Shown: one piece after another, positions 1 to 64,000 of the stretch
How positions within the stretch are numbered: position 1 is the stretch's first letter
Layout: the number at the start of each line of letters is the position of its first letter
Source of the DNA: Buchnera aphidicola (Diuraphis noxia)
GTDB taxonomy: Bacteria; Pseudomonadota; Gammaproteobacteria; Enterobacterales; Enterobacteriaceae
DNA: 64,000 bases
Assembly: GCF_001700895.1 (NCBI RefSeq)
Contig: NZ_CP013259.1
Span: 310,001-374,000 of the forward strand
Reading direction: 5' to 3'
The notes under the pieces: model-generated
What the model saw: the letters and a program-made list of their open reading frames with translations, nothing else
Database searches by the model: none
Told to the model about the DNA's origin: nothing
Translations under genes and position numbers: made by a program

Positions 1-476
1 AAACAATTCAATGTGAAAAATGCTATAATAATATGATATTAAAATCTGGTCGATTTGGCAGATTTTTTCTTTGTATAAAAAAAGAATGTAAAAATACGAG
101 AAAAATTTTGCCTGATGGTAAAATATCAGATCCAAAGTTTGAACCAATACCCTTTCCAGAATTATTATGTAAGAAATCTAATGCATGGTTTGTGTTACGA
201 GAAGGAATATCTGGAATTTTTTTTGCTGCTAATACTTTTCCTAAATCTCGCGAAACGAGATCTCCTTTCGTAGAAGAACTTGCTAAATTTCAACATTTAT
301 TGCCAGAAAAAATTCGCTATTTAGCGAATGCTCCTAAGGTTGATGCCAAAGGCAATAAAACGATCGTTTGTTTTAATAAAAAAATTAAGCAATATTATAT
401 CGGATCTAAAGAAGAAGGAAAATTTACAAATTGGTCAGCTTTATTTATAAATAAAAAATGGTGCATTATGAATTAG
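1..476 (+). CDS. topA: DNA topoisomerase I, C-terminal end (5' truncated by window)
   Basis: Last 157 residues of topoisomerase I, the type IA enzyme that relaxes negative supercoils. The frame is open from base 3 at the window edge; the first internal ATG (33) is not the start. A zinc ribbon is visible as CEKC at the edge followed by CIKKEC. After it comes the degenerate last ribbon (PELLCKKS, then FVLREG) and the conserved AANTFPKSRETR block. The stop TAG is at 474-476. The next gene, suhB, is convergent 17 bp away. Only the DNA-binding C-terminal domains can be judged; the catalytic tyrosine region lies outside the window. Identification rests on close similarity to the E. coli C-terminus as remembered. 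Confidence 0.97.
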   Translation, partial: TIQCEKCYNNMILKSGRFGRFFLCIKKECKNTRKILPDGKISDPKFEPIPFPELLCKKSNAWFVLREGISGIFFAANTFPKSRETRSPFVEELAKFQHLLPEKIRYLANAPKVDAKGNKTIVCFNKKIKQYYIGSKEEGKFTNWSALFINKKWCIMN

Positions 477-493
477 TAAAAAAGCAATATATA

Positions 494-1288
494 CTAAATA
501 CAAAATTTTCTTATTTTTTCAGTAATTAATCTAATAATTTTTGGGCTGCTAGTTAGATTTCCAGAATGACAGTTATTGTTTTCATGTCCTCCTGTAAAAT
601 TACTAATTAAGCAACCCGCTTCTCGAACTTGTAATTTTCCTGCTATAAAGTTACTAGGATCTAAATTAAAATCAAATAAACAATCTATTCTTCCAGCTGC
701 AACGTAAGCTAGATTTAATACATTTGATCCAGTTGATCTAAAAGAAATGCCACATAAAATTAATTTTTTATATATTTCAAGATAAGAAAATGATTTATCA
801 TAAATACGGTTAGGTAAATTAACAGCAATTGTTGTATGTTTTAAATTATTAATATTACTACATCTTGCTCTATATCCATTTAATTGAGATCCTTGTCCTT
901 TTACAGCAGTAAATAAATCATTTCTTATAGGATCATATATTACAGAAATTTCTATGTTTTTTCTGACAATAACAGCAATAGAAATACAAAAATATGGAAA
1001 ATTTTTTATAAAATTTTTTTTTCCGTCTAATTCATTAACAATCCAAATAGTAGTTTTATCATTATTTTTCAATGCAAAATTTTCATTCTTATTTAAAATA
1101 ATATGATGCGGATAAGATTTATAAATAATTTCACTGATTATTCTAAATGTTTTATACATAATATTTTTTATAAATATTTGATTCTTTTCTAAATCTTCTT
1201 TGAGAAATTTTTGTGTATCATAATTTTGAATTATAATATTTCCTCCTTTTCTTACTGCACGAATAGCAATGTTTAACATGGGATGCAT
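494..1288 (-). CDS. suhB: SuhB-like inositol monophosphatase family protein with degraded active site
   Basis: A 264-residue protein (E. coli SuhB 267) that aligns end to end: it starts MHPMLNIA, has YDPIRNDLF and GQGSQLNGYR in the middle and LAYVAAGRID and VREAG near the end. In the family, Mg2+ is held by Glu67, the DPLDGT motif (Asp84, Asp87, Thr89) and Asp212 or 213. Here Glu67 is Lys67, DPLDGT reads NELDGK (residues 85-90), and the WDFAAGE motif reads SNFIAGK (212-218). Only the second Asp of the motif remains. Phosphatase activity is therefore doubtful. In E. coli SuhB also joins the Nus factors in rRNA antitermination, a role reported not to need catalysis; keeping that role is my inference. 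A Shine-Dalgarno AGGAA sits about 6 nt before the ATG. Confidence 0.93.
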   Translation of the reverse strand: MHPMLNIAIRAVRKGGNIIIQNYDTQKFLKEDLEKNQIFIKNIMYKTFRIISEIIYKSYPHHIILNKNENFALKNNDKTTIWIVNELDGKKNFIKNFPYFCISIAVIVRKNIEISVIYDPIRNDLFTAVKGQGSQLNGYRARCSNINNLKHTTIAVNLPNRIYDKSFSYLEIYKKLILCGISFRSTGSNVLNLAYVAAGRIDCLFDFNLDPSNFIAGKLQVREAGCLISNFTGGHENNNCHSGNLTSSPKIIRLITEKIRKFCI

Positions 1289-1452
1289 GAAAATTTCCTA
1301 AATATTTAATTTTATCAAAATAATATCATAATTTAAATATCTTTAATATTTTAATAATTAAAAAATTATTTATAATAATTACAAAAAAATTAATAAATAT
1401 TATTGAAAGACAAATTAAAAAAATTTTTTATAAAATTGACTTAAGGTTTTAT

Positions 1453-2547
1453 ATGAAACAACATGCAAATGCATTAAATAATTGTAATAATAAAATTAAT
1501 TTATTAGACCTCAATCCTAAAGATTTATATTATTTTCTTAATTCTTTAGGACAGAAAACATTTTTTGTAAAACAAATGATGAATTGGATTTATAAGAATA
1601 AATGTGATGATTTTAACAAAATGTTTAATATTAGCATAAAAACAAGAGAAAAATTGAATAAGCAGTCTTATATTTTTGCAAATAAATTTATAGAAGAAAA
1701 AATGTCTTCTGATGGTACAATAAAATGGATTACATCACTTAATAATCAAAAAATTGAAACTGTTTATATTCCAGAAAAAAATCGTTCTACACTTTGCGTT
1801 TCTTCACAAATAGGTTGTCCTTTAAAATGTAATTTTTGTGCTACTGGACAACAAGGTTTTAATCGAAATTTAAAAGTCTCTGAAATTATTTCTCAAGTTT
1901 GGCAAGCAAATAAAATTTTAAAAGAAAAAAAAATTAAAAAATCTATTACTAATATAGTATTTATGGGTATGGGTGAACCTTTATTAAATTTAAATAATGT
2001 TGTTTCAGCTATAAAAATAATGTTAGATGAAAATGGTTTTTATCTATCAAAAAGACGTATTACTTTATCTACTTCTGGTATAGTACCAGCTTTAAATCAA
2101 TTAAGAAATATGATTGATGTATGCCTAGCAATTTCTCTTCATGCATCTAATGATAAGATTCGCAATCTTATTATGCCAATTAATAAAAGATATAATATAC
2201 AATTAATTTTAAATTCAGCATTAAAATATTTAAAATACTCAAAATCTAATAGAGGTGGTATTACATTTGAATACGTTATGTTACATGGAATAAATGATTC
2301 TAATGAAAATGCAGTTGAATTAGCTTTTTTATTGAAAAAAATACCTAGTAAAATTAATCTTATTCCTTGGAATCCTTTTTTAAACTCAAATTTTTCATCA
2401 AGTAATATTAATAGAATTAATATTTTTGCAAATATTTTAAAAAGAAAAGGATTTACAACAGTGATTCGAAAAAATAGAGGAAATGATATAAACGCTGCAT
2501 GTGGTCAATTAACAGGAAAGATTACTAATCGTATTAAAAAATTATAA
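1453..2547 (+). CDS. rlmN: dual-specificity 23S rRNA/tRNA adenine C2-methyltransferase
   Basis: Radical SAM enzyme that methylates C2 of A2503 in 23S rRNA and of A37 in some tRNAs. The 364 residues (E. coli about 384) carry the radical SAM cluster motif CPLKCNFC, the preceding Cys in RSTLCVSSQ, the SAM-binding MGMGEPLLN block and the C-terminal acceptor Cys in AACGQLTGK. All catalytic residues I know for this family are present. The ATG at 1453 follows AAGG at about 7 nt spacing. It lies upstream of ispG in the same direction with a 121-bp gap. Its reduction probably depends on flavodoxin, encoded at 19.2 kb. In E. coli the same order rlmN ... ispG-hisS is found with other genes between. Confidence 0.95.
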   Translation: MKQHANALNNCNNKINLLDLNPKDLYYFLNSLGQKTFFVKQMMNWIYKNKCDDFNKMFNISIKTREKLNKQSYIFANKFIEEKMSSDGTIKWITSLNNQKIETVYIPEKNRSTLCVSSQIGCPLKCNFCATGQQGFNRNLKVSEIISQVWQANKILKEKKIKKSITNIVFMGMGEPLLNLNNVVSAIKIMLDENGFYLSKRRITLSTSGIVPALNQLRNMIDVCLAISLHASNDKIRNLIMPINKRYNIQLILNSALKYLKYSKSNRGGITFEYVMLHGINDSNENAVELAFLLKKIPSKINLIPWNPFLNSNFSSSNINRINIFANILKRKGFTTVIRKNRGNDINAACGQLTGKITNRIKKL

Positions 2548-2668
2548 TATTGTACATTAAAAAAAATAATACTGAAAAATATGTTTTTTTATATTCCATG
2601 AATTTTACATTGTTGTGTAAGTTTATTTAAAAACGTATATTCTATTATATTAAAGATATAAGAAAAAT

Positions 2669-3757
2669 ATGAAACAATACAAAACTATCGTTCGAAGAAA
2701 ATCCAATCGTATTTATGTTGGAAATGTTCCTATTGGAGATAATGCACCTATTTCAGTGCAGTCAATGACTAATACTAATACAGAAGACATTTTAGAAACT
2801 GTAAAACAAATTTCAGATTTAGAAAAGGTAGGAGTTGATATTGTTCGTCTGTCTATACCTAGTTTGAAAGCTGCTGAATCATTTAAAATAATTAAAAAAA
2901 AAGTAAACGTTCCTTTAATCGCAGATATACATTTTGATTATAGATTAGCTTTAAAATCAATAAAATATGGAGCGAATTGTTTAAGAATAAATCCTGGTAA
3001 CATTGGTAATAAAAAAAGAGTATCAGAAATTATAAATGCAGCAAAAGATAAAAATATACCAATTCGTATCGGAGTGAATTCGGGATCTTTAGAAAAAGAT
3101 ATACTGAATAAATATGGATCTCCTACTCCAGAAGCATTAGTAGAATCCGCTATGAAACATGTTGAATATTTTGATTCATTAAATTTTAATGCATTTAAAG
3201 TCAGTGTGAAATCATCTAATGTTTTTTTAGCTGTTAAAGCGTATCAAATGTTATCAAAAAAAATTACACAACCTTTACACATTGGAATAACAGAAGCAGG
3301 TGCTTTAAGAAACGGTACAGTCAAGTCTTCTATTGGAATTGCTTATTTATTGTTACAAGGTATTGGTGATACAATACGTGTTTCATTATCAGCAAATCCT
3401 ATTGAAGAAGTGAAGGTTGGTTACGATATTTTAAAAGTTTTATCTATACGATCTAGAGGCATTAACTTTATTGCATGTCCTACTTGTTCTAGACAAGAAT
3501 TTGATGTTATCAATACAGTTAACGAGTTAGAAAACAAATTAGAAGATATTTCTACTCCCATAGATATATCAATTATCGGATGTATTGTAAATGGAATAGG
3601 AGAAGCTAAAATGGCATCATTAGGATTGATAGGAGGTTGTAAAAAAAGTACTTTGTACAAAGATGGAATACGTCAAAAAAACAAAATTAAAAATGAAGAA
3701 ATTATCACAAAAATGGAAATGCAAATTAGAAAACAAGCAAAAAAATACAAAAATTAG
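2669..3757 (+). CDS. ispG: 4-hydroxy-3-methylbut-2-en-1-yl diphosphate synthase (flavodoxin)
   Basis: Penultimate enzyme of the MEP isoprenoid pathway: it reductively opens methylerythritol cyclodiphosphate to HMBPP, using a [4Fe-4S] cluster and electrons from flavodoxin. At 362 residues it has the N-terminal TIM-barrel part ([10 protein letters not shown] near residue 30). The C-terminal cluster ligands appear as CPTC and, after about 30 residues, GCIVNGIGE, with the expected Glu. The ATG at 2669 is the only start that fits the family N-terminus ([10 protein letters not shown]). hisS follows after 67 bp, the same pair order as in E. coli. Flavodoxin (fldA, 19.2 kb) is the natural electron donor. 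Confidence 0.96.
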
Positions 3758-3824
3758 AACATTTTTAAAAAATAATATTTGATTGAAATGAATAGAATTC
3801 TTTCTATAACAACAAGAGAACATA

Positions 3825-5105
3825 GTGAATAATAAAGCAATAAAATCTATTAGAGGCATGCATGATTATTTTCCTAAAGATTTAAAAATATGGAATTACG
3901 TTGAAGATATTTTAAAAGAAGTATTAATTAGTTATTGTTATTTAGAAATTAGATTACCTCTACTAGAAAAAACTGAAATCTTTAAAAGAGCTATTGGAAG
4001 TATAACTGATGTAGTTGAAAAAGAAATGTATTCTTTTCAAGATAGAAAAGGAAACAGCTTAACCTTAAGACCAGAAGGAACTGTAGGATGTGTTCGTGCT
4101 ATTATACAAAATTGTTTGCTAGAAGAAAAAAATAGCCATAGATTTTGGTATTTAGGTCCTATGTTTCGATATGAAAGACCTCAAATGGGTAGATATCGTC
4201 AATTTTATCAATTAGGTGTAGAAGTATTTGGATTAGATACGAAAGATATTGATTTAGAATTAATTTTATTGACAAACCGTTTTTGGAAAAGAATAGGTAT
4301 TCATTCATATTTAACTTTAGAAATTAATTCAATTGGTTCTCAAATTGAGAGATATCAATATAAAAAAGAATTAGTATGTTTTTTAAAAAAACATGAACAT
4401 CTGTTAGATAAAGATTGTAAAAGAAAATTACATACTAATCCTTTAAGAATTTTAGATTCTAAAGATAAACAAGTTCAAAAAATATTAGAAGAAGCTCCAT
4501 TATTAAGTAATTATATTGATAAAGATAAAAATGTTGATTTTAAAAATCTGTGTAAAATTATCCATTCTTATGGAATCAAATATAAATATAACCCTATTTT
4601 AGTAAGGGGGCTAGACTATTATAATAACACTGTATTTGAATGGAAAAGTGATAAATTAGGATCTCAAAACACTATTTGTGCAGGAGGACGATATGATTTT
4701 TTATGTAAAGATATGGGGGCTAAAAATACATCTGCAATAGGATTTGCTATAGGAATGGAGCGTTTAGTTTTATTAGTGAAAAAACTTAATCTTTTTTCTG
4801 AAACTATAGAAGAAGTAAATATTTATATTGCAGGAATAATTGATCAAAGTAAAAACATAGCTATAAATTTATCTGAAGAAATAAGAAATGAATATCCAAA
4901 ATTAAAAATATTTATTGATTTTTCTAATCAAAAAATTAAAAAAATAATAAAAAATGCTATAAACACTTCAGCAAGAATTATGATTTTAATTGATGATGAG
5001 CATACAAAAAAAGAATATTTTTTAATTAAAGATTTAAAAAAACGAGAACAATATTACTTTTCAAGAAATGAATTAATTAAAAAAATTAAAATTTTTTTTG
5101 AATAA
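3825..5105 (+). CDS. hisS: histidyl-tRNA synthetase
   Basis: Class II aminoacyl-tRNA synthetase charging tRNA-His, 426 residues (E. coli 424). Motif 1 region [14 protein letters not shown], motif 2 [15 protein letters not shown], the histidine-specific [15 protein letters not shown] and AGGRYD, and motif 3 GFAIGMERL are all present, followed by the anticodon-binding domain (about residues 330-426). The start is GTG at 3825, giving [14 protein letters not shown], which matches the family N-terminus. An AGAGAA about 8 nt upstream is the likely ribosome site. It is probably co-transcribed with ispG. The C-terminal domain is more Lys/Ile-rich than in relatives, as expected for this base composition. 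Confidence 0.96.
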
Positions 5106-5158
5106 AAATTTATTTTCTCCATAACGAATTTTAACTAAATTTAATTTTTAGGAAAAAA

Positions 5159-6415
5159 ATGTTTAACAAAAAAATAACATTATCAAAATATGATCCAGAA
5201 TTATGGTCGGCAATAGAAAAAGAAAAAGAACGACAAGAAAATCACATCGAACTAATTGCATCAGAAAATTATACAAGTAATTATATTATGAATGTACAAG
5301 GATCCCAATTAACTAATAAATATGCAGAAGGATATCCTAGAAAACGTTATTATGGTGGATGTCAATATGTAGATATAATTGAAGAATTAGCAATTAGTCG
5401 TGCAAAACAGTTATTTAATGCCGATTATGCTAATGTGCAACCACATTCTGGTTCTCAAGCTAATTTTGCTGTGTATTCCGCTTTATTAAAACCTGGAGAG
5501 ACAATATTAGGTATGAAATTATCACATGGAGGACATTTAACTCATGGTTCTCATGTGAATTTCTCAGGAAAGATGTACAATGTAATTTCATATGGAGTAA
5601 ATAAAAATGGTGATATTGATTATGAAGAACTATTATTTTTGAGTAAAAAACATAAACCTAAAATGATTATTGGTGGTTTTTCTGCATATTCTGGAATTTG
5701 TGATTGGAAACAAATGCGTGACATTGCAGATCAAGTAAACGCTTATCTTGTTGTAGATATTGCTCATATTGCTGGATTAGTAGCAGCAGGAATTTATCCA
5801 AGTCCAATAAATTATGCACATGTGGTGACTAGCACTACTCATAAAACATTAGCGGGTCCTCGTGGAGGATTGATTTTAGCTAAAAATGGAGATAATGTGC
5901 TATACAGAAAATTAAATTTATCTCTTTTTCCAGGTACTCAAGGAGGCCCACTAATGCACGTCATTGCTGGAAAAGCTATTGCGTTTAAAGAAGCTTTAGA
6001 ACCACAGTTTAAGCAATATCAAATACAAATAGTAGAAAATGCTAAAATTATGACTAAAATTTTTTTAAAAGAGGGATATAAAGTAGTCTCTGGAAAAACT
6101 TATAATCACTTATTTTTAATTGATTTAAATAATCAAAAAATCACTGGACAAGACGCAGATATTGCTTTAAGTAAAGCAAATATAACTATCAATAAAAATA
6201 CTGTCCCTGATGATGAAAAAAGCCCTTTTATTACTTCAGGAATACGAATTGGAACCCCGGCAGTTACTAGAAGAGGTTTTAAAGAAAAAGAAGTGTCTAA
6301 AATATCTAAATGGATAGTTAGTATTTTAAATAACATAGATGATACAGAAAATATTTCTAATATTAAAAATCAAGTATTAAAAATTTGCACCAAGTTTCCT
6401 GTCTATTTAAATTAA
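5159..6415 (+). CDS. glyA: serine hydroxymethyltransferase
   Basis: PLP enzyme that converts serine and tetrahydrofolate to glycine and 5,10-methylene-THF, the main source of one-carbon units. Length is 418 residues against 417 in E. coli. The PLP lysine sits in [14 protein letters not shown], and the N-terminal substrate and dimer motifs ([31 protein letters not shown]) are intact. The ATG at 5159 is preceded by AGGA with 6-nt spacing. A short dyad follows the stop (6421-6440). The gene converges on bioD. Confidence 0.97.
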
Positions 6416-6420
6416 ATTAT

Positions 6421-6440
6421 ACAAAGATATCCATCTTTGT
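6421..6440. terminator. short dyad between convergent glyA and bioD
   Basis: Perfect 8-bp stem ACAAAGAT / ATCTTTGT with loop ATCC, directly after the glyA stop and before the bioD stop on the other strand. No run of T follows on the plus strand; T-rich sequence follows on the minus strand. It may be a weak bidirectional terminator. Confidence 0.45.
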
Positions 6441-6474
6441 TAGAAATGATATTAATCATTAAATTTTTTTAAAT

Positions 6475-7149
6475 TTATTGAGGTAGTTTAATCTTTATTT
6501 CGTTAAGATTTATATAATTCTTATTCTTAAAATAAGGAATTATACCTAATAGAGGTGATTTAATATATTTCAGCAAAGTTTGGATATAATAATGATTATA
6601 TTGATTTTTAGGAAAAATATTATTAGCAATCCAACCACCGCATTTTAGTTTATCAGAAATAATAGCTTTTTCTGTCAAAATAGCATGATTTATACATCCT
6701 AATTTAATGCCAATAACAATAACGACAATTAATTTTTCTTTTTTAACCCAATCTGAAAAAGTTTTTTCATAAGATAAAGGTGTATACCATCCACCGGCTC
6801 CTTCTATTAAAATCCAATTGCTTTTTTTCATAATGTTTTTTAACCCAAGAGAAAGTTGTTGTATCTTGATTTCTTGAGTATAAATATCACTTAAAATATG
6901 AGGTGGAGCATTTTCAATAAATGCAACAGGATTAACTTCTTGATAATTTAATTCTACAGAACTATTTTTTTTTAATATTATTGCATCATTATTTAAAAAT
7001 CCAAATGATGTTTTTTTACATCCAGAAGATACAGGTTTATATCCTGCAGTGTTATATCCATATTGATTCGCTTTTTTTAATAAAATTTGACTGACGAATG
7101 TTTTTCCTATATTAGTATCAGTTCCAGTAATAAAAAATTTTTTAATCAT
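6475..7149 (-). CDS. bioD: dethiobiotin synthetase
   Basis: ATP-dependent enzyme that closes the ureido ring of dethiobiotin from DAPA and CO2. It has 224 residues (E. coli 225). The P-loop GTDTNIGKT is at the N-terminus, the catalytic Lys and Ser lie in GYKPVSSGC, and the Mg/nucleotide motif EGAGGWYTPL is near residue 120. It is transcribed in the same direction as bioB, but a 311-bp gap separates them. In E. coli that place is held by bioF and bioC, which are absent here. With bioA and bioB it covers the last three steps of biotin synthesis. Confidence 0.95.
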   Translation of the reverse strand: MIKKFFITGTDTNIGKTFVSQILLKKANQYGYNTAGYKPVSSGCKKTSFGFLNNDAIILKKNSSVELNYQEVNPVAFIENAPPHILSDIYTQEIKIQQLSLGLKNIMKKSNWILIEGAGGWYTPLSYEKTFSDWVKKEKLIVVIVIGIKLGCINHAILTEKAIISDKLKCGGWIANNIFPKNQYNHYYIQTLLKYIKSPLLGIIPYFKNKNYINLNEIKIKLPQ

Positions 7150-7242
7150 AAAAATCCTATGTTTTTTGAATCAATTATTAAAAAATATATTTAAAATAAT
7201 AATCAATATCTTAATATCAGATAATCTACAATCTTAATAACA

Positions 7243-7316
7243 GTAAAGTAACTCGATATATTTAATTTTGTGTATTTAGTAAAATAACACATTACTATAA
7301 TATTGAGTTACTCTAC
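7243..7316. repeat. extended inverted repeat in the bioB-bioD gap
   Basis: The gap 7150-7460 holds no gene. Its one clear structure is a 17-nt inverted repeat, arms 7243-7259 and 7300-7316, complementary at 15 of 17 positions. Inside is a smaller nested dyad at about 7270-7291 (TGTGTATTT / AAATAACACA, one bulge). T-rich sequence follows on the plus strand (7317-7345). The arms contain more G and C than the surroundings. It lies where bioF and bioC stand in E. coli. It may be a terminator or mRNA stabiliser of bioB; I see no coding remnant. Confidence 0.5.
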
Positions 7317-7460
7317 ATTTTAGATTTTAGATTTTAAATTTTTAAGATTATATTCATAAAAATATAATTGTTTTAGTTAAAAATTAAAGAAAATTTTTTG
7401 TATGTTTAATTTAAAATGACTAATTAATATCTCTCACAGAACTATATTAATCATATTTGT

Positions 7461-8495
7461 TTATGAAAATATTGCGGCATTATAATATTGATCTTTGTGA
7501 ATTTTTTTTTCTTGAATTATTAAATTGTTAGTATTTTTTTTCAGTGTAGTTTCGTTTTTATATTCTGGATATAAATTTAATTTATGTAATAATTTTAAAT
7601 CATTTTTTTCTTCTGGATTACTTGCAGTAAGTAGTTTGCATCCATAAAAAATGGAATTTGCTCCAGCCATAAAACACATCGCTTGTGTTTGATCATTCAT
7701 ATTGTTTCGTCCTGCAGATAGTCTAATATAAGATTTTGGCATCATAATACGCGCAGCAGCAATTATGCGAATAAAATCGAATGGTTCTATATTTTTATTC
7801 TTTTCCATTGGAGTTCCCGGAATTTTTACTAACATATTAATAGGTACACTTTCTGGATGAATAGGTAAATTAGATAATTCCATCAATAATTCCATACGAT
7901 CTTGTATGTTTTCTCCTAAACCGATAATACCTCCAGCGCAAATTTTCATTCCAGCATTGCGAACTTTGTTTAATGTGTCTAATCTTTCTTGATAGGTACG
8001 AGTAGTAATAATATTAGTGTAAAATTTGCGAGAAGTATCTAAATTATGATTATAAAAATCTAAACCTGCAGCGGCTAATTTTTTTGCTTGTAAAGAGCTC
8101 AAAGTACCTAAAGTCATGCAGGTTTCCATGCCCATTGATTTTACTTTTTTAATAATTTTTTCTAAATAAGGCATATCTTTTTCTTTTGGACTTTTCCAGG
8201 CTGCTCCCATACAAAATCTACTAGAACCTGACATTTTCGCTTTTTTTGCTGCATCAAGAATTTTTTCCATTTTTAGTAAAGATTCTTTTTTTACATTTGT
8301 TTTGTATCTAGAACTTTGTGGACAATACTTACAATCTTCGGGACAAGCTCCAGTTTTAATTGAAAGCAACGTACTTATTTGTATAGTATTTGGATTAAAA
8401 TTTTTTCTATGTTCTTTTTGAGCTTGAAAAATCAGATCAAAAAACGATTTATTAAACAATTTTTTTGTTTCATTTAAGGTCCATTTTTTTTTCAT
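7461..8495 (-). CDS. bioB: biotin synthase
   Basis: Radical SAM enzyme inserting sulfur into dethiobiotin, 344 residues (E. coli 346). The SAM cluster motif CPEDCKYC and the three cysteines of the second cluster (in [16 protein letters not shown] and KICAGG) are all present, as is the conserved Arg in RLSAGR. The ATG at 8495 follows a strong GGAGAGA with 5-nt spacing. An A9 run directly follows the start codon. It is divergent from bioA with 79 bp between. It probably needs flavodoxin (fldA, 19.2 kb). Confidence 0.97.
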
Positions 8496-8574
8496 TTTCT
8501 CTCCAAAAAAATTATGATTTTATTTTACTAAAGGTTTATAATTGAATTATTTAATAGTTTATATATAAATAATA

Positions 8575-9861
8575 ATGAATCAATTTGACATAAATTTTGA
8601 TTATCAACATATTTGGCATCCTTACTCGTCTATGATTAATCCACTTCCTTGTTATTCTGTTGTATCTGCTAAAGGGGTATATTTAAAATTAAATAATGGA
8701 AAAAAAATAATAGATGGTATGTCGTCATGGTGGTCTGCCATACATGGTTATAATCATCCTATATTAAATAAAGCTTTAAAAAAACAAATAAAAAAAATGT
8801 CTCATGTTATGTTTGGTGGTATTACACATCCTTCAGCAACAGCTCTTGCTCGAAAATTGATTTATTTAACACCAAAAAATTTAGATTGTGTGTTTTTTTC
8901 TGATTCTGGATCAGTTGCGATCGAAGTAGCAATAAAAATGTTAATACAATATTGGCAGGCATTAGGCCAAAAAAGAAAAATTTTTTTAACTTTTCGTCAT
9001 GGATATCATGGTGATACTTTTGCTGCAATGTCAGTTTCTGATCCTAAAAATTCTATACATAAAATATACAATCATTTCTTACCTAAAAATTTTTTTGCTG
9101 ATTCACCAATATCTTCTTTTCATGATAAATGGAATGAAAATGATCTTTTGTCTTTTCAAAAAATAATAAAAACACATTCATCTAAAATAGCTGGTGTTAT
9201 CTTAGAACCTATAGTACAAGGAGTAGGCGGGATGAAATTTTATCATCCTAAATGTTTAAAAAAAATAAAAATATTATGTGATTATTATTCTATTCCTTTA
9301 ATTTTTGATGAAATTGCTACAGGATTTGGTCGTACTGGAAAACTTTTTGCTTTTGAACATGCTAATATTGTACCTGATATATTATGTCTCGGAAAAGCAA
9401 TTACAGCCGGCACTTTAACTTTAGCAGTCACTATATCTTCAAGAAATATTGCAGATACGATTAGTAATAGTAAAGTCGGTTGTTTTATGCATGGTCCAAC
9501 TTATATGGGTAATCCATTAGCCTGTGCTGTTGCTAATGCTAATATTAAAATCTTACAAAAAAATGAATGGAAAATTCAAGTATCCAAGATTGAAAAACAA
9601 TTATGTCAAGATTTATTACCATTACTCAATCATAAAAATGTAGTTGATGTAAGAATATTAGGAGCAATTGGTGTGGTAGAATGTATGCGTATTGTGAATA
9701 TAGAATCGATACAAAAATTTTTTGTAAAAAATGGGGTTTGGATTAGACCATTTAAACAATTAATTTATATCGTACCACCTTATATTATTAATTCTAAAGA
9801 ATTAAGTATTCTTACTAAATCTATTAAAGAAGCTTTAGATAATCCTTTATTTTTTATATAA
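8575..9861 (+). CDS. bioA: adenosylmethionine-8-amino-7-oxononanoate aminotransferase
   Basis: PLP transaminase making DAPA from KAPA with SAM as amino donor; 428 residues (E. coli 429). Key parts are HPYSSM and GMSSWWSAIHGYNHP at the N-terminus, the SGSVAIEVA loop, the Asp in IFDEIATGFGRTG and the PLP lysine in LCLGKAITAG. It is divergent from bioB. KAPA synthase (bioF) is absent from the cluster, so KAPA or an equivalent would have to come from elsewhere. The gene ends convergent with pgl, 43 bp apart. Confidence 0.96.
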   Translation: MNQFDINFDYQHIWHPYSSMINPLPCYSVVSAKGVYLKLNNGKKIIDGMSSWWSAIHGYNHPILNKALKKQIKKMSHVMFGGITHPSATALARKLIYLTPKNLDCVFFSDSGSVAIEVAIKMLIQYWQALGQKRKIFLTFRHGYHGDTFAAMSVSDPKNSIHKIYNHFLPKNFFADSPISSFHDKWNENDLLSFQKIIKTHSSKIAGVILEPIVQGVGGMKFYHPKCLKKIKILCDYYSIPLIFDEIATGFGRTGKLFAFEHANIVPDILCLGKAITAGTLTLAVTISSRNIADTISNSKVGCFMHGPTYMGNPLACAVANANIKILQKNEWKIQVSKIEKQLCQDLLPLLNHKNVVDVRILGAIGVVECMRIVNIESIQKFFVKNGVWIRPFKQLIYIVPPYIINSKELSILTKSIKEALDNPLFFI

Positions 9862-9904
9862 ATCATTTTGATATTAAAAAATATATTATTGATATAAATT
9901 TTAT

Positions 9905-10909
9905 TTAAGTTAATTGATGCGCAATTATCCATACAGGTCTATCGCTAGTTTTATATGATTTTATTTTATTTAATTCTCCAGTATTTTTTGAAATACTATA
10001 TATAGTAAATATATTACTTTCTTCACCAGCAACTATTAAATATGAATTACTCAAATCAATACAAAAAGACCTAGGTTTTTTTTCTGTATTATAACTTTTA
10101 CAAAATGTAATTGTATAATTCTTATTTATATGAAATAAAGAAATAGTATTAAAAGAACGATCAGACGCATATAAAAAACGACCACATGATGTTATGTGTA
10201 TATCAGAAGACCAATAAACTTCCGGAGAACAATTACTATTTAAGATATTAATGTTTTGTATATTTTTTATGTAAGTTGTGTTATTTATATCTTTTACTTT
10301 CCACACATCTATAGTTCCATTTAATTCATTAACAGTATATATAAAATCCTGATTAGGATGAAAAACAATATGACGTGGTCCTGATTTTTTTATGGTTTTT
10401 AAAAACACTTGTTCTGTACTTTTTAGTATCCCAAATGTTGTTAAATAATATAAATAAATGCAATCTTCTTTAAGTGAAGTAACAAATAATATGTTATGTT
10501 TGTAATTTATTTTGGCAGCATGACAACCTTTTATATTATGAATAATCTGAATAGGATTTTTAGGTATACCATTTTTATTCAATGGACTAACACTAACACA
10601 ATTTTCATGATATGAACTGCAAAACAAAAATTCATTAGTTTTATTAAAAGAAATATAATTAGGTTGTCCAGGAATAAAACTTTCATCTTTTTTTTCAAGT
10701 TCACCATTTTTGTTTATAAAATATGTAATAATTTTATTATTAGGTCGAATTCCAGCATACAAAAGATTTTTTTCTGGAATGATATTTATAGGTTGAATTT
10801 GACCATTTGTTAAGATTGTTTGTACTAAATTCATATCTCCATTTTCATGTAAATGCCATATTTCTATATTTTCACTTTTTGCATTGGCAATATAGATAAC
10901 TTGTTTCAT
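9905..10909 (-). CDS. pgl: 6-phosphogluconolactonase
   Basis: Second enzyme of the oxidative pentose phosphate pathway, hydrolysing 6-phosphogluconolactone. It is of the seven-bladed beta-propeller type (E. coli YbhE), 334 residues against 331. Characteristic stretches include KQVIYIANAKSENIEIW at the start, GCHAAKI, GPRHIVFHPNQ, VNELNGTIDVW and ADIHIT-like SDIHITSCGR. Its partner zwf is in the same window at 44.9 kb. It lies downstream of mfd in the same direction, separated by a hairpin with a T run. Confidence 0.94.
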   Translation of the reverse strand: MKQVIYIANAKSENIEIWHLHENGDMNLVQTILTNGQIQPINIIPEKNLLYAGIRPNNKIITYFINKNGELEKKDESFIPGQPNYISFNKTNEFLFCSSYHENCVSVSPLNKNGIPKNPIQIIHNIKGCHAAKINYKHNILFVTSLKEDCIYLYYLTTFGILKSTEQVFLKTIKKSGPRHIVFHPNQDFIYTVNELNGTIDVWKVKDINNTTYIKNIQNINILNSNCSPEVYWSSDIHITSCGRFLYASDRSFNTISLFHINKNYTITFCKSYNTEKKPRSFCIDLSNSYLIVAGEESNIFTIYSISKNTGELNKIKSYKTSDRPVWIIAHQLT

Positions 10910-10943
10910 ATAATTCCTTTGATATTTTTTAGTGATATTGTAT

Positions 10944-10973
10944 TAAAAAAATATATTAATTATATTAATATAT
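10944..10973 (-). terminator. probable intrinsic terminator of mfd
   Basis: Perfect 10-bp AT-only stem ATATATTAAT / ATTAATATAT with loop TAT (10951-10973). On the minus strand it is followed at once by six T (10945-10950). It sits 53 bp after the mfd stop and before pgl. Confidence 0.45.
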
Positions 10974-11025
10974 ACGATTCAAAAACATTGAAAACACAAA
11001 GATATTGATGATTTATAAGTTATAT

Positions 11026-13458
11026 TCAATTCTTTTTTTTTAAATGTTTTAATAAATTTAACATCCATACAAGACGTAAATAATCATTATCTGAATGATA
11101 TAAAAATTTTAATTTTGTAGAACTTTCCATTTTCCAAATATCTGGTTCTTTTTGGAATATTTTTAATAAATATTCAGTATTCACTAAATTAGTGTTATTA
11201 AATTCGATAATACCTGTTTTTTTATTGAATTTAATCAATTTAATTCCTATTTTATATGAAATTAATCGAATTTTAGAAATCATCACTAAATTTTTAGAAA
11301 ATTCTGGAAGTTTTCCAAAATTTTTAATTAATTCAGATTGAATGTTTTCAATTTCTTTTTCATTCTTAGCATTACTAAGTTTTTGATAAAAAAATAATCG
11401 TAAATTAACATCAGAAATGTAATTTTCTGGCAATAATGCTGATACATATAATTCAATTTCTACTGACTCTTTTAATAATTCACTATAAGACAAATTATTT
11501 TGATTCTTCAATAAACGAATAGCATTTTTTAAAAGTTTCATGTATAGAGAAAACCCTATGCTTTTTACATGTCCACTTTGTTCTTTTCCTAAAATTTCAC
11601 CTATACCTCTAATTTCAAGATCTTGATTGGATAAAGAAAATCCTCCTCCAAAATTATCCACTGATGAAATTGCTTCTAATCTTTTTTTTGCATCAGACGT
11701 AATTTTTTTAAAATTGTTTACAAGAAATAAAGCGTATGCTTGATGATTTGATCTACCAATTCGTCCGCGTAACTGATGAAGTTGAGAAAGGCCAAAATGA
11801 TCTGAATTTTCAATGATAATTGTGTTTGCTCTTGGTATATCAATACCACTCTCAATAATAGTAGTACAAATTAAAACATTAAATTCATTATTATAAAATT
11901 CATTCATCACTGTTTTTAAATCGACATTATTCATTTTTCCATGACCTATTTTAATATTAGCTTCAGGAATTAATTTTGATAATCTTTCAGCAATATTAAA
12001 AATATTTTTGACTTTATTATATATATAATATACTTGTCCACCTCTTGATATTTCGCGTAATATCGTCTTTCTGATTAATAAAGGATTATATTCTTCAATA
12101 AGAGTTTTAATAGCTAATCTTTGAGCTGGTGGTTTTTCTATAATTGAAACATCTTTAATACCAATCATAGTCATATTTAAAGTACGCGGTATAGGTGTAG
12201 CTGTTAATGTTAATATATCAATATTAGGATGTCTTTGTTTAAAGGTTTCTTTATGATTTACACCAAATCTATGTTCTTCATCAATAATCAATAAACCTAA
12301 GTCATACCATTTTATTTCTTTTAATAAAAGTTTATGCGTACCGATTAAAATATTAATTGTTCCATTTTCAGTGTTTTGAAAAATTAAATTTTGTTTTTTT
12401 TTATTTTGAAATCTAGATAATATTTCAATATTAATATTCCAATTACAAAATCGTTTGTTAAAATTTTCATAATGTTGTTGCGCTAATAAAGTAGTTGGGA
12501 CTAAAATAGCTACTTGCTTTTTATTAGATACAGATACAAAAGCTGCTCGCATTGCAATTTCTGTTTTTCCAAAACCTACGTCTCCACAAATTAAACGATC
12601 CATCGGAACAAAATTACACATATCTTGAAGTACAGATTTCATGACTTTTTTTTGGTCTACTGTTATTTCAAATAAACAATCTTTACAAAATATGTTGTAA
12701 ATTTTTTCATTTTTTTTAAATAAAAATCCTTTTTGGGATTTTCTATTAGAATAGATATTTAATAACTGTGCAGCATGGTCATATATCGTTGTATTAATTT
12801 TTTGTTTTATTTTATTCCATTCATCACCACCTAACTTATGAAGAGGTGCATTTTCTTTTGAAGTTTCTGTATACGGAGAAATTAAATTTAAAGATGAAAC
12901 AGGAATATATAATTTATCTTCATTTGCATATAAAATAATTAAATATTCAGATTGCATGCTAGCAGTTTTTATAGTAGTTAAACCTTGATAACGCCCAATA
13001 CCATGTTGAATATGTATGATCGGATGATTTATAATAAATTGAGATAAATTAGTATTTTGTGAATTATTAATGTTATTTTTCACATTAACAATATATTCAT
13101 GATTAATTAGTGGTAATAAGTCTTTTGTAAAAATAAACAAAAACTTATCTTTTGTATCTATAAATTCTTTTTCGATTTTTTGTGTCATATAAAAATAATT
13201 AATATTATTATCAAGTTCAATAGTTTTTTTTACATATTTTGGATAAATTTTATTTTTCATTAAAAAATTTAAAATTTTTTTTAAAAATTGTTTTTGTGTT
13301 AAAAAAAATATTATTTTTCCTGAAAAATTATGTAAAAAAGACAAAATTGTCTTCAATTTTTTTTGATCATTAAAATCATGAAAAACATTTGATAATGTAT
13401 TATATTTACAATTAATAAGTTTTTTGTTTTTTAAAATTTGATTTTCTGTGGTTTTCAT
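11026..13458 (-). CDS. mfd: transcription-repair coupling factor, N-terminally shortened
   Basis: DNA translocase that removes stalled RNA polymerase. It has 810 residues against 1148 in E. coli. What remains is the D3-like spacer (about 30-120), the RNA polymerase interacting domain beginning with PIIHIQHGIGRYQG (about 145), Walker A GDVGFGKTE (292-300), the DEEH box, motif III TATPIPRTL, the translocase motifs (TTIIESGIDIP, QLRGRIGRS) and the C-terminal D7 domain. Comparing the Walker lysine with E. coli Lys634 shows about 335 N-terminal residues missing. That is the UvrB-like D1a-D2-D1b module, which binds UvrA. The start ATG lacks a clear Shine-Dalgarno. It probably still dislodges polymerase without recruiting excision repair. 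Confidence 0.94.
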   Translation of the reverse strand: MKTTENQILKNKKLINCKYNTLSNVFHDFNDQKKLKTILSFLHNFSGKIIFFLTQKQFLKKILNFLMKNKIYPKYVKKTIELDNNINYFYMTQKIEKEFIDTKDKFLFIFTKDLLPLINHEYIVNVKNNINNSQNTNLSQFIINHPIIHIQHGIGRYQGLTTIKTASMQSEYLIILYANEDKLYIPVSSLNLISPYTETSKENAPLHKLGGDEWNKIKQKINTTIYDHAAQLLNIYSNRKSQKGFLFKKNEKIYNIFCKDCLFEITVDQKKVMKSVLQDMCNFVPMDRLICGDVGFGKTEIAMRAAFVSVSNKKQVAILVPTTLLAQQHYENFNKRFCNWNINIEILSRFQNKKKQNLIFQNTENGTINILIGTHKLLLKEIKWYDLGLLIIDEEHRFGVNHKETFKQRHPNIDILTLTATPIPRTLNMTMIGIKDVSIIEKPPAQRLAIKTLIEEYNPLLIRKTILREISRGGQVYYIYNKVKNIFNIAERLSKLIPEANIKIGHGKMNNVDLKTVMNEFYNNEFNVLICTTIIESGIDIPRANTIIIENSDHFGLSQLHQLRGRIGRSNHQAYALFLVNNFKKITSDAKKRLEAISSVDNFGGGFSLSNQDLEIRGIGEILGKEQSGHVKSIGFSLYMKLLKNAIRLLKNQNNLSYSELLKESVEIELYVSALLPENYISDVNLRLFFYQKLSNAKNEKEIENIQSELIKNFGKLPEFSKNLVMISKIRLISYKIGIKLIKFNKKTGIIEFNNTNLVNTEYLLKIFQKEPDIWKMESSTKLKFLYHSDNDYLRLVWMLNLLKHLKKKN

Positions 13459-13906
13459 TTGAGGAAAGTATTTTAAAAGAAAAGATTAAAATTTTAATTC
13501 GTATTTTCTATTCCAAAAATAGAATTTTAGTTATTATATAAGAAATTAAATATCTTGATGTAAACTGTTTGAGTTGTAATTTATTGTTTTTAAAATATTA
13601 AATGAATAAAATTTTATTTTTATAATATATAAATGCGAAATTTAATTAAGTATTCACTTAACATTATTATTATTTAAATGAAACAAGAAACAATGTAATA
13701 TTTCATTATGTTTTCATGTTATCAAATTTCACTGTTTAAAAATATTTATTAACAATATTTTTGTCAATTTATTATTTATACTATGATAGTATATCTTTTT
13801 TATTTTAAATAGTTTTTTCATAATATCTGTTTTTTAATTTTTTTAAAATAGAAATAAATATAAAAAATTTTTATTAAATAACATATTCTTATTTAAGAAG
13901 TAATGT
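13459..13906. other. 448-bp non-coding gap between divergent mfd and lolC
   Basis: No open frame or recognisable remnant of the missing 5' part of mfd can be read here. A candidate lolC promoter is TTGTCA (13761-13766) and TATGAT (13782-13787), but the 15-bp spacing is short. The stretch is simple AT-rich sequence otherwise. Confidence 0.35.
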
Positions 13907-15106
13907 ATGTATAAACCTATATATTTATTTATTAGTTTGCGTTATTTATGGAATATTCATTTACCAATATTTAAAAAATTAACTATTATTTTGTCTATTA
14001 CAAGTATTGCTATTAGCATAGCTTCACTTATTATCATTATGTCTATAATTAATGGTTTCGAAGAAAATTTTAAAAAAAATATTTTATCTTTTGTTCCTCA
14101 TTTAATTGTTACAAATAAAAATAATTATATTAATAAATCAGAATTTCCTAAAAATATCTTAAATTTATATAGCTTTCAAAAATTTTCTGAATTTATTAAT
14201 CATGAAGTTATTTTAAAAACTAAAAATAATATCAGTATAGGAGAAATAATTGGAGTTGATAATATTAGCGATAAAAACATTAATCAGTATAATATAAAAA
14301 ATATTTCAAATATACTGTATCCTAATAAATATAATACAATTATCGGATTAGAATTAGCAAAAAAATTAAATATTCATATTGGAGATCAAATCAAATTAAT
14401 TTCTTTTTCTAATAAGAAAAGTTTTTTTTTAAAAAATAATGTGACTGTAAAAACATTTAAAGTTATAGATTTTTTTTATACTAAAAATGAAATTGATTAT
14501 TATCAAATTTTAATTAATAAAGAAGATAGTTTAAATTTATTAAATTTTTCTAAAGATTATATTACTGGTTGGCGCGTGTGGTTTAAAAATCCGCTATCTT
14601 TAGATATTAATCAAATTAAAAAATTGATTAATGGTTTTGTTTTACTAGACTGGAAATCACAAAAAGGTGAATTATTCAAAGAAATGATTATTGAAAAATA
14701 TATTATGTTTTTTTTATTTATTTTGATTTTGATAGTGTCAATTTTTAATATATTTATTAGTCTTACTATTTATACCATAGAAAAAAAAAATAGTATTGCA
14801 ATATTACAGTCACAAGGATTAGCAAATTGGAAAATTATATTAATATTTGTTATAATTGGTTCTAGTACTGCTGTCATAGGAAATATATTTGGTACAATCA
14901 TTAGTATTATATTAATTCAAGAGAAATACTTTTTAAAATCTCTAATAAGTATATTTTTTGGTGAAATTGATTTTTTTGTGATTATATCACTCTATCAAGT
15001 GTTATTTGTAAATATTGCATCTATATTAGTTACAAGCCTTGCTACGTTATATCCAGCTTTGAATAGTATCAAATCAAATCCAGCTAAAATTTTATCCAAT
15101 GAATAA
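13907..15106 (+). CDS. lolC: lipoprotein-releasing system transmembrane protein LolC
   Basis: Inner-membrane subunit of the LolCDE ABC exporter, which releases outer-membrane lipoproteins to the carrier LolA. The 399 residues have the FtsX/MacB topology: one membrane segment near residues 24-46 (IILSITSIAISIASL), a large periplasmic domain, and three membrane segments after residue about 265. The N-terminus MYKPIYLFISLRYL matches E. coli YcfU. An A10 tract at 14781-14790 stays in frame. It overlaps lolD by 8 bp, indicating an operon lolC-lolD-lolE. Confidence 0.93.
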   Translation: MYKPIYLFISLRYLWNIHLPIFKKLTIILSITSIAISIASLIIIMSIINGFEENFKKNILSFVPHLIVTNKNNYINKSEFPKNILNLYSFQKFSEFINHEVILKTKNNISIGEIIGVDNISDKNINQYNIKNISNILYPNKYNTIIGLELAKKLNIHIGDQIKLISFSNKKSFFLKNNVTVKTFKVIDFFYTKNEIDYYQILINKEDSLNLLNFSKDYITGWRVWFKNPLSLDINQIKKLINGFVLLDWKSQKGELFKEMIIEKYIMFFLFILILIVSIFNIFISLTIYTIEKKNSIAILQSQGLANWKIILIFVIIGSSTAVIGNIFGTIISIILIQEKYFLKSLISIFFGEIDFFVIISLYQVLFVNIASILVTSLATLYPALNSIKSNPAKILSNE

Positions 15107-15785
15107 TATTATAAAATGCATAAAGTTAACTAAATTTTATAAAGATGGCGATTTAACTATAAATATTTTAAAAGAAATTTCATTTCAATTAAATAATAAA
15201 GAAATAGTAGCGATTATTGGAAAATCTGGTTCAGGAAAAAGCACATTTTTACATTTACTTGCTGGTTTAGATGCAGCAAGTTCTGGTGATGTTTTTTTAA
15301 ATGGGATCTCAATAAATTCTATGTCGTCAAATAAAATTGCCCAGTTCAGAAATAAACAACTAGGATTTATTTATCAATTTCATTATTTAATGTTAGAATT
15401 CAATATATTAGAAAATGTTGCCATTCCTTTGTTAATTAGCAATAAAAGCAAATCAGAATCTGAAGAAATAGCATATCAAATGTTAAAAAAAGTTAAATTA
15501 GAAAAAAAAATAAACAAATATCCATCTGAAATTTCCGGTGGAGAAAGACAACGTGTTGCAATTGCTAGGGCTTTTGTGAATAAACCCTCTCTGATAATTG
15601 CAGATGAACCTACTGGTAATTTAGATCAATACAATGCTAATATCATTTTAAATTTAATTTTTGAATTTAATAGTTCTTATGATACATCTTTTTTAATTGT
15701 TACACATGATGTTAATTTAATAAAAAAAATACCTGTTTTATTCGAAATGAAAAATGGTCAACTATATAATTATAATAACCAATAA
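15099..15785 (+). CDS. lolD: lipoprotein-releasing system ATP-binding protein LolD
   Basis: ABC ATPase of the LolCDE complex, 228 residues (E. coli 233). Walker A is GKSGSGKST (about 41-49), the signature is SGGERQR, Walker B is [12 protein letters not shown] and the switch His is in VTHD. It starts inside the end of lolC and is followed 15 bp later by lolE. It would supply ATP for extracting lipoproteins. Confidence 0.96.
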
Positions 15786-15800
15786 AAAAAGATATGATGA

Positions 15801-17029
15801 ATGAATTTTTTACCATTTTTAATTGCAAAACGATTATACCTGAATCAAAATAAAAATAATAAAATATTGATAATTTCTATTTTATCTAAAATAGGAATAT
15901 CTATTTCTGTGTTTGCACTAATTATAAGTTTAAGCGCATTAAATGGTTTTCACACATTATTAAATAAAACAATTTTATCTAGCGTGCCTCATGGAATTAT
16001 TCAATTAACTAAACCATCTTCATTAAGATGGAAAGATGTAGTAAAAATATCAAATTCTTCTCCGGACATTTTATATTGTGAACCTTATGTTATTAAAAAT
16101 GGATTATTAAGTTATAAAAATACAGTAAAAATGATTGAAATTAAAAGTTTTAAAGATATAAATTATTTTAAAAAAAATTGTGTTCAATGTAAAAATATTG
16201 ATTTTTTAAAAAAAAAAATAATAAAATTATTATTTCATCAATTTTTGCAAAAACACTATCAATTCAAACGGGTGATTTAATTCATTTGATTGTTTTCAAT
16301 AAAAAAGAAAACCTCACTAAATTCAATTTACAATATTTCTCTTTAGAGGTAATAGGAACATTCAAAGAAAATGGTATATTAGATTCTAATATAGGATATA
16401 TACCTTTTGAATTTTTTCAAAAATTTCTTATTAGAGAAGATGATATTGATAAAATTGAGTTATATATGTTTAATCCATTTGATGCCAATAAAATTATTAT
16501 CAATATAGCAAAAAAAATTCATACGCCCCTTTTTTTATACACTTGGATTAATGATTATAAATATATATATCATGATATTAATGTAATGAAAGCAATTATA
16601 TATTTATTTTTGTTACTACTAATAATTATCTCATGTTTTAGCATTACATCTATTTCATTAATGACTATATCTAAAAAAACTCAAGAAATCGCTATACTAC
16701 GTAGTATGGGGGCTAATAATTTTCTTATTCAAATAATTTTTTTATATTATGGCATAAGATCTATAATTATATCTTCTATGATAGGTATCTTTCTTAGTTT
16801 AATCAGTATTTTAAATTTTAAAAACATAATATTTTTTTTAGAATACTTTTTTAAAAAAAGTATATTATTAGATAATATTTATTACAAAAATTTTTTTTTA
16901 TTAGAATTAAATTTATTTGATGTATCTGTTGTTTTCATTAATATTTTAATTATAGGTATTATTACAAATTGGTATCCAGCATATTATGCTTCACGTCTTA
17001 ATCCGAGTGAAATATTAAAAGAATATTAA
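15801..17029 (+). pseudogene. lolE: lipoprotein-releasing protein LolE, frameshifted at a poly(A) tract
   Basis: Partner of LolC. The first frame (15801 to 16280) encodes the N-terminal membrane segment and part of the periplasmic domain. After the run of eleven A at 16208-16218 homology continues in another frame (open from 16202, through IQTGDLIHLI and GYIPFEFF, to the stop at 17029). That part carries the three C-terminal membrane segments and the family ending WYPAYYASRLNPSEIL. One extra A, or two fewer, would join them into a protein of about 409 residues (E. coli LolE 414). The rest is undamaged, so the break is recent, rescued by transcriptional slippage, or a sequencing undercall. The apparent TTG start at 16286 is not real. 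Confidence 0.9.
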
Positions 17030-17065
17030 AAATACCTGATTTTTTAAAAAATAATTTTTCTATGA

Positions 17066-18076
<1,011 letters not shown>

Positions 18077-18089
18077 ATATTTTATTAAA

Positions 18090-18125
18090 ATTTTACTAAA
18101 GAATTTAGTAAAATAATATTTTTAT
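18090..18125 (+). terminator. intrinsic terminator of gapA
   Basis: Perfect 11-bp stem ATTTTACTAAA / TTTAGTAAAAT with loop GAA (18090-18114), followed by a T-rich tail, 13 bp after the gapA stop. Confidence 0.65.
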
Positions 18126-18165
18126 TATATATAAATGATAAATATGTTTTATTTTTTATTTAGAA

Positions 18166-18209
18166 TGTATAAGCGGTATTAAGTTTTTAACTTAATACTG
18201 CTTTATACA
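18166..18209. repeat. long hairpin between convergent gapA and queF
   Basis: Arms 18166-18184 and 18190-18209 pair over 19 positions with one bulged base and one G-U type mismatch; the loop is five bases. The arms contain several G and C, unlike the surroundings. No T run follows on either strand, so it is not a classical terminator for either gene. It may protect mRNA 3' ends or act as a bidirectional transcription barrier. Confidence 0.6.
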
Positions 18210-18271
18210 ACATCAAAAAAATAACATTTATACTAAAAAAATATTATTTATGGTAAAACATGATAAATATT

Positions 18272-19057
18272 TTATTGTCGAGCCATTCGAATAATAGAAG
18301 GCAAAAAAATACTATTAGTACGCCATGGATTAATATCAATCCCGCCTCTACGTGTATATCTTGCGTATATAGTAAGCTCATTAGGTTTACAAATACTTAA
18401 AATATCATGAAAAATTCTTTCTACACATTCTTCATGGAATTCATTATGACCACGAAAAGAAATTAAATAAGCAAGCAATGCAGAATGATTGATTTGTTTT
18501 CCAGAATATATAATCTGTATTGATGCCCAATCAGGTTGATGAGTTATGGGACAATTTGATTTAAATAAATGACTATACAAAGATTCTGTTAAGGTGTTTT
18601 TAGAATGACAAATAAGGAGCGATGGATCGTATTGATAAGATTTTATATTGATATTTTGTTTATCTATACACACACCCTGAAATTTTGATATATTTTGATT
18701 GTTAATATCATCTAACGTAAAAAGTTTAATAGATACTTGTCCACATATACAATTAGTAAGATCTGATTTTAATACTTGCATAATCTTTTTACTATGACTA
18801 AATTTAGTTTGATGAAAACTATTAATATACATTTTTAAACTTTTAGATTCAATAATATTAAGACTACTTGCATGAATTTCCAATATAGCAACAGCAACTT
18901 CCGGAATACCATTTTCATTTAACCAAGATAATTCATATAAAGTCCAAACGTCTTTGCCAAAAAATGGAAGATGAGAATTGTTTAATTTAATAATATTCCG
19001 GTGTTTTTTTCGAGGTATACTTTTTAACAAGTTAAAATGATCTGTTTTTAAACTCAT
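18272..19057 (-). CDS. queF: NADPH-dependent 7-cyano-7-deazaguanine (preQ0) reductase
   Basis: Reduces preQ0 to preQ1 for queuosine in tRNA; 261 residues (E. coli 282, the difference being mainly a shorter N-terminus). The nucleophilic Cys lies in KSNCPITHQPDWAS, followed by the C-terminal signature HNEFHEECVERIF and RYTRRGGIDINPWR. The first half (WTLYELSWLNENG, IESKSLKMYINSF) matches the two-domain type of QueF. It is convergent with gapA and lies 113 bp downstream of fldA in the same direction. No other queuosine gene is in the window. Confidence 0.94.
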   Translation of the reverse strand: MSLKTDHFNLLKSIPRKKHRNIIKLNNSHLPFFGKDVWTLYELSWLNENGIPEVAVAILEIHASSLNIIESKSLKMYINSFHQTKFSHSKKIMQVLKSDLTNCICGQVSIKLFTLDDINNQNISKFQGVCIDKQNINIKSYQYDPSLLICHSKNTLTESLYSHLFKSNCPITHQPDWASIQIIYSGKQINHSALLAYLISFRGHNEFHEECVERIFHDILSICKPNELTIYARYTRRGGIDINPWRTNSIFLPSIIRMARQ

Positions 19058-19170
19058 ATAATGTCTTTTTTAAAGTTTTTAAAAATAAAAAGATGTTTGT
19101 TCTGAATTATTGTACATTATATCAAATATATTAATCTTTAAAAAAATTTTAACAATTCTTTCTATTGTAT

Positions 19171-19677
19171 TTAAAATGAAGCAAGAATACTTTTTAGCCA
19201 TTTTTTAATTCTTTCATTAGTTTTATCAGGTTGTCTATCTTCATCTAAAACTAATCCTACAAAATGTTCTCTATTTAACAAAGCTTTAGATTTTTCAAAA
19301 AAATATCCCTTTGTAGGCCATTCTCCAATAATTTTAGCGTTTTTTTCTTTAATGACTTTGTATATTAATCCTATCGCATCACAAAAAAATTCACTATAAT
19401 CTTCTTGATCACCACATCCAAATAATGCTACAGTTTTACCTGAAAAATTAATTTTTTTTAAAGTTGGTAAAAAATCATCCCAATCACATTGAATTTCACC
19501 ATAATACCAAGTAGGAATTCCTAGTATTAAAGAATCAAATTTTTCAAGATCTTTTTGAGTAGAATTGCTAATATCATATAATATACAAATATTTTTACCG
19601 ATAGATTTTTGAATTAATTTTGCTATATTTTCTGTATTACCTGTATCACTTCCAAAAAAAAGACCTATTTTTTTCAT
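19171..19677 (-). CDS. fldA: flavodoxin I
   Basis: FMN electron carrier, 168 residues (E. coli 176). The phosphate loop [11 protein letters not shown] is at residues 9-19. The FMN-stacking loops are [11 protein letters not shown] (about 55) and [12 protein letters not shown] (about 90), so it is a long-chain flavodoxin. Likely clients encoded in this window are IspG, BioB and RlmN. An AGGT lies about 8 nt before the ATG. Its retention in a reduced genome fits several essential radical SAM and Fe-S reactions depending on it. Confidence 0.96.
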
Positions 19678-20025
19678 TTTTATGACCTATAATAAGATAT
19701 GTTTATGTTAGTATCAATAATATATTAGTTGATTATAGAAAATATGATGGACATAAAACAAAAATTTTTCATTAATATTCTTAAAATTAATATTTTATTT
19801 TTTTATCACATATATGTTAATATTGCTTTTTATCTAAAAACTATTTTTTCTATATGTTTACGATTATATTTTCTAATCTAATTTAATTAAAGATAAAGAA
19901 TTTTTTTAAAAAACAAGATAAAAAATTAAAAAAATATTTACGAAAAAATGTATGATAAACATATTACATATGTTTGTAACATAAATGTTTTTTAACATAC
20001 CGTTTGAATTAAAATATAAAAAATT
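19678..20025. other. 348-bp non-coding gap between divergent fldA and phrB
   Basis: I see no gene or readable remnant. It contains a perfect 8-bp dyad AAACATAT-TAC-ATATGTTT at 19957-19975 and a weaker 5-bp stem followed by six T at 19978-19993, both just ahead of phrB. Their role is unknown. Confidence 0.35.
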
Positions 20026-21459
20026 ATGCAAAAAAATTTGATTTGGTTTCGCAATGATCTTAGATTATACGATAATATAGCTTTATATGAAGCATGCAAA
20101 TCTGATGAAGATAAAGTTGTAGGTATATTTATTGCAACCCCACAACAATGGATCAGTCATTCTATATCTATTAGAAAAATATCTTTTATATATCATCATA
20201 TAATTTCTTTGAAAAAAGCATTATTTAAATTAAATATTATTCTCCATTATCATGAATCAACTGATTTTTTACATTCTATAAAATATTTAATAGATTTTTG
20301 TAAAAACCATAAAATCAATAATTTGTTTTATAATTATGAATATGAAATTAATGAACGGAATAGAGATTTATTGGCAAAAAAGAAACTGTCTGAACATAAT
20401 ATATTTATGAAAGGTTTTCATAGTAATCTTTTAATTTCAAATCAATATATCAAAAACAGAAAAAATGCAACATATAAAGTATATTCTTTTTTCAAAAAAG
20501 AAATAGTCAAAAATTTATATAAAAATATCCCGCAATGTGTTTCCGTTCCGAAAAAAAGAAAATCTGACAGAGATTGTTTTACGAATTCTTTTTCTTTTAA
20601 AAAATTAACTTATCAGTTTAATGAAACAATTTTTCCTGTTGGAGAACAATCAGCTATTAATCGATTAACATATTTTTGTTCTAATAAAATCCAAGAATAT
20701 TCATCTAAGAGAAATTTTCCTATTTTAAATTATACTAGTATGTTATCTCCATATCTTTCTTCTGGCATCATATCGTCTCGATGTTGTTTAATGATGCTTT
20801 TAAAATTAAAAAATAATTCTCTTTTAAATATTATGTCCAATTGCGCTTGGTTTAATCAAATATTATGGCGTGAATTTTATTATCATTTATTAATTGGTTT
20901 TCCTATACTTAGTAAATGTCAATCATTAGTAAAATGGGAAAACAACATTGATTGGAATAATAATGTAAAACATTTCCAGTCATGGAAAGAAGGAAATACA
21001 GGATATCCTCTAATAGATGCCGGTATGCGTCAATTAAATAAATTAGGTTGGATGCATAATCGATTAAGAATGATTACATCAAGTTTTTTGGTAAAAAATC
21101 TTTTAATAAATTGGCGAGAAGGTGAAAAATATTTTATATCTAATTTAATTGACGGTGATCTAGCGCTAAATAATGGGGGATGGCAATGGTCCGCTTCGAT
21201 TGGCACAGATTCCATGCCATATATACGAAGTTTTAATCCATATCTTCAATCAAAAAAATTTGATAAATCTGGAGATTTTATAAAAAAATTTATTCCAGAA
21301 TTAAATGTAGTACCAAGAAAATATATTCATCAACCACATGAATGGTCAAAAAAAACAAATTATAAATTAGATTATCCCCATCCTATTATAAATTATGATG
21401 ATAGTAGAAAAAAATTTTTGCTAGCATTTCATCAAGCACGATTTTACTATAAAAAATAG
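20026..21459 (+). CDS. phrB: deoxyribodipyrimidine photolyase
   Basis: FAD enzyme that splits UV-induced pyrimidine dimers using light; 477 residues (E. coli 472). The N-terminal antenna domain begins NLIWFRNDLRLYDN. The C-terminal FAD domain has WREFYYHLL, GYPLIDAGMRQL, GWMHNRLRMI and the DGDLALNNGGWQW block, so the electron-transfer tryptophans appear kept. The start ATG at 20026 has no obvious Shine-Dalgarno. ybgI follows after 12 bp. With Mfd shortened, direct reversal may be the main route for UV lesions. Confidence 0.96.
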   Translation: MQKNLIWFRNDLRLYDNIALYEACKSDEDKVVGIFIATPQQWISHSISIRKISFIYHHIISLKKALFKLNIILHYHESTDFLHSIKYLIDFCKNHKINNLFYNYEYEINERNRDLLAKKKLSEHNIFMKGFHSNLLISNQYIKNRKNATYKVYSFFKKEIVKNLYKNIPQCVSVPKKRKSDRDCFTNSFSFKKLTYQFNETIFPVGEQSAINRLTYFCSNKIQEYSSKRNFPILNYTSMLSPYLSSGIISSRCCLMMLLKLKNNSLLNIMSNCAWFNQILWREFYYHLLIGFPILSKCQSLVKWENNIDWNNNVKHFQSWKEGNTGYPLIDAGMRQLNKLGWMHNRLRMITSSFLVKNLLINWREGEKYFISNLIDGDLALNNGGWQWSASIGTDSMPYIRSFNPYLQSKKFDKSGDFIKKFIPELNVVPRKYIHQPHEWSKKTNYKLDYPHPIINYDDSRKKFLLAFHQARFYYKK

Positions 21460-21471
21460 GTTTGAAAATTA

Positions 21472-22212
21472 ATGAATAATTTTTTTTTAGAAAACATTAT
21501 TAATAAAAAACTACTTTCTCATCAATACGATGATATAGTCCCCAATGGTTTACAAATTGAAGGTGCTAAAATTATAAAAAAAGTTATTACAGGAGTTACT
21601 GCATGTCAAAAATTATTAGATCAATCTTTACTTTATAAAGCTAATGCGATAATAGTACATCATGGTTACTTTTGGAAAAATGAATCACAATATATACATA
21701 ATATAAAAAGAAATAGATTAAAAACAATACTTTCAAATAATATAAACTTATATAGTTGGCACTTACCTTTAGATATTCATTCTACACTAGGTAATAATGT
21801 ACAAATTGCTAAAAAATTAAATATTTGTATTAAAGGTAATGTTTTACCTTATGTTTTATGGGGCATTATAAAACAAACAACTGGATTTGAATTTGCAAAA
21901 AAAATAGAAAAAATATATAAAAAACGTCCTATATATCTACATGAAAATAGTTCACCATATATTAATCGTATTGCCTGGTGTAGCGGCAAGGGACAAAGTT
22001 TTATTAAACAAGCGTATAAATTTGGAATAGATGCTTTTTTAACAGGTGAAATTTCAGAAGACACTATTCATCTCTCTAGAGAATTAGGTATTCATTTTTT
22101 TGCCTTAGGACATCATGCCACTGAAAAAGATGGTATTCAATCTTTAGGAAAATGGTTATCTAAAAAACATAATTTAGATGTTACTTTCATTGATATTCAT
22201 AATCCCGCATAA
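21472..22212 (+). CDS. ybgI: NIF3-like dinuclear metal-binding protein YbgI
   Basis: Member of the NIF3/DUF34 family, 246 residues (E. coli YbgI 247), a conserved dimetal protein of unsettled function. Metal ligands appear as VHHGYFW near residue 62, WHLPLDIH near 97 and LGHHATEKDGI near 215. It is probably co-transcribed with phrB (12-bp gap). Annotated names such as GTP cyclohydrolase I type 2 are not proven for this protein. Confidence 0.9.
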   Translation: MNNFFLENIINKKLLSHQYDDIVPNGLQIEGAKIIKKVITGVTACQKLLDQSLLYKANAIIVHHGYFWKNESQYIHNIKRNRLKTILSNNINLYSWHLPLDIHSTLGNNVQIAKKLNICIKGNVLPYVLWGIIKQTTGFEFAKKIEKIYKKRPIYLHENSSPYINRIAWCSGKGQSFIKQAYKFGIDAFLTGEISEDTIHLSRELGIHFFALGHHATEKDGIQSLGKWLSKKHNLDVTFIDIHNPA

Positions 22213-22273
22213 TTTTAAAAATTATAAATTTTTATAACGTTTAACATAAAAAAATTCCTTTAAAAAGAAAAAA

Positions 22274-25003
22274 ATGAATAAAAAAAAAATAGAATATTGG
22301 TTACATTCTTCTTGGTTATCTGGAAATAATAAAAATTACATAGAAGAAATATATAAAAATTTTTTAAAAAACCCTCAATCTGTCGATATTTTTTGGCATA
22401 ATGCATTTTTGAAAATTTCTAAAAAAAAATATTTTTCTAAAGATGAATATAGAAAAGATAAGAGACTTTTACTTATAAAAAAAATAGATGATATAATTAA
22501 TTCATTTCGTAAGAAAGGCTATAAAATAGCTAATATTGATCCATTAGAATTGAAACAAAAAAAAATAATTCAAGATTTAACACTTGAATTTTATAATCTA
22601 AAAAAAACGGAATTGGAACAAAATATCGAAATAAAATTTCAAAACAATTCAAAATTTAAAACAAACATCTTAAATTTATATTCAATTTTATCAAATAAAT
22701 ATTTAAATTCAATTGGTTTTGAATATATGTATATAGATAATGTATTAGAAAAACAATCTATTACTAACTATATTGAATCCTTTTTTCATGAAGATTTATT
22801 GACTAATAAAGAAAAAATAAGTTTTTTGAAAAAAATAACTTATGCTGAAACTTTAGAAAAGCACCTTGGAAAAAAATTTCCTGGTAGTAAAAGATTTTCT
22901 TTAGAAGGTGCTGAAGTATTAATTCCTATGGTACATGAAGTAATAAAATATGCAAAACAGCATAATATATCTGAAATAATATTAGGCATGGCTCATAGGG
23001 GTAGATTAAATGTTTTAGTAAATGTTTTCAATAAAAATCCTAAAATTTTATTTGATGAATTTTCTAATAAAAATATTTTTCAAAAAAACAGCGGAGATGT
23101 TAAGTATCATATGGGAGGTATAGCAGAAATTCAAAATCAAAATAAAATAATGTTAAAAATGGCATGTAATCCTTCTCATCTCGAAATAATTAATCCAGTT
23201 ATTTCAGGAATGGCAAGAGCTTCTATTGATCAATTAAATAATAATAAAGTTTTACCTATTAGTATTCATGGAGATGCTTCTATAATTGGCCAAGGTGTAA
23301 CTCAAGAGACATTAAATATGTCTCAAACAAAAGGTTATACAGTAGGAGGTACTGTTCATATTGTCATTAACAACCAAATTGGTTTTACTACTTCTGATCC
23401 TAAATATCTTCGTTCTACTCAATATTGTACTGATATCGCTAAAATGATTCAAGCACCTATTTTCCATGTTAATGCAGATGATATAGAATCCTCTATTTTT
23501 GCTATACAATTAGCTCTATATTTTAGAAATAAATTTAAAAAGGATGTTTTTATAGATCTAGTTTGCTATAGACGACATGGACATAACGAAGTAGATGAAC
23601 CTTCTGTAACACAGCCTATTATGTATAAAAAAATCAAAAATCATTGTACAGTAAGAGAAATATATTCTAAATTATTAATTGAAAAACAAATAATCACTAT
23701 AACAGAAACACAAGAAATTATTAAAAAATATTCTGATAAATTAAATACAGGAAAAAATATATTTTCAAAAAATAAAAAAATAGATTTTCAATATGAAAAA
23801 AGTAAATTATTTTCAACAAAAACAAAAAAAAGATCTAAAAATATCTCTATAAACAAGTCTTATCTTCAAAGTTTATTTTATTTAATAAATAATATTCCTC
23901 AGTCAATCAACATGCATAAAAAAGTTAAAAAAATTTATGAAGAAAGATTAGACATGTCGAAAGAATTAAGATTATTTGATTGGGGGGCAGCAGAGACATT
24001 ATCTTATGCGACTATTCTTGATCAAGGAATTTCTTGTCGTATTTCTGGAGAAGATGTTAGTAGAGGAACTTTTTTTCATCGTCATGCTTTTATTCATGAT
24101 CAAATTAATGGATCTATATATGTTCCATTAAATAATATTAAAAAAAAACAAGGACAGTTTTATATTTGGGATTCTGTTTTATCAGAAGAAGCTGTTTTAG
24201 CTTTTGAATATGGATATTCTTTGTTTCCATCTAACACATTATGTATTTGGGAAGCTCAATTCGGTGATTTTGTTAATGGAGCACAAATCGTTATTGATCA
24301 ATTTCTTGTTTCTGGAGAACAAAAATGGAATAAAAAATGTAATTTAATCTTATTTTTACCTCACGGTTATGAAGGACAAGGCCCTGAGCATTCATCTTCT
24401 AGAATTGAAAGATTTTTACAACTTTGTGCAGAAGAAAACATCAGAATATTCATTCCTACTATATCTTCACAAATATTTCATCTTTTACGAGAACAAATAT
24501 TCAATAATATTTATAAACCATCAATTATCTTCACACCGAAATCACTTTTAAGAAATCCACATGCTAGTTGTTCTTTAAACGATTTAGCTTATGGAAAATT
24601 TCGAAAAATTATAGATGAAATAGACCAAAATATAAAAAAATCTGTACGTCTTATTTTTTCTGCTGGTAAAATTTATTATGATTTATTACAAAAACGCTCT
24701 GATAACAAAATAATAAATATTACTTTAATTCGAATTGAACAATTATATCCATTTCCTAAAAAAGAAATATTAAAGATATTAGAAAACTATCTTTATATAA
24801 AAGATTTTATCTGGTGTCAAGAAGAACCTCGTAATCAAGGAAGTTGGTTTTATATTAAAGATAATTTGAAAAATTTATTACCATTGTATGCTTCATTAAA
24901 ATATATTGGTCGTTTATCTACATCTTCACCTGCAGTTGGTAATATTTCTATTCATAAAACACAACAAGAAAAAATACTTTGTGATGCGTTAAATATCAAT
25001 TAA
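22274..25003 (+). CDS. sucA: 2-oxoglutarate dehydrogenase E1 component
   Basis: Thiamine diphosphate-dependent decarboxylase of the 2-oxoglutarate dehydrogenase complex, 909 residues (E. coli 933). The N-terminal E2-binding helix region ([16 protein letters not shown]) is followed by the THDP site ([13 protein letters not shown], the [10 protein letters not shown] loop, [11 protein letters not shown]) and the C-terminal domain with [14 protein letters not shown] and [14 protein letters not shown]. Codons 3-6 contain an A10 run (22280-22289) that stays in frame. sucB follows after 17 bp. Few other citric acid cycle genes are expected in Buchnera, so the product succinyl-CoA may serve biosynthesis. 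Confidence 0.97.
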
Positions 25004-25020
25004 AAATAACAGGATAAAGA

Positions 25021-26259
25021 ATGAAACAAATAGATATTCTTGTTCCAGATTTACCAGAATCGATTAATGATGCAACAATTGCAAAATGGCATAAAAAAAT
25101 AGGAGATGTAGTTAATTTTGATGATAATATCGTAGATATTGAAACAGATAAAGTTATGATAGAAATATCATCACCATGTAACGGGATATTAGAAAAAATT
25201 TTAGAAATAGAAGGGAAAATAGTAAAACCTACTCAAGTGATTGGTAAAATACAAGAGTCTAATTTTATTCAAACAGAAAACTCAAAGCATTTTGAGATAA
25301 ATAAAAAAAATGATTTTTTAGAAAATAAAGAACATTTGATATCAAAAACGGCACAAATAAAAAATTCTTTTGAAACAACAAATAAAAATCTTACACCATC
25401 TATGAGACGTTTAACGAGAATACAAAGCAACAACAATATTCTTAATAAATCTATGTACCAAAACAAAGAAATTAGTAATTTAAATGATGTTAAAAACACT
25501 GCAAACAAACTAACTACGAACATTTTAAATGAAAATCATTTTTATATACAAAAAAATAATGAGTTTAAAAACAGAGTAAAAATGAGTCGATTGCGGCAAA
25601 AAATTGCTGAAAGATTATTATATAGTAAAAATAATACCGCAATGTTAACGACTTTTAATGAAGTAAATATGCAATCAGTAATATTATTACGTAAAAAATA
25701 TCAAGAAATTTTTGAAAAAACACATGGTGTTCGAATTGGTTTTATGTCGTTTTTTGTTAAAGCTGTAGTTCATGCATTAAAAAAATTTCCAGAAATCAAT
25801 GCATCTATAGATGAAACAGATATAATTTATTATAAAAATTTTGATATTAGTATAGCTGTATCTACACCTAAGGGATTAATAACACCCGTCTTAAAAAACG
25901 CAAATCTTATGTCAATATCAGAAATAGAAAAAAAAATAAAAGAATTTGCTATCAAGGGATCTCAAAATAAAATTAATATAAATGAATTAACAGGAGGTAA
26001 TTTTACTATTACAAACGGCGGTGTTTTTGGTTCCTTAATGTCAACACCTATTATTAATCCTCCTCAATCAGCTATATTAGGAATGCATGCTATTCAAGAT
26101 AGAGCAATAGTTGTAAATGGTGCAATTAAAATTCTTCCAATGATGTATTTAGCTTTATCTTATGATCATCGCTTAATAGATGGTAAAGAATCAGTCAGTT
26201 TTTTAGTAACTATAAAAAATATATTAGAAGATTTTGATCGTATTCTAATCGATATTTAA
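25021..26259 (+). CDS. sucB: dihydrolipoyllysine succinyltransferase (E2) of 2-oxoglutarate dehydrogenase
   Basis: E2 core of the complex, 412 residues (E. coli 405). A single lipoyl domain carries the lipoylated Lys in ETDKVMIEI (about residue 43). After a Lys/Asn-rich linker comes the E1/E3-binding domain (LTPSMRRL, about 125), then the catalytic domain with [14 protein letters not shown] and the active-site YDHRLIDG near the end. It is tightly linked to sucA. The linker is less Ala/Pro-rich than in relatives, which could change swinging-arm flexibility. Confidence 0.97.
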
Positions 26260-26490
26260 ATATTTTATTATGTATATTTTAACAGTTCAGTAAATTTATT
26301 TTTAATAAACTATACTTTTATTACATAAAATAAATTTTTTTTAAAGAATTAGTCTACTTATAAATATTTTCAATTCAATTGATTTAATTTTAAATTGTCA
26401 ATATAAAATTTTAATTTGAAAGAATTTATATTAACTTTCAAAAAAACATTTTTTTTGAAATAATACTTTTACATAATGTTAGAGAAAAAC

Positions 26491-27186
26491 ATGAAAATTC
26501 ATAAAATAGTTTTAATTAGACATGGTCAAAGTGAATGGAATGAATTAAATAAATTTACTGGATGGTATGATGCAAATTTAAGTGAAAAAGGAAAAAAAGA
26601 AGCAAAATCTGCTGCGATTTTATTAAAGAAAAAAAAATTTTTTTTTAATTATGCATATACATCAATGTTAAAAAGAGCAATATATACGCTAAGATATATT
26701 TTAGATGAATTAAATCAACCTTGGTTATCAGTAAAAAAAACTTGGCGTTTAAATGAAAGACATTATGGGGCTTTAGAAGGATTGAATAAAAATGAAGTAA
26801 GTCAAAAATACGGAGAAAAAAAAGTAACTTTATGGAGAAGAAGTTTTGATATTACTCCTCCAAAAATTGATGAAACAGACCAACGTTTTCCAAAAAACGA
26901 TATACGTTACTCTAATTTAAATATACATCAAATACCATTAGGTGAAAGTTTAAAAACAACCGTAAAACGAGTGATTCCTTACTGGAAAAAAATTATTTAT
27001 CCCAAGTTAAAAGAAAATAAAAAAATACTTATTGTGGCTCATGGAAACTCTTTACGAGCTTTAATACAATTTTTAAACAAAATCGATAATAAAGAAATTT
27101 TAAATTTAGATATTCCAACTGGAACACCTATTGTTTTTGATTTTAATGAACATTATATGCCTATTAAATGGTATTACTTGAAATAA
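26491..27186 (+). CDS. gpmA: 2,3-bisphosphoglycerate-dependent phosphoglycerate mutase
   Basis: Interconverts 3- and 2-phosphoglycerate. I chose the second ATG (26491), which has AGAGA five nt upstream and gives [16 protein letters not shown] like the family; the ATG at 26476 would overlap that ribosome site. It has 231 residues. The phosphorylated His is in RHGQSEWN, the second catalytic His in [10 protein letters not shown], and Arg and Glu in [11 protein letters not shown]. About 19 C-terminal residues of the E. coli enzyme, a mobile tail, are missing (it ends WYYLK). Shorter homologues in other organisms are active, so function is likely. Confidence 0.95.
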
Positions 27187-27399
27187 TATTCATTATTGAA
27201 AAAATATATTTTCAAATCCTATAAACTTCCATATTAATCTTATATAAATACATTAAAAATAAGAATTAATTGTATCATACAATATAAATATATATTCATA
27301 ATATGATTGCATCTCACAAAACATTTATTAACAATAAATATCAAACTGAATAAAATATAAAAAATATTTTATTTTTGGAAGTAAAAAAAAGAGGTTTTG

Positions 27400-28362
27400 A
27401 TGGTTAAAAAAATTGGAGTCTTAACCAGTGGCGGAGATGCTCCAGGGATGAATGCTGCAATTAGAGGTGTTGTAAGAACGGCTCTGAGCGAAAAATTAGA
27501 AGTTTTTGGGATTTACGATGGATATTTAGGTTTATATGAAAATCGTATGATAAATCTAGATAGATATAGTGTTTCTGATATGATCAATAGAGGAGGAACC
27601 TTTCTCGGATCAGCCAGATTTTCTGATTTTTGTAAAAAAAATATACGCTCTATTGCAATTAAAAATATACAGAAAAAACATATTGATGCTCTTGTTGTCA
27701 TTGGTGGTGATGGATCTTACATAGGAGCTATGAAATTAACAGAAATGGGAATTCCATGTATTACCATTCCAGGAACTATAGATAATGACGTTTCAGGAAC
27801 TGATTATACAATAGGATATTTTACAGCTTTACAAACAGTTGTAGAAGCTATTGATCGCTTAAGAGATACTTCAACTTCTCACCAACGAATTTCTATTGTA
27901 GAAGTAATGGGCCGATATTGTGGTGATTTAACATTAGCAGCAGCTATTGCTGGTGGATGTGAATTTATCGTTTTACCAGAAATTCTCTACACACAAGAAG
28001 AATTAGTTAAGGAAATAAAAGCTGGTATCAAAAAAGGTAAAAAACATGCTATTGTCGCGATAACAGAATATATTTGTGATGTAGAAAGACTAGCTAGATA
28101 TATTGAACAAAAAACTAATCGAGAAACTAGAGCAACAATTCTAGGACATATTCAAAGAGGTGGAGCACCAGTTGCGTATGATCGTATTTTAGCATCGCGA
28201 ATGGGGGCTTATGCAGTAGAATTACTGATCCAAGGTCATTCTGGAAAATGCGTTGGAGTCAAAAATGAAAAAATGGTATTTAATGATATAAAAGATGCGT
28301 TAAAAAATATGAAACGTACTTTTAAAAAAGATTGGTTAATTACTGCTAAAAAGTTATACTAA
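27400..28362 (+). CDS. pfkA: 6-phosphofructokinase I
   Basis: Commits fructose 6-phosphate to glycolysis with ATP; 320 residues from the ATG at 27400, the same length as E. coli. GAGG at 27391-27394 fixes this start; the TTG one codon earlier is not needed. The ATP site [18 protein letters not shown], the Mg/ATP loop GGDGSY, the catalytic [12 protein letters not shown] and [12 protein letters not shown] are all present. A G+C-rich hairpin follows the stop. Confidence 0.98.
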
Positions 28363-28372
28363 TATAAACATC

Positions 28373-28400
28373 AGTGCCGGTATTTCCGGCGCTTGTATTT
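28373..28400 (+). terminator. terminator of pfkA
   Basis: Stem GTGCCGG / CCGGCGC (28374-28380 and 28386-28392, one G-U pair), loop TATTT, flanked by an A-T pair and followed by TTGTATTTC. It is the most G+C-rich hairpin in this part of the window. Confidence 0.6.
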
Positions 28401-28447
28401 CTTCGTGTTATCTATTTTTTTCGGTAAAAGTATACAGGCCTTTAAAA

Positions 28448-29229
28448 ATGAATTGTTATAAAAAAAAAATATCATAAAACAATGTATTGTTGAATTTTTT
28501 GGAACAGGTTTAATAACATTTTTTGGAACAAGTTCTATAGCAGCTTCAAAATTAACAAATGTTCATTTGAATCAATTCGAAATAAGTTGTATTTTGGGTT
28601 TAAGTGTGTCTATATCAATTTACCTTAGTCATACCATATCTGGTGCTCATTTAAATCCAGCAATTACTATTTTTTTTTGGTTGTCTTCTAAATTTAATAA
28701 AAAAAAAGTGATTCCATATATAATATCTCAAATTTTTGGGGCTTTTATTTTTACAATGTTAATATATTATCTTTATTATAATATATTAATCTCGTTTGAG
28801 GAAAAAAATAATATTATTAGAGGTTCACAAGAAAGTGTTTCTTTAGCATCTATTTTTTGTATTTATCCTAAATATAATAATAGTTTTATTTATAATTCTA
28901 TAATTGAAATATTTACAACTGCATTTTTTATAATAATTTTATTAGAATTTAATAATAAAAAAAATAATTACTTACTATCTTATAGTTCTATATCTCCTAT
29001 TTTAATTGGAATACTAGTTTTCATAATCAATATAACTATAAGCCCTTTAAGTAATGTGAGTTTAAATCCAGCTCGAGATTTAGGTCCTAAAATATTTTTA
29101 AGTCTTACTGGATGGGGGTTATTATCTTTTACTGGAGGCAATAGTTTTTCATATTGTTTAATTCCTGTTTTAGGCCCTATTTTAGGTGCCATTTTAGGTG
29201 GTTGGATGCATAAAATACTAAATTTATAA
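28448..29229 (+). pseudogene. glpF: glycerol facilitator / aquaglyceroporin, frameshifted near its start
   Basis: Membrane channel of the MIP family. From 28462 the frame gives IIKQCIVEFFGTGLITFFG, which matches the GlpF N-terminus, and continues through the two NPA boxes (HLNPAIT and SLNPARD) to the stop at 29229. The in-frame ATG at 28567 would remove the first membrane helix and is not credible. The likely start is ATG 28448, with AGG nine nt upstream (28436-28438). It lies in another frame, separated by ten A at 28460-28469; one more A restores MNCYKKKNIIKQC and a protein of about 260 residues (E. coli 281). The rest is intact. Confidence 0.85.
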
Positions 29230-29252
29230 TTATTTTATGAATTAATAAATTT
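29220..29252. terminator. dyad at the convergent ends of glpF and tpiA
   Basis: Arms AAATTTATAATT and AATTAATAAATTT pair with one bulge around an 8-nt loop. The dyad overlaps the glpF stop and reaches the tpiA stop. Possible bidirectional terminator made only of A-T pairs. Confidence 0.4.
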
Positions 29253-30022
29253 TATTCATTTGTAAAATAAGAAATACACATGGCTATAATTTTTAAAAAT
29301 TCTTGAACATTTAAAGAAGCATTGCCAACTAAAAAACCATCTATATCTGGCTGTATAATAAAATCTTTTATATTTAAAGAATTAACAGAACCACCATACT
29401 GAATAGTGATATTTTTACTTAAAACATCATGTTTTTCAATATAATTTCTAATAAATTGATGTATATTTTGTACATATTTTGGATCAGCAGAAATACCTGT
29501 TCCAATAGCCCATATGGGTTCATATGCAATAACTGTGTTTCTAAAAGCTAATTCTCCTAATGTTTTAAATATGCAATCTAGTTGTTCCTTCAGCACTTTT
29601 TGCGTTTGATTTTTTCTTTTTTCTTGTTCTGTTTCACCTATACATAATATAGGTATTAAATTATAGTTTTTAACTAAAAGAAATTTTTTTGCTATATAAT
29701 TATTAGTTTCGTTATGAAAAGATCGTCTTTCGGAATGTCCGATAATAACATATTTCACACCTATTTCTTTTAACATTAAAACAGAAATTTCACCAGTAAA
29801 TGCTCCTTTTAAATTAATATCTACATTTTGTGCTCCAAGAAAAATATTCATTTTGTTTACAACATGAGACATTCGTTCTAAATATACAAAAGGAGGAACA
29901 ATAACAATTGTATTATCTTTTAAATTATTCGGTAAATTAAATTTTAAAAAATCCAAATAATTAGAGATTAATTCAATATTTCCGTTTAATTTCCAATTTG
30001 CTACAATTAATTTATTTCTCAT
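29252..30022 (-). CDS. tpiA: triosephosphate isomerase
   Basis: Interconverts dihydroxyacetone phosphate and glyceraldehyde 3-phosphate; 256 residues (E. coli 255). Catalytic residues are visible: Asn and Lys in VANWKLNG, His in IGHSERR, and Glu in AYEPIWAIGTG. It lies downstream of ihfB on the same strand but is separated from it by a 13-bp perfect dyad. With pfkA, gapA, gpmA and pykA it makes this window rich in glycolysis. Confidence 0.97.
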   Translation of the reverse strand: MRNKLIVANWKLNGNIELISNYLDFLKFNLPNNLKDNTIVIVPPFVYLERMSHVVNKMNIFLGAQNVDINLKGAFTGEISVLMLKEIGVKYVIIGHSERRSFHNETNNYIAKKFLLVKNYNLIPILCIGETEQEKRKNQTQKVLKEQLDCIFKTLGELAFRNTVIAYEPIWAIGTGISADPKYVQNIHQFIRNYIEKHDVLSKNITIQYGGSVNSLNIKDFIIQPDIDGFLVGNASLNVQEFLKIIAMCISYFTNE

Positions 30023-30050
30023 TTTTTTACCTACATAATTTTAATTTTCT

Positions 30051-30100
30051 ATAGAAACTAAGTTTTTTGATCAAAACCTATAAAAATACTTAGTTTCTAT
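30051..30100. repeat. 13-bp perfect inverted repeat between ihfB and tpiA
   Basis: Arms ATAGAAACTAAGT (30051-30063) and ACTTAGTTTCTAT (30088-30100) are perfectly complementary around a 24-nt loop. The loop itself contains the palindrome TTTTGATCAAAA. No T run follows on the minus strand, the direction of transcription. It may end or protect the rpsA-ihfB transcript, or form part of the tpiA leader. Confidence 0.55.
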
Positions 30101-30119
30101 TCTAAATTCTTAAAATATA

Positions 30120-30404
30120 TTATTTATATGTATTAGTTCTATTTCGTAATTGTTTACCTGGTTTAAAATAAGGGATATTTTTAGCATTTAATTGTATTGT
30201 TTTTCCAGTTTTAGGATTTCGACCTAATCGAGAGGAACGGTAGTGCAAAGAAAAGGTACCAAAACCTCTTATTTCAATTCTTCGTCCCTTTTCTAAAGAT
30301 ATTGTCATATGTTCTAATATTTCTTTTATGGCATGTCTTATAATTTTATTTGAAATATGAATTTTTTTTTTACTAATTCTTTCAAATAATTCTGACTTCG
30401 TCAT
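30120..30404 (-). CDS. ihfB: integration host factor beta subunit
   Basis: HU/IHF-family DNA-bending protein, 94 residues, the same length as E. coli IHF-beta. The beta-arm contains the family motif GRNPKTG, and [10 protein letters not shown] precedes it. It follows rpsA by 76 bp, as in E. coli. The alpha partner (ihfA) is not in the window. Confidence 0.95.
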
Positions 30405-30480
30405 ACATCCTCAGTATTTATAGGTCTAAAAGACTAAATTTTTTATTTTAAAATAAGTGTTTTATTGTAATAAAAAGTTT

Positions 30481-32157
30481 TTATTCTGTGTTTTTAGCGG
30501 CTTTAAAAGCTTCTTTCATTACATTAGAAAATATGTCATTATTTTCTTTTTTATTAGATATTTTAGTTATCTCTTTTTTTTCATTTTCGTCTAAAAAGTG
30601 AGTTAAAAGATAAATTATTCTATTTTTACGATCAAAACTAGATAATTTTACTAAAATTTTATCATCAATTTTTAATTTATTTACTAAATCTTCATATTCT
30701 AAACGAGATGTATCTAGAAATTTTATAACACCTTCTACATTTTCTGACAATTTTATGATGATATTTTTTTTATCAATAGATTTAACTATTCCAGTAATAA
30801 TTTCATTTTTTTTGTGTTTAGAAATATATGTAATAAAAGGATCTTCTTGTAATTGTTTAATTCCTAATGATATACGCTCTCTTTCAGCGTCCACTTGAAG
30901 AACAACAGCTGAAATTTCATCACTTTTTTTATATTTTTTGACTGCTTCTTCACCAGACATACTCCAAGAAATATCAGATAGATGTACTAATCCATCAATT
31001 CCACCATTTAAACCGATAAAAATACCAAAATCTGTAATAGATTTTATTTTTCCGAAAACATGTGTTCCTCTTTTATGAGTTTCAGAAAATTCTTTCCACG
31101 GGTTTACTTTACATTGTTTTAAACCAAGAGAAATACGTCTACGATCTTCATCAATATCTAATACCATAACTTCCACTGTATTATTTACAGCAACAACTTT
31201 AGATGGATGAATATTTTTGTTAGTCCAATCCATTTCAGAGACATGTACTAAACCTTCCACTCCTTCTTGAATTTCCACAAAACAACCATAATCTGTTAAA
31301 TTTGTGACACGTCCATTTAGTTTAGTACCTTCTGGATAACGTTTAGAAATTTCTATCCATGGATCTTTACCTAATTGCTTTAATCCTAATGATACCCGAG
31401 TTCTTTCTCTGTCAAATTTTAAAATTTTTACGTTAATTTCATCGCCTATATTGACAATTTCATTTGGGTGTTTAACTCTTTTCCACGCCATATCAGTAAT
31501 ATGTAAAAGACCATCTACACCTCCTAAATCTACAAATGCACCATAATCTGTTAAATTTTTAACAATACCTTTAATATGTATTCCTTCTTGTAAACTTTCT
31601 AAAAGTTGATTTCTTTCAGCACTGTTTTCTGATTCAATTACAGCTCGGCGTGAAACAACAACATTATTACGTTTTTGATCTAATTTGATGACTTTAAATT
31701 CTAATTCTTTACCTTCAATATGAATTGTTTCTCGAATTGGACGAATATCTACTAATGAACCTGGTAAAAAGGCACGTATATCATTTAATTCAACTGTAAA
31801 ACCGCCTTTTACCTTCCCATTAATAATACCAATAACTGTTTCCGAATTTGCATGAGCTTTTTCTAATACTAACCATGCTTCATGGCGTTTTGCTTTTTCA
31901 CGAGATAATAGTGTTTCACCAAATCCATCTTCAATAGCATCTAAAGCTACATCAACCTCATCACCCACATGAACATCTATTAATCCTTGTGGGTTTTTAA
32001 ATTGTTCAATAGGAATAGCAGATTCAGATTTTAATCCGGCATCTACTAAAACAATATCTTTTTCTATAGAAATGATAGTTCCTCGGATAATTGACCCTGG
32101 ACGAGTTTTGATTTCTTTTAAAGATTCTTCAAATAATTGAGCGAATGATTCATTCAT
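30481..32157 (-). CDS. rpsA: 30S ribosomal protein S1
   Basis: RNA-binding ribosomal protein needed for translation initiation on weak Shine-Dalgarno mRNAs; 558 residues (E. coli 557). Six S1 domains can be read, with repeated units such as [20 protein letters not shown] (about 205-225), [22 protein letters not shown] and [22 protein letters not shown]. The last two domains are more diverged. It lies in the block cmk-rpsA-ihfB as in E. coli. Its integrity matters here because many genes in the window have poor ribosome-binding sites. Confidence 0.98.
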
Positions 32158-32276
32158 AATTGATAATTTTTAAAAATATTTTTTAAATGTTCATTTTAAC
32201 ATCATGTTGAAATGAGCTTGTTTTATATATCTTATAATAATCCTTATTAAAGAGTGTAATATTTTAATTAATCTTT

Positions 32277-32927
32277 TTATATTTTTACGATTTTGATGAT
32301 ATGTTCCATAAAAATTGAAATTAATTGTGATAAACTCATATTAGTAGAATCTAATATTATAGCATTTTTTGGCACGCATAAAGGAGAAAATAAACGATTT
32401 CGATCGCATTTATCACGATAATTCATTTGAACAGATAATTTTTTAAAGTTTATATAGCAATTATTTTTTTTTAATTCTAACATTCTTCTATTGACGCGTA
32501 CTCGTAAATTAGCATCTAAAAAAAATTTTATTATGGCGTCTGGGAAAACCATACTACCCATGTCACGTCCTTCTGCTACTAAACCGGGATAAACGCGAAA
32601 TACTCTTTGTTTTTTTAACAATATTTTTCTAATTTTCGGAAAAGATGCTAATTGAGAAGCAATGTTGCTAATTTTTTCAGATTTTATGAATTCATTGTTA
32701 TGTCGTAAATTTTTTTTTAATAAAATATCTAAATGTTTCATCAATGGAATGATATTATCTTCTAATATAGTAATATTTTTACTGACAATTAAATATGCTA
32801 GTAATCGATAAATTTTACCTGATTCTAAAATAGACCATTTTAATTTATTAGCTATTATTTTAGATATCGTTGTTTTACCTACACCACTAGGACCATCGAT
32901 AGTAATTACAGGAATTATGTTATTCAT
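32277..32927 (-). CDS. cmk: cytidylate kinase
   Basis: Phosphorylates CMP and dCMP; 216 residues (E. coli 227). P-loop GPSGVGKTT is at residues 13-21, followed by the CMP-binding region with LVAEGRDMGSMVFPDA and the lid RRMLELKKN. The C-terminus is slightly shorter than in relatives. It lies between aroA and rpsA in the conserved enterobacterial order. Confidence 0.96.
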   Translation of the reverse strand: MNNIIPVITIDGPSGVGKTTISKIIANKLKWSILESGKIYRLLAYLIVSKNITILEDNIIPLMKHLDILLKKNLRHNNEFIKSEKISNIASQLASFPKIRKILLKKQRVFRVYPGLVAEGRDMGSMVFPDAIIKFFLDANLRVRVNRRMLELKKNNCYINFKKLSVQMNYRDKCDRNRLFSPLCVPKNAIILDSTNMSLSQLISIFMEHIIKIVKI

Positions 32928-32977
32928 TAAACTATATTTTAAAAGAACATGTTAGTTAAAAGTATTCTCGAGAAATT

Positions 32978-34264
32978 TTATACAGTTTTACTTATAGATA
33001 AAAATTTTTTAAAATAAGAGGGAAAAGTTTTTGAAGTACAACTAGGATTTATAATATTTACAGCAGTTCCAGATAAACATATCAATGAAAAACACATAGC
33101 TATACGATGATCGTTATAAGTTTCAATATTAGAATACTTAAAACGAACAGGTGGTGTAATAGATAAAAAATCTTCACCTTCTTGTACTATAGCTCCAATT
33201 TTTTTTAATTCTATAGTCATCGCAGTCAAACGATCAGTTTCTTTTACTCTCCAATTATATATATTCCTAATAGTTGTAGTTCCCTTAGCAAATAATGCTA
33301 CGATTGCAATCGTCATTGCAGAATCAGGAATGTGATTCATATCTAAATCTATTGCATATAATTTATTTCGAGTACAACTAATAAAATTATCACCCCAATT
33401 AATAATTGCACCCATTTTTTCTAAGATATCTGCAAAACGTATATCACCTTGTATACTGTTTTTATCTATACCAATAACTTTGACAGAACCACCTCTGATT
33501 GCAGAAGCTGCTAAAAAATATGACGCTGATGAAGCATCTCCTTCAATTGTATAATTTCCTGGTGTTTTATATTGTTGTTGTCCTTTTATATAAAAAACAT
33601 TATAAGAATCATGTTCAATATTTACTGAAAAAGATTTAATTAAATTAAGTGTAATATCTATATAAGGCTGAGATACTAAACTACCTTTGATAAAAATCGT
33701 CGTATCTTTTAAAGCTAGTGGAGCACTAATTAATAAAGAAGTTAAGAATTGACTAGAAATATTTCCATTTAAAACAATACTCCCACCAATAAATCCACCT
33801 TGTGTTCGTATTGGAGGATATCCAATATTTTGTTTATATTCTATAAGAGCACCTCCCTGTTTTAAAGCATTAACAAGATCTTGTATTGGTCTTTCATGCA
33901 TTCTTTCATCTCCACTTAGTAAAACATCATTTTTATATAAAGACAAAGCAGATAAAAGTGGACGCATAGCAGTTCCTGCATTACCTAAAAATAATTTCAT
34001 AGGTGTTTTTAGTTGAAAAAATGTACCAATACCCTTGATACAGCATGTTTTTTTATCATCCGATAGATGATAATTAATTCCTAACTGTTTAAGAGCGTTT
34101 AACATATATTCAGTATCGTGACTACTTAACAAATTATGCAAATATGTCGTGCCTTTAGCCATTGCAGAAATCAGTAGAACTCTGTTAGAAATACTTTTTG
34201 AGCCTGGTAAATAAACCGTTCCATCTATATAAGATATTGGTTTTAAATAAAGAGAATTTTGCAT
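32978..34264 (-). CDS. aroA: 3-phosphoshikimate 1-carboxyvinyltransferase (EPSP synthase)
   Basis: Sixth step of the shikimate pathway, joining phosphoenolpyruvate to shikimate 3-phosphate; 428 residues (E. coli 427). Visible signatures are [18 protein letters not shown] near the start, [12 protein letters not shown], the [10 protein letters not shown] loop, [10 protein letters not shown] and the C-terminal [11 protein letters not shown] and NDHRIAMCF. The product feeds aromatic amino acid synthesis, a core service of Buchnera to its host. It follows serC by 71 bp. Confidence 0.98.
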
Positions 34265-34335
34265 AATGAATATACACTCAATTAAATTAAAATAAAAACA
34301 AAAAATATGATTTCTTAATGATTTTAGAAATAAAT

Positions 34336-35421
34336 TTATCCATATCGATTTTCAAAATATGACATAAATTTTACTAAAGAGATAACACCTTCTAATGGCA
34401 TAGCGTTGTAAATAGATGCACGCATCCCGCCTACTATACGATGCCCTTTTAAAGCAGTTAAACCTAATTCAGAAGCTTCTTTTAAAAAAATTTCATTTAA
34501 TTCTGATTTTACTAAATGAAATACAACATTCATTTGTGATCTATGTTTAATATCTACATTATTAATATAAAAATCACTAGTGTTAATCTTTTGATATAAT
34601 AAATCTGATTTTTTTTGATTTAACTTTTCAATTTCTTTTAAACCACCTTGTTTTTTTAACCATTTAAAAACTAATCCTGATAAATACCAAGAAAACGTCG
34701 GCGGTGTATTGAACATAGAATGATGTTCTGATATGTTTTTGTAATCTAAAATAGAAGGTGTTTTTGTAGAAGAATACTCTAACAAATTGTCTCGAATAAT
34801 AACTATAGTTATACCTGCAGGGCCAATATTTTTTTGAGCTCCTGCATAAATTAAATCAAAATTTTCAATATTAATTGGACGAGATAAAATATAAGATGAA
34901 AAATCTCCAATTATTATTTTATTTTTAAAAATTGGTTCTTCATAAATAGATAATCCATCTATCGTTTCATTAGGACAATAATGAATATAAGCTGCATTTT
35001 TATTTATATGCCATTGACATATTGGTAAAAGAGAAATTGTATTATTTATTTTTTTACTAATCACTATAGATTTGGGATTGCAATATTTTTTAGCTTCAAT
35101 AAACGCACAATTTGACCAATATCCACTATTTATATAATCTGCTGTTTTTACATTTCCTAATAAGTTCATAGGAATAGCAGAAAATTGCCCTCTAGCACCA
35201 CCTTGACAAAATAATACTTTGTACGAATCAGGTATATTTAATAAATCTCTTAAGTCGTTTTCAGCTTCTAAAGCAACTTGGATAAATTCTTTACTACGAT
35301 GACTAATTTCCATAATAGAAGAACCTGAGTCTTTCCAATTTTGAAGTTCTTTTCTCGCTTGACAAAGCACATCTTTTGGGATCATCGATGGACCTGCGCT
35401 AAAATTATAAATGCTTTGCAT
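34336..35421 (-). CDS. serC: phosphoserine/phosphohydroxythreonine aminotransferase
   Basis: PLP transaminase making 3-phosphoserine; 361 residues (E. coli 362). I use the ATG at 35421 rather than the one at 35436. The sequence GGTGA lies about 6 nt before it, and [15 protein letters not shown] matches the family N-terminus. The PLP lysine is in [12 protein letters not shown], with [11 protein letters not shown] and [19 protein letters not shown] conserved. It is in the serS-serC-aroA-cmk-rpsA-ihfB direction. Buchnera may use it for serine or pyridoxal phosphate precursors. Confidence 0.95.
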
Positions 35422-35454
35422 TATTTCACCAATCATATTGATAAATATTAAAAA

Positions 35455-36723
35455 TTAGTTTATAAATTTTAAACCTTTCATGTATTTCTTTTGAAGAATT
35501 TTAGGAATTTCTACACGACCATCAGATTTTTGATAATTTTCTAATATAGCAGCTAATGTTCTTCCTATTGCTAAAGCAGAGCCATTTAAGGTGTGTACAA
35601 AAATATTTTTTTTATTAGATTTTTTACGATAACGAGTTTTTGTACGACGTGCTTGAAAATCAGTCATATTAGAACAAGAAGAAATTTCTATATATTTTTT
35701 TTGAGAAGGAAACCAAACTTCTAAATCATAAGTTTTAGCTGAAGAAAAACCCATATCTCCAGAACATAACAGTATTTTTCTATATGGTAAATCTAACAGT
35801 TGTAAAACTGTCTCAGCGTGATTTGTTAATTGTTCTAAAACTTCTATAGATTTTTCTGGTTGAACAATTTGAACTAATTCTACTTTGTCAAATTGATGTA
35901 ATCGAATAAGTCCTTTTACATCGCGTCCGTAAGAAGATGATTCTGATCGAAAGCAAGGAGTATGTGCTACTAACATAATAGGTAAATGTATTTCATCAAT
36001 AATTTGATTAAAAAATAAATTAGTTAATGGCACTTCTCCTGTAGGGATTAAAATATAACTATTTTTATCCATTAAATTGATATGAAATAAATCATTACTA
36101 AACTTAGGTAATTGCCCCGTTCCATACAACGCTTGAGGACGAACTAAATAAGGTACATAAGTTTCTTGATAGCCATGTTTTGAAATATGCAAATCTAACA
36201 TAAATTGACTTAACGCACGATGTAATAATGCCATCTGGCCTTTCATTACAACGAATCTTGATCCTGATATTTTAGCTGACGATTGCCAATCTAACTCATT
36301 AAATTTTTTTCCTATTTCTACATGATCTTTAATTTCAAAATTATATTTCCTTTTTTGACCCCAACATTTTATTTCTTGATTATCTAGAGATATGTTTCCT
36401 TCGGGAACATCATCAAACGGAATATTAGGTAAATACATGTAAAAATTATGCATTTTTTCTTTTAAAACACTAAGTTCATTTTTTAAATGATTTAAATTAT
36501 TATTTAATTTCACAATTTGATTTTTTAAATCTTTGCTTTTTCGATCTTTGAAAATATTTGATAATGTATTACGTGTATTTTGTAATTTTTCAGTTTCAAT
36601 TTGTAGGATTTTACGTTTTTCTTCCATCATAGATATTTTATTTATATCTAATTTATAATTTTTTTTTAGTAATTTTTCTGCTATTAAATTTAAATTATTT
36701 CTTAATAAAGAAGGATCTAACAT
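35455..36723 (-). CDS. serS: seryl-tRNA synthetase
   Basis: Class II synthetase charging tRNA-Ser, 422 residues (E. coli 430). The N-terminal long coiled-coil arm (about residues 30-100, Lys/Leu/Asn-rich) that binds the long variable arm of tRNA-Ser is present. The catalytic core follows, with LIPTGEVPLTNL, motif 2 CFRSESSSYGRDVKGLIRLHQF, EISSCSNMTDFQARR and motif 3 NGSALAIGRTLAAILEN. Its substrate tRNA-Ser(UGA) is encoded at 54.1 kb. It is divergent from trxB. Confidence 0.97.
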   Translation of the reverse strand: MLDPSLLRNNLNLIAEKLLKKNYKLDINKISMMEEKRKILQIETEKLQNTRNTLSNIFKDRKSKDLKNQIVKLNNNLNHLKNELSVLKEKMHNFYMYLPNIPFDDVPEGNISLDNQEIKCWGQKRKYNFEIKDHVEIGKKFNELDWQSSAKISGSRFVVMKGQMALLHRALSQFMLDLHISKHGYQETYVPYLVRPQALYGTGQLPKFSNDLFHINLMDKNSYILIPTGEVPLTNLFFNQIIDEIHLPIMLVAHTPCFRSESSSYGRDVKGLIRLHQFDKVELVQIVQPEKSIEVLEQLTNHAETVLQLLDLPYRKILLCSGDMGFSSAKTYDLEVWFPSQKKYIEISSCSNMTDFQARRTKTRYRKKSNKKNIFVHTLNGSALAIGRTLAAILENYQKSDGRVEIPKILQKKYMKGLKFIN

Positions 36724-36973
36724 AATATGTTTTATTTATTTAAATTATTAATAAATACTATTTTACAATAAAAATTGAAAAATTTGTAATTTAATGAAGA
36801 GTATTGCTTTTTTTAATTGATATTAAAAAATTTTTTATAATTTGTATTAAAATATTTATTTTTGTAAAATTTATACACATGTTAAAATATATTCTATATT
36901 CTGCAAAATATAATAAAAAATATATTTGTATATTTTATAAATAGTTAAAAATATTTTTTACGAGATATTAAAT

Positions 36974-37936
36974 ATGAAAAATGTCAAACAAACGAAATTG
37001 ATAATTTTAGGTTCTGGACCAGCAGGTTATACCGCTGCTATATATGCTTCGAGAGCAAATTTAAATCCTGTTTTAATCACAGGAAAAAATAAAGGAGGTC
37101 AATTAATGAATACTAATGAAATTGAAAATTGGCCCGGAGATGCTAATACAATTTCTGGTTTGGAATTAATGAATCGTATGTGTCAACATACTATTAAATT
37201 TAATACTGAAATTATATCTGATAACATAAATTCAGTAAATTTTAAAAAAAAACCATTTTCTTTGATAGGAGATAATAATGAATATACTGCAGATTCAGTG
37301 ATTATTGCAACTGGAGCAAATCCTCGTTATTTAGGATTAGAATCAGAAAAAAAATTTAAAGGAAAAGGAGTTTCAACATGTGCTATATGCGACGGGTTTT
37401 TCTATAAAAACAAAGAAGTTGCAGTAGTAGGAGGAGGGAATACAGCAATAGAAGAAGTATTATATTTATCAAATTTTGTCAAAAAAGTTTATTTAATTCA
37501 TCGTGGTACTGATTTTAAAGCTGAAAAAATTTTAGTTAGTCGTTTACAAAAAAAAATAAAAAATAATACAGTGATATTACATTTAAAATCAACAATAAAA
37601 AATATTCTAGGCAACAATTGTGGAGTTACTAACTTAGAAATTATCAAGGAACATTCTATAAAAGAAAAACAATATCTGAATCTCCAAATTTCTGGTTTAT
37701 TTATTGCGATTGGTTACACTCCTAATACTAATATTTTTTTAAACCAACTAAAAATGGAAAATGGTTATATTAAAGTATCATATGGCGAACATGGTAATTA
37801 TACTCAAACAAGTGTTCCTGGTGTTTTTGCCGCAGGTGATGTAATAGACCATGTATATAAACAAGCAATTACGTCTTCTGCCAGTGGTTGTATGGCGGCA
37901 TTAGATAGCGAACGTTATCTAAGTAAAAACTCTTGA
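36974..37936 (+). CDS. trxB: thioredoxin reductase
   Basis: FAD/NADPH enzyme reducing thioredoxin; 320 residues (E. coli 321). The FAD-binding [16 protein letters not shown] is at the start, the redox pair is CAIC in [10 protein letters not shown] (about 135-144), the NADPH motif is [12 protein letters not shown], and [19 protein letters not shown] lies near the end. The stop codon lies inside a small AAAACTC/GAGTTTT dyad (37926-37943). Confidence 0.97.
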
Positions 37937-38064
37937 GAGTTTTAAAAAAACTAGAAAATATTAACATGCTTAAAACAGACTAGTCAATATGATCAGTATC
38001 TGATACTATGATATAGTACACATTTTATGTGCTTTTTAAACATATCGGTATTAAAGAGAAAAAC

Positions 38065-38283
38065 ATGACTAAAGAAGAAAACATTGAAATGCAAGGAATA
38101 GTAATAGATACTTTACCAAATACGATGTTTCGTGTTGAATTGGAAAATAAACATATTATTATTGCACATATTTCAGGCAAAATGAGGAAAAATTATATTC
38201 GAATACTCACAGGTGATAAAGTTACTGTTGAGTTAACACCATATGATTTAACTAAAGGAAGAATTATTTTTAGGAGTCGTTAA
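38065..38283 (+). CDS. infA: translation initiation factor IF-1
   Basis: S1-like OB-fold factor that blocks the ribosomal A site during initiation. The start is ATG 38065, preceded by AAGAGA at 5-nt spacing. It gives exactly 72 residues, as in E. coli ([10 protein letters not shown] ... KGRIIFRSR). An in-frame ATG 36 bases earlier (38029) would add 12 residues unknown in the family and is rejected. It is one of the most conserved proteins in the window. Confidence 0.98.
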
Positions 38284-38377
38284 AAAAATTAATTTCTATA
38301 TTTAAAAATTAATAATTAACTAGATAATTTTTAAAGATATAATCAATTTTTTAAAAAAAAATAGTCAAAGAGAGTTT

Positions 38378-40147
38378 ATGCGTACTAAATATTGTGGAAA
38401 ACTAAGAATATTTGATTTAAATAAAATAGTTAAATTGTGCGGATGGGTACATAAGATAAGAAATTTTGGTCCATTTATTTTTATGGATATGAGAGACTAT
38501 ACTGGTCTAATACAAGTATTTTTTGAATCAAAAAATAATGTTGTTTTTAAAAAAGCTATAACTTTACGAAATGAATTTTGTATTCAAATTGTTGGAGTAG
38601 TGAAAAAAAGGGACACAAAAAATCAAAATTTTAAAATTAATACTGGAGAAATAGAAATTTTAGCACATAATTTAACTATTTTAAATACTTCAAAGCCATT
38701 ACCATTAGATTATCTAAATGATAATCAAAATGATGATCTAAGATTAAAATACAGGTATTTAGATTTACGTCGATTTGATATTTTAGAAAATCTTAAAGTC
38801 AGAAGTAAAATTAATTCTTTAATACGAAATTTTATGACAAAAAAAAATTTCTTAGAAATTGAAACTCCATTTCTTACAAAATCAACACCTGAAGGTGCTA
38901 GAGATTATTTAGTACCAAGTCGCAATCATCATGGAAAATTCTATGCCTTACCACAATCTCCTCAATTATTTAAACAATTATTAATGATTGCTGGAATTGA
39001 TAAATATTATCAAATAGTAAAATGTTTTCGTGACGAAGATTTACGAGCAGATCGACAACCTGAATTTACTCAAATCGATATTGAAATGTCTTTCGTTAAT
39101 GCAAAAAAAATTCGTAATTTAATAGAAAAATTAATAAAGAATATTTTTTTTAAAATAAAAAATGTTAAATTAAGTAAATTTCCTACGATATCTTTTAATA
39201 CTTCGATGCAAAAATATGGAACAGATAAACCAGATTTACGCAATCCAATAGAAATTATTGATGTATCTAATATTTTTATGGATAAAAACTCTATGTTTTT
39301 TTTTAATATAGATAGTAAAGAAAATAATAAAATAGCATTATTATGTATTCCAGGAGGTGCAAAACTAAGTCGTAAATCTATCGATAATTATAGTCAATAC
39401 TTAAAAAAGTATCATATCAATAAATTATTTTACATTAAAATCAAAAATTCTTGCAAAGATCAAAAATTTGATAGTTCAATGAAAAAAATTTTAAATAAAA
39501 AAATATTTACAAAAATATTAAAAAAAACTAATGCTAAAGATGGAGACATATTGTTTTTAGTGGCCAACAAAGCATTTATTGTTAATAAATCTCTCGGTAT
39601 GTTACGTTTAAAAGTAGGACATGATTTTAATATTACTAAAAAAAATACTTGGAAACCCTTGTGGATTGTAGATTTTCCTATGTTTAGTAAAGACAAAGAT
39701 GGACATTTATCTTCGCTTCATCATCCTTTTACTGCTATAAAGGCAAATAATATAAAAAACCTCAAAAACGTACCTCAATCTACTATTTCAGATAGTTATG
39801 ATTTAATTATAAATGGTTATGAAATTGGTGGAGGATCAGTTCGTATTCACAATTCAAAGATGCAAGAACAGATATTTGATCTAATTGGAATAGATAAATC
39901 AGTTCAAAAAGAAAAGTTTTCTTTTTTAATAGAAGCCTTAAAATATGGCGCGCCTCCACATGCAGGAATCGCTTTAGGATTAGATAGAATGGTGATGCTT
40001 TTAACTAACAGTAAAAATATTAGAGACGTGATTGCTTTTCCAAAAACAACATCAGCAAGTTGTTTAATGACTGACTCTCCCAGCATATCTAATAATACGT
40101 TATTAAAAGAGTTAGGTATAAAAATTATAGAAAAAACATCATCTTGA
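38378..40147 (+). CDS. aspS: aspartyl-tRNA synthetase
   Basis: Class II synthetase charging tRNA-Asp, 589 residues (E. coli 590). It has an N-terminal OB-fold anticodon domain (to about 105), motif 1 around [20 protein letters not shown], motif 2 [21 protein letters not shown], a GAD-type insertion domain in the middle (about 280-420) and motif 3 [13 protein letters not shown]. The last 9 bp overlap the end of convergent znuB. The ATG at 38378 follows AAAGAGAG. Confidence 0.97.
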
Positions 40148-40954
40148 TTTTTTAATGAATTTTTTAAAAAGTGAATGTTTTATATTACTTAATAAAAGAA
40201 GTAAAGAAGAACATAAAACTATAGAAGGACTAGCTGGTATATCATAAAAAGCAGAAAAAAATATTCCTCCTGTAACAGATATGATACCTATTAAAATAGA
40301 AAAAAACACCATTTTTTCTGGTGATTTAGAAAAATGTTGAGCAGTAACTGGAGGAATGATTAACAACGAAGTAATTAGTAACGCTCCCACGAATTTGATA
40401 GCCATAGATATAGTGAAAGCGCTCATAAGCATAATTGTTAAACGAGTATAAAAAATATTTATCCCATCAATTTGTGCTAATTCTTTACTAACTGTCGCTA
40501 ATAAAATAGAATTCCAACGATAAATTAGAATACTAATTATTATTACAGTGCCTATTATCATAAATATTAAATCAGATTTTTTTACGGCTAATAAATCACC
40601 GAATAAGTAATTCGGAATTTCTACTTTCTGGTAATTTTTAGATATTAAACTAATGAAAACGATTCCTAAAGATATTGATGTATGTGACATGATAATTAAT
40701 ATACTGTCTAATGAAGAAGGTGATATTTCTTCTAACCAAGCTAAAAAAATAGAAAGAAAACTAATGAAAAAAAAAACAAAATAAAAAGAACTAATGTTAA
40801 AAAGTGTAGATATAGCTAAAGCTAGAAAAGAAGAATGCGATAAAGTATCACCGAAAGATGACATTTTACGCCAAACGATAAATGAACCTAATGGACCAGT
40901 TGTCAATACTAGTATAATGCCGGCTAACCATGCTGGAAAAATTAATTCAAACAT
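40139..40954 (-). CDS. znuB: zinc ABC transporter permease ZnuB
   Basis: Membrane subunit of the high-affinity zinc importer, 271 residues (E. coli 261). I choose ATG 40954: AGAGTG stands about 8 nt before it, and [12 protein letters not shown] matches ZnuB. A longer frame to 41026 would add an odd Ile/Phe tail overlapping znuC. There are about eight hydrophobic segments and the conserved [23 protein letters not shown] and [13 protein letters not shown] loops. It lies 28 bp downstream of znuC. Its end overlaps aspS by 9 bp, tail to tail. Confidence 0.93.
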
Positions 40955-40982
40955 AACAATCACTCTGTTAATTAAATATTTT

Positions 40983-41702
40983 TTAAAAATTATGAATATG
41001 ATTATGATTATGATGATAAACAGCAAAATCTCTTACATGTTTTACACCAAAGATAGAATTAAATTCTAAATTTTTACAAACAATTTCTGGTGTACCAGAA
41101 CAACAAATATGATTGTTTAAACAAATAACATCATCAGTCTGAGCCATGACAAAATTTAAGTCATGAGAAACCATTAGAACAGAACATTGTAATTTATATT
41201 TGATTTGATTAATTAATTCATATAAAGCAGATTGTCCAATTACATCCACTCCTTGTGTAGGTTCGTCTAAAACAAGTAAGTTAGGATTATTTAACAAAGC
41301 TTTAGCTAAAAGAATTCTTTGCATTTCTCCGCCTGACAAAGTTTTTAATTGACGTTTTTTAAGATATTCTACTTTAACTTTTTTTAAGATTTTTAATATT
41401 GTTATTGTGTTATTAGTTGATTGGGATAACTTCATAAATCTTTCGACTGTAATAGGCAGTAAATTATTAAAATATAGTTTTTGAGGTACATAACCTATAG
41501 ATAAATTATTGGAACGAATAATTTTTCCTGAATTAGGTTTTATTAAACCTAAAATAACACGCACTAAAGTAGATTTTCCAGCTCCATTCGGTCCAATCAA
41601 GGTAAGAATACGATTAGGAATTAATGACAATGAAATATTGGAAAGAATTGAACGATTAGAAAAATTGACATAGACATTGCTTAATTTAATAAATTCTAAC
41701 AT
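40983..41702 (-). CDS. znuC: zinc ABC transporter ATP-binding protein ZnuC
   Basis: ATPase of the zinc importer, 239 residues (E. coli 251). Walker A is GPNGAGKST (about 37-45), the signature LSGGEMQR, Walker B LLVLDEPTQGVD and the switch His in VSHD. The C-terminus is His-rich (HHNHNHIHNF), typical of ZnuC. In E. coli the zinc-binding protein gene znuA stands divergent next to znuC; it is absent here, so a distant or different solute-binding protein would be needed. Confidence 0.94.
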   Translation of the reverse strand: MLEFIKLSNVYVNFSNRSILSNISLSLIPNRILTLIGPNGAGKSTLVRVILGLIKPNSGKIIRSNNLSIGYVPQKLYFNNLLPITVERFMKLSQSTNNTITILKILKKVKVEYLKKRQLKTLSGGEMQRILLAKALLNNPNLLVLDEPTQGVDVIGQSALYELINQIKYKLQCSVLMVSHDLNFVMAQTDDVICLNNHICCSGTPEIVCKNLEFNSIFGVKHVRDFAVYHHNHNHIHNF

Positions 41703-42109
41703 GTTATTAAGAAATTTTTTATAAAAAATTACAATATTATAAAGGATATTTTTAAATATTCAAACAAATATTAAAATTAAGAAAACATTTTTAATATTGA
41801 GATAAAATTACTTCTAATTTTAAATGAATACATAAATTTTTTATTTTTCTTTTTTTATTTCGTTAATCGATTCGCTTCTTCAAATATTTTAAGAAAAAAA
41901 ATGTAGAAAATTTACTAAATAGTTGTCTTAAATGCTCTATTTAATCAGAATGTTATTCTGATCTTTATTAACATTAAAATAGCATGTATATTATTAAATA
42001 ATACTCAAATTACAAGAAAAATCAATATAAAAATTTTCTAATAAAAATAATTCAAATCACAGAAATAAAAACTATTTCAACAAAGTTACAAAATATGATC
42101 AAAAATTCA
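41703..42109. other. non-coding gap upstream of znuC, former znuA position
   Basis: No readable gene. It contains a perfect hairpin ATCAGAAT-GTT-ATTCTGAT at 41944-41962 followed by CTTTATT on the plus strand, possibly a leftover terminator. I found no recognisable znuA remnant. A Zur operator is not convincing. Confidence 0.35.
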
Positions 42110-43059
42110 TAAAAAAAGAAAAAATTTTTAACATTTAAAAAATTAAAGATAAAAAAAGATATATCTCAATTAATTCAAAAAATAGATGACTTTTAAAAAA
42201 TCTTAAAATAGATCAGTATTTATTTTGGAAATGAAAAAATTAGACAAATTAATCAAATTACTATAGAAAATTATTGACCCAAAAAAATATCTTTTTAAGA
42301 TTTAATATCTTTGAAAGAAAATAATATTATTATACATAAAGCTATATGTATCAAAAAAATGTATCTCTCTTTAGAGATTCATTACATTCAGGTTTTCATC
42401 AATGTAAGGTAAATAAAATTATTCAAGCACTAAAATAGACAGTAAATTATCTTCAATGAAGTATTAGTAGTAGATTTTATGTAATTTTTGAATATAATTT
42501 AAAAGATCAAAAAATATATTATTAGGTGTAAAATTAAACAATTCTGGGATAACATATTATTCTGTATGTGCATCTAATAAATATGTTGATGATATTAACG
42601 GATATAAAAAAACATATTTATAAATTTTTTATTGTGAAAAAAATATTTTTTTCTTCGAGTTAAATTTAAATTGTATGCATCTTATCACTAATAAGATTGC
42701 TGATCATTTAAGATCAGATTGTTCTATATTTCAAGGTGCATTTATTTATTTTAGTAAGTGTGAACGAAAAAATTCTCAGAATACGTTTTGATAAAATAGA
42801 TAGATTCTATATTGAGCTAAAAAGAAAAAAAATTATATAACTCGATATTTATATCTTCATAAAATTGTAGTTCAAACTAGTGATATAGTAAAAATTAGTC
42901 AAAAAATTACTTTATCTAGTAATACTGGTCAAATCACTCAACTACATTTACATTATGCCATTCGGATTAACAAACATGTCATTCATCCTACTAATAAAAT
43001 CCTTAAATATTCTAGTACATTAATTAAGAAACGAAAAACATATATTTTAAAAAAGTAAA
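42110..43059 (+). pseudogene. mepM: decayed murein endopeptidase MepM (YebA), LysM/M23 family
   Basis: Fragments of the E. coli protein can be read in order in shifting frames. They are DISQLIQKIDDF (about 42160), then SLHSGFHQCKVNKIIQALK with a stop where relatives go on (about 42377), and SGITYYSVCASNKYVDDING (about 42543). Next come NLNCMHLITNKIADHLRSDC (about 42668) and finally the M23 peptidase end SSNTGQITQLHLHYAIRIN (about 42918), with a clean stop at 43057-43059. Several stops and shifts interrupt it. The order znuC / mepM / pykA is that of E. coli minus znuA and lpxM. The 5' end is too decayed to place. Confidence 0.85.
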
Positions 43060-43129
43060 AAAATTTTGCATATTTAAATTAAAAAGTACTTGATTAGATA
43101 ACAAAAATATGAATTTTTTCTCAATAAAA

Positions 43130-44572
43130 TTATTTAACTTTTAAAATTTTTATAGTATTAGTTTTTCCAATTTTCCCTATAATATCACCTTGAGTGATAA
43201 TAATTAAATCACCACTATTCAAAAATCCTTTTTTACACAATAAAGCAACAGCTGCATTAGTAAATTTAAGACCATCATATTTACTGTCAAAATATATAGG
43301 AGTAACACCTCTGTACAGACTAGTTAAATTTAAGGTTTTTATATTTTTTGATAAAGCAAAAATAGGTAAACCAGATGTAATCCTAGAAGTCATTAATGCA
43401 GTATTACCTGATTCGGTCATGGTTATAATTGCTGTAATACCTTTTAAATGATTAGCCGCGTACATCGCTGACATAGCAATTGCTTCTTCAATATTATTGA
43501 ATATATCATTCAGACGATGTCTAGAAACATTAATACTCGGAACTTTTTCTGCACCTTTACAAATTTTAGCCATTTTCATCACAGTTTCTGATGGATATTT
43601 TCCGGATGCAGTTTCAGCCGAAAGCATAACTGCATCACTACCATCTAAAACAGCATTAGCCACATCCATTACCTCTGCACGAGTAGGTGATGGGTTAATA
43701 ATCATAGATTCCATCATTTGTGTTGCCGTAATAACTATTCGATTTAATTGTCTAGCAGTTCTAATTATTTTTTTTTGAATACCTGCTAATTCAGAATCAC
43801 CAATTTCTACACCCAAATCCCCTCTAGCTATCATAACTCCATCTGAAGATAATATTATGTCTTCTATAGTATTTTGATTCATTACGGCTTCAGCACGTTC
43901 TATTTTAGCAATAATTTTAGCATTACTACCAGATTGTTCTACTAACTTTCTAGCTTTATTTAAGTCATCACTAGATCTAGGAAATGATATTGCTAAATAA
44001 TCTACATCAATTTCAGATGCCAAAATAATATCTTTTTCATCTTTTTCAGTAAGAGAATTAGCTGATAAACCACCACCTAATTTATTAATTCCTTTGTTAT
44101 TCGAAAGAACGCCACCTATTATTACTTTAGTAACTACTTCATTTTCATTTAATTTTATTACTTTTAACTGTATTTTTCCGTCATCTAGTAATAGAATATC
44201 ATGTTTTTTTAAATCATTTGGTAATTTTTTGTAATCAATCCCTACTCTTTTTTCAGTACCATTTTTTTCTTCTAAAAGAGCATCTAATATAAAAATTTCT
44301 CCATATTGTAAAAAAATTTTATTTTTTTTGAATTTAGAAATACGAATTTTAGGTCCTTGTAAATCGCCAAGTAAAGCAATATGACAATTTAAATCAATCA
44401 TAATTTTTTTTGCTTGTTTTGCTCTTAATTTGTGTTCAATACCTGAACCATGAGAAAAATTTAATCGCAAAACATTTACGCCTGAACGAATGATTTTTTC
44501 AAGATTATTATCAATATCTGTAGATGGACCTAAGGTAGCTACAATTTTTGTTCTTCTTAAACGATTTAACAT
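43130..44572 (-). CDS. pykA: pyruvate kinase II
   Basis: Last step of glycolysis, making ATP and pyruvate; 480 residues, identical in length to E. coli PykA. N-terminal [14 protein letters not shown], the active-site block ISFPRS, the catalytic lysine in [10 protein letters not shown], the Mg2+-binding Glu, and [12 protein letters not shown] and TQMMESMI are present. Several antisense frames of up to 93 codons are shadows. It is divergent from zwf with a 280-bp gap. Confidence 0.97.
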
Positions 44573-44852
44573 AAAAAAACCCTTTTAATATTTAACATTT
44601 TTCAAAATAATTTTTTCAAAATATCTACAAATTAACATAAATTCTTTTTTAATGTATTTTAATTTATATTGAATAGCAACAATGGTTAAAATATTTATTT
44701 GTATTTTCACAGTTATTTAGTAAAATTAGAACATGAAATAACAGTATTTTTTAAAATTTAAAATTTTTATGATATTTTAAAAAAATATTGTCTTAAATTA
44801 TTACGTTAAAAATTTTAATATTAAAATATAAATTTTTAATAAAGAGAAGATT

Positions 44853-46328
44853 ATGATTATAGAAACAAATCAAGCTTGTGATTTAGTAATTTTTGGCGCA
44901 AAAGGAGATTTGTCAAAAAGAAAATTATTACCTGCTTTATATAAACTAGAAAAATCAAATAGAATGCATAAAAACACACGAATTATTGGAGCAGGTCGTG
45001 CTGATTGGAATATACCAGAATATATAAAAATAGCTAAAACAGCAATAGAAAATTTTTTAAATGAAAAAATTGATAGTGTTATTTGGAAAAAGTTTAGTTC
45101 TCGTCTAAATTTTTGTAATATTGATGTTTATGAAAAATTACATTTTATTAGATTACAAAAAATATTAGATCAAAAAAAAAATACAATCATTTACTATTGT
45201 GCTATGCCTCCTCATACGTTGAACTCTATTTTTATAGGTTTAAAAAACGCCAATTTGAATCCTCAGTCATCGCGTATTATTTTAGAAAAACCACTAGGTA
45301 GTTGTTTAAAAACATCAAAAATCATCAATAATCAAATTTCTCAATATTTTTCAGAATCACAAATCTTTCGAATCGATCATTACCTTGGCAAAGAAGCAAT
45401 ATTAAATTTACTTGCTTTACGTTTTGCTAACTCATTTTTTTTCCATTGTTGGAATAATAATGTGATTGACCATATTCAAATCACTGTATCTGAAGAAGTA
45501 GGTATTGAAGGTCGATGGAGTTATTTTGATACAACAGGTCAAATGAAAGATATGGTACAAAATCATCTTTTACAAATTTTAGCTATTATTACAATGGAAC
45601 AACCAAAAAATCTTACAGCTAAAAATGTACAAAATGAAAAATTAAAAATATTGCGATCTTTAAAAACTATTAATGAAAAAAACATAAGTACTCATACTGT
45701 TAGAGGTCAGTATTCTGAAGGTTATATTAAAGGGAAAAACGTACCTTCTTATTTAAAAGAAGAAGGTGCAAATCAAAATAGCCAAACTGAAACTTTCGTA
45801 GCTATTAAAGTAAATATTGAAAATAAAAAATGGTTTGGTGTTCCATTTTATCTAAGAACAGGTAAACGTTTGCGATATAAATATTCTGAAATAGTAGTTG
45901 TTTTTAAAAAAATACCTGTAAATTTATTTAAAAATTCAAATTTGCGGGAGTTTCAAAACAAATTGATCATACGTTTAGAACCGAATGAAAATATTAAAAT
46001 TGATTTTTTAAATAAAATGCCAGGATTAAATTCAGAATATAAACTAGAAAACTCTCAATTTGAATCTAATTATTTCTCGAAAAAAAATTCTAAAAATTTA
46101 ATTGATGCTTATGAAAGATTACTTTTAGAGAGTATGAGGGGAAAACAATCTTTATTTGTATCTCGTGAGGAAATAGAAGAATCATGGAAATGGATTGATC
46201 CAATTATAAATGCATGGAAAAAAACAAAAAATAGTAACATTCAATTATATCAATCTGGTACCTGGGGTCCAGAAAATTCAAATTTATTGCTCTTTAATGA
46301 TAATCGTGTTTGGTATGAATTTAATTAA
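44853..46328 (+). CDS. zwf: glucose-6-phosphate 1-dehydrogenase
   Basis: First, NADP-linked step of the oxidative pentose phosphate pathway, 491 residues as in E. coli. It shows the coenzyme fold VIFGAKGDLSKRKLLPALY, the substrate site RIDHYLGKEAILNLLALRFAN split over about residues 170-190, EEVGIEGRWSYFD, and the C-terminal GTWGPENS. AAAGAGAAG precedes the ATG. It works with pgl (9.9 kb) to supply NADPH and pentose phosphates. Confidence 0.97.
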   Translation: MIIETNQACDLVIFGAKGDLSKRKLLPALYKLEKSNRMHKNTRIIGAGRADWNIPEYIKIAKTAIENFLNEKIDSVIWKKFSSRLNFCNIDVYEKLHFIRLQKILDQKKNTIIYYCAMPPHTLNSIFIGLKNANLNPQSSRIILEKPLGSCLKTSKIINNQISQYFSESQIFRIDHYLGKEAILNLLALRFANSFFFHCWNNNVIDHIQITVSEEVGIEGRWSYFDTTGQMKDMVQNHLLQILAIITMEQPKNLTAKNVQNEKLKILRSLKTINEKNISTHTVRGQYSEGYIKGKNVPSYLKEEGANQNSQTETFVAIKVNIENKKWFGVPFYLRTGKRLRYKYSEIVVVFKKIPVNLFKNSNLREFQNKLIIRLEPNENIKIDFLNKMPGLNSEYKLENSQFESNYFSKKNSKNLIDAYERLLLESMRGKQSLFVSREEIEESWKWIDPIINAWKKTKNSNIQLYQSGTWGPENSNLLLFNDNRVWYEFN

Positions 46329-46337
46329 AGTATTATC

Positions 46338-46362
46338 TATCTTGACTTAATCAAGATAATTA
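46338..46362 (+). terminator. probable terminator of zwf
   Basis: Perfect 8-bp stem TATCTTGA / TCAAGATA with loop CTTAA (46338-46358), 9 bp after the zwf stop. The following sequence is AT-rich but without a long T run. Confidence 0.5.
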
Positions 46363-46382
46363 TGTTAGCTTGAAAATTCAAT

Positions 46383-46410
46383 TTCTCAATCTTACAAAAA
46401 GAAATATAAT
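46383..46410 (+). promoter_or_regulatory. candidate sigma-70 promoter of htpX
   Basis: TTCTCA (46383-46388), 16 bp, then a perfect TATAAT (46405-46410), 71 bp before the htpX start. The -10 match is exact, but such matches are common in this base composition. Confidence 0.35.
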
Positions 46411-46481
46411 ATATTTATATATAAAAAAACAAAATAAATTTTTAAAATATTTGTTTTTTTAACGGAGGAAAATAATATTTT

Positions 46482-47360
46482 ATGATGCGTATTATTCTTT
46501 TCTTATTAACTAATTTAGCAGTTATGTTAATATTTAGTCTGATACTTAGTTTTATAGGTATTGATTCTCATAGTATTTATGGCCTACTAACTATATCAGG
46601 ACTATTTGGATTTGGAGGTTCTATTGTATCATTAATTTTATCAAAATGGATTGCATTACGTTCTGTTAATGGTGAAATTATTACACATCCTCGTAATGAA
46701 ATAGAACAATGGCTTATCAATACAGTTCGTTCACAATCTATAAAAAAAGGCATTATAATGCCGCAAATTGCTATATATACAGCACCGGATATTAATGCTT
46801 TTGCAACAGGTGCTCGTCGTAACTCTGCTTTAATTGCTGTTTCGAAAGGACTTTTAGAAAATATGACTCGTAATGAAGCAGAAGCGGTTATTGCTCATGA
46901 AATTAGTCATATTTCAAATGGTGATATGATCACTATGACACTAGTACAGGGAGTAGTAAATACTTTTGTAATTTTTATATCTAGATTTTTGTCACAAATA
47001 ATAAGTAGTGTAATATCAAATAATCGAGATGACAATAATATAGAAGAAAAAAATCCATTCATTTATTTTCTTATTTCTACATTTTTAGAATTAGTGTTTG
47101 GTATACTAGCTAGCGTCATTACAATGTGGTTTTCTAGAAACAGAGAATTTTATGCTGATGCTAGTTCGGCAAAATTAGTAGGTCGCGAAAAAATGATTTC
47201 CGCTTTAAAACGTCTAAAAACAAGTTACGAACCTCAAGAATCTGAAAATATGATTGCATTATGTATAAATGGAAAATCTCATTCTCTTTTTAAATTATTT
47301 GCTTCTCATCCTTCATTAGATAAGCGAATAGAAGCATTACGTAATCAAGAATATATGTAA
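46482..47360 (+). CDS. htpX: membrane zinc metalloprotease HtpX
   Basis: Inner-membrane M48 protease for damaged membrane proteins, 292 residues (E. coli 293). Two N-terminal membrane segments (about 5-27 and 33-55) are followed by the catalytic HEISH in [16 protein letters not shown], two more hydrophobic segments and the third zinc ligand Glu in [18 protein letters not shown]. The start gives [14 protein letters not shown] exactly as in the family. GGAGGAA about 12 nt upstream is the likely ribosome site. Confidence 0.96.
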
Positions 47361-47369
47361 TAAAAGCTT

Positions 47370-47408
47370 TTCTCTTAATAGAAAAAAATAAAATTTCTAT
47401 TAGGAGAA
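47370..47408. repeat. 15-bp hairpin downstream of htpX
   Basis: Arms 47370-47384 (TTCTCTTAATAGAAA) and 47394-47408 (TTTCTATTAGGAGAA) pair throughout with one G-U type pair and a 9-nt loop. A run of A, not T, follows on the plus strand. It is another strong dyad at an operon end without a classical U-tract. Confidence 0.55.
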
Positions 47409-47693
47409 TAAAAAAAATAATAATTATCTATAATATAAAAAAACTTGTTTTTTATAAAAAAATCATATAATATAAAATATTATAACTATTGTTAAATTTT
47501 AATTTCTGATTTAAATTTAGTTAACAAAAGATATAATTTTTATTGATACATAAAATTTTAAACTGTAAAAAGTTTAGAATAAAAAATTTGATAAAATCTC
47601 TCTTTCCCAATTTTAAATTTGTGTCTAATAAGAATAACATTCTTTTCTATACAATTTTTAAAAAATAAAACTTTTTTAAGGAATTTATATAAT

Positions 47694-47904
47694 CTGATTC
47701 AGATTAGAGGTCAAGTTAAGTAGTTCAACGAGTCTAAGGGTTTTGGTTTTATTACCCCATCAGATGGCAGTAAAAATGTCTTTTATTCATTTTTATTTCA
47801 TGCAAAAACACGGATTTAAAACGTTCACTGAAGACAAAAATGTCGCATGTAATATTCAAGATACTAAAAAACGTTCAGATGTAGTGAATATTTCTCCTAC
47901 ATAA
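47694..47904 (+). pseudogene. cspC: dead cold-shock-like protein CspC
   Basis: The CspC sequence is readable over its whole length with three lesions. The start ATG is CTG (47694). The Trp codon of [12 protein letters not shown] is the stop TAG (47721-47723). One extra T after GSKNVF shifts the frame, and the rest ([19 protein letters not shown] ... VVNIS) is read in the next frame to TAA at 47902-47904. AAGGAA still stands before the former start. The 285 bp ahead (47409-47693) hold no gene and may be its old leader. Confidence 0.9.
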
Positions 47905-48274
47905 ATTAAAATATTTAAAAGCCTTCTAGTATATAAATCCAGAAGACCGTATTTCTAAATTTTTCAAGAAAATAATATCGTATAAAATTTTTTAAAATCT
48001 TTTTTTTTAACCTCGAAAAATCTATTAATATTTAGCAAGTTTAATTATAAAATTAATATATTAAATTGTACAAAATTACTTCAAATTTTATATTAAGTTT
48101 TAATTATACAAATGCATTCTATCAAAAATATATTCATTCATATATGACCTAACTTTTATTCAAAAATTTTCTAAATAATATAATCAAAAAATATAGCACT
48201 TGAAAAGTCTAACATGATGTATTTTTAGAAAAACTTGAATATATACTGTCCTATTTTTTTACGGAGTTTTTCTG
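47905..48274. other. 370-bp non-coding gap before yoaE
   Basis: Nothing coding is seen. A weak imperfect stem around 47922-47945 (CTTCT / AGAAG) may be the old cspC terminator. A TATACT at 48243-48248 could be a -10 for yoaE but has no good -35. Confidence 0.35.
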
Positions 48275-49852
48275 ATGGAGTTTTTTTTAGACCCGTCAAC
48301 TTGGGCAGGTTTGTTAACTCTAGTTATTCTAGAAGTAGTATTAGGAATCGATAATTTAATTTTTGTAGCAATTTTATCAGAAAAACTACCACCTAATCAA
48401 AGAGATCAAGCACGTTTGATTGGTTTGGGATTAGCGTTAATAATGCGTTTAGCATTGCTATCATTAATATCTTGGGTAGTAACATTAACTTCTCCCATTA
48501 TTCATAATAATTTTTTTTCTTTGTCAATACGTGATGTTATTCTCTTATGTGGTGGTTTATTTTTATTGTTTAAAACTACAATGGAATTACATGAACGATT
48601 GGAAAGTAATCATCATGAAAGTTCAGAAAATAAAAATTATGCTGGATTTTGGGCTGTAGTAATTCAAATAGTCGTATTAGATGCTGTTTTTTCATTAGAT
48701 GCTATAATAACAGCAGTCGGTATGGTAAATCAGCTATTGATTATGATGATAGCTGTTATATTAGCAACAATTCTCATGTTATTTGCATCAAAAACTTTAA
48801 CTAATTTTATTAATCTTCATCAAACAGTAGTAGTACTATGTTTAAGTTTTTTATTAATGATTGGTTTTAGTTTAGTAACAGAAGCATTAAAATTTTATAT
48901 ACCAAAAGGTTATTTATACGCTGCAATAGGTTTTTCTATTTTAATAGAAATTTTTAATCAAATAGCTCGTCATAATTTTATGAAAAATCAATCTAGAAGA
49001 CCTATGAGACAAAGAGCTGCTGAAGCTATTTTACGTTTAATGATAGGAGAAAAAAATAATACACAACAAAAACAAAAGATCAATGATAATAATCATAAGA
49101 TAAAATCTATTCCATCTTCACCAGAAATAGAGACATTTAAAGAAGAAGAAAGATATATGATCAATGGTGTTTTAACGTTAGCAGGGAGATCTATTAGAAG
49201 TATAATGACGCCAAGAAGTAATATTTCTTGGGTAAATACAGAAAAAAGTACTGATGAAATACGGATGCAACTATTAGATACTCCTCATAGTTTATTTCCA
49301 GTTTGTAAAGGTGAATTAGATGAAATCATAGGAATTGTTCGCGCTAAAGAATTACTAGTTGCTCTTGAAAAAAAAATAGACGTAACCACTTTTTCAAGTA
49401 AAATATTACCTATTATAATACCCGATACTTTAGATCCTATTAATCTTCTTGGTGTACTTCGTCGTGCTCAAGGTAGTTTTGTAATTATTACTAATGAATT
49501 CGGAGTTGTACAAGGTTTAATTACACCTTTAGATGTATTAGAAGCTATAGCAGGAGAGTTTCCAGATGCAGACGAAACACCAGATATTATTAAAGAAAAA
49601 AATAGCTGGTTAGTCAAAGGTGAAACAGATTTACATTCATTACAACAATTACTTAACACTGAAGAATTAATTAAAGAAAATAATTATGCTTCTTTAGGAG
49701 GTTTATTAATTGCTCAAAAAGGTCGATTACCCCTTACAGGAGAAGTAATTTATATTTATCCTTTTCATTTTCATATTGTTAAAGCAACAGAATATAAAAT
49801 TGATTTAGTAAGAATTATTAAAAACCAAAAAAACACTGAATATAATTTGTAA
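48275..49852 (+). CDS. yoaE: TerC-family membrane protein with CBS and CorC domains (YoaE)
   Basis: A 525-residue inner-membrane protein, close to E. coli YoaE (518). The N-terminal half is a TerC-like seven-helix domain with the acidic motifs [11 protein letters not shown] (about 20-30) and [15 protein letters not shown] (about 135-150). A Lys/Asn-rich linker (about 255-290) leads to two CBS repeats ([39 protein letters not shown]) and a CorC/HlyC domain. The ATG follows GGAG at 8 nt. Export of a metal ion has been suggested for the family; the substrate is not certain. Confidence 0.92.
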
Positions 49853-49900
49853 AAACACTGTATTTTTTATAAAAAAATCAGATTATTTTTTGAGATAAAC

Positions 49901-50560
49901 ATGTCTAATACAATTTTAGCACTTGATACTTCAGTTGAGTTTTGTTCAATTGCAATATATAAAAAAAAACGCGTTTATTCTTTATCAGAGCAATGCAATA
50001 AAACACATACTAAAAAAGTACTACCCATGCTGCAAAAAATATTATTACAAACAAAAACTAAATTAATAGAATTAGATTATATTGCTTGTTCACAAGGACC
50101 TGGCAATTTTACTGGTTTACGTATTACTAATAGTATTGCACAAAGTTTATCTTTAAGTTTAAATATTCCTATAATTAATGTTTCTACATTAGCAATTATG
50201 GCTCAAAAAGCATGGCGAAAATACAAACAGAAAAAAATAATTATTTTAATAAATGCTAAGAAAAGTCATGTATACTGGGGTCAATATAAAAAAAATAAGA
50301 AATCTATTTGGACAGGAAAACATACAGAAGTACTTCTTGAAAAGAAAAATATTGAAACAAAAATTAACAATTTAAAAAGAAAATGGATGCTTATAAGCAA
50401 TGAACCACAAAATCATCAATATAAAAAATGTATAAATATCAATGAAATAAAATATTTTTTTCCTAATGCAAAAGATATTATTCCATTTGCATTATTAAAT
50501 ATTAAAAAACAAAAAAAACATTCTATGGAAAACAGAATAAATTATTTAAATAATTTATAG
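49901..50560 (+). CDS. tsaB: tRNA threonylcarbamoyladenosine biosynthesis protein TsaB
   Basis: ASKHA-fold partner of TsaD needed for t6A37 modification of tRNAs reading ANN codons; 219 residues (E. coli YeaZ 231). N-terminal ILALDTSVEFCSIAIY, the SQGPGNFTGLRI motif (about 66-77) and VSTLAIMAQKA are conserved; the second half is diverged and Lys-rich. It lies 48 bp after yoaE and is probably co-transcribed. Confidence 0.93.
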   Translation: MSNTILALDTSVEFCSIAIYKKKRVYSLSEQCNKTHTKKVLPMLQKILLQTKTKLIELDYIACSQGPGNFTGLRITNSIAQSLSLSLNIPIINVSTLAIMAQKAWRKYKQKKIIILINAKKSHVYWGQYKKNKKSIWTGKHTEVLLEKKNIETKINNLKRKWMLISNEPQNHQYKKCININEIKYFFPNAKDIIPFALLNIKKQKKHSMENRINYLNNL

Positions 50561-50586
50561 CACGACTAATATTTCATGTTATGAAA

Positions 50587-50625
50587 AATCAATACTGAAA
50601 ATTTTAAATATGTTCAGTATTGATT
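50587..50625. terminator. 13-bp perfect dyad between convergent tsaB and minE
   Basis: Arms AATCAATACTGAA (50587-50599) and TTCAGTATTGATT (50613-50625) are perfectly complementary around a 13-nt loop. It likely serves both transcripts, although neither side has a long T run. Confidence 0.55.
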
Positions 50626-50641
50626 ATAAATAAATTAACAT

Positions 50642-50659
50642 AACATTATAAATGTTTTT
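50642..50659 (+). terminator. second terminator-like hairpin after tsaB
   Basis: Stem AACATT / AATGTT with loop ATA, followed by TTTA. It lies 16 bp beyond the 13-bp dyad. Confidence 0.4.
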
Positions 50660-50717
50660 ATCAATATTGATTGTAACTCTTGTTTTTTAATTTATATTAA
50701 TATATTGAAGTATTGCT

Positions 50718-50969
50718 TTAATCAGGTAAAATAATATTTAATTCTAATATTGAAATATCTTGATTTTTTTGTTCTAATTGAACAGTAACCATGTTAGGTT
50801 CAATATTGACATATTTACAAATTACAGATAATATTTCACGTTTTAGTTGTGGAAAATAATCTGGTTCATTATTGCTTTTTCTTCGTTCAGCAACGATTAT
50901 TTGTAATCGTTCTTTTGCAATATTAGCAGTATTTTTATGTCGGGATAAAAAAAAGTCTAATAAAGCCAT
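50718..50969 (-). CDS. minE: cell division topological specificity factor MinE
   Basis: Drives pole-to-pole oscillation of MinD, 83 residues (E. coli 88). The N-terminal membrane and MinD-binding part [10 protein letters not shown] is followed by [16 protein letters not shown], and the C-terminal dimerisation domain contains [13 protein letters not shown]. It starts 2 bp after the minD stop. The Min set is complete in this window, so symmetric division control seems kept. Confidence 0.96.
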
Positions 50970-50971
50970 AT

Positions 50972-51784
50972 CTATCTCCCGAATAAACGTTGAAAAAAAC
51001 TTTTTTTTTCTTCTTCAATAAAACGAAAATCATGTTTTTCACCTAGTAATCGACTAACAGTATCACTGTAAGCATGTCCTGCATTTGAATTAATATCTAA
51101 TATAATAGACTCTCCTTGATTAGATGCACGTAAAACAGATGAATCTTCTGGAATTACTCCAATAATAGGTATTTGAAGAATTTCTACTACATCTGTCATA
51201 CTTAACATTTCTCCTTTTTTAACACGATTAGGATTATAACGTGTTAGTAAAAGATATTCTTTTATAGGGGTTTGATTCTGTTCTGCTCTTTTGGACTTAG
51301 ATGAAATCATACCTAATATTCGATCAGAATCTCGTACTGAAGAAACTTCTGGATTTGTTGTAATAATAGCTTCATCTGCAAAATATATAGCTAATATAGC
51401 CCCAGTCTCAATGCCTGCTGGTGAATCACAAATAATAAAATCAAATTTCATTTTTATTAGTTCTTTTAAAACTTTTTCCACTCCTATATACGTTAAAGCT
51501 TCTTTATCTCGTGTTTGTGAAGCTGGTAAAATAAACAAATTTTTTGTTTTTTTATCTTTAATTAAAGATTGATTTAATGTTGCATCTCCTTGAATAACAT
51601 TGATAAAGTCATACACTACTCTACGTTCACATCCCATTATTAAATCTAAATTTCTGAGTCCTATGTCAAAATCTATGACAACAGTTTTTTTATTCCTTCT
51701 TGCTAAACCAGTTGCAATTGCTGCACTTGAAGTGGTTTTACCTACACCTCCTTTCCCTGAAGTTATTACAATAATCCGTGTCAT
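50972..51784 (-). CDS. minD: septum site-determining ATPase MinD
   Basis: ParA-type ATPase that binds the membrane with ATP and recruits MinC and MinE; 270 residues as in E. coli. It has the deviant Walker [10 protein letters not shown] (10-18), switch [13 protein letters not shown], switch [13 protein letters not shown], and the C-terminal amphipathic membrane-targeting helix ending [13 protein letters not shown]. It lies between minC and minE. Confidence 0.98.
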
Positions 51785-51809
51785 ATAAAATGTCCTTAAA
51801 AAAATATAC

Positions 51810-52538
51810 TTAACCGAGAGGATTTATAGTTAAAAATTTATTTTTTAAGTAAATTTGAGCTGATTTTCCAATGAATTCTGATGGTATTTGATCTGATAAC
51901 CAATATTCACCAGATATAGAAACTAATTCTGCAAACAATCCTGTACAAAATATTTTTCTCGTTGTATCTCCATTAGCACCTGCAAGAACTCTACCGCGCA
52001 CTAAACCATAAACATGAATATTTCCATCAGCTACTAATTCAGCGCCAGCACTAACATTGTTAATAACTATTAAATCTGCATATTTAGCATAAATTTTTTG
52101 ACCCGAACGTACAGGTATATCTATAATATGAGTTTTTTCTATTTTATTAACTATATTTTTTTTGTTTGTTTTTAAAAAATTTATATGAGAACTATAGATA
52201 GTATCTATGTTATTATTGTGATTTGTGTTATGTTTATTTTCTGACAAAACAGGTAAACCTGAATCAATAATATTTTTTTTTAAAATATCATTTTGACAAC
52301 CATTTACCCCTATGATAAAAAAATTATGGGAAATAATAATTTTTCGAATTTTTTCCCAATCATCTATGTTACATATTTTTGAAATATTCACAATGACAGG
52401 TGCATTTTTAAAAAAATTCGGACATTCTTGTGTTTTTTTATATAATGATTTATTGATTAAATCAATATTATTATTCTTTAAATATAGTACTAAAAATGTA
52501 AAGTTACTGCCTTTAATTTCAATGGAATGTTTTTGCAT
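51810..52538 (-). CDS. minC: septum site-determining protein MinC
   Basis: Inhibitor of FtsZ ring formation, 242 residues (E. coli 231). The N-terminal FtsZ-binding domain (about 1-105) is diverged and Asn-rich. The C-terminal beta-helix that dimerises and binds MinD is well conserved (PVRSGQKIYA, IHVYGLVRGRVLAGANGD, ELVSISGEYW). It is the first gene of minC-minD-minE. Confidence 0.95.
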   Translation of the reverse strand: MQKHSIEIKGSNFTFLVLYLKNNNIDLINKSLYKKTQECPNFFKNAPVIVNISKICNIDDWEKIRKIIISHNFFIIGVNGCQNDILKKNIIDSGLPVLSENKHNTNHNNNIDTIYSSHINFLKTNKKNIVNKIEKTHIIDIPVRSGQKIYAKYADLIVINNVSAGAELVADGNIHVYGLVRGRVLAGANGDTTRKIFCTGLFAELVSISGEYWLSDQIPSEFIGKSAQIYLKNKFLTINPLG

Positions 52539-52702
52539 ATTTATTGCTCAATAATATTTACTTACAAGCACATAAAAAATTTTCATTTATCATCTAAAAG
52601 TGAATAAAAATTTTTATGTAATATAAATTATAATATAAATATTATATGATAACAATTTCTATTTTTTCAGTTTATAATTTGTAAAAAAGGATTAATTCAA
52701 TT

Positions 52703-53722
52703 TTGTTATTTTCTAAAAACAGTCAACTAATATTACGTAATAGTGTAATGTTTGAAACAAAAAAAGTTTTTTTTACAGGAAATATAAAAGATAATTTACC
52801 TGCATATTTATTAACTTATAAAACAAAAATAAATTTTCAAAAATATACTGATTATATTAATTTTCAAAAACAAAAAAATGTTAAAAATATTTATATTTAC
52901 AATAATTTTTTAGTTTCAAAAAAAATAATTCAAGACTGTAATACAGTCGTTTATTATTGGCCTAAAAGCAAAGATGAAGCAAAATTTCAAGTGATGAATA
53001 TCATTTCTTGTTGTACTATTAACACTTTAATATTTATTGTCGGCAATAATTCTTGCGGAGTAAAAAGTGCATCATTAATCTTAAAAGATTGGATTGATTT
53101 TAAAATAATAGATAAAGCCAGACATTCTATATTAATTATGGGATTTTTAAAAAAAACAGTAAAATTTAAAATAGAAGACTTTTTTAAAATACATACGTGG
53201 AAGGGTTTTTATATAAAATCTTTACCAGGCGTTTTTGGTTATAAAAAAATTGATGAAGGAAGTCAATTATTAGCTTCAACGTTTTCAAAAAATATCAAAG
53301 GAAAAGTTTTAGATATAGGTAGTGGAACAGGTTTTTTATCAGTTTGTTTGTTATATTTTTCACCAAATATAGATTTAACTTTAACAGATAATAGTATTGT
53401 AGCATTAAAATGTAGTAAAGAGACACTTGATATTAATCAATTAAAAGCCAAGATAATAATCAGTGATGTATATTCAAATATATTAGAAAAGTTTGATTTA
53501 ATTGTTTCTAATCCACCTTTTCATAAAGATTTAAAAGTTAATTTTAATGTAGCAAAAAAAATAATATTACATGCAAAAAATTTTTTAAATAAACAAGGAG
53601 AATTAAGGTTTGTCACAAACAATAATAATTCCTGCGAGATTTTATTAAGACAAAATTTTAAAAAATATTCTTTAATAGAGAAAAATAATAAATATAAAGT
53701 ATATCAAGCTTTTTTAAAATGA
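52703..53722 (+). CDS. rsmC: 16S rRNA (guanine1207-N2)-methyltransferase
   Basis: SAM-dependent methyltransferase of 16S rRNA, 339 residues (E. coli 343). A diverged N-terminal half with YYWPKSKDEAKFQ and VGNNSCGVKSA precedes the catalytic domain: SAM motif LDIGSGTGFLS (about 207-217) and the active-site NPPFH (about 275). The start is TTG 52703, which lines up with the family N-terminus (LILRNSVMFE). The nearest AAGG is 12 nt upstream, and no ATG is available, so the exact start is unsure. A 46-bp palindrome begins at its stop codon. Confidence 0.9.
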   Translation: MLFSKNSQLILRNSVMFETKKVFFTGNIKDNLPAYLLTYKTKINFQKYTDYINFQKQKNVKNIYIYNNFLVSKKIIQDCNTVVYYWPKSKDEAKFQVMNIISCCTINTLIFIVGNNSCGVKSASLILKDWIDFKIIDKARHSILIMGFLKKTVKFKIEDFFKIHTWKGFYIKSLPGVFGYKKIDEGSQLLASTFSKNIKGKVLDIGSGTGFLSVCLLYFSPNIDLTLTDNSIVALKCSKETLDINQLKAKIIISDVYSNILEKFDLIVSNPPFHKDLKVNFNVAKKIILHAKNFLNKQGELRFVTNNNNSCEILLRQNFKKYSLIEKNNKYKVYQAFLK

Positions 53723-53767
53723 AAAACGTTTTTAAAATAAAAAATTTTTTATTTTAAAAACGTTTTT
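53722..53767. terminator. perfect 46-bp palindrome between rsmC and the tRNA-Leu gene
   Basis: Bases 53722-53744 are exactly complementary to 53745-53767, with no spacer; the centre is AAAAAATTTTTT and each arm carries AAAAACG / CGTTTTT. It begins on the last base of the rsmC stop and ends 2 bp before the 3' end of tRNA-Leu. T runs are available on both strands. It probably terminates rsmC and the cysT-leuZ tRNA transcript from both sides. Confidence 0.75.
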
Positions 53768-53768
53768 T

Positions 53769-53853
53769 TACCCGGAGCGGGACTTGAACCCGCAAAGCTA
53801 TAAAAGCCGAGGGATTTTAAGTCCCTTGTGTCTACCAGTTTCACCATCCGGGC
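53769..53853 (-). tRNA. leuZ: tRNA-Leu (UAA)
   Basis: 85 nt read on the minus strand. The acceptor stem is GCCCGGA with TCCGGGT, the anticodon loop CTTAAAA gives UAA, a long variable arm is typical of class II tRNA, and the T loop is GGTTCAAGTC. CCA is not encoded: after A73 comes AAAA. It lies 8 nt downstream of tRNA-Cys, as cysT-leuZ in E. coli, where glyW is also present. Confidence 0.95.
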
Positions 53854-53861
53854 TGTTTTAG

Positions 53862-53932
53862 AGGCGTATCCCGGAATCGAACCGGGTTATACGGATTTGC
53901 AATCCGCTACATATCCAATCTGTCAACACGCC
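53862..53932 (-). tRNA. cysT: tRNA-Cys (GCA)
   Basis: 71 nt on the minus strand. Acceptor GGCGTGT with ATACGCC (one G-U pair), anticodon GCA in GGATTGCAAATCC, T arm CCCGGTTCGATTCCGGG, and U73, the identity base of tRNA-Cys. CCA is not encoded. A strong promoter stands just upstream. Confidence 0.95.
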
Positions 53933-53941
53933 TGTTTGTTT

Positions 53942-53970
53942 ATTATAGAAAAAAAAAATCAAAATTACAA
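53942..53970 (-). promoter_or_regulatory. sigma-70 promoter of the tRNA-Cys/tRNA-Leu operon
   Basis: On the minus strand TTGTAA (53965-53970), exactly 17 bp, then TATAAT (53942-53947). The tRNA-Cys 5' end lies 10 bases beyond the -10. The spacer is almost a pure T run on this strand, including T10. Confidence 0.7.
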
Positions 53971-54083
53971 ATAAAATTTTTTTTTACATTTTTTTAAAAA
54001 ATACATTATAAAAGAAAAAAATATCTTTACAATTAATGAAACAATGATTTAATATAAAATTATATAAAAAATTTTACACCCCC

Positions 54084-54168
54084 GGAGAGATGGCCGAGCG
54101 GCTTAAGGCAGCGGTCTTGAAAACCGCCGATGAGAAATTATCCGAGAGTTCGAATCTCTCTCTCTCCA
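54084..54168 (+). tRNA. serT: tRNA-Ser (UGA)
   Basis: 85 nt. Acceptor GGAGAGA with TCTCTCC, D arm TGGCCGAGCGGCTTAAGGC, anticodon TGA in GGTCTTGAAAACC, long variable arm and T loop GTTCGAATC. CCA is not encoded. Position 73 reads A, whereas E. coli tRNA-Ser species have G73. A candidate -35 TTTACA (54026-54031) and AT-rich -10 lie upstream, with ACCCCC just before the tRNA. Confidence 0.95.
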
Positions 54169-54259
54169 AAAAATCAATGAACTAAAAAATTTAAAAAAAG
54201 ATATTTTCTAATTATTTTTAATAATAAAATCTTAAAAATTTAAATATAATTTATAGTTT

Positions 54260-55336
54260 TTACTTTGATTGAGTATCTGATAAAAATCGTGTATCTGATG
54301 AAACTTCGATTTCTACACGACGATCAGGAGCTAAACAACTAATCAATAAAGATCGATTTTTAATATCTTTGCATACTTGATTAGTTAATGGATATAATTG
54401 TCCCATACCTTGAACAACTATTTGATCTCTAGAAAAACCACGAGAAGTTAAATAATTTTTAATACTGTAAGCACGATCTTCGGATAATCTTTGATTATAT
54501 TCCTTATTGCCTATTCTATCTGAATGCCCTGAAAGAGTAATAGAAATATTTTTTAATTTCATTTTTTTAAGGTCATAGTCTAATTTATTAAGTTTATCAT
54601 AGGCAACTGGTCTTAAATCTGTGCTATTAAAGGGAAAATTAATATTTTCATTTAATACATTTTGTTGTGTTAACAGATCATCATCATAAGTTTCATATAA
54701 ATCATTTACATGAGATTCTCCAAACTTCCATCCAAATGAAAAAATAGCATCTCCTAAAGTAGGTTTAACAGATAAATCTATTATATTTTTAACTTTGTTT
54801 TTCCACGTATAATCTAATCTAGTGATAAATTTTTTATTAAAAATATATTCTGCTCCTAAAGAAACACTAGGAAACAATGAACTTTCTTTAGTAAAAACAT
54901 TTTTTAAATTATCTTTAGCAAAGATATCATCCCAAAAAATCATACCACCTAATTTGGTATAAAAATGAAAATTATCTGTCACTGGATATGATAATTTGGT
55001 TCCTAACTGAAGACTATTAGTCTGCATATATTTTGTGTTTTTTTCAAAAATTTTATGCGGAAAAAAACCATTAGTATTATTTTCTATTTCTAAACCAAAG
55101 TATGGATTAAAATCATACCCTAAGAAAACACCAAAAATTGGAGCACTTAAATTTTCTTTTAGAAGAAAATTATTTTCAATATTATCAGATACATTAAAAT
55201 CATAAGTATATTTTAAAGGATTAAAATATGACCATCCCATTTTTGTACCTAAATACCATCCATTTTGTTCTTCAGAGTGAACAGACGTAACTAAACTTGC
55301 TAATAAAAACATGATAGCAAGAGCTCGTTTTTTCAT
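54260..55336 (-). CDS. ompA: outer membrane protein A
   Basis: Outer-membrane beta-barrel with a periplasmic peptidoglycan-binding domain; 358 residues (E. coli 346). The ATG at 55336 follows a strong AAGGGAG; a longer frame to 55396 would add 20 residues before the signal peptide and is rejected. The signal peptide [21 protein letters not shown] precedes a barrel (to about 200) with [11 protein letters not shown] and [15 protein letters not shown]. The C-terminal OmpA domain has [21 protein letters not shown], both Cys and [12 protein letters not shown]. The usual Ala-Pro hinge is replaced by an acidic Asp/Asn-rich linker. Confidence 0.95.
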
Positions 55337-55523
55337 TTGAAACTCCCTTATTTTTAGATAAATTAAAAAAAGTAATATTTTTAGATGAATAATCAAAATT
55401 TTTACAATAAGTAAATAATGTATTTTACATGAAAAAATATTTTATGTAGATATTATATAATAAATATTATATGAATAATATATTAACAATTGTTATATAC
55501 AATATATTATGAATATAATATTT

Positions 55524-57065
55524 CTATTTTAGATAAAATTTATAAGAAAAATTTAATATACGTATACCTAATATATTTAATGTAAATAAATACAATATTC
55601 CAGCAATAAAACAAACAAAAATTAACCGCATAATTTTGTTGAAAAAAGAACCTACACTCCATAACGGCATAAAATGTAATGTTAACAGTAAAATTAACAT
55701 CATAACTAATACTGATAGAGTTAAATGAAAAATGAAAATTAATTCATTTATTTTAAAGTAAATCATTTTTTTTTTATATAAATTCCAATAAAGTAATAAA
55801 AAGTTTATCCAACCGGAAATACTAATTGATAATGCAAGACCCGCATGTTTAAAATAAAAAATAAAAAATGGATTCATAAATTGTGTTAAAAATACAGTAA
55901 AAAATGAAATTTTCATAGGAATGTTTGTTTCTTCACAAGAATAAAATGCAGAAGTTAAAATCTTAACTAAAATAAAAGAAATCAAACCAAAAGAGTAATA
56001 TCTTAATACTCGTTCTGTCATTAGAACATCAAAATATGTAAATTTTCCATATTGAAATAAAACAATAATAATTGGTTTAGCAAGAAAAAAAAATATCACA
56101 GCACTAGGGACAGATAAAATTAAAGCAATGCGAAAACCCCAATTAAGTAACTTTTTATATTCTATTTTTTTATTTTTTTTATAACTTTTAGTCAGAGAAG
56201 TAAATAAAATAGTATTTAATGAAGCACCTAATACACCTACTGGAAATTCTATTAATTTATCTGCATAATATATCCAAGATATTGATCCAGAATTAAGTAA
56301 TGAACTAAATATCATATTCATAACTAAAGAAATCTGATTAGCAGATGTTCCTAATATAGAAGGAGCTGTTTTTTTTAACACTTTTATAAGACCAACATTA
56401 TTCCAAATAATATTTGGTTTCACTAACATATTTATACGATATAAAAATGGTAACTGGAAACATATTTGTAAACAACCACCTATAATAACAGCCCATGCTA
56501 AAGAAAGAATAGTAGGGTCAAAAAAAGAACTAAAAAAAATAGAAAAAATGATCATACTAATATTTAAAAATATTGGAGATAAAGCTGGTATAGAAAAATA
56601 ATTCCAACTATTTAAAATAGATGAAAAAAATGATGATAAAGAAACAAATAACACATAAGGAAACATGATTTGTAATAAAATCTCAGATAACTGAAATTTT
56701 TCTAATGAATTTAAAAACCCAGGTGCACTTATTAAAATGATAAAACGTGAAAAAAATATTCCTAATATTGTTAAAGATGATGAAATAAAAAGCATCATAC
56801 CAAATATAGAAGAAATAAATTCTTGAACTTGTGTTTTGTTTTGATGAGATCTATATTCTATTAATACAGGTATAAATGCTCGAGAAAAAGAATCATCTGA
56901 AAAAATACGACGTAATAAATTAGGAATTTTAAAAGATATAAAAAAAACATCTGTACAAGAAGAAACACCAAATGTACTTCCAATTAAAACGTCTCGAATA
57001 AAACCTAATATACGTGAAATTAAAGTTATAAAACTAATTGATACTAAAGGTTTTAAAAGATTCAT
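55524..57065 (-). CDS. murJ: lipid II flippase MurJ (MviN)
   Basis: Translocates lipid II for peptidoglycan synthesis; 513 residues (E. coli 511). A protein of about 14 hydrophobic segments, with N-terminal SRILGFIRDVLIGSTFG and conserved Arg residues in NLLRRIFSDDSFSRAFIPV. AGG lies before the ATG. It is divergent from pyrC (85 bp). Together with mepM decay it suggests peptidoglycan is still made but less remodelled. Confidence 0.95.
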   Translation of the reverse strand: MNLLKPLVSISFITLISRILGFIRDVLIGSTFGVSSCTDVFFISFKIPNLLRRIFSDDSFSRAFIPVLIEYRSHQNKTQVQEFISSIFGMMLFISSSLTILGIFFSRFIILISAPGFLNSLEKFQLSEILLQIMFPYVLFVSLSSFFSSILNSWNYFSIPALSPIFLNISMIIFSIFFSSFFDPTILSLAWAVIIGGCLQICFQLPFLYRINMLVKPNIIWNNVGLIKVLKKTAPSILGTSANQISLVMNMIFSSLLNSGSISWIYYADKLIEFPVGVLGASLNTILFTSLTKSYKKNKKIEYKKLLNWGFRIALILSVPSAVIFFFLAKPIIIVLFQYGKFTYFDVLMTERVLRYYSFGLISFILVKILTSAFYSCEETNIPMKISFFTVFLTQFMNPFFIFYFKHAGLALSISISGWINFLLLYWNLYKKKMIYFKINELIFIFHLTLSVLVMMLILLLTLHFMPLWSVGSFFNKIMRLIFVCFIAGILYLFTLNILGIRILNFSYKFYLK

Positions 57066-57150
57066 TTTAAATTAACCTATTATAGACAAATTCAGATAGT
57101 CTAAGTGAAAAAATATTTTTATATAATATTCTAAACAATAAGAAAATAAA

Positions 57151-58200
57151 ATGGCAGAATTTATAACAAAAATTACAATGATAAAACCAGATGATTGGCA
57201 TGTGCATCTGAGAGAAGATAAAATTTTAAAAAAAGTTGTGAACTATACTGGAACATTTTATAAACGGGCAATTATAATGCCTAATCTTAATAATCCTATT
57301 ACAAATTGTTCTCAAGCTATTTCTTATCGTAATCAAATCTTAAGAGCTATGAACTCTAACTGTATATTTCAACCATTAATGACATGTTATTTGAATAGAT
57401 TTACAATTCCCGAAGAATTAGAAATTGGATTTTTTAAGAAAATATTTATAGCAGCTAAATTATATCCTAATTGCTCTACAACAAATTCAAAAACTAATAT
57501 AAAAAAAATCGATCATATCGCGCATATTTTAGAACGTATGGAAAAAATAGGAATGCCATTACTCATTCATGGTGAAGAAATAAATAAAAATATTGATATT
57601 TATGATAAAGAAGCTATGTTTATTGAAAACACCTTAAAACCTTTACGTAAAAATTTTTCAAAACTAAAAATAGTATTAGAACATATTACCACTAAAGAAT
57701 CTGTAGAATATATAAAATCAAAAAATGCTAAATATCTTTGCGCAACAATTACTCCACATCATTTAATGTTAAATCGAAATCATATGTTTTCTGGAGGAAT
57801 TCAACCATATTTATATTGTTTACCTATCTTAAAACGAGATATTCATCGAAAAGCATTAAGAAAAGTTATAGCAAGTGGTGATAAACATTTTTTTTTAGGA
57901 AGTGACAGCGCGCCGCACTTACATAAAAATAAAATTAATATTTTTGGATATTCTGGTATATTTAACGCATCATCTTCTTTATTATGTTATGTTACTATTT
58001 TTGAAAAAATGGGAGCTTTAAAACATTTACAATCCTTTTGTTCTGAGAATGGACCTAAATTTTATAATATACCTGTCAACAAAGAAACTATAACATTAGT
58101 TAAAAAACCATATAAAATACCAAAACAAATAAATGTTGGAAAAGATGTAATTATTCCATTTTTATCAGGAAAAATTTTAAACTGGTCTCTTGAAACTTAA
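57151..58200 (+). CDS. pyrC: dihydroorotase
   Basis: Zinc enzyme closing carbamoyl aspartate to dihydroorotate in pyrimidine synthesis; 349 residues (E. coli 348). Metal ligands: DWHVHLR near residue 15, the carboxylated Lys in AAKLYPN, His in LLIHGEE and LEHITT, and catalytic Asp in GSDSAPHLHKNK. The product family is type II dihydroorotase. A small terminator follows. Confidence 0.97.
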   Translation: MAEFITKITMIKPDDWHVHLREDKILKKVVNYTGTFYKRAIIMPNLNNPITNCSQAISYRNQILRAMNSNCIFQPLMTCYLNRFTIPEELEIGFFKKIFIAAKLYPNCSTTNSKTNIKKIDHIAHILERMEKIGMPLLIHGEEINKNIDIYDKEAMFIENTLKPLRKNFSKLKIVLEHITTKESVEYIKSKNAKYLCATITPHHLMLNRNHMFSGGIQPYLYCLPILKRDIHRKALRKVIASGDKHFFLGSDSAPHLHKNKINIFGYSGIFNASSSLLCYVTIFEKMGALKHLQSFCSENGPKFYNIPVNKETITLVKKPYKIPKQINVGKDVIIPFLSGKILNWSLET

Positions 58201-58213
58201 TTTTGATTGAAGT

Positions 58214-58234
58214 ACTATATTTTTATAGTTTTTT
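58214..58234 (+). terminator. intrinsic terminator of pyrC
   Basis: Stem ACTATA / TATAGT (58214-58219 and 58224-58229), loop TTTT, followed by TTTTT, 13 bp after the stop. It touches the end of flgN on the other strand. Confidence 0.5.
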
Positions 58235-58639
58235 AAAATTTTAAATTTCCATTTATGTCATAAATAGATTTTTTTTTATATTCTGAAAATAACTCTAAAA
58301 AACGTTGATTCAAATATAAATTTTTATTAAGCAATATTTTATTTTTCAAATTTAATTCTTTTAAAAGAATACATTTTTGAACAATGAGATCCCAAAAAGT
58401 TTTTAATTGCTGGTTATTTTCATATGGTGAAAATAGATTGTATCTTTTTTCAAGAGATAATCTAGTTTCGTTTAAAGTGAAATATTCTTCAAAGAGAATT
58501 TTTTTTTTTTAATAATTGTTTTTAATGAGTCTATTTTTTTATGAGGATTTGATAAAGAATTATATTCTTGATTTAAAATTTGTTCTAATGAGATTAAAAT
58601 TTTTTTTATATTAGTAATTGTATTTATTAAATTTTTCAT
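58233..58639 (-). pseudogene. flgN: flagellar export chaperone FlgN, frameshifted at a poly(A) tract
   Basis: Chaperone for hook-filament junction proteins. From the ATG at 58639 the frame gives MKNLINTITNIKKILISLEQ and reaches a run of twelve A on this strand (plus-strand T 58499-58510). Beyond it, homology and openness continue in another frame (ILFEEYFTLNETRLSLEKRY) to a proper end KKKSIYDINGNLKF, comparable with the PTLYGANGQT end of E. coli FlgN, with the stop at 58233-58235. One more A (or two fewer) gives 135 residues (E. coli 138). No other damage is seen. The order flgN-flgA matches E. coli, but flgM is missing from between them. Confidence 0.82.
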
Positions 58640-58780
58640 GGTAAATTAATTTTTTTAAAAAGCATGAAATATTGTATATAATACAAAAAATGCATGATTA
58701 TATCAATAAGATGATATCATAAATTTGCAAATTTTAAAAAGTTATATTAATTTTAGTAATTAATTTATTTTCTAAAATAT

Positions 58781-59437
58781 TTAAAGAGAAATTATTACTT
58801 CACCATGTTTATTGACAATACCAGTAATAATTTTACCATTTTTTGTTCTAATACGTATACTTTCATTTTCAGCTGCATTACTTAAAGATTTTGCTTGAAA
58901 AGAAATAGTTAAGTTTTTTTCATGAATTACAACAGTAACTAATTGATTGAATTTGACCAGCCAAAATGGACGTATCATAGAAAATGTTATAGGTTGAAAT
59001 GGGAAAATATCACGTAAATTTACGCGATTAATGAGATCTTTTTTATGAAAAAAAATATTATCAGGTAATTTATCTAATCTTCCTATTAAAATTTTTAAAT
59101 CTGATTCTTGTATTTTAGTTCCTCTGGGAATTTTTCTGTTTGCTACAATATATTTTCCTTTTTCTTGAAGTTCGACTTTTAACTGGTAACGTTCTTTTCC
59201 GCACACTAAAAGAACATCTTTTAAACCTAAGTAGAAAAAATTATTTAAAAGAAAAAAATGAGGTTTTTTGCAATATATATTTTTTTTCCATGGAGTACGT
59301 ATTATAATATCTATATTGTTTTTTAAAGAAAGTTCTTTTTTAAAAAAATTATTCAATTGATTAGTTAAACTCATAGAGTTAACTGTAAATGATAGAAAAA
59401 ATAAACAAAAATAAATCATTATTTTTATGAATATCAT
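58781..59437 (-). CDS. flgA: flagellar P-ring assembly chaperone FlgA
   Basis: Periplasmic chaperone for FlgI, 218 residues (E. coli 219). N-terminal hydrophobic signal (about 1-22, IKIMIYFCLFFLSFTVNS), then the C-terminal SAF/FlgA domain with VANRKIPRGTKIQESDL and the family ending IRIRTKNGKIITGIVN. It is divergent from flgB across 202 bp and lies 141 bp upstream of flgN in the same direction. Confidence 0.94.
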   Translation of the reverse strand: MIFIKIMIYFCLFFLSFTVNSMSLTNQLNNFFKKELSLKNNIDIIIRTPWKKNIYCKKPHFFLLNNFFYLGLKDVLLVCGKERYQLKVELQEKGKYIVANRKIPRGTKIQESDLKILIGRLDKLPDNIFFHKKDLINRVNLRDIFPFQPITFSMIRPFWLVKFNQLVTVVIHEKNLTISFQAKSLSNAAENESIRIRTKNGKIITGIVNKHGEVIISL

Positions 59438-59532
59438 TAATATTCCTTAATTTATATTAATATAAAAAACATAAATAATTTATTTACTTATGAGAAAATA
59501 AATAATCACATATAATATAAATACATTTTTTT

Positions 59533-59596
59533 AAGGAGCGTATTCTTGAAAAATATATCGATAAATTTTCAAAAAACTTTTAAAATAATTATTTAA
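59533..59596 (+). other. possible 16-codon leader ORF upstream of flgB
   Basis: A perfect AAGGAG (59533-59538) is followed after 7 nt by TTG and an open frame of 16 codons ([16 protein letters not shown]) ending TAA at 59594-59596, 43 bp before flgB. I know of no family for it. It could be a leader peptide, a gene remnant or chance; the ribosome site is the best one in this part of the window. Confidence 0.3.
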
Positions 59597-59639
59597 AATA
59601 ATTTTTAATACTATATATTTTTATCTCAAGGAAAAAAAA

Positions 59640-60044
59640 ATGTTTAACAAAATACATCAGATATTTGACTTTAATCAAAAATCATTAAATTTATACGCAA
59701 AAAGACAAGAAATTTTAGCCTCCAATATTGCTAATTCAGATACGCCGGGATATAAATCTGTAGACATTAATTTTTTTAATGAATTTAATAAAATAAAGAA
59801 CTATAGTAAACACACTAATATTGCTCTTTCAAAAACATCTCCGAATCATTTAAATGCAAAAAAAGATAATTTTTTTTCACCACATATTCTTTCTATATTG
59901 ACAAATCAAATAAAACCAGATGGTAATACAGTTGATATGGATAGAGAAAGAATTGAATTTTTAAATAATAGTTTGAAATATGAATCAAATTTAGCATTTA
60001 TGAAAAATGATATTAAAAACATAATGTACATTTTACAAGGATAA
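59640..60044 (+). CDS. flgB: flagellar basal-body rod protein FlgB
   Basis: Proximal rod protein, 134 residues (E. coli 138). The rod signature [13 protein letters not shown] is at about residues 22-34, and the C-terminal helix ends in [17 protein letters not shown] stands before the ATG. It is the first gene of flgBCDEFG. In Buchnera the hook-basal body is kept without a filament and is thought to act in export. Confidence 0.96.
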
Positions 60045-60052
60045 TATAAATT

Positions 60053-60463
60053 ATGTCGCTTTTAAATATATTTAATATCGCGGGATCAGCAATGACAGCC
60101 CAATCACAAAAAATGAATGTTATTGCAAATAATTTAGCTAATATGGATAGTGTTATAAATCAAAATGGTAAATTTTATCCTTACCGTGCAAAACAAGTAA
60201 TTTTTGAATTAGATTCTTTAAAAAATTCAAAAATAGGTGGAGTGAAAATATCTGGTATTATTAATGATCCTAGTCCTGCAAAACTTGTCTATGATCCAAA
60301 TAACCCTATAGCTAATAAAAACGGCTATGTTTCACTATCAAATGTTAATCCAATAACAGAAACAATAAATAATATTTCAGCAGCTAGAAGTTATCAAGCA
60401 AATATAGAAGTATTAAAAGCAGCTAAATCCATGATACTCAAAACATTAACAATTATTGAATAA
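60053..60463 (+). CDS. flgC: flagellar basal-body rod protein FlgC
   Basis: Rod protein, 136 residues (E. coli 134). N-terminal IAGSAMTAQSQKMNVIANNLANMDS and C-terminal AARSYQANIEVLKAAKSMILKTLTI are the conserved coiled-coil ends. It begins 8 bp after flgB and ends just ahead of the flgD start. Confidence 0.97.
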   Translation: MSLLNIFNIAGSAMTAQSQKMNVIANNLANMDSVINQNGKFYPYRAKQVIFELDSLKNSKIGGVKISGIINDPSPAKLVYDPNNPIANKNGYVSLSNVNPITETINNISAARSYQANIEVLKAAKSMILKTLTIIE

Positions 60464-60473
60464 TGAGGAATAT

Positions 60474-61157
60474 ATGAACAATATCAATGTTAATGCATAT
60501 GATCATGTTATTAAAAAAAACAGTAATAGAGTACCAAATGATTTTAATCCAATAGATTTACAAAAAAATTTTTTAAGTTTATTGATTGCACAAATTAAAA
60601 ATCAAGACCCAACTGATCCTGTTAAAAATACAGAATTAACAACACAATTAGCTCAAATTAACACAGCCAGTGGTATTGAAAAATTAAATAAAACTGTAGG
60701 AAATTTTTCTTATGACATTAATCAAAGTACAAACCTTCAAGTATCCTCATTAATAGGTCATCAGGTCATGATACCTGGAAATCAAATTATACATACTAAA
60801 GATGTTGAAACAAAATTTGGAATAGAATTAATTGGAAAGGCAACTTCATTAGAAATACACATCACAGATTCTAATGGAAAAATTTTACATTCTATTAAAA
60901 AAACAGAAGATAATATGCACCCTGGAATATATAATTTTACATGGGATGGTAAAGATTTCAATAAAAAATCTGTAGAAAGTGGAAAATATAATATTTTAAT
61001 AAAAGCTAAAAATCAAGATAAAAATGTTCAGGCAAATAGTTTAAAACAAGCATTAGTACATAGTATTATTTTATCTCATAACAATAATGATCCTATTATA
61101 GATTTAGGAACATCAGGAAATACAATACTTTCAAATATTCGTGAAATTCTCCCATAA
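60474..61157 (+). CDS. flgD: flagellar hook capping protein FlgD
   Basis: Scaffold that caps the growing hook, 227 residues (E. coli 231). I choose ATG 60474, preceded by GAGGAA, over a TTG at 60456 that would overlap flgC. The N-terminal motif FLSLLIAQIKNQDPTDPVKNTELTTQLAQ is split around residues 30-58, and the later FlgD Ig/tudor part contains NFTWDGKDFNKK. It is removed from the finished hook in relatives. Confidence 0.95.
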   Translation: MNNINVNAYDHVIKKNSNRVPNDFNPIDLQKNFLSLLIAQIKNQDPTDPVKNTELTTQLAQINTASGIEKLNKTVGNFSYDINQSTNLQVSSLIGHQVMIPGNQIIHTKDVETKFGIELIGKATSLEIHITDSNGKILHSIKKTEDNMHPGIYNFTWDGKDFNKKSVESGKYNILIKAKNQDKNVQANSLKQALVHSIILSHNNNDPIIDLGTSGNTILSNIREILP

Positions 61158-61187
61158 GATCTGTATTAAAATAAAAGGGTAAAATAT

Positions 61188-62411
61188 ATGTCAAATACAG
61201 CAGCAATGAATGGTTTGCTTGTTAATAGTTATTATATAGATATCATATCTAATAATGTTGCTAACGCATCTACTATAGGATATAAATCCAGCACACCTAT
61301 TTTTTTTGATATTTATTCTAATGCAAATTATTTGACAAATAATCAAGGTTCTGGTGTTGGCATTTCAGATGTAATGCAAAATTTTAATAATGGAGTATTT
61401 ATTGAAACAGGAAGAGATTTAGATTTAGCAATTATAGAACAAGGATTTTTTCGACTTTTAGATCCAAAAGGATATGTGCGTTATACAAAAAATGGTCAGT
61501 TTTTGCTTGATAATGATAACAACATTGTGAACACAGAAGGCATGTATCTTACTGGAATAAACAAATTTATTTCAAATGACAATGTAAATACTATATCTGG
61601 AATAGAACCTATTAACATAAAACATGCTGATATACTTGATGGAAGAAAAACTTCTGAAATAAAAATGCATGGAATATTAAATATGAATGCCAGTCCTATC
61701 CCAAACAACGCAAATCAGTTTTTTAACAGATCTTCATCAAAAGATTATATAATTGATATTTATGATAAAAATCAACAAAAACAACAATTAAATATCATCT
61801 TTAGTAAGATAGATGAAAAAAAATGGAAGGTAAATATAGAATCTGGTACAGATGTAATCAAAGAAGATATAAAAGATACAAACAATCATTTTGAGATAGA
61901 ATTTGATTCTAATGGTGAAATAATTTCGTCTAAAAAAATTACAATTAATCCAAAAATTTTAAAAGGTGACAGTATAACTCTAGATTTAACAGATATTACG
62001 GCGAAACCAAATGTTGAAAGTGGTTTAGAAAAACCGGATCAAGATGGATATCCAATAGGTTTTTTAAAAGTATTTAATATCCTTTCTAATGGTGAAATTA
62101 TTGGTACTTATTCGAACGAAAAAACACAATCAATAGGTCAAATATTATTATCAAATTTCAAAAATCCTGAAAAATTACAACGTGAAAGTGGTAGCACATG
62201 GTCTGTAACTTCAGAATCTGGTTCCGAAAAAATAGGTGTAGCAGGTAATATAGGATTTGGCATGATAAATAAAAAAATATTAGAAGGATCTAATGTGGAT
62301 TTAAATAAAGAATTGCTTAATATGATTATTGCACAACGTAATTATCAATCAAATGCGCAATCTTTTAAAGCAGAAGATAGATTAGTTAGTACATTAATAA
62401 ATTTAAAATAA
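61188..62411 (+). CDS. flgE: flagellar hook protein FlgE
   Basis: Hook subunit, 407 residues (E. coli 402). N-terminal ISNNVANASTIGYKSS and the C-terminal LLNMIIAQRNYQSNAQSFKAED are the conserved D0 helices; the surface-exposed middle (about 150-300) is diverged and Lys/Asn-rich. It is 30 bp after flgD. Confidence 0.96.
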   Translation: MSNTAAMNGLLVNSYYIDIISNNVANASTIGYKSSTPIFFDIYSNANYLTNNQGSGVGISDVMQNFNNGVFIETGRDLDLAIIEQGFFRLLDPKGYVRYTKNGQFLLDNDNNIVNTEGMYLTGINKFISNDNVNTISGIEPINIKHADILDGRKTSEIKMHGILNMNASPIPNNANQFFNRSSSKDYIIDIYDKNQQKQQLNIIFSKIDEKKWKVNIESGTDVIKEDIKDTNNHFEIEFDSNGEIISSKKITINPKILKGDSITLDLTDITAKPNVESGLEKPDQDGYPIGFLKVFNILSNGEIIGTYSNEKTQSIGQILLSNFKNPEKLQRESGSTWSVTSESGSEKIGVAGNIGFGMINKKILEGSNVDLNKELLNMIIAQRNYQSNAQSFKAEDRLVSTLINLK

Positions 62412-62436
62412 TTTATAAATAGGGTTACAAGTTATT

Positions 62437-63195
62437 ATGGAAAATTCAATATATAACTCTATGATTGCAGCCAATCAACTATTGAATAAACAAACTGTTA
62501 TTTCTAATAATTTAGCTAATATTTCAACAACAGGTTTTAAAGAAACATTTAATTATATTCTACAAAATAATGATATAAAAAACTTATATAATAAGTATGA
62601 TAAAATCATAAAAGAATATTATAATCTATCTCCAGGAATCTTAAATTACACAGAAAGAAACTTAGATTTATTTGTAAAAGATAATGGCTGGTTTTCAGTT
62701 CGAGATATAAATGGTCAAGAAGCATATACAAAAAATGGTCACTTAACAATTAATCCTGATAGAAAGTTAACTATACAAAATAACGAAATAATTGGACATA
62801 ATTGTAGTATAAAAATACCAAATAGTGTGAATGTAAAAGTTTTATCTAATGGAATAATAACTTCTATCGAGAAAAAGAATAATAAAATTTTTGAAAAAAT
62901 AATAGGTCAATTAAAATTAGTAACACTTCCTAATAAAGATCTTATACGACAACAAAATGGATTGTTTTATTTGAAACCAAACAATGAAGTTTTAAATAAA
63001 TATAATTATACAATTTCTCATGATAATAATGTACGTATAAAATCAGGAGTATTAGAATCAAGTAATGTCAATGCTACTAAAAATATGATAGAAATGATAT
63101 CAAATGCTAGACAATTTGAAACGCAAATGAAAATGATATCAATGTGTGATAAAAATTATGAGTATGCAAATCAATTGATTAATATCAATAATTAA
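62437..63195 (+). CDS. flgF: flagellar basal-body rod protein FlgF
   Basis: Rod protein, 252 residues (E. coli 251). N-terminal [13 protein letters not shown], central [22 protein letters not shown] and the C-terminal [25 protein letters not shown] identify it. It is less conserved than FlgG and starts 25 bp after flgE. Confidence 0.95.
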
Positions 63196-63223
63196 AAAAA
63201 ATTAAATAATAGGATAAAGAAAT

Positions 63224-64000
63224 ATGATTTCTTCTTTATGGATTGCCAAAACGGGTCTTGATGCTCAACAAATTAATATGAATGTTATTTCTAATAATTT
63301 AGCTAATGTCAGTACTAATGGATTTAAACGTTATAGAGCAGTATTTGAAGATTTAATGTATCAAACAATACGACAAGCAGGAACTAATTCATCAATTGAT
63401 ACGAATTTACCATCAGGATTACAATTAGGTACTGGAGTAAGACCAGTAGCAACTGAAAGAATTCATAGTCAGGGGAATTTATCAAAAACAGATTCATTAA
63501 AAGATGTAGCAATTAATGGTCCTGGTTTTTTTCAAGTACAATTGTCAAATGGTAATATAGCATATACAAGAGATGGTTCATTTCAATTAAACCAAAATGG
63601 TCAATTAGTGACCAATAGTGGGTTTCCTATAATACCTGAAATTAACATACCTGCTAATGCATTAAATATTAACATAGCAAGAGATGGAGTCATTAGTGTT
63701 TCAATTCAAGGACAAATACAACCTGTTGTTCTTGGGCAATTGAATTTAACTAATTTTGTTAATAATTCTGGATTAGAAAGTTTAGGTGAGAATTTATATC
63801 AAGAAACACAAGCTTCTGGAATACCAGTCGATACTGTTCCTGGATTAAACGGAACTGGTTTATTATATCAAGGATATGTTGAAACTTCCAATGTTAATGT
63901 TGCTGAAGAATTAGTGAATATGATTCAAACACAAAGAGCTTATGAAATAAATAGCAAATCTATTAATACATCAGATCAAATGTTACAAAAATTATCTCAG
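63224..64000 (+). CDS. flgG: flagellar distal rod protein FlgG (3' end cut by window)
   Basis: The frame from ATG 63224 runs open to the last base and gives 259 residues, [16 protein letters not shown] to LQKLSQ; the E. coli protein has 260, so only about one residue and the stop are missing. [38 protein letters not shown] in two parts and [16 protein letters not shown] are diagnostic. AGGATAAAG precedes the ATG. It is the most conserved flagellar protein here. Confidence 0.97.

What the first reader, a model, noticed from the sequence alone, without database searches (positions are those of the whole stretch)
494..1288. SuhB keeps its fold but has lost its phosphatase metal site
Four ligand positions are changed together (Glu67 to Lys, the DPLDGT motif to NELDGK, WD to SN) in a full-length, otherwise well-aligned protein with no stop. 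Neutral decay would not spare the rest. E. coli SuhB also acts with Nus factors on rRNA transcription, where catalysis is reported unnecessary. This looks like natural separation of the moonlighting role from the enzyme.
Basis: partly seen in the sequence, partly recalled or inferred. Interest (0 to 1): 0.75.

Follow-up and report, generated by a model that had tools for sequence, protein, structure and literature searches.

The report
Phosphatase-dead SuhB kept for rRNA transcription
In this aphid symbiont a well-known bacterial protein, SuhB, has lost the metal-binding residues it needs to work as an enzyme but is still kept intact by selection, and the same is seen in nearly all small-genome relatives examined that still carry it, which suggests that its second job, helping RNA polymerase make ribosomal RNA, is the one that cannot be lost.

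Summary
Confirmed and widened. The minus-strand ORF 1288-494 is a full-length SuhB (40% identical to E. coli SuhB) with E67K, D84N, T89K and D212N: three of four acidic metal ligands and the catalytic threonine are gone; D87 stays. All 36 genomes held for the genus (36/36) lost two or three ligands, yet keep a 256-269 aa ORF under purifying selection (omega 0.07-0.13). In 63 SuhBs from 39 other small-genome genera of the family, 63/63 lost at least one ligand (61 two or more); 61/62 sampled large-genome relatives keep all four. The paralogue CysQ, same fold, keeps its ligands in 60/60, including 57 genomes whose SuhB is dead, so the loss is specific to SuhB, not AT-drift. NusA with AR2, NusB, Rho and boxA/boxC-like signals before 16S rRNA are retained in the window's genome. 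Best reading: a pseudophosphatase kept as an rRNA antitermination/ribosome-assembly (Nus) factor, with catalysis retired in several lineages separately. Activity and binding are untested; two published contact or dimer residues (L254, R184) have changed, so the interface may have shifted. I found no report of this in nine literature searches.

The parts
494..1288 (-). suhB, 264 aa, full-length SuhB/IMPase-fold protein without a complete metal site
1088..1090 (-). codon 67, AAG (Lys) where E. coli has E67, a metal ligand
   Evidence: (sequence)
1034..1036 (-). codon 85, AAT (Asn) = E. coli D84, a metal ligand
1025..1027 (-). codon 88, GAC (Asp) = E. coli D87, the one metal ligand kept
1019..1021 (-). 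codon 90, AAA (Lys) = E. coli T89, the catalytic threonine
650..655 (-). codons 212-213, AGT AAC (Ser-Asn) = E. coli W211-D212 (D212 is a metal ligand)

Best explanation
Buchnera SuhB is a pseudophosphatase. It keeps the IMPase fold of SuhB but should not be able to hold the catalytic Mg ions, because E67, D84 and D212 and the catalytic T89 are replaced. It is retained by purifying selection for SuhB's non-enzymatic role, as a subunit of the rRNA transcription antitermination complex (with NusA, NusB, NusE, NusG, S4) loaded on boxA/boxC, which resists termination and aids rRNA folding and 30S assembly. Once host-restricted lineages no longer needed the phosphatase, common G-to-A changes of AT-rich genomes (GAA to AAA, GAT to AAT) removed the metal site in several lineages separately while the rest of the protein stayed under constraint. 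Shown here: loss of the site, constraint on the rest, recurrence, the CysQ control, retention of NusA, NusB, Rho and the rRNA signal. Inferred: absence of activity, and which function is under selection.
Against: No measurement of activity or binding. The AR2-contact residue L254 is T in 27/36 Buchnera (K251 is K/R in 36/36), and R184 (linked to the dimer state; recalled as linked to RNAP binding) is poorly kept (0.14). Nine genomes with a dead SuhB lack NusA AR2, so AR2 binding cannot be the only reason for retention. Against acidic invariant positions alone the active site is not significantly worse kept in Buchnera (p = 0.14; other small genomes p = 0.008). suhB is lost in Calaphidinae + Phyllaphidinae Buchnera (PMC11188193 Table 2 passage), and 11 of 80 small genomes gave no SuhB. 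The NCBIfam SuhB equivalog model scores 254.6, below its cut-off of 332.
Confidence: 0.77

Rival explanations
1. Slow pseudogenisation: suhB is on its way out, and the metal site is simply the first visible damage.
For: suhB is listed as lost in Calaphidinae + Phyllaphidinae Buchnera (PMC11188193 Table 2 passage), not found in 11 of 80 small genomes, and a broken fragment in G129.
Against: 36/36 ORFs of 256-269 aa in the genus, omega 0.07-0.13, lower than CysQ, and an altered motif that is itself conserved across the genus.
Confidence: 0.07
2. The protein is still an enzyme with a changed metal or substrate requirement, using D87 and the new lysines.
For: D87 is kept in 35/36 Buchnera, and K67, N84 and K89 are themselves conserved there.
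Against: In other lineages the replacements differ (K, N, I, Q, A, T, S at 67; I, K, S, L, V and others at 89), and D87 is itself often lost (kept in 0.57 by genus mean), which does not fit one shared new chemistry.
Confidence: 0.06
3. SuhB is kept for another non-enzymatic role (scaffold or RNA chaperone for 30S assembly, or RNase III balance) rather than antitermination as such.
For: Nine genomes keep a dead SuhB without NusA AR2. PMC6614801 (discussion section) reports the proposal that the complex serves rRNA folding and assembly more than termination control. Contact residue 254 has changed in most Buchnera.
Against: Genomes with AR2 keep SuhB more often (60/63 against 9/17; p = 1e-4 by genome, 0.08 by genus); boxA and boxC are kept.
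Confidence: 0.25

Closest known systems
E. coli SuhB (Nus factor SuhB / inositol-1-monophosphatase; PDB 2qfl, 6ib7, 6ib8, 6tqn)
   Different: Three of four metal ligands and the catalytic Thr replaced; contact residue L254 and dimer-linked residue R184 changed.
CysQ, 3'(2'),5'-bisphosphate nucleotidase, in the same genomes
   Same: Same IMPase fold family and ancestral metal site.
   Different: Keeps its four ligands in 60/60; an ordinary enzyme by motif.
Pseudoenzymes that evolved repeatedly, e.g. fungal Dis3/RNase II pseudonucleases (PMC8097288; title and start of abstract seen)
   Same: Catalytic residues lost while the fold is kept for a binding role, more than once.
   Different: Here a bacterial Nus factor; the loss goes with genome reduction within one bacterial family.

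Membership tests
Inositol monophosphatase family as a fold (PF00459) | Sequence above the curated Pfam cut-off | tested here: met
   123.4 bits against cut-off 27
Active inositol monophosphatases | Complete metal site E-E / D-P-[LI]-D-G-T / W-D | tested here: not met
   K-N / N-E-L-D-G-K / S-N in the window
Active inositol monophosphatases | Mg-dependent phosphatase activity | not testable with these tools
   needs a purified protein
SuhB (orthologues of E. coli SuhB) | Best match to SuhB rather than to CysQ, HisN or other IMPases | tested here: met
   best NCBIfam model PRK10757, 254.6 bits, against 91 or less for the others, CysQ 50.2; best PDB match E. coli SuhB; a separate cysQ in G000
SuhB (NCBIfam PRK10757 equivalog) | Score above the curated cut-off of 332 bits | tested here: not met
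   254.6 bits: a diverged orthologue, not a formal member of the equivalog
Nus factor SuhB of the rrn antitermination complex | SuhB fold | tested here: met
Nus factor SuhB of the rrn antitermination complex | Partners and RNA signal present in the genome | tested here: met
   NusA incl. AR2 and NusB in G000, boxA/boxC-like sites; NusE, NusG and S4 were not searched
Nus factor SuhB of the rrn antitermination complex | Published AR2-contact residues K251 and L254 | tested here: inconclusive
   K/R251 in 36/36; L254 replaced in most Buchnera, T in 27/36; effects of single changes unknown
Nus factor SuhB of the rrn antitermination complex | Binding to NusA, RNA or RNA polymerase, and antitermination | not testable with these tools
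   needs biochemistry

The most novel reading that the evidence does not exclude
Across host-restricted enterobacteria SuhB has been converted repeatedly into a dedicated, metal-free Nus factor. In Buchnera the old Mg site was not merely lost but re-fixed, with lysines (67 and 89) standing where Mg sat and pinning the fold in the form that assembles on rRNA-transcribing polymerase, so that any metal-dependent switch of the enzyme is gone.
Probability: 0.2. Interest if true: 0.75.

Novelty: new variant of a known kind. Interest (0 to 1): 0.64.

Why it matters
A 2016 study of E. coli SuhB left open whether its rRNA role is connected to its phosphatase activity (PMC4807359, one section read). This is a replicated natural separation-of-function experiment: 40 genera of small genomes (Buchnera included) carry SuhBs without a full metal site while a paralogue of the same fold keeps its site. 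It makes the question directly testable (complementation of E. coli suhB by dead symbiont genes), points to residues that may matter for the transcription role (such as R141, kept at 0.99 by group mean in dead SuhBs and in 6/6 dead ones outside the family, though live ones keep it too), and makes 'inositol monophosphatase' annotations of such proteins suspect.

Tried and rejected
Sequencing or annotation error: rejected, 36 of 36 genomes of the genus agree. AT-pressure alone: the codons now found are the AT-rich neighbours of the old ones, but CysQ in the same genomes keeps its ligands, 60/60. My first CysQ set (40) leaned to the better-scoring matches; I therefore fetched the 20 left (13 Buchnera, 7 others): one of them (G129, 28% identical to E. 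coli CysQ) may not be CysQ proper. Loss of Rho as the reason for SuhB loss: rejected, Rho in 80/80. AR2 loss driving SuhB divergence: not supported with NusB identity as yardstick (p = 0.17), and the presence/absence association weakens to p = 0.08 by genus. Counting independent losses: the SuhB tree (81 rows, active-site columns left out, quick method) needs at least 5 changes, but starred branches force only 2; only SuhBs of 46% identity or more were used, so Buchnera is not in it. A boxA pattern search over the whole genome gave no excess over its control (13 against 27 hits); only position before the rRNA genes is informative. Promoter scan: no excess, no terminator. A passage on Sodalis glossinidius genome size gave nothing useful. 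Not tested: large genomes with weak SuhB scores (e.g. G104, G181, G208, G225), because the 62 large-genome sequences were taken from the upper part of the score list; further small genomes of genera already sampled (e.g. G190, G277, G278, G280, G292, G294, G308, G311, G316, G321); NusE, NusG, S4; boxA in 5 of 35 genomes with a 16S match; expression.

Full report
OBSERVATION. The stretch 494-1288 holds a 264-codon ORF on the minus strand, between the C-terminal part of topA (plus strand, ends 476) and rlmN (1453-2547), followed by ispG, hisS and glyA (names by my reading of the translations). It aligns over residues 1-259 with E. coli SuhB. E. coli numbering is used below; metal-ligand roles (E67, D84, D87, D212; T89 catalytic) are recalled IMPase knowledge. 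The window protein has K67, N84, K89 and N212 and keeps D87.

BUCHNERA. All 36 genomes held for its genus have a suhB match covering at least residues 1-260 of 264. The ORFs as read are 256-269 aa; the stops reported in L017, L022 and L024 do not shorten them below that. 35 of 36 have lost three of four ligands and one has lost two. The altered site is itself conserved: N84 in 34, E85 in 35, L86 and G88 in 36, D87 in 35, K89 in 33, K67 in 31 of 36; W211 by contrast is among the fast sites (90th percentile). Codon models give omega 0.068 (GY) or 0.125 (MGK) for 36 sequences. On the same 20 genomes and one tree SuhB has 0.069/0.132 and CysQ 0.093/0.177. Synonymous sites are probably saturated over the genus, so the numbers are guides; fixing omega at 1 (with kappa fixed at 2) costs 1526 log units. 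The protein is therefore not decaying freely.

BEYOND BUCHNERA. In 295 genomes of the family 286 have an IMPase-family match (some matches are CysQ only). I searched 77 of them, chosen for small size (0.2-1.8 Mb), again with E. coli SuhB: 73 match, of which two (G129, G134) have only CysQ-like matches or a fragment, leaving 71 SuhBs, all fetched. Of 63 from 0.3-1.2 Mb genomes (39 genera) 63 have lost at least one ligand, 61 at least two; of 8 from 1.4-1.8 Mb genomes 7 have lost two or three and one (L064) has lost none of the four but D44. That these are symbionts is inferred from size, except where named below. Of 62 large-genome SuhBs (2.2 Mb or more, from the upper part of the score list plus E. 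coli K-12) 61 keep all four; the exception, L235, has E67K alone. Eighty named Enterobacterales records, including Sodalis and Symbiopectobacterium, keep all four (80/80). The replacements differ between lineages, as expected of separate losses; a SuhB tree without the active-site columns needs at least 5 changes, with only 2 forced by well-supported branches. Outside the family, of 30 small genomes (0.9-1.6 Mb) of the class that I picked from 369, 6 have clearly degenerate sites (L359, L362, L363, L364, L367, L368) and two more differ only at D212 (L345, L346); two of the 30 (L369, L370; 24% and 21% identity) may not be SuhB.

NAMES. Contig lengths of G165 and G264 equal those of Blochmannia turneri (749,321) and B. 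pennsylvanicus (791,654) in Table 1 of PMC4389277 (passages). If the last two are right, E67K in G138 against an intact site in G039 (96% identical, 66 synonymous and 10 nonsynonymous codon differences) catches the first step.

CONTROL. CysQ has the same fold and ancestral site. I fetched CysQ (or the best CysQ-like match) of 60 genomes: all 33 of the 36 Buchnera that show one, and 27 others. All 60 keep the four ligand residues; 57 of these genomes have a SuhB that lost ligands, the other three being G071 (SuhB ligands intact), G129 and G134 (no SuhB). In the first 40, identity to E. coli CysQ averages 53%, so CysQ is diverging too, but not there. This excludes mutation pressure as a sufficient cause. 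Within SuhB, of 150 positions nearly invariant in large-genome relatives, six of seven active-site positions rank 129-142 in retention (D87 ranks 77; Mann-Whitney p = 6e-4). Against acidic positions only, the test gives p = 0.14 in Buchnera and 0.008 in other small genomes; many other acidic positions changed too.

TRANSCRIPTION CONTEXT. G000 has one 16S and one separate 23S gene. A boxA-like site lies 113 nt before the 16S start motif used and another 64 nt before the 23S match (11 of 13 positions each). In 30 of 30 16S leaders read (of 35 genomes with a 16S match among 36) a boxA-like site (11-13 of 13) lies 93-128 nt upstream and is followed by GTGTGGGCAC (30/30), which I recognise as boxC (recalled), in otherwise variable AT-rich sequence. 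NusA is full length in the window's genome; its AR2 is 51% identical to E. coli (AR1 58%), and 49-58% in eight further Buchnera-like NusAs read, there equal to or above AR1. NusB gives a match in 77 of 80 small genomes (broken or split in a few, e.g. G129, G134, G244), NusA in 79, Rho in 80. Among these 80, SuhB is present in 60 of 63 with AR2 and 9 of 17 without (p = 1e-4; by genus 33/36 and 6/9, p = 0.08).

MECHANISM. From PMC6614801 (abstract, an introduction passage and two sections): E. coli SuhB binds the rRNA signal and NusA AR2, is needed for stable NusB/E in the complex, counteracts Rho-dependent and intrinsic termination, and its phosphatase activity is not needed for the suhB phenotype. 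The simplest account is that symbionts, whose rRNA units still carry boxA/boxC and whose genomes keep NusA and NusB, keep SuhB for that, while no need for the phosphatase remains. PMC2649895 (passage) left Buchnera suhB out of the metabolic model as not connected to biomass. Against a simple carry-over: the double change of K251 and L254 lowers AR2 affinity more than a thousandfold in E. coli; L254 is T in 27/36 Buchnera and R184 is poorly kept, so the contact has shifted or AR2 binding is weaker.

NOVELTY. Nine searches, among them suhB with Buchnera, with pseudoenzyme, with endosymbiont/Blochmannia and with catalytically inactive, listed no paper whose title, abstract start or passages seen report SuhB's site loss in symbionts; the library lacks most subscription papers, and I read only the passages named. 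A 2006 paper assigns a Blochmannia protein (Bfl535) to inositol metabolism as a monophosphatase (PMC1360075 passages); I could not tell whether it is SuhB or CysQ. PMC11188193 lists suhB as lost in Calaphidinae + Phyllaphidinae Buchnera (Table 2 passage). PMC11481867 lists suhB among ancestrally essential Enterobacteriaceae genes (passage).

VERDICT. That SuhB can act without catalysis is known for E. coli; the new part is that nature repeated the experiment in nearly every reduced genome examined that still carries the gene.

Noticed in passing
L235 (G138), SuhB residue 67: A genome with a 4.17 Mb contig (by recalled size Sodalis glossinidius) has E67K as its only ligand change, while a 96% identical relative (L223) is intact: a likely first step of the loss.
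   Followed up: partly
G087, G094, G126, G136, G157, G165, G198, G216, G219, G221, G231, G245, G259, G296, G304, G317 (nusA): NusA matches end before the AR2 domain in these 16 small genomes; SuhB was not found in 7 of the 16.
   Followed up: partly
G129 (1.2 Mb): suhB shows only as a 42-residue fragment with a stop and the NusB match contains four stops, while NusA is full length: possibly a recent joint loss.
   Followed up: no
SuhB residue 141 (E. coli numbering): R141 is kept at 0.99 by group mean in dead SuhBs and 6/6 in dead SuhBs outside the family, and is rare in CysQ (0.10): a candidate contact for the transcription role; live SuhBs keep it too.
   Followed up: partly
L359, L362, L363, L364, L367, L368: Six SuhBs of small genomes outside the family also have degenerate metal sites (6 of 30 examined).
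   Followed up: partly
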